39,833 nucleotides of DNA from Candidatus Eiseniibacteriota bacterium (GTDB lineage Bacteria > Eisenbacteria > RBG-16-71-46 > CAIMUX01 > WJJG01): the NCBI GenBank assembly GCA_023129715.1, contig JAGMBO010000006.1:1-39833 (forward strand). The letters run 5' to 3'. This document shows positions 1-39,833 of the stretch, in pieces. Positions within the stretch are counted from its first letter, which is position 1. Every line of letters starts with the position of its first letter. The notes below the pieces were generated by a model. It was given only the letters and a program-made list of their open reading frames with translations. It was not told the DNA's origin and searched no databases. A program made the translations under genes and the position numbers.

Positions 1-2
1 TC

Positions 3-1262
3 GGCAACCCCGGCTCGGAGGCCGGCCACAACCTAGTGAGCTGGGGGCCCATTGAGCCAGCCAACACCGGTGGCTACTACGGCGGGATAGAGGACTGCCG
101 GGTGATCTGGGCGCCGACGGAGTTCGTGGATGGGCAACCTACGTCCGTCGTAGAACCTTGGGCCACAGTAGACCTGGATTTCGGGGAGTGCTACGGCCCG
201 AAGTGCCTGACTCTACATCACCTAGAGGGTGCCGCCCAGGATGCGTTCGACGTGCTGCTCTATCCGCCGGGAGAGCCTGGAAATGCACGACTGCTCTTCT
301 GCTATCCCGGACGCGAGCAGACCAGTGAGATTTGGCACAATCGGGGGATTCGCGTCCTTGCATCGGGAATCAAGACCGTGAAGCTCGTCGCCACGCACGA
401 GGCCTGGTCCGGCTTCGGCACGTACGGGCAAGTCGCCTTTGACACCATCATGGTCCAGGACTGGGTTCCGGTTCGCAGCTTCGTCGACATCGGGGTACCT
501 GAATCTGAGAGCGGTCACAATCTCCAGGGGTGGGGACCCATCGAACCGGATCACAGCGGTGGCAACTACGGAGGGATCGCGAATTGCCGGACGGTCTATG
601 CCTCGGCGTTGAATGGCGACGGCGAACCATGGGCGACTGTGGATCTCGACCTTGGCGACTGCGCTTGCCCGCTGTCTCTCAAGATACATCACCTGGACGG
701 GCTTGTTCTCAACGATGCGTTCGATGTGTTCCTCTACCCTGGCGGCCACCCAGAAGCTTCCGAGCTCATCTTCAACTGGGCCGGGGATGGATTGACCGAA
801 GAGAACTGGTACATCTCGTCGGTCCCCGTCGAGGGCACAGGCATACACACCATCAAGTTCGTCTCCACGGAGCCTCCATGGGCGCATTTCGACGTTTATG
901 GACAGGTGTGCATCGATACCATCATGGTGGTCCCGTGTCAGACCTTCCCACCGCCCGCAAGCATCCCGACGGCAGCATTTCACCCAAGGTCTGCACTGCA
1001 TCTGCAGCCGAATCCGTTCCGAACGAGTACTGCCCTTCAGCTGAGACTCAATGATGCAACACCGGTGACCTTCTTGATCTACGACATCCAGGGCCGTCAG
1101 GTCTGCAGGGTTGCCGATCAACTCTTCCAACCCGGCCAACACCAGCTCATTTGGGACGGGAAAGACGCAACCGGGCACTCCGTTGCCCCGGGCATCTATC
1201 TCTACCAGGTACGGATGGACGGGCGCACTGACAAGAGCGGGAAGGTGATTCACGTAAGATAG
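3..1262 (+). CDS. Secreted two-repeat protein with FlgD-like C-terminal domain (5' end outside window)
   Basis: The reading frame is open from base 3, so this is the 3' part of a gene that begins before the window. The GTG at 36 is not the start: it lies inside a domain whose second copy shows the same preceding residues (GHNL before the WGPIEP motif). Two tandem copies of a domain of about 155 residues are visible, at roughly 3-490 and 492-945. Each has WGPIEP, a GG-Y-GGI-(E/A)-(D/N)-C-R motif, WATVDLD, a paired Cys, a HHL motif and a closing Y-GQV-x-x-DTIMV strand. They look like beta-sandwich, possibly ligand-binding, modules; I cannot name the family. The last ~85 residues (QPNPF, YDIQGRQV, WDGKDATG, APGIYLYQV) are a FlgD-type Ig domain, the usual C-terminus of surface or secreted proteins in FCB-type bacteria. 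Function is unknown. Confidence 0.8.
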   Translation, partial: GNPGSEAGHNLVSWGPIEPANTGGYYGGIEDCRVIWAPTEFVDGQPTSVVEPWATVDLDFGECYGPKCLTLHHLEGAAQDAFDVLLYPPGEPGNARLLFCYPGREQTSEIWHNRGIRVLASGIKTVKLVATHEAWSGFGTYGQVAFDTIMVQDWVPVRSFVDIGVPESESGHNLQGWGPIEPDHSGGNYGGIANCRTVYASALNGDGEPWATVDLDLGDCACPLSLKIHHLDGLVLNDAFDVFLYPGGHPEASELIFNWAGDGLTEENWYISSVPVEGTGIHTIKFVSTEPPWAHFDVYGQVCIDTIMVVPCQTFPPPASIPTAAFHPRSALHLQPNPFRTSTALQLRLNDATPVTFLIYDIQGRQVCRVADQLFQPGQHQLIWDGKDATGHSVAPGIYLYQVRMDGRTDKSGKVIHVR

Positions 1263-1561
1263 CCCCTCTTCAACTAGACATTTGAGAGGAGGCGATGCCC
1301 TTCCCGCAGACAAGACCGCACGCGGAGAGGCCTGGGAGCGCGTTGGCGGGCGTAGGATGGCCGGGAATCCAGCCGTGCATCCGTCTCGCCCACCAACGCC
1401 TCTGCGGGATCAAGGCTCATTTCAGGCCTCCGACCTGCTCAGGAGTATGCGGGCGTGCTTGTCGATGTCATCCGAGCTTGCACCTGGCGGTGAGCCTCGC
1501 TAGGTCGCCGAGGGCAGTCGTCGTATCGATCACGGTCGTCGCCGGGATGTAGACGACCGGC

Positions 1562-1590
1562 TTGACAAGCAGTCGGCCGCCAGGTAGCGT
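1562..1590 (+). promoter_or_regulatory. Putative sigma70-type promoter ahead of the cobalamin riboswitch
   Basis: A perfect TTGACA at 1562-1567 is followed after 17 bases by TAGCGT at 1585-1590, a weak match to TATAAT. Transcription would begin near 1597, about 55 bases before the riboswitch aptamer. The rest of 1263-1651 holds no gene I can support. Only position and the -35 box back this call. Confidence 0.35.
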
Positions 1591-1651
1591 ATTAAGGGCT
1601 TGCTTGCGATTGTGCCGTACATCTCCGGAGCAGTCGTGGGCAGCCGATTTG

Positions 1652-1816
1652 GAGTTCTTCCGGTCCGGCCCTGTGCCGGTGAAAAGGGAAAACGGTCAAA
1701 AACCGTTGCGGGCCCGCCGCTGTAGTCGGGGACGGCCTCCGCAGAATGCCACTGCCGAGCGATCGGTGGGAAGGCGCGGAGGCCGGGGGATCCGAGAGCC
1801 AGAAGACCTGCCGGAA
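1652..1816 (+). promoter_or_regulatory. Cobalamin (B12) riboswitch
   Basis: The conserved elements of the AdoCbl-class aptamer occur in order: GGTGAAAAGGGAA near 1678-1690, the GCCCGCCGCTGTAG core (B12 box) near 1712-1725, GCCACTG at 1748-1754, GTGGGAAGGCG at 1766-1776, and AGCCAGAAGACCTGCC at 1797-1812. Spacing matches the family. The element precedes a BtuB-like TonB receptor, the commonest target. By family knowledge, B12 binding would repress expression of the downstream genes. One core position departs from the usual CCACTGTAA (here CCGCTGTAG). Confidence 0.93.
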
Positions 1817-1947
1817 GACGAACCAGGCGATTCGCATGGCCCGAGGTCGGCCGGCGCGCGTGCTTCTCCGGCCCCCTCTCCGCGTGAATCCCCGGGCGTG
1901 ACACATCAGGGCAGTGTCCCGTGCCGCATGCTCCTCGAGGTCGGGAG

Positions 1948-4350
1948 ATGCGTGCTCGCGTGCGACGGTGGCTTTGCCATACGCCAGTGCAGGCGACTCC
2001 AGCGGTCTGCATTTGCATTGGCTTCGCTCTCAGCTCGGCTGCCCCACTTGTAGGCGCCGCGGACGCGGCAGTGCCCGGCACCGCAAGCACTGCTCCAGCG
2101 CGCACTGCCGCCACCGAAGCAACCAGCGGTCCCCACCCCGCGAGTGCCGACACGACCGGCGGTATCGCGCTCATCGCTGTGCTCGAGGCCCGCAACGACT
2201 CTCTCCCCCCACCCGCACGGGCTCAGGCCAACAAGCGCATTCTCGATTGGCCCGTGCCGCTCGATACGATCCACGTCGTCGGGCGCCGCCCGACCCGGGT
2301 GGAACTCCTCGCGCGCGAGAGCGCCTTCGTCACCCGCATCGAAGTCGCCGCAGCGCGGCGCCCCTTCGAGGGCGTTGCCGAGTTGCTCGACCGCAGCGTC
2401 GGCGTGCAGGTCACCCGCTACGGCGGTCCCGGCGCGATGGCCACCCTCTCGATCCGCGGCGCCAATCCCGGAGAGGTCGAGATCTTCCTCGATCGCACCC
2501 CGCTGCGCAGCGCGACCCAAGGCGTCGTCGACCTCAGTGCGCTGGATCTCTCCCAAGTGGCCGCGGTCGAGATCTACCGCAGCGCGCCCCCCAGCGACTT
2601 GGGCGGTCGCACCGCCGGATCGGCCGTGCGCCTGGTCACCCACGAGCCAGCGGGCCCGCACTTCGCCCTGCGCGCCTCGAGCGGCAGCTATGGCACGCGC
2701 GAGTTCTCGCAGATTCTGAGCGGCGCGTTCGACCGGCATCACTACTTTGTCTCACTCTCGCACTTTCGCACCGACGGGGACTTCCGCTACTTCAACGACA
2801 ATGCCACCGCCTACGAGACGAGCGACGATGCCTGGCTGCGCTGGACCAATGGGGACGCGGCCCGTCAGACGCTCTTTGCCAAGCTCGCGCTGGCGCCAGC
2901 GCGCGGCCTGCACCTCGATCTCGCGACCGATATCTCTACCCGGGATCAGGGACTTCCGGGAACCACGCACCAACCGACCGAACGCGTACGCCTGCAGACC
3001 AAGAGCCGCCGTCACCGCGTCGAGCTGGCCACCGATGGGCGCGGCCACCGTGACCTAGATCTGCGGCTTTACGGATTCGACGAGACGACCGATCGCAGCT
3101 ATCGCGATCCGCTGCGCGAACTCGACCTCCTGGGCGTTCCGAGCCGGGTCGATCAGGATCAGACGCGCCGCGGCGGCGGCCTGCATCTGTGCTGGACGAC
3201 GATGTCAGCCTCGCCTTGGATCGGCGCTCATTCGTTCGAGTGTCTCGGCGAATGGGGCGCGGAGCGCCTGCAGCGCGTGTCGCTTCCCGGCCGGCCCACG
3301 GACGATCGCCGCGAGCGCCGCTCGCGGCTGCTCTCGATCGGCGATCATTGGGATCCGCTCAACGGCCGAGTGCGGGTGAGCGCCTTCCATCGTTGGGACC
3401 GCACGTCCGACAACTTCACCGGCAGCGATCCCTACCGTCCCTTCGCCGCCCGCCCCGAGCACACCGCCACCGTCTCCGGGCCGCGGCTGGGCCTGCGCGT
3501 GACCCTGGATCCATGCAACACGCTGAAGGCAAACTACGCCCGGCAGGCGCGCTTCCCGACATTCACCGAGCTCTTCGGCTATGAGGGCGCGATGCTCTCG
3601 AATCCCGATCTGCAACCCGAGACCGGCTGGCGCGCCGACCTGGGCTGGATCTGGACACCGTTCGGTGCGGCATCCGGCATGCGCCTGCGCGTCGAGCAGG
3701 TCTACTATGAGAGCCGTCTCGACGACATGATCGTCTTTGTTCTCGTCTCCAGCCGGGAGACGAAGCCCTTCAATCTCGACCGCGCGCACATCCGCGGCTA
3801 CGAGCTGAGTATCGAACTCGACCAGCTCCCCGGACTGCGGGATCTCGATCTCTTGCCGGCCATCGAACGCTGGGCGCGCCGGCGGCTTGCCGCGGGAGCG
3901 ACGACCGCCGCGGCCTCGACGCCTTCCCGAACGGCAGCAGCGCTGACCCTGCATCTCGACTGGCAAGATGCGCGCGACGAGGGCGCCTCGCCGGTCTACC
4001 ACGGCAAGCAGCTCCCCTATCACCCCCCCGCAGAGGCGCAGGCACAGCTCGATCTTACCCAAGGCCGTTGGGAGATCGACTATGCGTTGCAGTATCGGGC
4101 GGGAGCCTTTTGGGGACGTTCGAACCTGTCCTTCTTCGAGACCCCCGCGCAGTGGCGACACGATCTGGCGCTGCGCTGCCGCGTCGCGCGCGCTCTGCGG
4201 CTGGGTCTGCGCATCGAGAACCTCTTGGGGGCGGAAATCGAGGATCTGCGCGGCTATCCGCTGCCGGAACGCTCCTGGTACGGCGAAGTGGAATGGCATC
4301 CCCTGGCGGGAGCCAATGAGATGGAATCTTCAATGCAGGGGGAATCGTAA
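1948..4350 (+). CDS. btuB: TonB-dependent outer-membrane receptor, BtuB-like (cobalamin uptake)
   Basis: An 800-residue outer-membrane receptor predicted to take up cobalamin or a corrinoid with TonB energy. I chose the ATG at 1948 (preceded by GAGGTCGGGAG) over an in-frame GTG at 1921. A basic, hydrophobic signal segment covers about residues 1-38. A TonB-box-like LDTIHVVGRR lies near residue 112. A plug domain follows, with GVQVTRYGG, SIRGANPGEVEIFLDRTPL and VAAVEIYRS; GGRTAGSAVRLVT marks its end. The rest is beta-barrel, containing LKANYARQARFPTFTELFG and ending near ERSWYGEVEWHP. Length exceeds E. coli BtuB (about 600), with an Ala/Thr-rich stretch between signal and TonB box. Substrate assignment rests mainly on the riboswitch 130 bases upstream. 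Its stop overlaps the next start (TAATG), so the two genes are probably translationally coupled. Confidence 0.87.
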   Translation: MRARVRRWLCHTPVQATPAVCICIGFALSSAAPLVGAADAAVPGTASTAPARTAATEATSGPHPASADTTGGIALIAVLEARNDSLPPPARAQANKRILDWPVPLDTIHVVGRRPTRVELLARESAFVTRIEVAAARRPFEGVAELLDRSVGVQVTRYGGPGAMATLSIRGANPGEVEIFLDRTPLRSATQGVVDLSALDLSQVAAVEIYRSAPPSDLGGRTAGSAVRLVTHEPAGPHFALRASSGSYGTREFSQILSGAFDRHHYFVSLSHFRTDGDFRYFNDNATAYETSDDAWLRWTNGDAARQTLFAKLALAPARGLHLDLATDISTRDQGLPGTTHQPTERVRLQTKSRRHRVELATDGRGHRDLDLRLYGFDETTDRSYRDPLRELDLLGVPSRVDQDQTRRGGGLHLCWTTMSASPWIGAHSFECLGEWGAERLQRVSLPGRPTDDRRERRSRLLSIGDHWDPLNGRVRVSAFHRWDRTSDNFTGSDPYRPFAARPEHTATVSGPRLGLRVTLDPCNTLKANYARQARFPTFTELFGYEGAMLSNPDLQPETGWRADLGWIWTPFGAASGMRLRVEQVYYESRLDDMIVFVLVSSRETKPFNLDRAHIRGYELSIELDQLPGLRDLDLLPAIERWARRRLAAGATTAAASTPSRTAAALTLHLDWQDARDEGASPVYHGKQLPYHPPAEAQAQLDLTQGRWEIDYALQYRAGAFWGRSNLSFFETPAQWRHDLALRCRVARALRLGLRIENLLGAEIEDLRGYPLPERSWYGEVEWHPLAGANEMESSMQGES

Positions 4351-5969
4351 TGGACAACGCAACGCACGGCTCGGCTCTGAGCGAGCCGCGAACCCAGCGC
4401 GCGGACCGATGGAATGTACGCAGACGGCTGGTCTCCTCTCTGTTGGCGGCGGGGATTTCGTTGGCCGTGCTTCTCGGCGCACCGCTGGCAGCGTTCCTTG
4501 GCGGGCCTGCGGCCGCGCTTCTCGGCGCACCGCTGGCCGGGCTCTTCGGCACACCGCTGGCCGCGCTCCTCGGCGGGTCTACCGCGACCGCCGCCCCCGC
4601 CTATGCGCAGGGCGACTACTTCCTGATCTTCACCCGCGAGATCCCCGGCACCGGGGGCGCCTTCTCGCTGATGGATATGAACACGCCCTGGGATCACGAC
4701 AACAACTACGGCATCATGCACAACGATGTCTGGGCCTGCTTCCACGAGGGCCTGATCTACGTCGTCAACCGGCAGGATGGAGACAACATCCAGGTCCTCG
4801 ACCCGCAGGATGATTTCAACACGGTGCTCCAGTTCTCCGTCGGGGCCGGATCCAACCCTCAGGAGATCTGCTTCGTCGACGGACAGCGGGCCTTTGTCAC
4901 CCGATACAACGATGCCGATCTCTGGGAGGTCGATCCCTCCACGGGAGACCACACCGACACGATCGATCTCTCTCCTCTGGCCGACCCCGACGGACTGCCC
5001 GAAATGCAGGGGATGGCGATCCGGGACGGCCTGCTCTATGTCACCGTGCAGCGCTTCGACCGGGACAACTCCTGGACCCCCGTGCCCCCCTCCTATCTCG
5101 CGGTCATCGACCTGGCCGACAACACGCTGCTCGACATGGATGCGGGAACGCCCGGCACGCAAGGCATCCCGCTTGCCGCCACCAATCCGAACAGCGGCAT
5201 CCGCGTCGACCCGCTCACCGGAGACTTCCTCATCGGCGAGACCGGCGAGTACTTCGTCTACGACGGGGGCATCGAGCGCTTCGATCCGGTCACGAAACTG
5301 AGCGCGGGATTGATCGTCACCGAAGTGCAGCTCCAGGGAGATCTCAATATCTGGAAGACGGCCGATGGCCAGCGCGCCTATGCCATCTGCCTCAACACCT
5401 CCTACGAGACCCGGGTAGTCGCTTGCGATCTGGGCACCGGAGAAAACCTGGGCACGGTGATCTCGGCGAATGAGTATGCCTATGCTGACCTGCACATTGA
5501 CACGCCCCGCGACCAGCTCTTCATCGCCGACCGCGGCTACACCGATCCCGGGATGCGGGTCATCGACACCGAAACGCATCAACCGCTCACGCCGGGAGCG
5601 ATCGGCGTGGGCCTCTATCCGCAGTTCCTCCTCGCCATGCACGGGCCCAATTCCGGAACTCCGGATCGATCGGGCGAGCCGGCCCTCACCCTCGAGGCCT
5701 TTCCCTCCCCCGCCGCCGGCCCCCTGACGCTGCGCTTCGATCTACCTGTTCGCCAGGAGATCGCCCTGGAGATCTTCGATTCCGCCGGCCGGCGGATCGC
5801 CACACCCGCCCGGGGAGGCTGGAGCGCGGGCGTTCATTCGATCGGGTGGAATGGACGCGATGGGTTCGGACGACCGGCGCCGGCGGGAACCTACTTCGCC
5901 CTGCTGAGGACGACTGCGGGTGGGCAGTCCGTGAAGATCCAGCTGATTCGTCCTCCCGCAGCACGTTGA
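4350..5969 (+). CDS. Secreted YncE/BtuG-like beta-propeller protein with FlgD-like C-terminus
   Basis: A 539-residue exported protein, co-transcribed with the BtuB-like gene and starting inside its stop codon. Residues 1-88 are an unusually long signal region carrying five 8-residue Ala/Leu/Gly repeats, with likely cleavage after AYAQ. Residues ~90-435 look like a YncE-type seven-bladed beta-propeller: repeated short strands with motifs such as HNDVWACFHEGLIYVVN, NPQEICFVDGQRAFVTRYND, LWEVDPSTG and RAYAICLN. Residues ~450-535 are a FlgD-type Ig domain (FPSPAAGPLTLRFDLP, IFDSAGRRI, PAGTYFALLRT), probably for surface attachment or secretion. In Bacteroides, the propeller lipoprotein BtuG caps BtuB and binds B12 very tightly. 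Shared riboswitch control, gene order and fold make an equivalent role plausible here, but this is inference. There is no lipobox. Confidence 0.8.
   Translation: MDNATHGSALSEPRTQRADRWNVRRRLVSSLLAAGISLAVLLGAPLAAFLGGPAAALLGAPLAGLFGTPLAALLGGSTATAAPAYAQGDYFLIFTREIPGTGGAFSLMDMNTPWDHDNNYGIMHNDVWACFHEGLIYVVNRQDGDNIQVLDPQDDFNTVLQFSVGAGSNPQEICFVDGQRAFVTRYNDADLWEVDPSTGDHTDTIDLSPLADPDGLPEMQGMAIRDGLLYVTVQRFDRDNSWTPVPPSYLAVIDLADNTLLDMDAGTPGTQGIPLAATNPNSGIRVDPLTGDFLIGETGEYFVYDGGIERFDPVTKLSAGLIVTEVQLQGDLNIWKTADGQRAYAICLNTSYETRVVACDLGTGENLGTVISANEYAYADLHIDTPRDQLFIADRGYTDPGMRVIDTETHQPLTPGAIGVGLYPQFLLAMHGPNSGTPDRSGEPALTLEAFPSPAAGPLTLRFDLPVRQEIALEIFDSAGRRIATPARGGWSAGVHSIGWNGRDGFGRPAPAGTYFALLRTTAGGQSVKIQLIRPPAAR
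4470..4589 (+). repeat. In-frame 24-base tandem repeat (5 copies) in a signal region
   Basis: Five consecutive 24-base units (4470, 4494, 4518, 4542, 4566) encode LLGAPLAA-type octapeptides in the signal region of the propeller protein. The third and fourth units retain most bases of the first. The array lengthens the hydrophobic segment well beyond a normal signal peptide. Confidence 0.85.
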
Positions 5970-6262
5970 TTGTGGTACGAGAACTACTGATGGCGACGGC
6001 GTAACTCCCTCGGCAGAGGGATCTCGGGGCCAGGAAGCTCCGCCGGACAGGACTTCCATCGGAAGCATTTCCGGGAGAGTCAGTTGCGTGCAGTCGATCA
6101 GGAATCTCCGCTCCACAACCTTGGATTCGGGCGATTCCCGGCTAAAGAACGCAATCGACGGCCGCGATAGATCATAGGGAGATCTACAGATCCGTCACAA
6201 ACACCTCCGGCCGCCGCCGGGCGGGGTTTCTCCCGCTCGGGACCGATGAGGAAGAACCACCT

Positions 6263-8041
6263 ATGGCGCTGAGCCGTTCGCATAGAGCGCAGATGAGCTT
6301 CCCGATCCACTTCACGGCACCCGATCGTTCGAAGACCTACATCGGGGAAACCATCGACATCGCCTCGACTGGGTTCTCGGTTCAAGTGAAGACTGAGGAG
6401 CCTCTTCCAGCCACGATTCTCGCCGGTATCCTCCCCAGCCAAGTCGCCGGCGACGCGATCCTCTGTAAGGCACGGATGGTCTGGCAGGGCGGCATCACCC
6501 AGGGGCTCGGACGGGCGAGCTACAAGATCACCTCGATCGCTCAGAAGAGCCAAGAACGGCTCGATCAGCTCATTCAGAACTCCTTGCTCGAATTGATCGA
6601 ACAGTTGCAGGAATCTCCAACCTTCCAGGAATGTGATCGCGCCGACCTCGAAGTGCTGCTCGGCCTGGCGCGCACGCGCGGGGCGGCTGTCCGGCAGGTG
6701 CTCTTCGAAGCCGGCCGCGAGGAGCGGGCCGGCGTCTACATCATCTTGGATGGAGATGTCTCGGTTGCCCCCCCCCAGGGAGAGGCCGTGCCCTACGGGC
6801 CGGGCAGTGTCATCGGACGCTGGACGGGCCCCGAACCACTGGTCAACGAGGAAACCGCCACGGCGCTCGGTGACGTCCGCTTCCTGTGTGTTCCCCTGGC
6901 CTTGATTCCCGAAGTCCAGCAGCGCGCCCCGGTAATCGCCTCTCTGCTCTTCGGCGCCCTCGGGCAAGTTCCTCCCCGCAGCACGCGCCATGGATCGCGC
7001 CGGCGGCGGCACCTGATGCGCATCAACCTGCCCCATGAGCTGCAGGAGATTCCGACGCTGCCGAGCGTCTTCAATGCAGTCATGGATTGCATCGAAAACC
7101 CCGATTCGACGCCGAAAGATCTGGCCCGCATCCTGCGCAAGGACCAATCGCTGACCGCCAAGATCCTGAAGACGATCAACTCGGCGCTCTACAGTTTCGC
7201 GCGCACGATCACCTCCGTCGATGAAGCGGTCGTTCTCCTCGGCATGCAGCACACCGCCAATCTGGCGATCACCGCGATGCTGCTCAACACGCTTGTCGAC
7301 GAGAACGATTCGACCCGCCGTCCGGAACAGTTCTGGGAGCACACGCTGGGAACGGCCTACTTCGCCCACCTGCTGGGCAAGCGGGTCCATCACAACGCCC
7401 GCACGGCGGCCCCCGCGGTGGTTTCCGCTCAGGTTCGCGGCCAGGAGCAGGCACCGTCCGCGTCAGCCGGCCAGGGCACTGCAACACCCACACGCCGCAC
7501 GCCAATGTTCCAGGCCGGAAGGCGGACGGGAGGAATCGACAAGCTCGACCGGCTTTTCACCTACGCGGTGCTGCACGACATCGGGCTGGTTGTCCTCTTC
7601 CTGAAGTTCCCCGACTACTTCAGCATGGTTCGCGATGGGATCGAGAAGTTCGGCGAGCTCCACCTAGCCGAACTCGAGCTTCTCGAGACCGATCACTGCC
7701 AGCTTGGCTACCGCGTGGCCCGCGCCTGGCATCTTCCCGAGCCGATTCCCACGATCATCGCCGAACACCATCTGCCGCAAGTCTGGGCCCGGCAGCTCCA
7801 GGATCGCGACGAACTGCTTGCCCTGCTCCGCGAAGAACCGGTGGTGACCCTGATCTCGCTTGCCGATCTACTCGCCCGCCACTGCGAGATCGGTGTCGAG
7901 TTGGATTTCGAACCGCCCGAGATCCCCCCGATCCTCCTCGAAGCCTTGGGGCTCACCAGCGAGGACGCCGAGGAGTTGGTCGCCGAGGGGCCCGCCATTC
8001 GCGAGAAGGCCGAGGCCTTCTTCCGGGGCGTGAGCGTCTGA
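6263..8041 (+). CDS. PilZ / cNMP-binding-fold / HDOD three-domain regulator
   Basis: A 592-residue cytoplasmic signalling protein. Residues ~1-95 are PilZ-like (RSHR, then DIASTGFSV), although the usual D-x-S-x-x-G has Ala in place of Ser, so c-di-GMP binding is uncertain. Residues ~115-230 resemble a cyclic-nucleotide-binding fold (LFEAGREERAGVYIILDGDVSV, YGPGSVIGRW) without the canonical phosphate-binding Arg motif. Residues ~250-560 are an HDOD domain (LPSVFNAVMDCIENP, LARILRKDQSLTAKILKTINS, AVVLLGMQHTANLA, VLHDIGL). A low-complexity insertion of about 50 residues sits inside HDOD. No GGDEF or EAL domain is present. The ATG follows GAGGAAGAACC. It is transcribed alone; bases 5970-6262 upstream hold no gene, only a TCCCTC/GAGGGA stem near 6005-6020. 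It probably senses a nucleotide and acts through protein contacts. Confidence 0.85.
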   Translation: MALSRSHRAQMSFPIHFTAPDRSKTYIGETIDIASTGFSVQVKTEEPLPATILAGILPSQVAGDAILCKARMVWQGGITQGLGRASYKITSIAQKSQERLDQLIQNSLLELIEQLQESPTFQECDRADLEVLLGLARTRGAAVRQVLFEAGREERAGVYIILDGDVSVAPPQGEAVPYGPGSVIGRWTGPEPLVNEETATALGDVRFLCVPLALIPEVQQRAPVIASLLFGALGQVPPRSTRHGSRRRRHLMRINLPHELQEIPTLPSVFNAVMDCIENPDSTPKDLARILRKDQSLTAKILKTINSALYSFARTITSVDEAVVLLGMQHTANLAITAMLLNTLVDENDSTRRPEQFWEHTLGTAYFAHLLGKRVHHNARTAAPAVVSAQVRGQEQAPSASAGQGTATPTRRTPMFQAGRRTGGIDKLDRLFTYAVLHDIGLVVLFLKFPDYFSMVRDGIEKFGELHLAELELLETDHCQLGYRVARAWHLPEPIPTIIAEHHLPQVWARQLQDRDELLALLREEPVVTLISLADLLARHCEIGVELDFEPPEIPPILLEALGLTSEDAEELVAEGPAIREKAEAFFRGVSV

Positions 8042-8182
8042 TCGCACCGCCCTCGCACGGCCCCTTTTGTCACCCGCCTCGATCCTCGGCATCCGGCTTG
8101 CACGACTCCTGTGGGGTGCCGCCACCGTCGCTCGCGCGACGGCGGCGCTCCGGCCCCCGGCGATTCCATCCAAGGAGCCCCC

Positions 8183-9373
8183 ATGCAACCCTCATTCTGG
8201 GCCATCGTGCTCATCTGCCCGGCACTCGGCTGCACGCCCGCGCAGGAGCCCGACGCCGATCCGGCGCCGGAAGCGCCGCAGGTTCTCATCCGCCATCCCA
8301 TCGACGGTGCCTCCGTGGCCGACACGGTCACCATCCGCCTGGCGATCGAAAACCCGTCTGCGCTTCACCGGTTGGTCCTGGTCGTCGACGGCCGGACGGA
8401 CCAGGAACGCTTCCGCCCACCCTGGGGATTCGTCTGGGAGACGGCAGCGCTTGCCGACAGCTCCTGGCACATTCTGCAAATCGCGGCGGGCGACGAGGCC
8501 GGCCGCAGCCGGCTCTCCGACTCCTGCCGGGTGCGCGTGTGCGCCAATGCGCCCCCCGAGATCGAGATCCTCTGGCCGCCGGCGGGACGCTGGATCGATC
8601 TCGACCGGCCGAGCCCATCGTGGCGCTGCCGGGTCGACGATCCCGATGAAGGCCCGCTGCCCGATGGGCAGATCGAGTGGCGTCTCGATGGCGAGCAGGT
8701 GGCGGGATCCGGGCGCGAGATTTCCCCGCCGCCCCTCTCGATGGGAGCGCACCTGGTGACCGCGCGGGCCCGCGATCGCTGGGCACGTTGGAGTGAAGCC
8801 AAGGTCATGATCCACGGCTTCCGCTATCCCGGCTCACACGATCCGCAAGCAGCCCTCGAAACGTTTCTCTGCGCGCTGCGGGCGGGTGATGCGGAGACCG
8901 CCGTCGCCCAACTCGCCCCCGACTTCTCGAGCTGTGAGCCGCTGGCGCAATCCTCGGCGAGCGCCACCGACCGGCACGAAGAGTCCCAAGCCCTCCAGGT
9001 ACTTCTGGATCCCTTGCATTTCCTCTCACTCCAGATCGATGCGCTTCCGTCACCGCCCGAGACCTTGTCCTGGCGGGGGGCTGCGTTGGCGCAGATCGAA
9101 CTCGGCGCACTGGCCCTGCACGCGTGCTGGCGTTGCGCGCCCGACACCGGTCAGGCCGGCGGGGGTGGGCCGGATGCCCCTGCGGCGCGCGACCTGCAGG
9201 TGATGGGGTCGGGTGGACGAATCGGGCTGCGCTGCCTCCCCGACTCCGCCGGCGGGAACCTCTGGCGGCTCTGGGTCTGGCGGGATTTGCACGGCGCCTG
9301 CTGGCGTCCCCGCGGGGGACTCTCCTGGAGCGCGGTGAAGCAGCTCTGCCGGGAGCAGCGGATCTGCCCCTGA
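8183..9373 (+). CDS. Ig-like lipoprotein, function unknown
   Basis: A 396-residue predicted lipoprotein. The start is the ATG at 8183 with an AAGGAG ribosome site eight bases upstream; an upstream in-frame extension to 8111 lacks such a site. The N-terminus MQPSFWAIVLICPALGC has a lipobox ending at Cys17. Two Ig-like segments follow: ~35-125 (VLIRHPIDGASVADTVTIRLAIENP, LVLVVDGR, SWHILQIAAGD) and ~130-220 (PPEIEILWPPAGRWID, DGQIEWRLDGEQV, HLVTARARD), typical of Big-type domains in surface proteins. The C-terminal third begins with DPQAALETFLCALRAGDAETAVAQLAP, which resembles the start of NTF2-like or DUF4878-type domains. The downstream gene converges on it. Likely an envelope protein of unknown role. 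Confidence 0.75.
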   Translation: MQPSFWAIVLICPALGCTPAQEPDADPAPEAPQVLIRHPIDGASVADTVTIRLAIENPSALHRLVLVVDGRTDQERFRPPWGFVWETAALADSSWHILQIAAGDEAGRSRLSDSCRVRVCANAPPEIEILWPPAGRWIDLDRPSPSWRCRVDDPDEGPLPDGQIEWRLDGEQVAGSGREISPPPLSMGAHLVTARARDRWARWSEAKVMIHGFRYPGSHDPQAALETFLCALRAGDAETAVAQLAPDFSSCEPLAQSSASATDRHEESQALQVLLDPLHFLSLQIDALPSPPETLSWRGAALAQIELGALALHACWRCAPDTGQAGGGGPDAPAARDLQVMGSGGRIGLRCLPDSAGGNLWRLWVWRDLHGACWRPRGGLSWSAVKQLCREQRICP

Positions 9374-9408
9374 GGGCAAGGTAGGCGGGCGATTCCTCCG
9401 ACCGACTG

Positions 9409-11436
9409 CTACTCGAGCAGCTCCTCGACAGCCGCCAGGATCCGATCGGCCGCATCGCCCTCCGCGGGCCCATAGACCGCCTCGATGAACGCCCGCCAGG
9501 GAGCATCGGCCGGCCGGCGGGCCGATGGATCGGCGAGGGCCCGCTCGATGTGCGCCGCCAGGCCGGCGGAATCATCGGCGTGAACGACCAGCCCGCCCGG
9601 GTCCGGGCCGGGGAAGCGAGGGTGCTCCCCCAAACCGACGAGCACTGTCGGCGTCCGGTGCAGGAGGCCTTCGCAGACTTCGGCCCACGTTGTCGTGATC
9701 AGGACGTCGACAGCATTGAGCCATCCGGCGAATCGGTCGGGCGCGTGGACGTGGAACCAACGCAATCCACCTCTGCGCAAGTACCCCCAGTAGGCTCGCT
9801 CGTCGCCGCCGGCCTCGACCGAGGGATGGAACAGCACGAAGACATCCGCGCGCGATTCCAGAGCCTGGCCCAGCCAGCGGAGAAGCTGGGGAGTGTGGGT
9901 CGGCAGGCAGGCAACGCCCAGGATGCGCTGGCCCTTCTCCACTCCCCACCGGCTGCGCATCACCTCCCGTTCGTCCGAGCGGGCCGGGTCTCGATCGGCG
10001 GCGGACGGCGCCCCTGGGGTGCCGCTCGCCGCCGTGTAGAAGTCGGCGGATTGGCGGGGGTCTCCGGTCACCACGACCGCCGAGGGATCGAGACCCCCCC
10101 GGCCGACCAGAAAGCTCTTCACTTCCCGGCTGAAGACGCACAGGCGATCGGGAAGCCCGACGGCCGCACAGCGGGCTTGGCGCGAGTGCAGATAGGCATG
10201 ATCCCAGTCGTGAAACGGGCGCAGCTGCAAGGCCAACGTCGGGATGCCGAGCCGGCGGGCAGCGGCGATCAACGGCCGGTTCTCCTCGTGGGGTTGGGCC
10301 AGCAGGATGACGTCAGGCCTGGCTCCGCGCAGGAAGTGAGTCTCGCGCCGCGTGACCCGCACATCGATGGGCAACCATTCGTTGACCGCCTCATCGAGCC
10401 AATCGATGATCATCTCCCCGATGTCGAGTCCCTCGAAGACCAGCGCCTCGCGGAAGCGGCGCTCTTTGCGGAGCGCGCGCCATTGGCGCTGGATGCCGCG
10501 AACCTCCCAGAACCCGCGGCTGGTCTGCGCGAGCAGGAAAAGGAAATGGCGCAGGTAGGTCGGGGCCAACCGGCCTGAGGTCAGCGCCCCGACATCGGGA
10601 TCGTAGCGATCGGTGCGATAGTAGAGCCGCCAAGGAAGGCTGCGGCCCCGGCGCCACACCCTGCCGAGATGCGCGTCGCTGCGCGAGCGCCCACCATTAC
10701 CGGCGACGCGCTGCCAGCACTGCGAATCGCTGACGAGGAGGATTTTCGGCCGCCGCACGAAGAGGTCCTCGGCAAGCAACTGCACCCCGTGCCACCCATC
10801 CTGGAGCAGGGCGAAAAGCTTGCGCAGCCGTCGTTCGGCCACGGTCTCGGCGGCGCGCGGCGGCGGCGGCGGGAGCACGGCGATCTCGGGGCGCAGGGCA
10901 TCGCCGAGAGCATTGGCGAGGGCGCGGATGAGCGCCCGCTGATCGGCGCCAAGGCCCACCGCCGTCAATGTCAGCGGTGCACCGGCAGCAAGGCCCTCGA
11001 TGACACGGCGCTCGACCATGCGCCGGTGGAGCCAGCCAGCCATCCGGTCGCGCAAGAAGCACCAGATGCCGACATCCCCAGTGGTCAGCGTGTCGGTGAG
11101 ACTCCACCGGTCGGCCAGATCGTCGATCCAGATCCGGACGCGAGTGGGCAATTCGGGATCGAATGCCGGAACGCGGCTCTCCAGCCCGGCCCGGCAGAAG
11201 GCGCGCGGGCCGCAGAGCGCGGCAGTGATCTCCCGGTAGCCCTCCGGTTCCCGTCGCAAGTCGGTGGCCGGCCAGAGCGACTGCAGGAAGCTGTTCATCG
11301 CATCGGCGCCCAAACCGGGGTGGACGAGCACGAGGTCACCGGCGCGGGCGGGCGCAACGTCCGCGGTTTCCCGCGCGTCCCATGCGACGGAACCGATCAC
11401 CGCGGAGTCCTGCTCTCTTCGGTCCTCGTGGGCCAT
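9409..11436 (-). CDS. Large GT-B-like glycosyl/glycerophosphotransferase, surface glycan
   Basis: A 675-residue protein read leftwards from the ATG whose complement ends at 11436, with GGGAACC just upstream. The C-terminal half resembles GT-B enzymes of capsule or teichoic-acid type: PDVILLAQPHEENRPLIAAARRLGIPTLALQL, then DRLCVFSREVKSFLV, VVVTGDPRQ, RILGVACLPTHTPQLL, DVFVLFHPS and a closing LINALDVLI-like segment LNAVDVLITTTWAEVCEGLLHRTPTVLVG, where donor phosphate or nucleotide is usually bound. The N-terminal ~300 residues match no family I recognise and contain a poly-Pro stretch. There are no membrane segments. It is divergent from a lipid-linked glycan flippase, which suggests a role in a surface polysaccharide. 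The donor and acceptor cannot be read from sequence. Confidence 0.65.
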   Translation of the reverse strand: MAHEDRREQDSAVIGSVAWDARETADVAPARAGDLVLVHPGLGADAMNSFLQSLWPATDLRREPEGYREITAALCGPRAFCRAGLESRVPAFDPELPTRVRIWIDDLADRWSLTDTLTTGDVGIWCFLRDRMAGWLHRRMVERRVIEGLAAGAPLTLTAVGLGADQRALIRALANALGDALRPEIAVLPPPPPRAAETVAERRLRKLFALLQDGWHGVQLLAEDLFVRRPKILLVSDSQCWQRVAGNGGRSRSDAHLGRVWRRGRSLPWRLYYRTDRYDPDVGALTSGRLAPTYLRHFLFLLAQTSRGFWEVRGIQRQWRALRKERRFREALVFEGLDIGEMIIDWLDEAVNEWLPIDVRVTRRETHFLRGARPDVILLAQPHEENRPLIAAARRLGIPTLALQLRPFHDWDHAYLHSRQARCAAVGLPDRLCVFSREVKSFLVGRGGLDPSAVVVTGDPRQSADFYTAASGTPGAPSAADRDPARSDEREVMRSRWGVEKGQRILGVACLPTHTPQLLRWLGQALESRADVFVLFHPSVEAGGDERAYWGYLRRGGLRWFHVHAPDRFAGWLNAVDVLITTTWAEVCEGLLHRTPTVLVGLGEHPRFPGPDPGGLVVHADDSAGLAAHIERALADPSARRPADAPWRAFIEAVYGPAEGDAADRILAAVEELLE

Positions 11437-11512
11437 GGTTCCCGTCTCCTCCCGCCCTCTTCCGCTCTCCCTCAGGCTCCTCGCTGCGAGGGAATCACCC
11501 CCGACACCGGCG

Positions 11513-11572
11513 GATCATCCACATCCCAACGCCGATCATGCACATTCCACCGCCGATCATCCACATCCCAAC
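11513..11572. repeat. Non-coding 21-base tandem repeat (3 copies)
   Basis: Three copies of a unit built on GATCATCCACATCCCAAC start at 11513, 11534 and 11555, exactly 21 bases apart. The first and third are identical over 18 bases. They lie between the divergent transferase and flippase genes. A stop codon in the flippase frame at 11627-11629 shows that they are not an upstream part of that gene. Confidence 0.85.
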
Positions 11573-11635
11573 CGGGCAATCGAGATCAATCTTCCCCCGA
11601 TGCTTCCCGGCTGTCGAGCGCTATGCTAAGTTGCG

Positions 11636-13117
11636 GTGCAACTCATGGCAAAGCTGACGACACAGGCCGGTGGCGTCTCGCTGGGACGCGGGATCGCCGC
11701 CGTGGCAGGTCTCGCCACGGTGATGGTGCTCTCCCGGCTCCTCTCGCAAGAAGACTACGGCACCTACCGGCAGGTCTGGCTGATCTTCTTCGTCCTCGCC
11801 CCGGTCATGGAGCTCGGCCTCACCCAGAGCGCCTCGTTCTTCGGCGCGCAGATGCAACGCCCTGATCGTAAAACCTATCTGGCCCAGAACAGCCTGACGC
11901 TGCTGCTCTCCGGAATCCTGACCAGCGCCGCCCTCTTCTCGTTCGCCGCGCCGATCAGCAATCTGTTCGGTAACCCGGGGCTGATCGTTCTCCTGCGCGC
12001 CTTTGCCCTCTTCCCGGCCTTCACGCTTCCGTTCAACATGGCCGAGAACACCTTGGTCGCCGTGGGACGCGCTGGAAGCGCGGGTCTGGTCACGGCGATC
12101 GCCGCCCTGCTCCAGACCGCGGTCACCCTGGTCGCCTTCTTCGCCGGCGCCTCGCTGACCCAGGTCTTCTTCTACCTCACCCTGTGGGCTTTCCTGCGCT
12201 GGATTGCCACGACCGCCGCCTTCATCTACATCTATCGCGATCTGACCATCCGCTGGGACTGGCCCCAGCTCCGCGGGCAACTCGGCTTCGCCCTGCCGAT
12301 GGGCGCTGCCATGATGGTCGGTCTGCTCGGCCGCCAGATGGACAAGCTGATCGTCTCGAGCTATTTCTCCACCGAGCGCTTCGCTGTTTACTCGAATGGA
12401 TCCTACGACATTCCGTTGATCAACATCGTCACCCTCTCGGTCACCGCTGTGCTGGTGCCCGCGATCGTCCGTGCCCGGGTCGCCGGCGATGTCGCCGAGG
12501 TCCAGCGCATCTGGCACGGGGCCGCCCGTCGGGTGGCAACGCTCTTCTATCCCGTCTTCGCCTTCCTGCTGGTCGCCGCGCGGCCCTTCATGATCGTGCT
12601 CTTCTCCGAAGACTACGCCGAGAGCGCCGAACCGTTCCGCGTCTTCCTCTTCCTCTTTCCGATCCGCATCGCCTTTCACAGCGGCCTCCTGCGGGCGTTG
12701 GGACGCACGAAGCAGATCCTGGTTGCCTCGGCCGGCTCATTTGCGATCAGTCTGGTCGCCGCGCTCCTGCTCGTTCGTCTCCCGGGGATCGGGTTCCTGG
12801 GGCCGGCGATCGCCAGCGTGCTGGGGGCCTACTTCGCCGCCATCTACGCCATCGTCGATGCCAGCCGCGTGCTCGGCTGGCGCCGGCGGGAGTACTTCCC
12901 ATGGCGGAAGCTGGCGACGATCATGGCCGTCTCGCTGATCGCCGCCCTGCCCACGCTCTTGGCGGGCTGGTTCCTGCGCGCCGAGGCGGCCGCGACGCAG
13001 TTGATCGTGATGGCTGTCGTCTACGGCGGCGTCTATCTCCTGCTCGGAGAGACCACGGGGGTAGCCCGCACCCGGGAGTGGTGGCAGGTGGTCAACGATG
13101 TCGCGCGCCAGCGCTGA
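11636..13117 (+). CDS. Oligosaccharide flippase (MOP superfamily, Wzx-like)
   Basis: A polytopic membrane protein of 493 residues, the usual size for Wzx or polysaccharide-biosynthesis flippases, which move undecaprenyl-linked glycans across the inner membrane. Visible motifs include TTQAGGVSLGRGIAAVAGLATVMVLSRLLS and EDYGTYRQVWLIFFVLAPVMELGL at the N-terminus, then about 12-14 hydrophobic segments, with GFALPMGAAMMVGLLGRQMDKLIVSSYFS in the middle, as expected for the second half. Start is ambiguous: GTG at 11636 or ATG at 11645. Neither has a good Shine-Dalgarno, and a TATGCT at 11622-11627 could be a -10 box placing the transcript start at the codon itself (leaderless). The divergent neighbour is a GT-B-like transferase. 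Confidence 0.88.
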   Translation: MQLMAKLTTQAGGVSLGRGIAAVAGLATVMVLSRLLSQEDYGTYRQVWLIFFVLAPVMELGLTQSASFFGAQMQRPDRKTYLAQNSLTLLLSGILTSAALFSFAAPISNLFGNPGLIVLLRAFALFPAFTLPFNMAENTLVAVGRAGSAGLVTAIAALLQTAVTLVAFFAGASLTQVFFYLTLWAFLRWIATTAAFIYIYRDLTIRWDWPQLRGQLGFALPMGAAMMVGLLGRQMDKLIVSSYFSTERFAVYSNGSYDIPLINIVTLSVTAVLVPAIVRARVAGDVAEVQRIWHGAARRVATLFYPVFAFLLVAARPFMIVLFSEDYAESAEPFRVFLFLFPIRIAFHSGLLRALGRTKQILVASAGSFAISLVAALLLVRLPGIGFLGPAIASVLGAYFAAIYAIVDASRVLGWRRREYFPWRKLATIMAVSLIAALPTLLAGWFLRAEAAATQLIVMAVVYGGVYLLLGETTGVARTREWWQVVNDVARQR

Positions 13118-13219
13118 CGAACCCGCAGCCCGAAAACGGCTCTCGCGTTGACGGACGGCCAACGCCGAGAAGGCTCGCACGGTGGCGGGTCGCGCGTCGC
13201 CGATCCACCCGCGATCACC

Positions 13220-13519
13220 CTAGCAGAGGTCGTCCATCAATTCGAGGAAGCGGCCATACTCGATCGCCGTCCAGCTCTCGGCGGTCACCGCCCCCTGCGA
13301 GCGAGTGATCATCGAGACCTTGGTGGCGACTTCCTCGCTGGGCGCCTCGTAGATGTCGAGGAAGTCGTAGGGCCCCAGGAGCGCATAGTGGCTGATGAAG
13401 CGCACCTCGGGACACTTCTCCGCGATCGCCTTCTTCCACTTCCGCCCGATCGCCTCACGATGCTTGACGTCGCAGGCAACCTCGGGGGCCAGCTTGGTCA
13501 TCAGGATGAACGTGGCCAT
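13220..13519 (-). CDS. GYD-domain protein (PF08734-like)
   Basis: A 99-residue protein. The start is the ATG complementary to 13517-13519, preceded by GGAGGGG five bases upstream; longer readings to 13768 overlap the next gene and lack support. MATFILMTKLAPEVACDVKHRE, the central HYALLGPYDFLDIYEAPSEEVATKVSMI and the C-terminal ESWTAIEYGRFLELM fit the GYD family of small dimeric alpha/beta proteins (G-P-Y-D in place of the signature G-x-Y-D). The family has no established function. It lies just downstream of signal peptidase I on the same strand (124-base gap), so they may be co-transcribed. Confidence 0.82.
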   Translation of the reverse strand: MATFILMTKLAPEVACDVKHREAIGRKWKKAIAEKCPEVRFISHYALLGPYDFLDIYEAPSEEVATKVSMITRSQGAVTAESWTAIEYGRFLELMDDLC

Positions 13520-13643
13520 GATTACCCCTCCATGACGCCCTCGCCCGGATCCTCCGCGGCAGGGCCGGCTGCGCACCCGCGCCCGCGGGCCTTCCCGCGG
13601 GGCTGGTTGGGCACCTTCGACCAGATCACGCCCGGCAGGTTCG

Positions 13644-14297
13644 TCAGAGCAGTTTGCCGATCCGCCAGACACGGGGCAACATCTTCCTCGAATCGAAGGA
13701 GAAGTAGAGGATATCGGCCTTGGCGATGATGTTGGCAATCGGCACCGGGCCGAAAAACCGGCTGTCACGACTGTGATCGCGGTTGTCCCCCATACAGAAG
13801 ATGTGGCCCGGGGGCACGGTGACCGGTCCGAATTCCCGGCTGTGAGGCATCAGCGACCCGGGGGAGAGCTTGGCGAAGGGTTCGTCCCGGAGCACGCCAT
13901 CGACATAGAGCGCCCTGTTGTGGACCGCGACCTCTTGCCCCCCGACGGCCACGCAACGCTTGATCAATGTCTCGCCATCGTCCGGGCTCTCGAAGATCAC
14001 GATATCCCCCGGCCGCGGCTCCCGCAGGCCGGGCACGCGGGCCGACCTGGTGAACGGGATCTTGGCGCCGTAGGTGAGCTTGTCGGCAAAGAGGAAATCC
14101 CCAACGAGCAGCGTATCTTCCATCGACCCGGAGGGAATGCGGAACCCTTGAAGGACGAAGGTGATCAAGGGAATGAAGATGATCAGGACGATGATGATCG
14201 ACTTCAGCCAAGCCATCCCCTCCGCCACCCACTCGTCCTTCGTCCGCGGAAAGCGCCACCCCTGCTTGGCCGGCCTCTGTCGATCTGCGCGTGACAT
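13644..14297 (-). CDS. lepB: Signal peptidase I
   Basis: Membrane-bound serine protease that removes signal peptides from exported proteins. I chose the ATG complementary to 14295-14297, which has GGGAGA at good distance; a GTG five codons upstream (14312) is possible. At 217 residues it has one N-terminal membrane anchor (about residues 30-52, WLKSIIIVLIIFIPLITFVL). The catalytic Ser58 lies in RIPSGSMEDTL and the general base Lys113 in ETLIKRCVAVGG. Box D/E motifs PPGHIFCMGDN and RDSRFFGPVP are intact. The form is compact, without the large beta-insert of E. coli LepB. The many exported proteins in this window would be its substrates. Confidence 0.95.
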   Translation of the reverse strand: MSRADRQRPAKQGWRFPRTKDEWVAEGMAWLKSIIIVLIIFIPLITFVLQGFRIPSGSMEDTLLVGDFLFADKLTYGAKIPFTRSARVPGLREPRPGDIVIFESPDDGETLIKRCVAVGGQEVAVHNRALYVDGVLRDEPFAKLSPGSLMPHSREFGPVTVPPGHIFCMGDNRDHSRDSRFFGPVPIANIIAKADILYFSFDSRKMLPRVWRIGKLL

Positions 14298-14363
14298 GCC
14301 TGGTTCTCCCACACTTCTGAAGTCTCCCTACCCGCGCCCGGGATGTTCCCCACCGGGGGCACT

Positions 14364-14392
14364 ACTATAGTCGACCTCCGGCTGATTCTGAA
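14364..14392 (-). promoter_or_regulatory. Putative lepB promoter
   Basis: On the minus strand, TTCAGA (complement of 14387-14392) and TATAGT (complement of 14364-14369) are separated by 17 bases. Start of transcription would fall near 14357, giving a leader of about 60 bases. Each box matches consensus in four or five of six positions. Confidence 0.42.
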
Positions 14393-14431
14393 CCACCGGA
14401 TTCGCCTGGCGCGCAGGGGCCGCGGATCCCG

Positions 14432-14461
14432 TTGACACCCTCGCTGGGCGGGCGGTTCAAT
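14432..14461 (+). promoter_or_regulatory. Putative promoter for the alcohol dehydrogenase remnant and possibly IF-1
   Basis: A perfect TTGACA at 14432-14437 is followed after 18 bases by TTCAAT at 14456-14461 (four of six). The predicted start, near 14468, is just upstream of the AAGGAGG ribosome site at 14473-14479. It could also read on into infA. Confidence 0.42.
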
Positions 14462-14485
14462 CGGCGCAGTCCAAGGAGGCACTTC

Positions 14486-14823
14486 ATGCTTGCGATGGTC
14501 CTCGAGGGCCCCGCGCCGGCAGAGTCGGCGCCCCTGCAGCACCGGGAACTCCCCGACCCGATTCCCGCAGCCGGACAGGTGCGGATTCGCGTGAGCGCCC
14601 GCGGCGTCTGCCGCACCGATCTGCACGAGGTCGAGGGCGAGCTGCCGCTGAAGAAACGCCCGCTCATCCCCGGTCACCAAATCGTCGGCACGATCGATCA
14701 GCTCGGTCCGGACGCCGGGGAACGCTTCCGGCGCGGGGAGCCGCCCGGCCTTCCCTGGCTCTACGAGACCTGCGGCAAGTGCCCGCAGTGTCTGGCGGGA
14801 CAAGAGAACCTCTGTGGCGGAAT
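14486..14823 (+). pseudogene. Truncated zinc-type alcohol dehydrogenase (N-terminal GroES domain only)
   Basis: The start has an excellent ribosome site (AAGGAGG, six bases before ATG). The first ~112 residues are a good match to zinc-dependent medium-chain alcohol dehydrogenases: LPDPIPAAGQVRIRVSARGVCRTDLHEVEGEL, the catalytic-zinc residues Cys and His in PLIPGHQIVG, and the structural-zinc loop WLYETCGKCPQCLAGQENLC. Homology then stops abruptly at about 14823. The frame stays open to 15268, but the rest does not resemble the NAD-binding Rossmann domain, which is missing, and it overlaps infA. A normal enzyme has about 340 residues. I read this as a deletion that joined an adh 5' end to DNA upstream of infA. 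It cannot be a working dehydrogenase. Confidence 0.75.
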
Positions 14824-15018
14824 CATCGACTATCGCGCGCTGCGCTTCGCGGAGATCCCGGCGCAGTCCGGAGCCGGTCGAGAGGGCGCAAATGGGCTTG
14901 CCATGAAGGCGCCATCTCCTGGATACTTGACGCCGCTGTTTATCCACCCGGGCGGCTCTCCGATCGTGCCAGCTTTGGAGCACCCCGGGTACGGCATGGG
15001 CTCAGGTGAGGAGGTTGG

Positions 15019-15321
15019 ATGGCTAGACGCCCGAGGGGCCGGCGTAGAGGCGGAGGCGGTGGACACCACAAGAAGGGTGCGACGACGGGCCCCCCCGTCC
15101 GCAAGCCCCGAGATGATGCGGTCGAAGTGGAAGGCATCGTCAAGCTCGCGCTGCCGAACACGGTGTTCCGCGTGGAGCTCGAGGATGCCCGCATGGTCCT
15201 CGCCCACATCGGCGGGAAGATGCGCAAGCATTTCATCCGCATCCTCCCCGGCGATCGGGTCATCGTAGAACTCTCGATCTACGATCTCGATCGTGGGCGC
15301 ATTGTCTATCGTTACAAGTAG
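15019..15321 (+). CDS. infA: Translation initiation factor IF-1 with Arg/Gly-rich N-terminal extension
   Basis: IF-1 binds the 30S A site during initiation. Residues ~34-100 match the whole conserved S1/OB-fold protein: [61 protein letters not shown]. Most IF-1 proteins have about 72 residues; this one has 100 because of an extension rich in Arg, Gly, Lys and His (ARRPRGRRR, five consecutive Gly, HHKK). The extension appears real: the ATG at 15019 has GAGGAGG five bases upstream, and the only later in-frame candidate is a GTG within the conserved core. The extra basic tail should favour RNA contact. The next gene is an S1-domain RNA-binding protein on the same strand. Confidence 0.93.
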
Positions 15322-15493
15322 CCGGTCTTTCCCTGTCACCGCTCGGACCCACATGCTCGCCCCCCGATCGTCTCTTCGTTCCCGGTCCGACGCGCCGAGC
15401 ATGTGCGCGAGCCGGCGAGCATGGGTGCGGGGGCGGGATGAGCGGTACCGGCAGAAGCGTTGATGCAAAGTCGAGATGTCGGAGGACTACAAG

Positions 15494-17335
15494 GTGACCC
15501 AGCAGGAAAACAACGGCAAGGACCACGCAGAACCCATCCCCGCACCCGCCGCGGATGCCGCCGCGCCGGCTGCGCAGAACAACTCACCGGCTACGCAGAA
15601 CAACGCGTCGGCTCCGCAGGACAACGCGCCGGAGGGGCAGGACAACGCGGCGGGGGATCGGAGTGGCACTGGAGACTTCCGTCTCGGCCAGCGCGTCTGG
15701 GGCCCCATCTTGCGTATGACCGAGAATCATGCCGTCGTCAGCCTGAGCGAGCAGGGTCTTGCCGAGGGCACACTCGACTTGGTTCATCTGCGCGATGATT
15801 TCGGCAATCTCAGTGTCGCCGAAGGGGATGAGGTGCAAGCCTTCGTCGTCAAGCTCGAACCGGCGATCAAGCTCGCTCCCAGCCTCTACCCTCCCGCGGC
15901 CGAGGTCATGCGCCGCCTGCGCGAGGCAATGGATCACGATGCCGCGGTGCGCGGCCGGGTCACCGGAGTCAATCGCGGAGGCCTCGACGTGCAGATCGAC
16001 GGCCGCCGCGCATTCTGCCCCTATTCGCAAATCGAGCTCGCCCGCTGTGAAGACCCCACGATCTACCTCAATCACATCCTCGACTTCCGCGTCCTGGAAC
16101 TGGAGGAAGAGAAGAGGCGCATCGTCCTCTCGCGCCGCGCGATTCTCGAGGAGGAGCGCAAGGAGAAGCTCAGTGAGCTGCGCGGGCAGCTCAAGGCGGG
16201 GGCCGAGTTCGAGGGTGTCGTCCGGCGTCTACAGCCCTTCGGGGCCTTCGTCGATATCGGCAACGGTGTCGAGGGCCTCGTGCATGTCTCGGAGATTTCC
16301 TACGACCGCCTCGACCATCCCAGCGAGGTTCTGCGCGAGGGCGAGAAAATCCGCGTCAAGGTTCTCGATGTCTCGCCTGGCAAGGGGGGCCGTGATCGCA
16401 TCAAGCTCTCGCTGAAAGCGACGATCCCTGACCCCTGGACGCAGGTCACCGAACTGTTCCACGAACGCGACATCGTCACCGGCATCGTGGTGCGGGTCAT
16501 CGATTTCGGGGCCTTCGTGAAGCTGCATCCCGGCATCGAGGGGCTCCTGCACGTCTCGCAGTACAAGCCGCGCGGGGCGGGTGACGCCCCCCCGACACCG
16601 CCGGCCGCCGCGCAGCAGGCACCCGTGACCGATACCGGCGGGGCGACCGCGGAACCTGCCACCGAGGCAGCCGTGACCGATGCCGGCGGGGCGACCGCGA
16701 AACCTGCCACCGAGGCGCCCGTGGCCGATGCCGGCGGGACGACCGCGGAACCTGCCACCGAGGCAGCCGTGGCCGATACCGGCGGGGCGGCGGCGGTGTC
16801 CGATGCGACTCCGAAGGCGGGCGAGGAGATCACCGTCCGGATCACCCGCATCGATGCCCAGCGCCGGCGCATCTCGCTTGCACTGCGCGATGAGGATCGT
16901 CCCGACCAGCCCAGAGTCGATCACGACGCCATCGTTGGCGAGACGGTCGAGGGGGTCGTGCGCTCGATCAAGCGCTACGGGGTCTTTCTCGACCTGCCCT
17001 CTCTCGGGTCGTGGGTCAGCGGGCTGCTGCCGAGTTCGGAAACTCCCTTTGGGCGCGAGACGAACATTGCCCGCAAGTTCAACGAGGGAGACAAGATACG
17101 GGTTGTGATCATCGAGGTCGATGAACGCGGAAGGATCCGTCTGAGCCAGCGACGCCTCATCGAACGCGAGGAGCGGGGTGCGGCGGGCGGCCGGGCCGCA
17201 GGCGGCAAGGGCGTCTCGACGGCGCCCCCCGGCGGGTTCAACCTGATCGCTGAGGCCTTTCAGCGGGCCGAGCAGCGCCGCAAGAGCAAGAGCGGGGAAC
17301 AAGAAGGCAGCGAACAGAAAACCGAAGAAGGCTAG
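15494..17335 (+). CDS. S1-domain RNA-binding protein, ribosomal protein S1-like (five S1 domains)
   Basis: A 613-residue protein with five S1 OB-fold domains, as in bacterial ribosomal protein S1. The GTG at 15494 has GGAGGA seven bases upstream and is preferred to the ATG at 15476, which has a weak site. The N-terminus holds a Gln/Asn-rich repeat. S1 domains begin near FRLGQRVWGPILRM, AVRGRVTGVNRGGLDVQIDGRRAFCPYSQIE, EFEGVVRRLQPFGAFVDI, DIVTGIVVRVIDFGAFVKL and ETVEGVVRSIKRYGVFLDL. The third is the most canonical (GLVHVSEIS). The fourth is split: between GIEGLLHVSQ and EEITVRITRI stands an insertion of ~75 residues, mostly a 16-residue tandem repeat. The C-terminus is basic and Gly/Ser-rich. 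It could be RpsA itself or a paralogue; infA upstream favours a translation role. Confidence 0.85.
   Translation: MTQQENNGKDHAEPIPAPAADAAAPAAQNNSPATQNNASAPQDNAPEGQDNAAGDRSGTGDFRLGQRVWGPILRMTENHAVVSLSEQGLAEGTLDLVHLRDDFGNLSVAEGDEVQAFVVKLEPAIKLAPSLYPPAAEVMRRLREAMDHDAAVRGRVTGVNRGGLDVQIDGRRAFCPYSQIELARCEDPTIYLNHILDFRVLELEEEKRRIVLSRRAILEEERKEKLSELRGQLKAGAEFEGVVRRLQPFGAFVDIGNGVEGLVHVSEISYDRLDHPSEVLREGEKIRVKVLDVSPGKGGRDRIKLSLKATIPDPWTQVTELFHERDIVTGIVVRVIDFGAFVKLHPGIEGLLHVSQYKPRGAGDAPPTPPAAAQQAPVTDTGGATAEPATEAAVTDAGGATAKPATEAPVADAGGTTAEPATEAAVADTGGAAAVSDATPKAGEEITVRITRIDAQRRRISLALRDEDRPDQPRVDHDAIVGETVEGVVRSIKRYGVFLDLPSLGSWVSGLLPSSETPFGRETNIARKFNEGDKIRVVIIEVDERGRIRLSQRRLIEREERGAAGGRAAGGKGVSTAPPGGFNLIAEAFQRAEQRRKSKSGEQEGSEQKTEEG
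15566..15649 (+). repeat. In-frame 21-base repeat (4 copies), S1 protein N-terminus
   Basis: Four diverged 21-base units encode heptapeptides PAAQNNS, PATQNNA, SAPQDNA and PEGQDNA. They lie in the disordered tail before the first S1 domain. Confidence 0.8.
16619..16795 (+). repeat. In-frame 48-base repeat (about 3.6 copies) inside an S1 domain
   Basis: Units start at 16619, 16667, 16715 and 16763, each 48 bases, encoding variants of the 16-mer APVTDTGGATAEPATE. The fourth is partial. The array occupies the loop between beta strands of the fourth S1 domain. Confidence 0.9.
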
Positions 17336-17344
17336 CCACCCGCT

Positions 17345-18136
17345 CTAGCCGCGCCACTCGAGGAAATACAGGTAGGACTCCATCCGTCTGCCGGGGCCAA
17401 GGGTTCTATCCATGCCTTCCGGCTCATAGACGACACTCTCCCGGCTCCAGGCCGACTGCCCGCCATCTTCCGCAACCCGGGCCTCCAGCAACGCCTCGAA
17501 CTCGGGACAGGGTTCGGTGGCCCAGTAGGCCACCAAGCCACCGGGGGCCAGGACCGCCTGCAATCGTGCGAACCCCTCGGGGTCATAGAGCCACGCATTG
17601 GCGGGCAGGCTGAGCCACGTCGGTCCATTATCGATGTCGAGCAGCACGAGATAATAGGCCCCGAGCCCGGCCGGGCGGCCGCCCCGGCGGGCGGCCTCCA
17701 GGAAGCCTCGCAGATCGCCGACATGCACCGAAACGCGGGCGTCGGCCAGCGCCCGGCCGTTGAGCTCAGCAAGCTCCCGACGGTTCCAGGCGACGACCTG
17801 AGGGAAAAGCTCGACGACATCGACCCGGGCGACCCCGGGCTGCGCCAGAAGCGCGCGTAGGGTCAGGCCGAGTCCCAAACCGGCGACCATGACGCGGCAG
17901 CCAGGCTGGGATCGCGAGCCTTCTTGTACGTCCGGACCCTGGTGGGCCCTCCGGCCCTCCCAGACCGCCAGACCCCGTTGCGCGAGCCGCCGCTCGCTCT
18001 CGGCCGCATCGCTGTCCATCAGGAAGGCGCCATCGAGGATCAGCGCGGCTCCCGGATGGGGGGCGCTGCGCAGCTGAAGGGCCAGCTCGCCCCAGGGGGT
18101 CTGTGCACGCAGGCTGCGCGTCTCGAAAGGCTCCAT
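17345..18136 (-). CDS. Spermidine-synthase-fold (class I SAM methyltransferase-like) protein
   Basis: A 263-residue protein, taking the ATG complementary to 18134-18136, where family-like sequence begins (MEPFETRSLRAQTPWGELAL); the frame continues upstream to 18328 without support. It has the layout of spermidine synthase-like proteins: an N-terminal beta region with LILDGAFLMDSDAAESE, motif I VMVAGLGLGLTLRALL, the acidic strand VDVVELFPQVVAWNR, then VSVHVGDLRGFLE and YYLVLLDIDNGPTWLS. The spermidine-synthase catalytic Asp-Asp pattern and polyamine site are not evident, so the substrate is unknown; many such proteins are unclassified methyltransferase relatives. It converges on the S1 gene with only nine bases between stops. 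Confidence 0.7.
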   Translation of the reverse strand: MEPFETRSLRAQTPWGELALQLRSAPHPGAALILDGAFLMDSDAAESERRLAQRGLAVWEGRRAHQGPDVQEGSRSQPGCRVMVAGLGLGLTLRALLAQPGVARVDVVELFPQVVAWNRRELAELNGRALADARVSVHVGDLRGFLEAARRGGRPAGLGAYYLVLLDIDNGPTWLSLPANAWLYDPEGFARLQAVLAPGGLVAYWATEPCPEFEALLEARVAEDGGQSAWSRESVVYEPEGMDRTLGPGRRMESYLYFLEWRG

Positions 18137-18286
18137 CGATCCGCCCAATCGACTCTCCGGCCCGCGGTCCCCCAAGCGAACATCGCGGCATTGCGTTCGG
18201 GGATGGCAAGCGACTAGACTCCCCGCATTAGATCTCTGACGGCGAACGGGCCTCACAGGGCCCAAGGTGATCAAAGGAGCCCCGGA

Positions 18287-19657
18287 ATGAGCTTGGTTCG
18301 CCCGGCCCCGCGGGGTCGACCCGACCACCAGACGCGCCCCCCCAGGAACCCCCTGCTGCTCCCTCTCGCCCTGATTCTCGGCGGCATGCTCATGGGTTTC
18401 CTACCGGGCAGCGTGACGAGTGCCAGCGGCCAAGTCGAGACCGAGGCCGGCGGCCAGGTCGAGACCGAGACCGGCGGCCAAGTCGAGACCGAGGCCGGCA
18501 GGCGGGCCGAGGGTGCCGCCGGCGACGCCGTGCCCCAGACCGCACCGCCCCCCCCCGAGATCGAGGCGCGGGATACGCCCAGCGACCGGGGTGAGAATAT
18601 CACCGTCACCTGGACCCCACCGCCCGAGGACACCGGCGTCGGCGGCCCGGTGTTCGGCTATCGCATCGAGCGCGGCCTCTCCCCCGAGGGCCCTTTCGAG
18701 CATATCGGCCAGGCCTCTCCCGGCGCCACGCGCTACGACGATACCAATGTCGCCGACGGTCTCCCCTACTACTACCGAGTGATCACGCTCACCGCCTCCG
18801 CCGAGGGCACCTCGGGTATCGGCGGCCCGGCCATCGCCGCGCCGCAGTGGATCAACACAAACCAATGGAACGTCTTCATCGTCCTGGCCCTGCTGCTCGG
18901 CTTCAACCTCTACTTCATTGAGCACATCAAGGCGGGGGGCAAGCCCTTCATCCGCAAGATCGCCGGACTCGAGGCGATCAACGAGGCGGTCGGGCGGGCG
19001 ACGGAGATGGGCCGTCCGATCCTCTTCGTCCCCGGAATCCAGGACATGAATGACATTCAGACCGTCGCCGGGGTCACGATCCTCAGCTACATCGCCCGCA
19101 CGGTGGCCGAGTACGACTCGCGCCTGGTCGTGCCGACCAGCCGCGCGCTGGTGATGACCACCGCGCGCGAGACGGTCAAGGAGGCTTTCCTCGCCGCCGG
19201 GCGCCCCGAGTCCTATGACGAGAGCTCGATCTACTATATCACCGACGAGCAGTTCGGCTATGTCGCTGGCGTCAATGGTTACATGGTGCGCGAGAAACCG
19301 GCGACCTGCTTCTACATGGGCGCCTTTTTCGCCGAGAGCCTGATCCTCGCCGAGACGGGCAACTCGATCGGGGCGATCCAGGTCGCCGGCACCGCCATGC
19401 CGGCACAGCTGCCCTTCTTCGTCGCCGCCTGCGACTACACTCTGATCGGCGAAGAGCTATTCGCCGCCAGCGCCTATCTTTCCGGCGAGCCGAAACAGCT
19501 CGGCAGCATCAAGGGCCAGGATGTCGGGAAGTTCATCGGCATGCTCTCGGTCGCCGTGGGCGTGCTCGTGCTGTCGATTGCGATGATCACCGGTTGGGAT
19601 CCGCTAGTCCGCGTGGCGGAGTGGATCCGCATCTTCTGGTCTACGGAGCTTGCGTAA
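18287..19657 (+). CDS. Fn3 plus DUF6754-like membrane protein (first gene of membrane cassette)
   Basis: A 456-residue membrane protein with a clear AAAGGAG ribosome site. A signal or first membrane helix lies at ~21-47. A Gly-Gln-Val-Glu repeat (three octads) follows, then one fibronectin type III domain at ~88-186 (ITVTWTPP, FGYRIERG, YYYRVITLTA). A membrane helix spans ~193-212 and a conserved cytoplasmic region ~215-420 includes GRPILFVPGIQDMNDIQTVAGVTILSYIA, YYITDEQFGYVAGVNGYMVREKPATCFYMGAFFAESLILAETG and GTAMPAQLPFFVAACDYTLIGEELFAASAYLS. A last helix lies near 425-445. The layout and conserved blocks fit the uncharacterised DUF6754 family as I know it. It overlaps the next start by one base (TAATG). 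Role unknown; it is presumably the central subunit of a complex. Confidence 0.8.
   Translation: MSLVRPAPRGRPDHQTRPPRNPLLLPLALILGGMLMGFLPGSVTSASGQVETEAGGQVETETGGQVETEAGRRAEGAAGDAVPQTAPPPPEIEARDTPSDRGENITVTWTPPPEDTGVGGPVFGYRIERGLSPEGPFEHIGQASPGATRYDDTNVADGLPYYYRVITLTASAEGTSGIGGPAIAAPQWINTNQWNVFIVLALLLGFNLYFIEHIKAGGKPFIRKIAGLEAINEAVGRATEMGRPILFVPGIQDMNDIQTVAGVTILSYIARTVAEYDSRLVVPTSRALVMTTARETVKEAFLAAGRPESYDESSIYYITDEQFGYVAGVNGYMVREKPATCFYMGAFFAESLILAETGNSIGAIQVAGTAMPAQLPFFVAACDYTLIGEELFAASAYLSGEPKQLGSIKGQDVGKFIGMLSVAVGVLVLSIAMITGWDPLVRVAEWIRIFWSTELA
18428..18499 (+). repeat. In-frame 24-base repeat (3 copies)
   Basis: Three nearly identical 24-base units at 18428, 18452 and 18476 encode GQVETEAG, GQVETETG and GQVETEAG between the signal helix and the Fn3 domain. 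Confidence 0.9.
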
Positions 19658-20337
19658 TGAAGCGAACGATTCCCCTGCTGATCACGGGCGTTGTCGGAAC
19701 CGTGCTGGTTGTCGCCTATTTCATTCCCCATCCGCCGTTCGACAGCCTGCGCGAGGATTTCAGCATCTTCTTCGACATCATCGCCTCGGTCGCCTTCATC
19801 CTCGGCGGCGGCAACCTGATCCGCATGCACGGCAGTCGGATCTCGCGCAAGGAGAGCAACTGGCCCTACAGCGTCGTCACCGTGCTCGGCTTCTTGCTGA
19901 CGCTGTTCGTGGGCCTGACCAAGCTGGGCAACCCGAACGGATTCCTGGGGTCTTCGGTCACCACGTCGGGCAGCTACTTCTACGCGGCCTATGAATACAT
20001 CTTCCGGCCGGCGGCGGCGACGATGTTCGCCCTGCTGGCGTTCTACGTCGCCTCTGCGTCGTTTCGGGCTTTCCGGGCCAAGAACGCCGAGGCAACGATT
20101 CTGCTGCTGGTGGCATTCATTGTCTTGATCGGACGCACATTCGTCGGAGAGCTGCTGACGAGCTGGCTACCCGACTCCCTGCACTTCCTGACGATTCCCT
20201 ACCTGGTCGAGAAGATCATGGTGGTGCTCAACTTCGCCGGCAACCGCGCGATCATGATCGGCATCGCGCTGGGGATCGTCTCGACGTCGCTGAAGGTCAT
20301 CATCGGCATCGACCGCTCGTATCTGGGATCGGGCTAG
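19657..20337 (+). CDS. Polytopic membrane protein, second gene of membrane cassette
   Basis: A 226-residue protein whose ATG overlaps the upstream stop (TAATG), implying coupled translation. About six hydrophobic segments are visible: residues ~4-22, 36-50, 70-88, 115-135, 140-160 and 195-215. Charged loops include RMHGSRISRKES and a conserved-looking GLTKLGNPNGFLGSS. I recognise no named family and see no catalytic motif. Its neighbours are all membrane proteins on the same strand with gaps of at most about 60 bases, so it probably works in a complex with them. Confidence 0.75.
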   Translation: MKRTIPLLITGVVGTVLVVAYFIPHPPFDSLREDFSIFFDIIASVAFILGGGNLIRMHGSRISRKESNWPYSVVTVLGFLLTLFVGLTKLGNPNGFLGSSVTTSGSYFYAAYEYIFRPAAATMFALLAFYVASASFRAFRAKNAEATILLLVAFIVLIGRTFVGELLTSWLPDSLHFLTIPYLVEKIMVVLNFAGNRAIMIGIALGIVSTSLKVIIGIDRSYLGSG

Positions 20338-20391
20338 GCTGCGGCCGACCGCCCGCCGGTGCGCCTGCCGGGCGAGCGAGAGGAGATCGAA

Positions 20392-21294
20392 GTGAGCCGC
20401 TTCATGACGATTGTCGAGAAGCTCGACACTCTGGACAAGCGCTGGGTGTTCCTGGTCGTCGGCCTGGCGGTGGTTGTCTCGACCATCTTCCGGCTGACGT
20501 TCCCCGAGCGGCCCACGCCGATGGTGTGCGCGATCTACGAGAAGATCGAGAGCCTGCCCGAGGGATCCCGGGTGCTGTTGCCCTTCGACTACGACCCGGG
20601 CAGCGAGCCCGAACTCCAGCCGATGGCGGACGCCTTCGTGCGCCACTGCTGCGAGAAGGGACTGGTGATGTACTTCATCGCCCTCTGGCCCCTGGGCCAG
20701 AACATGGTCGATGGAGTGATCAGGCGGGTCCTGACCGTCGAGTACCCCGACCTAGAGTATGGCGTCGACTACGTGGATATGGGCTACAAGGCGGGTAACG
20801 AGGGAGTCATCGCGGTGATCCTCACCGACCTGAAGAAGCTCTACACGACCGATGCCCACGGCAGCTCGATCCAGCGGATCCCCATGATGGAAGGGATTTC
20901 GAATATCCGCAGCTTTGACCTGATCTTGAACATCAGCGCAGGCTACCCAGGCCTGAAGGAGTGGATCCAGTACGCGGGCACGCCGGGCAATATCCCCGTC
21001 GCGGGAGGCTGCACCGCGGTCCAAGCACCACTGCTCTACCCCTACCATCCCGAGCAGCTCCTCGGATTGATGGGCGGGATCAAGGCGGCGGCCGAGTACG
21101 AGGCGCTGCTTCTCCAGGGCTACCCGAAGTTCCGCAACGACAAGAATCGCTTCCAGACGGCGCTGACCCGGATGGGGCCGCAGACGATTGCGCACCTCTC
21201 GATCGTCTTCTTCATCATCCTGGGGAATATCACGTTCCAGATCCTCCGGCGCCGGCGGGCGCAGGAGCGCCAGTCACAGCAGAGGCAGGAGTAG
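20392..21294 (+). CDS. Bitopic membrane protein with large extracytoplasmic or cytoplasmic domain, third gene of cassette
   Basis: A 300-residue protein. I prefer GTG at 20392 (GAGGAGA seven bases upstream) to a GTG at 20359 or the ATG at 20404. One helix lies near residues 18-36 and another near 265-287, close to a basic RRRRAQE tail. The intervening ~225 residues form a soluble domain with SLPEGSRVLLPFDYDPGSEPELQPM, KGLVMYFIALWPLGQNM, YVDMGYKAGNEGVIAVI, SFDLILNISAGYPGLKEWIQY and a small-residue-rich VAGGCTAVQAPLLYPY. This may be an alpha/beta fold. No known family comes to mind. The following gene begins four bases after its stop. Confidence 0.75.
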   Translation: MSRFMTIVEKLDTLDKRWVFLVVGLAVVVSTIFRLTFPERPTPMVCAIYEKIESLPEGSRVLLPFDYDPGSEPELQPMADAFVRHCCEKGLVMYFIALWPLGQNMVDGVIRRVLTVEYPDLEYGVDYVDMGYKAGNEGVIAVILTDLKKLYTTDAHGSSIQRIPMMEGISNIRSFDLILNISAGYPGLKEWIQYAGTPGNIPVAGGCTAVQAPLLYPYHPEQLLGLMGGIKAAAEYEALLLQGYPKFRNDKNRFQTALTRMGPQTIAHLSIVFFIILGNITFQILRRRRAQERQSQQRQE

Positions 21295-21297
21295 GCG

Positions 21298-22095
21298 ATG
21301 AAGCGGATCATGTGGCTCGGGATTCTGGCGATCATCCTCCTGGTACTGGCCTTGCGCACCGCGCAGGGTCACATGCTCAACCCGTTCGACTCCTTCCACG
21401 GGTTCGGCACCTGGTTCGCCGCGCTGCTCACGCTGGCGATCATGAGCTTTCTCTACAACGACAATCCCGTCTACCGATTCGCGGAACACCTCTTCGTGGG
21501 AGTCTCGGCAGCTTACTGGATGGTGATGGGCTTCTGGTCGACGCTCGTGCCGAACCTCTTCGGGAAGCTCTGGCCGAGTCTAACGGCGAAGTTGTTCATC
21601 CCCGGAATCGCCGACCAGCCGCGCGATCCCCTCTGGTTTCTCTATTTCATCCCGCTCGTCTTCGGGATCCTGCTCCTGCTGCGCCTGGCGCCGAAAGGCG
21701 GGTATCTCTCGCGCTGGGCGTTGGCGCTGATCCTCGGGACTACTGCCGGGCTGCGGCTGATCGCCTTTCTAACCGCCGACTTCATGGGCCAGATTCGCGC
21801 GACGCTCAACTCCGTCGCCGGCTACGTGCATCCGTCGCTGCCCGGGGGAACCGGGGTGTTCAGCTTCGAGCAGATGTTCTGGGACGTCGTCTCCGTGATC
21901 GCGATCATGGCGGCCCTCTCCTACTTCTACTTCTCCAAGGAGCACAAGGGCAACTTCGGCCGCTTCTCGCGGGTCGGCATCTGGGTGCTGATGATCACCT
22001 TCGGGGCCGGCTTCGGCTACACGGTGATGGGGCGTATCGCGCTGCTGGTCGGACGGGTCGAGTTCCTGCTCGTCGACTGGCTCCACGTGCTCTAG
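21298..22095 (+). CDS. Polytopic membrane protein, fourth gene of cassette
   Basis: A 265-residue protein starting just after the preceding stop (TAGGCGATG). There are about seven or eight hydrophobic segments, the first at ~4-20 (IMWLGILAIILLVLAL). Motifs include HGFGTWFAALLTLAIMSFLYNDNPVYRFAEHLFVGVSAAYWMVMGFW, PRDPLWFLYFIPLVFGILLLLRL and the late GFGYTVMGRIALLVGRVEFLL. Family unknown to me. It completes the four-gene unit; the next gene is convergent after 41 bases, so the transcript ends here. Confidence 0.75.
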   Translation: MKRIMWLGILAIILLVLALRTAQGHMLNPFDSFHGFGTWFAALLTLAIMSFLYNDNPVYRFAEHLFVGVSAAYWMVMGFWSTLVPNLFGKLWPSLTAKLFIPGIADQPRDPLWFLYFIPLVFGILLLLRLAPKGGYLSRWALALILGTTAGLRLIAFLTADFMGQIRATLNSVAGYVHPSLPGGTGVFSFEQMFWDVVSVIAIMAALSYFYFSKEHKGNFGRFSRVGIWVLMITFGAGFGYTVMGRIALLVGRVEFLLVDWLHVL

Positions 22096-22136
22096 CGGTT
22101 CCGCCTCTCCCCCCGCAAGCTGCTGACGTAGTCCGG

Positions 22137-23375
22137 CTAGGAACGCGGCTCGACGCCCGCCGCCCCAACCCCCTTCAGGAACGTCGCCAGCTCATCGACC
22201 CGCCGCGCCCAGCCCGCCTCCTGGGCTGTGGCGATGCGGCGCGCCCGCAGGGGATCGTCGGGCTTCTCGGCCAGCGCCGCCTGCAAGGCGGCTTCCAGCT
22301 CCTCCTGCGTCGTATAGAGGTAGCAAAGCTCGCGGAACGCCTTGACCCCGCGCCGGAAGGCCCCGACGACCGGCAGCCCGGTCGCCAAGTACTCGTAGAG
22401 GGCCAAGCCCCGCTGAGGTTCCAGGTGGGGTTCGCGCCGGAAGGGGATCAGGATCAGATCGGCCGCGGCGAGAGAGGTCGCGACCTCCTCCTGGGGCAGC
22501 GGACCGCGGCGCACGACTCGTGCACCCGGTAGGCGCAGGAGAATCGCCTCGCCTTCATCATTGGCCTCACCCAAGAGTAGGAAGGTGAGGGCCGGCTCCA
22601 CGTCAAGGATGCGCTGCAGATCTTCGAAGCTGATCCGGGCATCGAAGCGCCCGACGAATGCGCCGATCCGCGCATCCGCGTTCAGGCCGAGCGCCTTGCG
22701 CGCCGCATTTCGCTGGGAAGCGGCGGGTGGCCGGAAGAGACCCAGATCGGCCCCATGCTCGATGACCGCGCTCGGCACACCGGGCCGCAGCAGGCGCCCC
22801 CACGAGCCGATCAGATAGCGGTTGACCGCCACCAGGCCATCGACCAACGGAAGGCCTTCCTCGAGCGCCTCTTCGTAGAGCGTCGCTGCCGCACGCGAGG
22901 GCGCGGTGGCGGGGAAATCCTCTTCGCAATCGAAGACCAGAGGACCGGCGAGCGCCTCGCGCAGCCGGGGAATCAATGCGGGGGGATAGACGATCGCCAT
23001 CTCCGGGAGCGCCTGATGGACTGCGCCGGCGGCGGCTTCCCGCGCTCCGCCCTGTGCGCCCGCGTGCGTCTCACTCCCCGTCGCACCGGCCAGGCCGCGG
23101 GCAACGACCTGAGTCACCCAGTGGATCTCCGCATCCCAGCCCACCCGGGTCGGCTCCCTCGGCTCTGGCTCTGCCGTTGCCTCATGCCCCAGCGCGGTCA
23201 GCCGCTCGGCGGGCCGCGTGGCGACGATCACCTCGTCATCAGCGGGCGGCCGGCTCGCGTTCCAGGGTTCGAGGTAAGTGACCTCATGGCCCGCATCGGC
23301 CAGGCCAAGCGCAATCTGCTGCTGCCTGCCCCGCAGTCCGGCGAACGGACGCGAGGCAACGATCATGACTCTCAT
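22137..23375 (-). CDS. GT-B glycosyltransferase (GT4-like)
   Basis: A 412-residue cytosolic glycosyltransferase, starting at the ATG complementary to 23373-23375 (GGGGAACC upstream), where the Rossmann fold begins (MRVMIVASRPFAGLRGRQQQIALGLADAGHEVTYLEPW). Later motifs are LVFDCEEDFPA, DGLVAVNRYLIGSWG, AVIEHGADLGLFRPP, RIGAFVGRFDARISFEDLQRIL, RVVRRGPLPQEEVATSLAAADLILIPF and LALYEYLATGLPVVG, matching the acceptor and donor halves. In place of the E-x7-E motif it has LYEYLATGLPV, as in many family-4/UDP-hexose transferases. Two further transferases lie upstream on the same strand, so a glycan locus is likely. Sugar specificity is not readable. Confidence 0.85.
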   Translation of the reverse strand: MRVMIVASRPFAGLRGRQQQIALGLADAGHEVTYLEPWNASRPPADDEVIVATRPAERLTALGHEATAEPEPREPTRVGWDAEIHWVTQVVARGLAGATGSETHAGAQGGAREAAAGAVHQALPEMAIVYPPALIPRLREALAGPLVFDCEEDFPATAPSRAAATLYEEALEEGLPLVDGLVAVNRYLIGSWGRLLRPGVPSAVIEHGADLGLFRPPAASQRNAARKALGLNADARIGAFVGRFDARISFEDLQRILDVEPALTFLLLGEANDEGEAILLRLPGARVVRRGPLPQEEVATSLAAADLILIPFRREPHLEPQRGLALYEYLATGLPVVGAFRRGVKAFRELCYLYTTQEELEAALQAALAEKPDDPLRARRIATAQEAGWARRVDELATFLKGVGAAGVEPRS

Positions 23376-23510
23376 CCGAGGTTCCCCACAGGTTGTGAGT
23401 AACTCGTTCCGGCCCGCGGGACGCGGCGAGCGCCCTCGCAGGGAATCTACAAGACTGAAACCTACTCGATTGTCGGGCGGCCGCAAGCGGTCTCGCGCAA
23501 TCTCGCCCGG

Positions 23511-24722
23511 CTACGGAACAAGCCAACCGTCGAGCTCCCGGGCACGCTGCTCCCAGGTATTGCGGCGGGCGATCGCGAGTCGCCGCTCGCGCCCACCATC
23601 TTTCCCAGGTACCTCCCCCGGCAACTCGGATGATGCATCGGAAGTCGCCTCGGTCGCCGCTCGCCGCACACCGGCAACGAAGTCCGCTGGGCCCGCGGCC
23701 AGGATCAACTCCTCTGCATGGCGCCGGCAGGGAGGGATGTCGCTGGCGACTACCGGAAGACCGGCGGCAAAGAACTCGAGGCGCTTGAGCACCTCGGCCC
23801 CCTCGCATCCGGCAAACGCCCGATAGGGCAGGATGCCGACATCGGCGGCCGCCACCAGGGCCGCCGCCCGGCTCCGATCCAACGCCCCGAAATCCCGCAG
23901 GTCGCCCGCGCGACGCAGGCGCGCCAGGGTCCGCGCGGACCAAGCGCGCTCACCGGCGAGGAGCAGCGTGATCCCCGCCTGCAACAGCGCCGTCAGGATC
24001 TCCTCATCGAGCTTCTGATCGAGGGTGCCATGATAGACGGCCTTGATTCCGGGCAGCGTGCGTAGGGGCGCGAAGCTCGTCCCCCGGTCGGCCTGGGGGT
24101 GGAAGCAGTCGGGGTCGACCCCGTGCGGCAGGTATTCGATCCGCCGCGCCGAGGCACGCACGCGCGCGGCCAGATGATCGTTTGTCACCAGCGTCAGATC
24201 GCTCGCCGCGGCCAACGCCTGCGTGCGGTGTTCGAGCACGGTGCGCAGGGCGCACTGAGGCGTGCGGGCCGGGTAGTCGTCGATCAGATCGAAGAGGCGC
24301 TGGGCGACCACGCCCTCCCCCGGAAGCGGATGGAGCAGCGCGTCGTAGCAGACGAGGATCGGTCGCCGCACACCCTGCTGACGCGAGAGCAGACACAGGC
24401 AGCGCGCGATCCAATGCCGCTGCATGCGCGCGTTGAGCCGCCGCATGCCGGAGGCGAAGCGTTCTCCCGGAAAGCCGAGGGGCCCGCTGAGGACGCGGAC
24501 CCCGCTCGGATCGCGCCGGCACCCTTCTCGGACGGCGGCGCGCGACGAGAGCATCACCGTCCCGCGCCCGAGATGCCGCGGAGGCACGGGGGGATCGAGA
24601 TGATAGACCGGGCGCAGGCGGGCGAGTTGGGAGAAGAGATGCTGCCGGCGCCGCCACTGAGCGTGCCAGGGAGTAGCCCCGAGCACAACAACTGGGGTTC
24701 TGCTGCCCGGCGCACCGGTCAT
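23511..24722 (-). CDS. GT-B glycosyltransferase
   Basis: A 403-residue protein. The ATG complementary to 24720-24722 overlaps the stop of the upstream transferase (ATGA), which fixes the start and shows coupling. An N-terminal Rossmann half opens with PVVVLGATPWHAQWRRRQHLFSQLARL and includes VCYDALLHPL, FDLIDDYPART and LTLVTNDHLAARV; the C-terminal half has YLPHGVDPDCFHP, AVYHGTLDQKLDEEIL, LLLAGERAW, AAALVAAADVGILPYRAF and LKRLEFFAAGLPVVASDIPP. This is typical of family-1/4 transferases related to WsaF or TuaH-like enzymes. Donor and acceptor are unknown. Confidence 0.83.
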   Translation of the reverse strand: MTGAPGSRTPVVVLGATPWHAQWRRRQHLFSQLARLRPVYHLDPPVPPRHLGRGTVMLSSRAAVREGCRRDPSGVRVLSGPLGFPGERFASGMRRLNARMQRHWIARCLCLLSRQQGVRRPILVCYDALLHPLPGEGVVAQRLFDLIDDYPARTPQCALRTVLEHRTQALAAASDLTLVTNDHLAARVRASARRIEYLPHGVDPDCFHPQADRGTSFAPLRTLPGIKAVYHGTLDQKLDEEILTALLQAGITLLLAGERAWSARTLARLRRAGDLRDFGALDRSRAAALVAAADVGILPYRAFAGCEGAEVLKRLEFFAAGLPVVASDIPPCRRHAEELILAAGPADFVAGVRRAATEATSDASSELPGEVPGKDGGRERRLAIARRNTWEQRARELDGWLVP

Positions 24723-25909
24723 GAACCCGCCCCCTCTCCCACCTCCGGAGCCGCCGGGGGGGGCGGGCGCAAAACCGCGCGCGGGTCGGATGGCAGCACG
24801 CCGGCAACGACCTCCATGAAACGGCGCCCCACCTCGAGCGGCGTGAACTCCGTCGGAAAGGGAACGACCGGCAACGGACGCGCCCCTGCTCCGCAATCCG
24901 CAAGCGCGTCCGCCACCGCGTCGGCCAGGGCGGCGACGTTGCCCGCCTCGATGAGTCGAGAAGCCTCATGGCCCACGAGCGCCTCGGCGGTTCCGCCGAC
25001 ATCGGTGGCGACCACCGGCAGCCCCGCCGCCCGGGCCTCGAGCACTACCCCGGGCAACCCTTCCCAATGCGAGGTCTGTAGGTAGAGATCCGCCGCGGCG
25101 TAGTAGCCGGCGATCTGCTCATCGAACGGCAGCAAGGCGACGCGATCCGTCAGATTCAGGCGGGCGATCTCACGGTTCAGCAGGTCCTCGAGCGGTCCAC
25201 TGCCGACGATCAGGAAACGCGCATCGGGCCGCTGCTCGCGCGACGCCGCGGCGATCCGCAGGAGATCGCGTTGCGCCTTGGCGGACACCAGCCGCCCGAC
25301 GTTGAGGATCATCGGGGTCTCCGGAGAGAGCGCCAGCCGCCGGCGCACACGCGCGCGCAACTCCGGCCGCCGGAGTGCCTCGGGATCGACCGGATCGCGA
25401 AGCACGATCACCTTCTCGGGCGGTACCCCGCGCGCGATGAGTTGACGACGTAGCGCGTGCGAGACGACCAGGGCGCGTGTCGCCAGCCGGGTACAGAGCC
25501 GATCGATCCAACGCCAGCGGCTCCACCCGCCTGCCCCCGGCGCGCGCGGCACGTTGATGCGCTCGAGGCAGGGGACCCCCGCCAGCCGCGCCAAGATCGA
25601 GAAGATCCGCCCGGCGTGCAAGTAGAGGAGATCGGGCCGCTCGTGGCGCAGGACCCGCAGCAGGCCCAGCAGACCCCAGGGGGTCCACATCGCGTGCGAC
25701 GGCAGCACGCGCCAGGGGATCCCGCGGCGATCGAGCTCGCTGATCATTGGGCCGCCTCCGAAGAGCCAGCAGGAGAAGGTGGCGGCTCCGGGAGGCAGGG
25801 CGGCGATCAAGCGCATGAGGGCGAGTTGGCTGCCCCCCAGGGCGGCGGAGGCGAGGGGCACGAGAATACGGATCGGCGCAACTATGGGCGATTCCGATCC
25901 CTGCCCCAT
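24719..25909 (-). CDS. GT4-family glycosyltransferase
   Basis: A 396-residue member of glycosyltransferase family 4, first gene of the coupled pair. Motifs: IRILVPLASAALGGSQLALMRLIAALP at the N-terminus (glycine loop), LLYLHAGRIFSILARLAGVP, RALVVSHALRRQLIARGV, VIVLRDPVDPEAL, MILNVGRLVSAKAQRDLLRIAA, FLIVGSGPLEDLLNREI, VALLPFDEQIAGYYAAADLYLQTSHWEGLPGVVLEARAAGLPVVATDVGG. The last contains the E-x7-E donor signature. A Pro-rich tail ends the protein. Bases 25910-26036 upstream separate it from the next minus-strand gene. Confidence 0.92.
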   Translation of the reverse strand: MGQGSESPIVAPIRILVPLASAALGGSQLALMRLIAALPPGAATFSCWLFGGGPMISELDRRGIPWRVLPSHAMWTPWGLLGLLRVLRHERPDLLYLHAGRIFSILARLAGVPCLERINVPRAPGAGGWSRWRWIDRLCTRLATRALVVSHALRRQLIARGVPPEKVIVLRDPVDPEALRRPELRARVRRRLALSPETPMILNVGRLVSAKAQRDLLRIAAASREQRPDARFLIVGSGPLEDLLNREIARLNLTDRVALLPFDEQIAGYYAAADLYLQTSHWEGLPGVVLEARAAGLPVVATDVGGTAEALVGHEASRLIEAGNVAALADAVADALADCGAGARPLPVVPFPTEFTPLEVGRRFMEVVAGVLPSDPRAVLRPPPPAAPEVGEGAGS

Positions 25910-26036
25910 CGCGATGGCTCCTGGCTGGAGGGCTGTGACCTCGATTCAGACCGACCTGGTCGCGGGGCGGCGCACATCCGGAGCACACCCTGCCCGAGAG
26001 GCTAACAGGCCCAGCGGCTGTGCAGGAACGGAATCG

Positions 26037-27986
26037 TCAACGATCGTCGGGGGGCATCTCGATCAACGTGACACCCCACAGATGGGGATCGGTGGGCACT
26101 GCCTCGTTCCAGCGCCCGAAGGCATGAGAATCGTCGCTCTCATAGTGGAGGCGGTAGATCCCCGCCGGCAGCTCGAGGAAGCGTTCGGTGCGCCGGTTCT
26201 TCTTGGCGCCTCCGGCGTGACGCGTATCCTCATAGCGCATCTTCCAGACCGTCCGGCCGGACTCCTCGTCCACCAGCCAGCCATAGTCGCACATCGTTCC
26301 ATGCTGACCCTCGCCGAGGGCAATGATGCGCACCGCGAGCGGCTCCTGCACCTTGAAGCGGACGTCTTGGTGGACGCCATTCCCAACGGGCGCGATGCGG
26401 ATCACGGCGCGATGCTCGAGCGCCTCCACGGAGAGATCGACCGCATCCATGCTGAAACTCTCACCCAGGCCGCAGATGCGGACCCCCCAGGCGCGCGGAT
26501 CGAAGGGGGAATGCTTGCTCCACCCCGCATAGGAGTGGGCCTCATCGGTCACGTAGCAGACCCGGTAGTCGCCCGGATCGAGTGCCACCGCCTCCTCGAC
26601 GATGCGATTGCGCAACTCGCCGGACGCATAGCGGCCGCGATTGAACTCCATTGTCCAGACCTTGCGCAGCGAGTAGAGTTCCTCGATCCATCCATAGTCG
26701 AAGTAGCAATCCTGCTTCTCGTCCCACTCGCCCAGCGCGCGCACGCAGAGTTGGACCGGCTCGCGCACATGGAAGACCTCGCTGCGAAACTCCGCGTCCC
26801 CGACGCGATCGATCTCGAGGATCTCATTCTCGACGGGCGGATCAAGCGTGACCTCCGTGGCCCCCGGAGCGAGCGGCTCGAGCGGGAACAGCGTCAGGCC
26901 CCACGACTCCGGGTCATAGGGCGGCTGGCTGTTCCAGTCATCGAAGGCATGCGAATCGTCGGTCGCGTAGCAGACCAGATAGCGGCCCGGCTCGAGACGC
27001 ACCTGCTCATCGAACACGCGGTTCTTCTGCGCTCCGCCGGCGTGATCGGTGTTGACCAGGCTCATCTCCCACGCGCGCTCGCACCGCTCGCGATCCACGA
27101 TCCAGGCGCCATCAGCGAACCCGTGGTCGCCGGCGGTGTACTCGCCGAGGGCGAGGATGCGCACGACCAGGGGTTCCTGGACGCGCAGCTCCGCGGTGCG
27201 ATAGCTGTCGTTGCGCGTGCGGTCGAAACGCAGCAAGGCACCCAGGTCGGGATCCTGAGGCTCAGCAAACGCGGACTCCGCGGGCTCGCCGGCGGCCAGG
27301 CGGACTTCAGCATACCAGTCGCGGGGCGTGCCGAACTCGTTCCAGCGAACGAAATTGCCCCCCCGGATCGCCACACTGCCGATGTCGAAAAAATCGAGGA
27401 TCTTGATCGACTTCTTGATCGGGAAACTGCCCCCGATGGCGGAGAAGTAGAGCGCGTAGTCGCCGGCGGGAAGTCGCCGGAAGTCCCGCTGGATAAGATT
27501 GTCTTTGCGGTCCGCGGGCTTCGCCCGGTGGGCGTCCATCTGCCAGGCGACGCGGCGCGTGCGCAGATCGAGGATCCAGGCGTAGGCGAGCATCGCATCC
27601 ATATCGCTCGATCCACTGCCGACCGCCTCGACTTCGATCTCCGCATCCCGACGCAGGGAGAAGTCTTGGCGGTAGAGACCCTTCTGCCAGATGCGCTCGA
27701 TCTCGGCGATGATCTCACCGGCGCGGGCCGGTTGTGGGCAGAATGCGCCGGAAACGGAGAGGAGCAGGGCCCCGAGCAGCGCCTTGCGCGGCAGGCGGCC
27801 GGCCGGCCGGCCCGTGGGCCAAGCGCAGCGGCCGGTGGAAACCTCGGAGCGACCGGCGGGAACCTCGCGGCAACCGGCGGGAACCTCGGAGCGGCCGGCG
27901 GGAACCTCGCGGCGGCCGGCGGGAACCTCGCGGCGGCCGGCGGCGTGCCGGGTCCGGATCGCTCCACCCACGAGCCTGCCTCTCAT
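26037..27986 (-). CDS. Secreted protein with four repeats of an unnamed ~105-residue domain
   Basis: A 649-residue exported protein. The ATG complementary to 27984-27986 has GGGAGG seven bases upstream. Unusually, ~65 residues, largely an AGRREVP heptad repeat, precede the hydrophobic signal core (LPRKALLGALLLSVSGAFC, ~65-83; cleavage perhaps after PARA at 89). The mature part has a degenerate first domain at ~105-195 and three clear copies at ~265-370, ~405-508 and ~545-645. Each copy carries (V/Q)-x-EPL-type start, RALGE-like strand, a D-x-G-W or D-G-A-W turn, W-x-M, a D-(D/E)-(S/A)-H-(A/S)-(F/Y)-x-x-W motif and a (Y/F/T)DP-x-x-WG closing strand. The D-x-x-H and Trp residues could form a ligand or metal site. 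I know no named family. It probably acts at the envelope. Confidence 0.75.
   Translation of the reverse strand: MRGRLVGGAIRTRHAAGRREVPAGRREVPAGRSEVPAGCREVPAGRSEVSTGRCAWPTGRPAGRLPRKALLGALLLSVSGAFCPQPARAGEIIAEIERIWQKGLYRQDFSLRRDAEIEVEAVGSGSSDMDAMLAYAWILDLRTRRVAWQMDAHRAKPADRKDNLIQRDFRRLPAGDYALYFSAIGGSFPIKKSIKILDFFDIGSVAIRGGNFVRWNEFGTPRDWYAEVRLAAGEPAESAFAEPQDPDLGALLRFDRTRNDSYRTAELRVQEPLVVRILALGEYTAGDHGFADGAWIVDRERCERAWEMSLVNTDHAGGAQKNRVFDEQVRLEPGRYLVCYATDDSHAFDDWNSQPPYDPESWGLTLFPLEPLAPGATEVTLDPPVENEILEIDRVGDAEFRSEVFHVREPVQLCVRALGEWDEKQDCYFDYGWIEELYSLRKVWTMEFNRGRYASGELRNRIVEEAVALDPGDYRVCYVTDEAHSYAGWSKHSPFDPRAWGVRICGLGESFSMDAVDLSVEALEHRAVIRIAPVGNGVHQDVRFKVQEPLAVRIIALGEGQHGTMCDYGWLVDEESGRTVWKMRYEDTRHAGGAKKNRRTERFLELPAGIYRLHYESDDSHAFGRWNEAVPTDPHLWGVTLIEMPPDDR
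27840..27944 (-). repeat. In-frame 21-base repeat (5 copies) before a signal peptide
   Basis: Units begin at 27840, 27861, 27882, 27903 and 27924, exactly 21 bases apart, built on AACCTCG(G/C)(A/G)GC. On the minus strand they encode AGRREVP-type heptads between the start codon and the signal core. Confidence 0.9.
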
Positions 27987-28044
27987 GCCATGACCTCCCT
28001 CTCTGCCCAGTCGAGGCCCGACCCGTCGAGTGGGCTTGCCCTAC

Positions 28045-29001
28045 CTAGCGGTTCTGCGCACGGTCCCGCCTAGCGCTTCTACGCGCGCTGCCCGGGGAAG
28101 TTGCAGCCCGCCCCTCGCCCAGCCCCACCGTGACCCCTGCGCGCAATTCACGCAAAGCCTGATATGGACAGTCGTTGGGCCGACCGATCCCCTCCAGGCA
28201 GAGGAGTTCGCGGCGTCGGCGGCCCCGGGGCGGCCCTCCGGGCCCAGCGGGGGTCTCAACATCGACCAGCACGCCGCGTTCGCAGCGCAGGCAGCGCTCC
28301 GGCTGATCGTGGAGCGGCACGGCCCCCAGACAGTCGAGCAATGCCCCGTCCCAGCGGGGCGGCGCCTCGCCGCCGCGCTCCTCGACCCTCAGGCGGCGCG
28401 GCCGGTCCCCCAGCAGGCGCCCCCGGTCGAGGCGCACCCAGGCCTCCGCCTCCACCCGATCACCGGCCGCGAGTCGCAGACGCTCCTGCTGGCCCCGGCT
28501 GACCGGAAGGTAGATCGGGTCGTCGAAGCCCTGAAGTCCGACATAGGCGCGCTCGAGACGCAGCAGAAACCCGCGCAAGTGCGTGCGGGCGCGGGAGCCC
28601 TCGAGCACCTTGACCAAGCAGGGGCGGATGTCGCTCACCCGTCCGCCGACCTCCACAGGGCGCCGGGCGTGGCCCGCCAGCCACTCGTCGAACTCGGCGC
28701 ACTCGGCGAGGAAGGCAACATAGGCCTCGGCCGAAACCTGCAGCTCCGGGTGCGCGTGGATCTTCTCCTCGTCGTAGTACCGGCACTGGGTGCAGTTGCT
28801 ACCGACGTGGCGGTAGCCCTTCGGGCAGCGTCCCCCCTTGCCGAGGAGTTTGCACTTCCAGACGAAGCTGACGCAGCCTTCGGGGTAGCAGCCTTTCTCG
28901 CAGAGGACATGGAAGGCCGAAACCCGATGGTCGAAGCGGCGGTGGACCTCTTGCCTGCAGGTGAAGATATCGTCGCGCTTGTAGCAGTTGCGCATACCCA
29001 C
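28045..29001 (-). CDS. Cysteine-rich protein, function unknown
   Basis: A 318-residue protein. I favour the GTG complementary to 28999-29001, seven bases from GGAGG, over the ATG two codons later; the frame extends upstream to 29658 but reads antisense through other genes. The first ~75 residues hold nine cysteines (NCYKRDDIF, HVLCEKGCYPEGC, WKCKLLGKGGRCPKGYRHVGSNCTQCRYYDEEK), suggesting metal or iron-sulfur sites. The middle (~90-220) looks like a beta-rich, OB-like region (GGRVSDIRPCLVKV, LRLAAGDRVEAEAWVRLDRGRLL). A C-terminal pair, CLRC, and a later CPYQALRELR may add another metal site. It is cytoplasmic by appearance. No family recognised. Confidence 0.65.
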   Translation of the reverse strand: MGMRNCYKRDDIFTCRQEVHRRFDHRVSAFHVLCEKGCYPEGCVSFVWKCKLLGKGGRCPKGYRHVGSNCTQCRYYDEEKIHAHPELQVSAEAYVAFLAECAEFDEWLAGHARRPVEVGGRVSDIRPCLVKVLEGSRARTHLRGFLLRLERAYVGLQGFDDPIYLPVSRGQQERLRLAAGDRVEAEAWVRLDRGRLLGDRPRRLRVEERGGEAPPRWDGALLDCLGAVPLHDQPERCLRCERGVLVDVETPAGPGGPPRGRRRRELLCLEGIGRPNDCPYQALRELRAGVTVGLGEGRAATSPGSARRSARRDRAQNR

Positions 29002-29199
29002 GGGGCAACCTCCGGCTGCGAAGCTGGAAACCCATTCTAGGACCAGCGGGAGGGGAATTGCACGGGTTTCTCGGCCGGCCGCCACGAGCCCCTGTGGACA
29101 CCCCCCCCAGGGATCGTCTATCGTTGATCGTTGATCGTTCGTCACCACGGGGCCTTTCCGAGACGGGGGTCCCCGTGGGCGCAGGGTTGGGGAGGAATC

Positions 29200-29358
29200 A
29201 TGGAGCAGCACGCCGTCGCCGGGCTGGAAGAAAAGAGTGACGTCAAGATCACGATGCACGCGCCCGACATCGATCGCAACCGCCCGGTGGCGGCGATCAA
29301 GTGGGGCGACGGCACGGTGATCGATACAGTGTACAAGGTGAACTGCGCGGATGGATGA
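29200..29358 (+). CDS. Small 52-residue protein, function unknown
   Basis: The start has GGGGAGG four bases before ATG. The product, MEQHAVAGLEEKSDVKITMH and onwards, ends in IKWGDGTVIDTVYKVNCADG and has no signal or membrane segment. Its stop at 29356-29358 overlaps the start of the sulfatase-like gene at 29351, which implies translational coupling. No family is recognised. The strong ribosome site and overlap argue that it is real. Confidence 0.6.
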   Translation: MEQHAVAGLEEKSDVKITMHAPDIDRNRPVAAIKWGDGTVIDTVYKVNCADG

Positions 29359-31003
29359 TGGCGCGGCGAGGAGGGCGACGCTCAAGGGCGCAGCGCCAAC
29401 CGTCGGCGTTACGACGGCCGCTGAGGCAGGGACGGCCTCGCCCCCCTCGGCACCACCGACCGTGACGAAATGGACGATCTTGGCGGCCTGGGCGGTCCTG
29501 GCCGTTTTGGCGGTCCTCACCTCCGGCCTGTTGATCGGCCCCGCAGGCTGCGGCGGCGCATCTCCCCCGCCACCGAATCTGATCCTGATCATCCTCGATA
29601 CCGTGCGCGCCGATCGTCTTGGCTGCTCCGGTAGCGCCGCCGGGCTGACGCCCAACATCGATGCCTTCGCCGAGCGGGGCGTGCGCTTCGCGCAGGCGTA
29701 CGCCCAGGCACCCTGGACGCTCCCCTCGGTGGCCTCAATCCTGACCTCACGCTACCCGATCCAGCATGGCGCCGCCGGGCGGCTGAACGCCTTCCGGCTT
29801 CTCGAACCGGAGGCTGTCACTCTGCCCGAGGTTTTTCGGGATGCGGGTTGGACGACCGGGGCGATCATCAATGTCTTCTTCCTGACCGAGACCTTCGGCA
29901 TGACCCAGGGGTTCGAATCGGTCGATGTGACCGAATCGCACAACAACCGCGAGGTGCGCCGCGCGGGGCCGACAACCGATGCCGCGCTCGCCTGGATCGA
30001 TAGCACCAGCAACCCTGCCGGTCGCAGTGCCGCCGAGGATGCCCCCTTCTTCCTTATGGTCCACTACTTCGACGCTCATCTGGTCTACGACCCGCCTCAG
30101 CCCTTTCGCGCCGCCCATGCCGATCCACGGGATGCCGAGGGCGATGACTATCTCTTCGGTACCGTGGCCGACATGATCACCTTGCGGCAAGGCGATGCGG
30201 TCGTCGAGGGCGACCTGCTGCCCCGACTGGAGCAGCTCTACGACGGCGAGGTTGCCTACGTTGACAGCGAGATCGGCAGGCTGCTCGACGGCCTTGCCGC
30301 CCGCGGACTGATCGAGAACACGGTGATCGCGATGGTGGCCGACCATGGGGAGGAGTTCGGGGACCATGGGGGCTTCGAGCATGGCCACACGCTCTATGAC
30401 GAGCTGATTCATGTGCCCCTGATCTTGAGCGGTCCTGGAACCGGCGGCAGTCGGGAAACCGCGCCGAGCGGGGATTCCGCCCTAGACCAGGCTACACGGC
30501 CGCAGGAAAGGACGGTCGGGGCGACGGTGCGCCTGATCGACCTCGCCCCAACCCTCTGCGAGCTGGCCGGAATCGCACCCGATCCCGCCTTCGTCGGTGA
30601 GAGTCTGCTGCCGCTGATCGAGCGAGTCGGCGCAGACGAAGAGCACGGCGAACGGGTGGCAGGGGACGACCAGGCGAAGCCGGGCGGGCCGGGGAAGCTG
30701 GGCGCCGATCGTCCCGTGTTCGCCGAGGGCAACATGTGGGGGGCCAGCGGGGCCAGTTGGCGCCGGGGGGGCGAGAAGATCATCTGGAAACCTGAGACGG
30801 AGACGATCGAGCTCTACGCAATCGAAGTGGATCCGCTGGAGCGCAACGACCTTGCCCAGACCCGGCCCGAGCGGGTAGCGGCGCTCACCGAGGAACTGCG
30901 TCTGATCGCCCGCACGCTGGCTGCCGGCCGGCGGGCGGGTAGCGCCGCCCCATTGACCGAGGAGGATCGCGAGCGCCTGCGCTCACTGGGATACATCAAG
31001 TAG
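29351..31003 (+). CDS. Sulfatase-like alkaline-phosphatase-superfamily hydrolase, membrane-anchored
   Basis: A 550-residue protein. A hydrophobic helix at ~36-60 (TILAAWAVLAVLAVLTSGLLIG) ends in PAGCGG, either a membrane anchor or an atypical lipobox. The catalytic domain starts with NLILIILDTVRADRLGC (metal Asp). The nucleophile region reads APWTLPSVASILTSRYP: Thr stands where sulfatases have Cys or Ser of C/S-x-P-x-R, so formylglycine cannot form. Later metal ligands are VADHGEEFGDHGGFEHGHTLYDELIHVPLILSGPG. The C-terminus has RLIDLAPTLCELAGI and LERNDLAQTRPERVAALTEELR. It probably cleaves or transfers a phosphate or phospho-alcohol group rather than sulfate; this is inference from the Thr. 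Gene 52-residue upstream is coupled. Confidence 0.85.
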   Translation: MDDGAARRATLKGAAPTVGVTTAAEAGTASPPSAPPTVTKWTILAAWAVLAVLAVLTSGLLIGPAGCGGASPPPPNLILIILDTVRADRLGCSGSAAGLTPNIDAFAERGVRFAQAYAQAPWTLPSVASILTSRYPIQHGAAGRLNAFRLLEPEAVTLPEVFRDAGWTTGAIINVFFLTETFGMTQGFESVDVTESHNNREVRRAGPTTDAALAWIDSTSNPAGRSAAEDAPFFLMVHYFDAHLVYDPPQPFRAAHADPRDAEGDDYLFGTVADMITLRQGDAVVEGDLLPRLEQLYDGEVAYVDSEIGRLLDGLAARGLIENTVIAMVADHGEEFGDHGGFEHGHTLYDELIHVPLILSGPGTGGSRETAPSGDSALDQATRPQERTVGATVRLIDLAPTLCELAGIAPDPAFVGESLLPLIERVGADEEHGERVAGDDQAKPGGPGKLGADRPVFAEGNMWGASGASWRRGGEKIIWKPETETIELYAIEVDPLERNDLAQTRPERVAALTEELRLIARTLAAGRRAGSAAPLTEEDRERLRSLGYIK

Positions 31004-31040
31004 ACCGGTCGTTGGGTTAGAACGCTTGGTCACAGCGCAG

Positions 31041-31112
31041 CTCGACTCAAAGGGACAGCTCGACTCAAAGGGGCAACTCGAGCCAAAGGGCCGACTCGAG
31101 CCAAGGGAGCAA
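31041..31112. repeat. Non-coding 18-base tandem repeat (4 copies)
   Basis: Units start at 31041, 31059, 31077 and 31095, exactly 18 bases apart, built on CTCGACTCAAAGGG (third and fourth CTCGAGCCAAAGGG-like). They lie between the sulfatase-like stop and the O-methyltransferase start. A TAG at 31130-31132 in the methyltransferase frame shows that they are not part of that gene. Confidence 0.85.
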
Positions 31113-31165
31113 CGGAACCCAGCTGGCTCTAGATTCCACGCACAGCCGAAGGAGCAACCCACACC

Positions 31166-31798
31166 ATGGATATCCTCACGCGCCCGATCAACGAGTACCT
31201 GAAGGCACACCTCCCCGCTCGCGATGAGATCCTGCGAGAGATGGAAGCCTACGCCGCCAAGCAGCGCTTCCCCATCGTCGGACCGCTCTGCGGCGCTTTC
31301 TTGCGCCAGCTCGCCCTGCTCAGCGGTGCGCGGAGGGTGCTCGAAATGGGGTCGGGCTTCGGCTACTCGGCCTACTGGTTCCTGCTCGGGATGCCGGCGG
31401 ATGGGCGGGTGATCTGCACCGACGGCGATGTCGAGAATCGCGACCGCGCAATGGCCTATCTCGAGCGCGCCGGCCTGGCCGGGCGCGTCGAGTTCCATGT
31501 CGGAGATGCTCTGGAGATCACCCCCGGGCTCGAGGGCCCCTTCGATATCATCTACAACGACATCGACAAGGAGCAGTACCCGGCGGCCTTCAACCTTGCG
31601 ATTCCGCGCCTGCGCCCGGGAGGCGTCTTCGTTAGCGACAATGCCCTCTGGTCGGGTCGGATCCTCGATGCGGAGCCCGCCCCCTCCACCCGCGGCATTC
31701 TCGAGTTCAACCGGCGCCTGTTCGGCACAGCAGGAATTCTCGGGAGCATCGTTCCCCTGCGAGATGGGCTCGGGCTGGCCGTTAAGACCGCAGAGTAG
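31166..31798 (+). CDS. SAM-dependent O-methyltransferase (family 3, COMT/CCoAOMT-like)
   Basis: A 210-residue cytosolic enzyme that moves a methyl group from S-adenosylmethionine to a hydroxyl of an unknown acceptor. GAAGGAGC stands upstream of the ATG. Motifs are in order: N-terminal FPIVGPLCGAFLRQLALLSGARRVLEMGSGFGYSAYWF (motif I), GRVICTDGDVENRDRAMAYLERAGL, VEFHVGDALEI, FDIIYNDIDKEQYPAAFNLAIPRLRPGGVFVSDNALWSGRI. The Asp-Lys and Asn-Ala metal ligands of the family are in place (YNDIDK, DNALW). Length is normal. No neighbour points to a substrate. Confidence 0.92.
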   Translation: MDILTRPINEYLKAHLPARDEILREMEAYAAKQRFPIVGPLCGAFLRQLALLSGARRVLEMGSGFGYSAYWFLLGMPADGRVICTDGDVENRDRAMAYLERAGLAGRVEFHVGDALEITPGLEGPFDIIYNDIDKEQYPAAFNLAIPRLRPGGVFVSDNALWSGRILDAEPAPSTRGILEFNRRLFGTAGILGSIVPLRDGLGLAVKTAE

Positions 31799-31841
31799 AA
31801 GGGCTTTCTGTTGCGGTTCTGCGGAGCGGGCGGGAGCGAGG

Positions 31842-34800
31842 TCATCGCAGCGCCACGAAACGCTCCCGCGCATCGTCGAGCTCCGGAATCCCCTCGTCCG
31901 CGTCGCGCCAGATCTCGAGGAACTTCTCGTACTCCCGCAGAGCGGCTCGCCGTGATCCCCGCTCCTCGTACAGCTTGGCCAGACGGTAATGGTAGATCGG
32001 ATGGATCGAGCGCCGCCCCCGTTGGTTGGGATCGGTGACCGTCAGAAGCTCATACTCCGCAACTGCCGCATCCAGGCTTCCCGCTCGTGCGTGCACCCGC
32101 GCGACTACGTCCTGCGGGAACCAGGGGTCCGTGACGAGTTGGATGAACCTGTGCTGGGCGATGACCTCCGGCGGCCTGGCTCCCTCGGCCACGGCGCGGG
32201 CCGCATCCAGGGAATCCTCGTGCAGAAGCAGCTCGCATCGCAGGAGCCCGTGCCGGAATTCGAGCAGCTTCCTCCATTGATCGTCCGTCACACGGGGCAT
32301 GACGTCCTGCATCTCCGCAAGCCTGTGCCGCGTGGAATCCGGCTGTCCCTGCCGAAGCTCGATCAGCCCTCGGCGGAAGGCATACAGGATCTGGTAGGTC
32401 ACACTCGACGGGTAGTGCTGCGCGCAGAGATCGCTCCACTGGTCGTTGGCACTCCGGCTGCGCGTCAGGTCTCCCATGGCGTAGTAGACCCAACCGCGGA
32501 ACCAGAACGCCAGGAACTTGCCGAAGACGAAGTCCACGTTGGCGGCCAGCCTTTCCCCCTGCTCGAGGTGCATCAGGGAGTCTGCGAAGCGACCCCGGAG
32601 CAGATGGAAGATCGCCTTCGACCAAGCCCCCTCGGCCGCCATGCCGGCTCCGGGCGTCATGGTCGCAACTGCCTCGATCCACCGTCGCATCTCGTCGTAG
32701 TCTTCCCTCAGATGCGCGATTGCCCCCAACTTGAGGGCCGAGGAGCGGAAATCGGATTTGATATCTAGGGCTTCCCGATACGCAGCGGCGGCCTCGTCGA
32801 GCCTTCCCAGGCGGAAATACATGTCTCCCATGGAATCGAGTGCGTTGGCATCCTCAGGGGCGACGGCCGTGTAGCGCTCAATGCAAACGATGGCCTCGTC
32901 AATGCTGTCCATGTCGGCATAGGCATACGCCAGCACGTTGAGGGCGATCCCATAGATGGGATCCAACTCCAGCGCCCGGTGCCACGCCCGCACGGCTCCC
33001 GGGTAGTCCTTCTGCGCTTCGAGGCACTGCCCCAGGAACAGAAAGCCGCGTTTGTCCTCGGGATACTTCTCGGTCAGCTCCCGGCAGACGCGCAGCTGCT
33101 TCTCGCGATCCTTCTCGATGTTGGCGGCGTAGAGCGCCTCGATGTAGAGCCGCTCCCGCTCCGTCGCGCGGCCCGCAAACGCCTTCGCTCTCTCGAAGGC
33201 CTGTGACTCCGCTCGAGCGTCGAAGAGCTGACTGGAGGCCAGGGCCAGATATAGGTGGGCCACAGCAAAGGTCGAGTCAATCGCGACTGCCTTCTGGAGA
33301 TATCGCTTCGCCTCTGCAGCGTAGACTTGCTGTATCGCCGCTCTGCCCTTCAGGAAGTAGCTGTAGGCCTCCATTGAGCTTGTGGTGACATCCGCGATGT
33401 GCGGCTGAGTGGCTCGGATCCGATGCTCGGACAGCCCCACCGCCCGCGCGATCTCGTGGCTCAGCTCGTCGATCTGTTTCTCCAGGATGCTACCCACGCC
33501 TTGTCCTCGTGAGCCGGCGCTCTTGAGGAGGATCTTGCTGTCGACGTCGAGGACCTTGACATCCGTCGCGAAGACATCGCCGGCCTTGACGTAGCTTCCC
33601 AGGACGATCGTGTGGATGCCCTCATGGCTACAGAGCTCAAACCCGAGATCGCGGCCGATGACCTCCACATCCGTTCTGCCCATCTGTGCCAGCACATCCC
33701 GCATCCGCTCCCAGGTGGCCACACGCAGGTACGGAGACTGCTCAAGGCTGGTGATCAGCAGGTTGGGGATCGCCTCCTGCAGGTAGTCATAGGAGCTGTC
33801 CCCGGTCTGATTGGTAAAGCTGATCACCGCGATGGGGGTGGGATCGGAGATCGCGATCTGGTGGAAGAAAAGAGGGCGGAGGAACAGGAACGCCACGGCC
33901 AGAAGGGCGATCACGCCCACGGGAAGGAGAAACGTCCTGACGCGGGTCCGTCGGGGCGGAGGTTGGATCACCGTCCCGGATGCAGGCGTGGTCACCGTCC
34001 CGGGCGCCGGCGTGATCACCGTCCCGGGTGCAGGCGTGATCACCGTCCCCGGTGCAGGCGTGATCACCGTCCCGGGCGCCGGCGTAATCCGGCGCGAGAT
34101 CTCTGCGGTGCGCAGCTGTTCGCGTAGGCGCCGCAGGTCGGCCAGCAATTCATCCACGTGCTGGTAGCGATGAGCCTTCTCGGGCTCGAGGGCCTTGCCG
34201 ATGATCCGCTCGAGTTCCACCGGCACGCCCGTTCGCAGTCCGGTCACGTTCTCGGGCGTTGCGTTCAGGATCGAGTAGAGGATTGCCTGCTCGTGCTCAC
34301 CCTTGAAGGGAAGCCGGCCGGTGACCATCTCATAGAGAACGACTCCCAGCGCCCAGATGTCGGACTGGTGATCGGCTTCATCGCCGTGTGCCTGCTCGGG
34401 CGACATATAGGCGATCGTGCCGAGCGTCGTGCCGAGCTTCGTCAGACGCGTCTGCTCGCGCGTTCTCGCCAGCCCGAAGTCGAGGATCTTCACTTGGCCG
34501 GTAGCCAGCAGCATGATGTTGGCCGGCTTGATGTCACGGTGCACGATGCCGCTGGCATGCGCGGCCTGGATCGCCTCGGTGGCCTGTGTCGCAATGTCCA
34601 GGACCTCGTCTAGCTTCAGTGGACCAGACGCGATCTTGTCTCCGAGGCTCGGGCCCTCGACATACTCCATGGCGAGGAAGACCTGCCCATCGACCTCATC
34701 GATCTCGTAAACGGTACAGACATTGGGATGACTGAGGGAAGCAACCGTCTGCGCCTCATGGACGAAGCGCGCCTTGGCTTCCGACTCCCCAACCATCTGA

Positions 34801-34925
34801 GGTGAGACGAACTTCAGCGCAACGGTCCGGCGGAGCTTCGTATCCTCCGCCTTGTAGACGACCCCCATGCCGCCCTCGCCGAGCTTCGTGAGGATCCGGT
34901 AGTGGGAAATCGTCTGGCCGATCAT
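31842..34925 (-). CDS. Membrane Ser/Thr protein kinase with TolB-like and TPR domains
   Basis: A 1027-residue protein starting at the ATG complementary to 34923-34925, with GGAAGGA upstream; the frame runs on to 35051 without support. Residues ~9-270 are an active Hanks-type kinase: Gly loop GEGGMGVV, Lys38 in VALKF, HRDIKPANIML, DFGLAR, activation-loop threonines and MSPEQA. A linker ~285-340 has five TPAPGTVI octads. A membrane helix follows (FLLPVGVIALLAVAFLFLRPLF). The extracytoplasmic part begins with a TolB-like N-terminal domain (PIAVISFTNQTGDSSYDYLQEAIPNLLITSLEQ) and continues as TPR repeats (AVAIDSTFAVAHLYLA, ALELDPIYGIALNVLAYAY, AAYREALDIKSD), to the C-terminus. It would sense or bind partners through the TPR array and phosphorylate proteins inside. 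Confidence 0.9.
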   Translation of the reverse strand: MIGQTISHYRILTKLGEGGMGVVYKAEDTKLRRTVALKFVSPQMVGESEAKARFVHEAQTVASLSHPNVCTVYEIDEVDGQVFLAMEYVEGPSLGDKIASGPLKLDEVLDIATQATEAIQAAHASGIVHRDIKPANIMLLATGQVKILDFGLARTREQTRLTKLGTTLGTIAYMSPEQAHGDEADHQSDIWALGVVLYEMVTGRLPFKGEHEQAILYSILNATPENVTGLRTGVPVELERIIGKALEPEKAHRYQHVDELLADLRRLREQLRTAEISRRITPAPGTVITPAPGTVITPAPGTVITPAPGTVTTPASGTVIQPPPRRTRVRTFLLPVGVIALLAVAFLFLRPLFFHQIAISDPTPIAVISFTNQTGDSSYDYLQEAIPNLLITSLEQSPYLRVATWERMRDVLAQMGRTDVEVIGRDLGFELCSHEGIHTIVLGSYVKAGDVFATDVKVLDVDSKILLKSAGSRGQGVGSILEKQIDELSHEIARAVGLSEHRIRATQPHIADVTTSSMEAYSYFLKGRAAIQQVYAAEAKRYLQKAVAIDSTFAVAHLYLALASSQLFDARAESQAFERAKAFAGRATERERLYIEALYAANIEKDREKQLRVCRELTEKYPEDKRGFLFLGQCLEAQKDYPGAVRAWHRALELDPIYGIALNVLAYAYADMDSIDEAIVCIERYTAVAPEDANALDSMGDMYFRLGRLDEAAAAYREALDIKSDFRSSALKLGAIAHLREDYDEMRRWIEAVATMTPGAGMAAEGAWSKAIFHLLRGRFADSLMHLEQGERLAANVDFVFGKFLAFWFRGWVYYAMGDLTRSRSANDQWSDLCAQHYPSSVTYQILYAFRRGLIELRQGQPDSTRHRLAEMQDVMPRVTDDQWRKLLEFRHGLLRCELLLHEDSLDAARAVAEGARPPEVIAQHRFIQLVTDPWFPQDVVARVHARAGSLDAAVAEYELLTVTDPNQRGRRSIHPIYHYRLAKLYEERGSRRAALREYEKFLEIWRDADEGIPELDDARERFVALR
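33966..34085 (-). repeat. In-frame 24-base repeat (5 copies) in kinase linker
   Basis: Five units of 24 bases start at 33966, 33990, 34014, 34038 and 34062. On the minus strand they encode TPAPGTVI octads (one TPAPGTVT, one TPASGTVI). They lie between the kinase domain and the membrane helix and extend the linker. Confidence 0.92.
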
Positions 34926-35191
34926 GGGGTCCTTCCGGCTAGCGAAACAGGCAACAAGGTGTTGCAGGCTCAGCTTCCCGGCAACCGGACAGCAGAGGCC
35001 TTCCCGAGGTGCGCACGGTCGGTTGCGGCTGCGAGTGTACGGGAGGACCATGGGCGGGGCCAGGGGGTTCTCGCTGCAGGCTACCCCGCCGGCTGCAGGG
35101 TAAAGGGGACTATCTCGTCAATTGGCCGAATCGTGCGGCGATACTGCGTCCTCAACCCGCGGGTGGGGCAGCAGTTGATGCCCCAAAGGCC

Positions 35192-35220
35192 TAGACGCAG
35201 ACTTGTTGAGCGAGTATAAT
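35192..35220 (+). promoter_or_regulatory. Sigma70-type promoter for the SEC-C and DUF89 genes
   Basis: TAGACG (35192-35197, four of six) and a perfect TATAAT (35215-35220) are 17 bases apart. Start of transcription would fall near 35227, giving a leader of about 65 bases. This is the best promoter in the window. The rest of the gap 34926-35291 holds no gene I can support. Confidence 0.65.
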
Positions 35221-35291
35221 GATTAGCTGATCTTAACAGAGCAACGCTCGGACGGGCCCAAGCGCCTCAACCGCAAGCAAGAAAGCAGGAT

Positions 35292-35465
35292 ATGGGATTC
35301 ATAGACAAGCTCCTTGGCCGCAAGCCGCCCCGGGCGGCGGCCAGCCTTGGCCGCAACCAGTTGTGCTGGTGCGGCAGTGGGAAGAAGTACAAGCACTGCC
35401 ATTACGAAGAGGACCGCAAGCACTTCTCTGCCAAGCTCAATGCGACTTGCCATGGCCCCACCTGA
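35292..35465 (+). CDS. 57-residue SEC-C motif protein
   Basis: A small gene beginning with ATG at 35292, AGGA four bases upstream, and ending at TGA 35463-35465. The product has an amphipathic basic N-terminus ([20 protein letters not shown]) and the SEC-C zinc-binding motif [20 protein letters not shown], with the C-x-C-x8-C-H pattern at residues 25-37. In SecA and other proteins this motif binds zinc and helps dock to SecB or ribosomes. A free-standing copy could be a ribosome- or chaperone-binding mini protein; that is inference. The DUF89 gene starts 46 bases downstream, so they probably share the promoter at 35192-35220. Confidence 0.82.
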
Positions 35466-35511
35466 AGCCGCTGAACGAGGTGAGTCTCACCTTCCAGGGA
35501 ATTGACGAGGC

Positions 35512-36387
35512 ATGCGAACCTATCTCGACTGCATCTCCTGCTTCGTGCGCCAGGCGCTCGATGCCTCGCGCATGGTGACCACTGATGCAGCAGTGCACGA
35601 GCGGGTGGTCCGCGAGACGCTGCGCTTGGCGGTCGAGATGCGCTTCGATCGTTCGCCCCCCTGGATGGCACAGCAGATCCACCGGCTCCTGCGGGAAGCC
35701 ACGGGCAACCCCGATCCGTATCGCGAGGCCAAGCGGCGCTCGAACGAGTTGGCCCTACGCCTCTACCCACGGCTCGAAGAGCAGGTCCGCGCTGCGGACG
35801 ACAGCTTCACGACCGCCCTCGGCCTCGCCATTGCCGGCAATGTGATCGACTTCGGATGCCGCAGCCGGATCGACGATGATGATGTCCAGGACGCGATTGC
35901 CGATGCCCTGAATACCTCTCTCGAGCCCAATGCAGTGGCCGATCTCCGCCGGGCGGTCGGCGAGGCGAGCGATATCCTCTACCTGGCGGACAACGCTGGC
36001 GAGATCGTCTTCGATCGTCTACTGATCGGGGAACTACCCCGTGAGCGGGTGACGCTTGTCGTCAGGGGCAGCCCGGTCATCAATGATGCCACGCGCGAGG
36101 ATGCCCAGATCGCCGGGCTGGATGCCTTGGTCCCGGTGATCGACAATGGCAGCGATGCGCCGGGAACGATCCTCGGGACGTGCTCTCCCGCCTTTCGCGA
36201 TCGCTTCGCCCAGAGCGACTTGGTGATTGCCAAGGGCCAGGGCAACTACGAAACCCTCAGTGGTCAAGACGCCCCGATCGTCTTTCTCTTCAAGGCGAAG
36301 TGCCCGGTGATCGCCCAAGATGTCGGCTGCGCCGTCGGCGCACTGGTCGTCTCGCTGAACGTCGCCAAGCCTCCTGGTTCCTCGTAG
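35512..36387 (+). CDS. DUF89/ARMT1-like metal-dependent phosphatase
   Basis: A 291-residue protein of the DUF89 family, whose characterised members are metal-dependent damage-control phosphatases acting on sugar phosphates and related metabolites. It is the compact archaeal/bacterial type. Residues 1-20 contain the C-x-x-C (TYLDCISCFVRQALDASR), the family N-terminal signature. The metal site motifs are LADNAGEIVFDRLLI, RGSPVINDATREDA and VIAKGQGNYETLSG, with C-terminal FKAKCPVIAQDVG. Length fits (~290). Start at 35512 has only a weak ribosome site, consistent with coupling to the SEC-C gene upstream. Substrate not readable. Confidence 0.92.
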   Translation: MRTYLDCISCFVRQALDASRMVTTDAAVHERVVRETLRLAVEMRFDRSPPWMAQQIHRLLREATGNPDPYREAKRRSNELALRLYPRLEEQVRAADDSFTTALGLAIAGNVIDFGCRSRIDDDDVQDAIADALNTSLEPNAVADLRRAVGEASDILYLADNAGEIVFDRLLIGELPRERVTLVVRGSPVINDATREDAQIAGLDALVPVIDNGSDAPGTILGTCSPAFRDRFAQSDLVIAKGQGNYETLSGQDAPIVFLFKAKCPVIAQDVGCAVGALVVSLNVAKPPGSS

Positions 36388-36491
36388 TCCCCAGTCTGAC
36401 TCGGCGCGAGAGACAGGTGCGGATGGGATATCGAGGGGGAAATCCCGCAGGGAAAGAACCCGCACAAACAGCCATTCCGGATTTCGCAGTG

Positions 36492-36500
36492 TGCTATGCT
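36492..36500 (+). promoter_or_regulatory. Possible extended -10 promoter for typA
   Basis: TGCTATGCT matches the extended -10 pattern TGnTATAAT in most positions. No convincing -35 is present, as often with extended -10 promoters. The leader to the TypA start would be about 75 bases. Confidence 0.35.
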
Positions 36501-36580
36501 CCCCCGTTCATGCTCAGACTTTCGATGAGATGACCCGGTCGGTGGCGCAACCCCGACCAAGACCAACGGGACCACGTCAC

Positions 36581-38395
36581 ATGAACATTCGCAACGTAGC
36601 CATCATCGCCCACGTCGATCACGGCAAGACCACGCTGGTCGACCAGATCCTGCGCCAGTGCCATGTATTCCGCCAGGGCCAGGAAGTGCGCGAGCGCTTC
36701 ATGGATTCAAACGACCTCGAGCGGGAACGCGGTATCACGATCACCTCGAAGAATTTCGCCGTCACCCATGGCGACGTGTGCATCAATCTGATCGACACCC
36801 CCGGCCACGCCGACTTCGGCGGCGAGGTCGAACGCGTGCTAAAAATGGCCGACGGGGTGCTGCTGCTGGTGGATGCGTTCGAAGGACCCATGCCCCAGAC
36901 CCGCTTCGTCCTGCAGAAGGCGCTCGAACTGCATCTGAAGCCGGTCGTGCTGATCAACAAGGTCGATCGCGATCACGCCCGGCCCGATGATGTCCTCGAT
37001 GAACTGCTCAATCTTTTCATCGATCTGGATGCCGATGAGAATCAACTCGACTTCCCCTACGTCTATGCCTCCGGACGGGACGGGTGGGCGGTGACCCAGT
37101 TGACCGATGCCCACGAGGATCTCCGGCCGCTGCTGGACATGATCGTCGAACACATCCCCCCACCCGAGCTGAAGAGCGGCCCGCTGCAGATGCTCGTCAC
37201 TGCCATGGACCACAGCGACTATGTGGGCCGGATCGGCATCGGCCGCATCGTCCGCGGTGAGCTTCGGGCCAGGGATGCCGTGGCCCTGCTGAAACGCGAC
37301 GGATCGCAACAGAAAGCCACCGTGCAGCAGCTCTTTGTCTTCGACAATCTAGGCCGCCGGGAGGTCGATCACGTTGGGTGCGGCGATATCTGCGCGGTAA
37401 CCGGCGTCACGGGTGTCGACATTGGCGACACCATCGCCGATGTCGACCAGCCCGAGATGCTTCCCCTGATCACCGTCGATGAGCCCACCCTCGCCATGTC
37501 GTTCATGCCCAATGACAGCCCCTACTACGGTGAGGATGGGAAGTTCGTCACCAGCCGCCAGCTTCGCGAGCGCCTGTTCAAGGCGGCCAAGCGCGACGTG
37601 GCGCTATGGGTGGAGGAAACGGGCAACACCGACACCTTCAAGGTATCGGGCCGCGGCATCCTGCACCTCTCGATTCTCATGGAGAGCATGCGTCGGGAAG
37701 GACACGAGTTCATGGCCGGGCAGCCGCAGGTCATCTTCAAAGAAATCGGCGGCAAGAAGGCCGAGCCGGTCGAGATGCTCACCGTCGATGTGCCCAACGA
37801 ACACACCGGGGCCGTGATCGAATACGCGGGGCAGCGCCGCGGTGAGCTGCGGCAGATGGTACAGGTGGGGAACCGCACGCGCGTCGAGTTTCACATCCCC
37901 AGCCGCGGGCTCATCGGATTCCGCAGCAAGATGATGCGGCTCACCTCCGGGCAGATCGTCGTCAATCACCGCTTCCTGCAGTACGAATACTTCAAGGGTG
38001 CCATACCGCAGCGGCAGAGCGGCAGCATCATCTCGATGGCAAACGGCAACGCGGTCGCCTTCGCGCTTGATGCTTTGCAGGACCGGGGACACTTCTTCAT
38101 CGAACCGGGCGACAAGCTCTACGAGGGGCAGATCATCGGCGAGCACTGCAAGGAGGACGACTTGGTCGTCAATGCGCAGAAGGCAAAGAAGCTGACCAAC
38201 ATGCGATCGGCCAGCGCCGACCGCAAGATGAAGATCGCTCCGCCGATCAAAATGAGCCTCGAGGAAGCGCTGGAGTATCTGAATCACGATGAGTATGTAG
38301 AGGTAACGCCGAAGACCATTCGGCTGCGCAAGGGCGTGCTCAACATCCACGCTCGCAAGAAGGCGGAGAAGGGTGAGCGCATAGCGAGCGGATAG
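36581..38395 (+). CDS. typA: Ribosome-associated GTPase TypA/BipA
   Basis: A 604-residue translational GTPase, the normal length, that binds 70S ribosomes and assists 50S assembly and growth under stress or low temperature. Start chosen at MNIRNVAIIAHVDHGKTT, the family's conserved N-terminus; the frame continues to 36491 but without homology. G1 AHVDHGKT, G2 ERERGITITS, G3 DTPGHADFGGEVERVLKMADG, G4 NKVDR and the YASGRDGWA loop are intact. Later motifs include MLVTAMDHSDYVGRIGIGRI, LFVFDNLGRREVDHVGCGDICAVTG, the domain-III LWVEETGNTDTFKVSGRGILHLSILMESMRREG, and the C-terminal SRGLIGFRSKMMRLTSGQ and TNMRSAS. No frameshift or loss of key residues is seen. Confidence 0.97.
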   Translation: MNIRNVAIIAHVDHGKTTLVDQILRQCHVFRQGQEVRERFMDSNDLERERGITITSKNFAVTHGDVCINLIDTPGHADFGGEVERVLKMADGVLLLVDAFEGPMPQTRFVLQKALELHLKPVVLINKVDRDHARPDDVLDELLNLFIDLDADENQLDFPYVYASGRDGWAVTQLTDAHEDLRPLLDMIVEHIPPPELKSGPLQMLVTAMDHSDYVGRIGIGRIVRGELRARDAVALLKRDGSQQKATVQQLFVFDNLGRREVDHVGCGDICAVTGVTGVDIGDTIADVDQPEMLPLITVDEPTLAMSFMPNDSPYYGEDGKFVTSRQLRERLFKAAKRDVALWVEETGNTDTFKVSGRGILHLSILMESMRREGHEFMAGQPQVIFKEIGGKKAEPVEMLTVDVPNEHTGAVIEYAGQRRGELRQMVQVGNRTRVEFHIPSRGLIGFRSKMMRLTSGQIVVNHRFLQYEYFKGAIPQRQSGSIISMANGNAVAFALDALQDRGHFFIEPGDKLYEGQIIGEHCKEDDLVVNAQKAKKLTNMRSASADRKMKIAPPIKMSLEEALEYLNHDEYVEVTPKTIRLRKGVLNIHARKKAEKGERIASG

Positions 38396-38567
38396 CCTGT
38401 CCGTCCCAAGAACCCCGTGTGCATCCACTCGACGCAATCATCCTACCCCAATCTTGAATGCAGGAGCGGCTGAGACGAATGATCGGCTTGCTTCTGAAGG
38501 AAGCGCTGGCGCGTGGGCGGGCGCCATGCCTGACAAGTTCGGGCAGCGGCGCGGTCGTAGTGATGAG

Positions 38568-38783
38568 GCGCTGGATCACTTCATCCCCCTGACCACCGAC
38601 CACATTCGGCGCGTCGTTGCAGAGTTTGCCCGCTACTACAACGGTGGGTGTCCATCGCAGGCGATCCATGGGATCCCCGATCCGTATCCGGAACTGAAGC
38701 AGCCTCCGCCGCAGGAGGGCAAGCTCGCCACTGTCCCCGTCCTCGGCATCGTTCAGCACGACTATCGACTCGTGGCCTGATCC
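38568..38783 (+). pseudogene. Transposase (rve-type integrase) C-terminal remnant
   Basis: About 70 residues match the end of insertion-sequence integrases: LDHFIPLTTDHIRRVVAEFARYYNGG, an AIHGIPDPYPE segment and KLATVPVLGIVQHDYRLVA. These correspond to the DHV-(I/F)-x-x-x-E-x-H-L-R-R and YYN-x-x-R-P-H-x-x-L parts and the closing P-x-x-G-G-L-H-H-x-Y. The catalytic DDE residues and everything upstream are missing. The frame continues to 38454 without homology. I could not see inverted ends. This is a decayed fragment in the 657-base gap after TypA (38396-39052), which otherwise holds no gene. Confidence 0.7.
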
Positions 38784-38978
38784 AACGCGTGCCTGCAAGC
38801 TTGACCTCTTGGTCTTCCGGGCCACTCCTATGTCGCTCATTGGGATCCGCCGCCCTCACGCCCCATGGCCATGCGCAGAGACCGCCTCAGAGCCATTCCC
38901 TCCCCGAACGCAGCGCCCTGCCACCCGGCCAGGCGACCGCCGAACCGGCCGGGACGACTACGCCAAGGAGCTTCCGCT

Positions 38979-38993
38979 GACCACACGGTGGTC
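38979..38993. promoter_or_regulatory. Operator-like inverted repeat with adjacent TTGACT
   Basis: GACCAC-ACG-GTGGTC is a perfect 15-base palindrome with a 3-base centre. It abuts TTGACT (38994-38999), a good -35; a weak -10 (TAGTTG) lies 17 bases later at 39017-39022. No T-run follows, so it is not a terminator. This may be a repressor site for the tRNA-editing gene at 39053. Confidence 0.3.
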
Positions 38994-39052
38994 TTGACTG
39001 GTAGACTCCTCTGGCGTAGTTGTGGGCTTGGGGAAGTTCAGTGGAGGTACAC

Positions 39053-39460
39053 ATGCGCGTGTTGTTCTGGTACTGCGAGCGGATGGCCTGGAAGCCTACC
39101 CGCAAGACCCTGCCGGAAGTCGAGGACGGCCTTCCTGGCGAGGTCACCGGGGCGGTCGCTGCCTTCGTTCACGTCGAGCCCAAGGACACGGAGCGTGCCG
39201 GCAAGGTGGAGACAAAGCTGGTGAAGAACGCCAAGTGGCTGGCAGGCAAATGGGATACCCGGCGAGTGGTGCTGCATACGTTCGCCCACCTGGCCGAGGA
39301 GAAAGCCGATCCCGACTTCACACGCGAGCTGCTGGGGCACGCCCACCGAAGGCTTGAGGATGCTGGGTACGAGGTGGTCGAGACTCCCTTCGGCTACTTC
39401 AACGACCTGGAGCTAGCGGCTCCCGGCCATCCCCTAGCCCGGGTCTACACGGAGTTCTGA
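39053..39460 (+). CDS. Stand-alone archaeal-type threonyl-tRNA synthetase editing domain
   Basis: A 135-residue protein with GGAGG six bases before ATG. It resembles the N-terminal editing domain of archaeal threonyl-tRNA synthetases (tRNA-Thr-ED, PF08915-like), a D-aminoacyl-tRNA-deacylase-like fold that removes serine from Ser-tRNA(Thr). Family blocks visible: MRVLFWYCERMAWKPTRK at the N-terminus, AAFVHVEPKDTE, a helix KVETKLVKNAKWLAGKW, RRVVLHTFAHLAEEKADP, the helix ELLGHAHRRLEDAGYEVVETPFGYFNDLELAAPGHPLARV. No catalytic or anticodon-binding domain of the synthetase follows; the stop is intact. It would act in trans. A SAM methyltransferase follows after 157 bases. Trans-editing or an unrelated nucleotide role are both possible. 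Confidence 0.85.
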   Translation: MRVLFWYCERMAWKPTRKTLPEVEDGLPGEVTGAVAAFVHVEPKDTERAGKVETKLVKNAKWLAGKWDTRRVVLHTFAHLAEEKADPDFTRELLGHAHRRLEDAGYEVVETPFGYFNDLELAAPGHPLARVYTEF

Positions 39461-39617
39461 GGGTAGTGTAGCGACGCGTTCAAACGGACTGATGGCACCT
39501 TGGCCTGGAACGTCCCACCGTTGAAACCGAATGCCCTTCCATCGAGATCCCTGAAGTCGATCTACATGAGGCTCGTGCCCGAACGCAAGCAGGGCGTGAA
39601 AACCGAGAGGAACCATC

Positions 39618-39833
39618 ATGAGGATCGCGGACGATTTCTACGAGAAGAACAAGGATCGCCTGTATCGGCGAGTTGCCAGGGAGTTGCGCTCGGCGCGGCG
39701 CATTGTTGACGTCGGCTGTGGGGATTGCGATCTGGCCGGCCTGCTGGCCGAAGTCCAAAGGCGCGAGGTGATCGGAGTGGATGTCGTGGACGCCGTGTTC
39801 CCCGCGCCTTCAGCGAAAGGACGGCGGCCTCGA
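39618..39833 (+). CDS. SAM-dependent methyltransferase (3' end outside window)
   Basis: The start has GAGAGG seven bases before ATG. The 72 visible residues run off the end of the window without a stop. MRIADDFYEKNKDRLYRRVARELRSA precedes motif I, RRIVDVGCGDCDLAGLLAE, and the motif-II acidic strand VIGVDVVDAVF, showing a class I methyltransferase Rossmann fold. The substrate is unknown. The nearest gene is the tRNA-editing domain upstream on the same strand. Confidence 0.8.
   Translation, partial: MRIADDFYEKNKDRLYRRVARELRSARRIVDVGCGDCDLAGLLAEVQRREVIGVDVVDAVFPAPSAKGRRPR

Follow-up and report, generated by a model that had tools for sequence, protein, structure and literature searches.

The four genes of the window

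The window, by which we mean the whole stretch of 39,833 nucleotides that was analysed, carries four closely packed genes on the same strand (A to D, Table 1). The TAA stop codon of A overlaps the ATG of B in a TAATG at 19655-19659. B stops at 20337 and is followed, after 54 bases, by the likely GTG start of C at 20392, which is preceded by a GAGGAG ribosome site, and 3 bases separate the stop codon of C from the ATG of D. GC3 is 0.88-0.90 for each reading frame from A through D. The initial annotation had described a packed cassette of four same-strand genes here, and its coordinates proved exact.

Table 1. Positions of the cassette genes, of other features of the window and of features at related loci.
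Feature	Sequence	Position	Strand	Description
Gene A	window	18287..19657	+	456 aa; signal/TM-Fn3-TM-DUF6754-TM; PF20539
Gene B	window	19657..20337	+	226 aa; polytopic, about 6 hydrophobic segments; family-less
Gene C	window	20392..21294	+	about 300 aa; TM helix, soluble Rossmann-like domain, long C-terminal TM helix
Gene D	window	21298..22095	+	265 aa; polytopic, about 6-7 helices; family-less; GFGYTVMGRI motif conserved
S1 protein	window	15476..17335	+	repeat insert rich in alanine and threonine; five S1 RNA-binding stretches
Two large ORFs	window	26037..29658	-	649 and 537 aa; no Pfam match at E 0.001
Kinase	window	31842..35051	-	1069 aa; serine/threonine protein kinase containing TPR repeats
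Insertion after A	L103	5561..11908		restriction/defence-like genes, judged from translations
C-D fusion	L113	12304..14028	+	natural in-frame fusion, Zixibacteria chromosome
P-S-M-E set	L156 (contig C137)	7088..15744		stretch in which gcvT-gcvH-gcvPA-gcvPB are directly followed by P-S-M-E
Divergent M-E fusion	L248	3923..6898	-	example from loci L248-L257

Profile searches of Pfam and NCBIfam placed one of the four proteins in a named family. A is a full member of DUF6754 (PF20539), which it matches with an E-value of 4.7e-118 and 393 bits (curated cut-off, 27 bits), and the same profile matches all 75 of its aligned relatives. The searches returned nothing above cut-off for B and C and no match for D. 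The structure model of A (mean pLDDT 87, mostly >90 in the DUF6754 domain) starts with a signal/transmembrane (TM) helix and a low-complexity linker and continues with an Fn3 domain (residues ~90-183), a TM helix (191-215), the DUF6754 domain (226-399), built of six beta-alpha units in a Rossmann-like arrangement, and a long helix (402-435). The Fn3 domain is weak in sequence (E=0.059) and clear by fold, matching an Fn3 domain of titin with E=3.7e-06 and a TM score of 0.80. This agrees with the layout first proposed for A: signal, Fn3, helix, conserved domain and last helix. Fn3 matches swamped the fold searches with the whole protein in both libraries, and a search of solved structures with the DUF6754 sequence gave a single chance match (E=0.89).

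For C and D we modeled the natural fusion of the two proteins (L113; mean pLDDT 80). The C part comprises a TM helix, a six-stranded Rossmann-like domain and a long TM helix, and the D part has six to seven helices, modeled with a moderate confidence that is lower than for C. The layout anticipated for the remaining genes, two polytopic proteins (B and D) and one with a soluble domain between two helices (C), was confirmed. The fold search with the fusion retrieved generic Rossmann matches only (best E=0.026) and no specific solved relative. The secondary-structure elements of the domains in A and C follow one another in like order with undetectable sequence similarity, and we rejected the two as sequence homologues (hhalign probability 4.8%). 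From the positive-inside rule we infer that the DUF6754 domain of A is cytoplasmic and the soluble domain of C periplasmic.

Alignment of 177 cassettes revealed 35 positions of A that are at least 98.5% identical, many of them charged and densely clustered in the DUF6754 domain. The invariant residues are P6, R137, G202, G206 and G217 in B; D65, E73, D153, Q221, E236, Q263, H267 and N278 in C; and N56, E63, Q165, S213, T242 and R246 in D. Three of those in C (Q263, H267 and N278) are polar residues located inside its C-terminal TM helix. Two of the sequence blocks that had been singled out as conserved-looking, GTAMPAQLPFFVAACDYT and GFGYTVMGR, are largely conserved over the 177 cassettes; the third, GYPGLK of C, varies even among paralogues.

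Elsewhere in the window we noted a protein with S1 RNA-binding stretches, two large ORFs and a protein kinase (Table 1). A gene for a related kinase adjoins another cassette (L009).

Copies, spread and inheritance of the cassette

The genome of the window, a 4.83 Mb metagenome-assembled genome (MAG) of Candidatus Eisenbacteria, contains five complete A-B-C-D cassettes, each on a contig of its own and each with copies of B, C and D. The initial annotation was right about the cassette and missed both its multiplicity and the single P-S-M-E set (described below) that the five cassettes share. We rejected MAG contamination as the source of the five copies, as complete or single-contig genomes (G012, CP070824 and CP070633) likewise hold several cassettes. 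Within the phylum, DUF6754 is present in 45 of 47 genomes, including all 26 of good quality, at 1-7 copies per genome; it is absent from the 14 well-known genomes used as controls. There are three copies in 9 of 9 genomes of one family and exactly one nearly throughout another. Scanning GTDB genomes, we retrieved at least 556 DUF6754 relatives from about ten phyla, named here as the MAGs were deposited. The carriers include Zixibacteria, Planctomycetes, Neomarinimicrobiota, Cloacimonadota, Latescibacterota and Coatesbacteria as well as Fermentibacteria/Aegiribacteria, Stahlbacteria, Caldithrix, Gemmatimonadota and others. Among sampled Planctomycetota, 38 of 147 genomes carry the domain. A phage or plasmid origin was also rejected, with none of the relatives found in viral contigs or in plasmids.

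The genes stand in the order A-B-C-D in 178 of 202 DUF6754 loci (177 intact and one with D in two pieces), and most of the others are cut off by the end of a contig or by a stretch of N. This constancy of order, like the presence of five copies in a single genome, goes far beyond chance. We identified three real exceptions (L103 and the planctomycete loci L134 and L140), and D is present elsewhere in all three genomes; L117, with 2.1 kb of room, is a further candidate. In L103, from a Neomarinimicrobiota strain, a restriction-like insertion lies between A and the expected site of B-C-D (Table 1). In Zixibacteria the cassettes form tandem arrays, three to an array. As a separate observation, the cassettes of two Cloacimonadota loci (L135 and L145) adjoin a set of genes resembling an ECF-type ABC transporter and a MobB-like gene, a neighborhood that we did not see in other phyla.

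A mirror-tree analysis of 115 cassettes compared pairwise distances across the four proteins; the correlations were calculated from the 51 cassettes that have at least one other in their genome or locus. The four distance matrices correlate at 0.81-0.85, and shuffling the partners within each genome or locus reduces the correlation to 0.15-0.25 (maximum of 0.51 in 500 shuffles). Duplicated cassettes have, therefore, not swapped partners; they duplicate and descend whole, as expected of specific complexes. A tree built from 177 concatenated cassettes resolves positions 1, 2 and 3 of the zixibacterial arrays as one clade each (support of 0.97-1.0), and the three clades lie in different parts of it. 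Further, the window cassette groups with those of Planctomycetes (0.935) and another cassette of the same genome (L008) with zixibacterial position 3 (0.993). Thus, the cassette paralogues predate these phyla. Direct-coupling analysis of the B-D, C-D and B-C pairs placed ~40% of the top pairs between proteins, close to the no-signal level; with ~150 effective sequences, too few to separate coupling from shared ancestry, we discarded this result.

The order and co-inheritance of the genes indicate that A-D very probably form one membrane complex. Co-transcription of mere neighbors would fit the few genomes in which B-C-D lie apart from A. Yet the order is maintained over about ten phyla, duplicated cassettes keep their partners and D is still present where the cassette is split, which makes mere neighborhood highly improbable. 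The original proposal of a defined machine instead of loose neighbors is supported by the same evidence (order in 178 of 202 loci; mirror-tree correlations): the four families occur together in fixed order almost without exception and are inherited as a unit.

The partner genes P, S, M and E

Clustering of the genes neighboring the cassettes identified four recurrent partners (P, S, M and E). The exact order P-S-M-E-A-B-C-D was found in 21 loci, S-M-E-A-B-C-D in 11 and E-A-B-C-D in 21; in the cultured planctomycete Thalassoglobus neptunius KOR42, A adjoins E. The cassette was correctly recognized as a four-gene unit in the initial annotation, which missed the four genes that usually accompany it. 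P (~146 aa) is a PH-like membrane protein with weak similarity to bPH_6, and S (~130 aa) has no family. M (~610 aa) is a member of the MutL family of ASKHA proteins (PF13941; E=6.3e-128 in a homologue and 413 bits for the copy in the window's genome), and its phosphate-1, phosphate-2 and adenosine motifs (DCGSTTTK, DIGGATTD and SGG) are conserved in 10 aligned members. It scores 224 bits with the GlmL equivalog profile (NF040745; curated cut-off, 475) and 162 bits with the glmL_fam subfamily (cut-off, 204), so M is GlmL-family-like and not GlmL. No adenosylcobalamin-dependent mutase was recognized among the recurrent flanking families or at the M locus of the window's genome. E (~375 aa) combines a barrel-sandwich domain with a KOW-like end, has weak similarity to RnfC_N, biotin-lipoyl and RND-adaptor domains, and carries no recognized lipoyl-lysine motif.

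Within the phylum, 43 of the 47 genomes contain E and 44 contain M; A, E and M occur together in all 26 of good quality, and the two genomes without A also lack E and M. E was likewise found in all 17 cassette-bearing genomes that we checked singly (for 16, the starting point was a locus from another search); G054 has a divergent E only. The usual ratio is one full-length E and one M for 1-7 cassettes. The window's genome has a single P-S-M-E set, with no cassette adjoining and with glycine-cleavage genes immediately upstream (L156, Table 1). The gcvPA-gcvPB genes also adjoin the system in three Fermentibacteria loci (L138, L141 and L148), possibly reflecting a metabolic link or shared regulation. 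Coupling to glycine cleavage as a general explanation was rejected, as this neighborhood fails in Planctomycetes and most Zixibacteria loci. M-E fusions adjoin cassettes in Neomarinimicrobiota, and a second, divergent M-E fusion (850-1000 aa; L248-L257) is found in Eisenbacteria and other phyla. The divergent fusion has no A-D cassette nearby, and M-E is therefore not necessarily confined to A-D.

A membrane-bound enzyme, in which A and C would use their Rossmann-like domains to bind nucleotides or like substrates and act on a lipid or envelope precursor, is a possible reading that we consider unlikely. M-E could then be a chaperone for maturation or reactivation, much as GlmL-type proteins probably are for cobalamin mutases, a role that is doubtful to the same degree. 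The membership of M in the GlmL/MutL family is consistent with such an enzyme, and the nearly invariant, often charged positions in the domain of A resemble an active site. A also has a weak similarity to the MtnA/eIF2B family that recurs in 15 of 75 members and slightly favors ligand binding, although its best E-value (0.045) is below significance. We recognized no cofactor or catalytic motif, however, and nucleotides would be scarce on the outer face, where C is placed. Furthermore, two conserved polytopic subunits exceed what a membrane anchor needs.

The ASKHA fold of M, with a weak match to FtsA, could also point to a structural or morphogenetic assembly of the envelope, with M as an FtsA/PilM-like, actin-like ATPase scaffold tethered by A-D. 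The Fn3 domains and variable outer regions of A and the retention of ancient paralogues in tandem fit this explanation. M is, however, far less similar to FtsA (13.5 bits; cut-off, 31.8) than to GlmL and hydantoinase, and the FtsA/PilM scaffold proteins do not include it by this measure. The presence of DUF6754 in about a quarter of sampled Planctomycetota would be odd for a core scaffold, and cell-division or peptidoglycan genes were not noticed among the recurrent neighbors, leaving an envelope scaffold decidedly unlikely. Least credible is a relative of Rnf/Nqr that would pump ions by means of redox reactions and in which E would replace RnfC/NqrA. The barrel-sandwich similarity of E to RnfC_N (22.3 bits with a cut-off of 25.6; E=1.4e-4 for one member) and to rnfC (E=0.021) is in line with such a pump, but A-D match no membrane, FMN-binding or iron-sulfur families of Rnf/Nqr and the constant partner is the ATPase-like M instead of a redox protein.

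Proposed architecture and comparison with known systems

By analogy with transporters that share an energy-coupling unit, we propose that M-E probably acts as a shared energizing unit on A-D. A-D would be the membrane module of a larger system and P-S-M-E its soluble part, with M as the ASKHA ATPase, E as a barrel-sandwich/KOW adaptor and S and P as small accessory proteins. B and D would form the core in the inner membrane, flanked by the Rossmann-like DUF6754 domain of A on the cytoplasmic face, often with Fn3 outside, and by the similarly built domain of C on the outer face. The most likely docking site of M-E would be the domain that A exposes to the cytoplasm. Binding or hydrolysis of ATP by M-E may then cause conformational changes that pass via B and D to the outer face and move or energize something across the membrane. 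As in ECF transporters, one M-E unit could serve several anciently diverged membrane modules. Against a shared unit stands the lack of any cassette next to M-E in the window's own genome, and the best-known relatives of M (GlmL) assist enzymes as accessory proteins and are not motors of transporters. We give this architecture, in which a shared M-E unit would serve a single complex, about an even chance, an estimate that leaves the output aside. The output itself may perhaps be transport or the transfer of energy across the membrane, which is a guess.

A bolder reading, which we hold only tentatively and consider improbable, is that the system belongs to a new class of primary membrane machines, in which ATP would be used by a GlmL-like ASKHA ATPase where others employ an ABC, P-type or rotary enzyme. 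Equally speculative is its content: a single soluble motor that would serve several ancient, exchangeable four-subunit modules in the FCB and PVC groups and in neighboring candidate phyla. If an ASKHA ATPase does drive the system, it would provide a new way of coupling ATP to a membrane process; if it does not, what remains is a highly conserved complex that reaches seven copies in a single genome. Undescribed, conserved, multi-copy membrane machines spread over some ten phyla are rare. Some of the carriers are cultured planctomycetes, so gene deletion and co-purification are feasible.

In the openly accessible literature that we searched, we found no mention of DUF6754 and nothing relevant on GlmL, and the domain goes unmentioned in the searched passages of a study of essential genes in Planctopirus limnophila (PMC10632474). 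The earlier description of the cassette as undescribed is supported. The Pfam entry PF20539 comprises one domain without a function; B-D, P-S-M-E and the multi-copy organization are absent from the sources searched. M clearly belongs with the GlmL/MutL proteins (PF13941; NF040745) and has their three nucleotide-site motifs. M differs from them in its setting, an operon with membrane proteins and without a recognized cobalamin mutase. Rnf and Nqr resemble the proposed system in having a barrel-sandwich protein (like E) on the cytoplasmic side beside several membrane subunits. They differ in that A-D match no RnfA/D/E-type, flavin or iron-sulfur families and in the ASKHA ATPase as partner. ECF transporters (EcfAA'T with many S components) share with the proposed system the organization of one soluble energizing unit per genome and several membrane modules. 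In contrast to them, A-D, P, S, M and E include no ABC ATPase or EcfT families, and the modules are four-gene cassettes. None of the known systems tested fits, and we consider the system to be new in category, its final place depending on its function.
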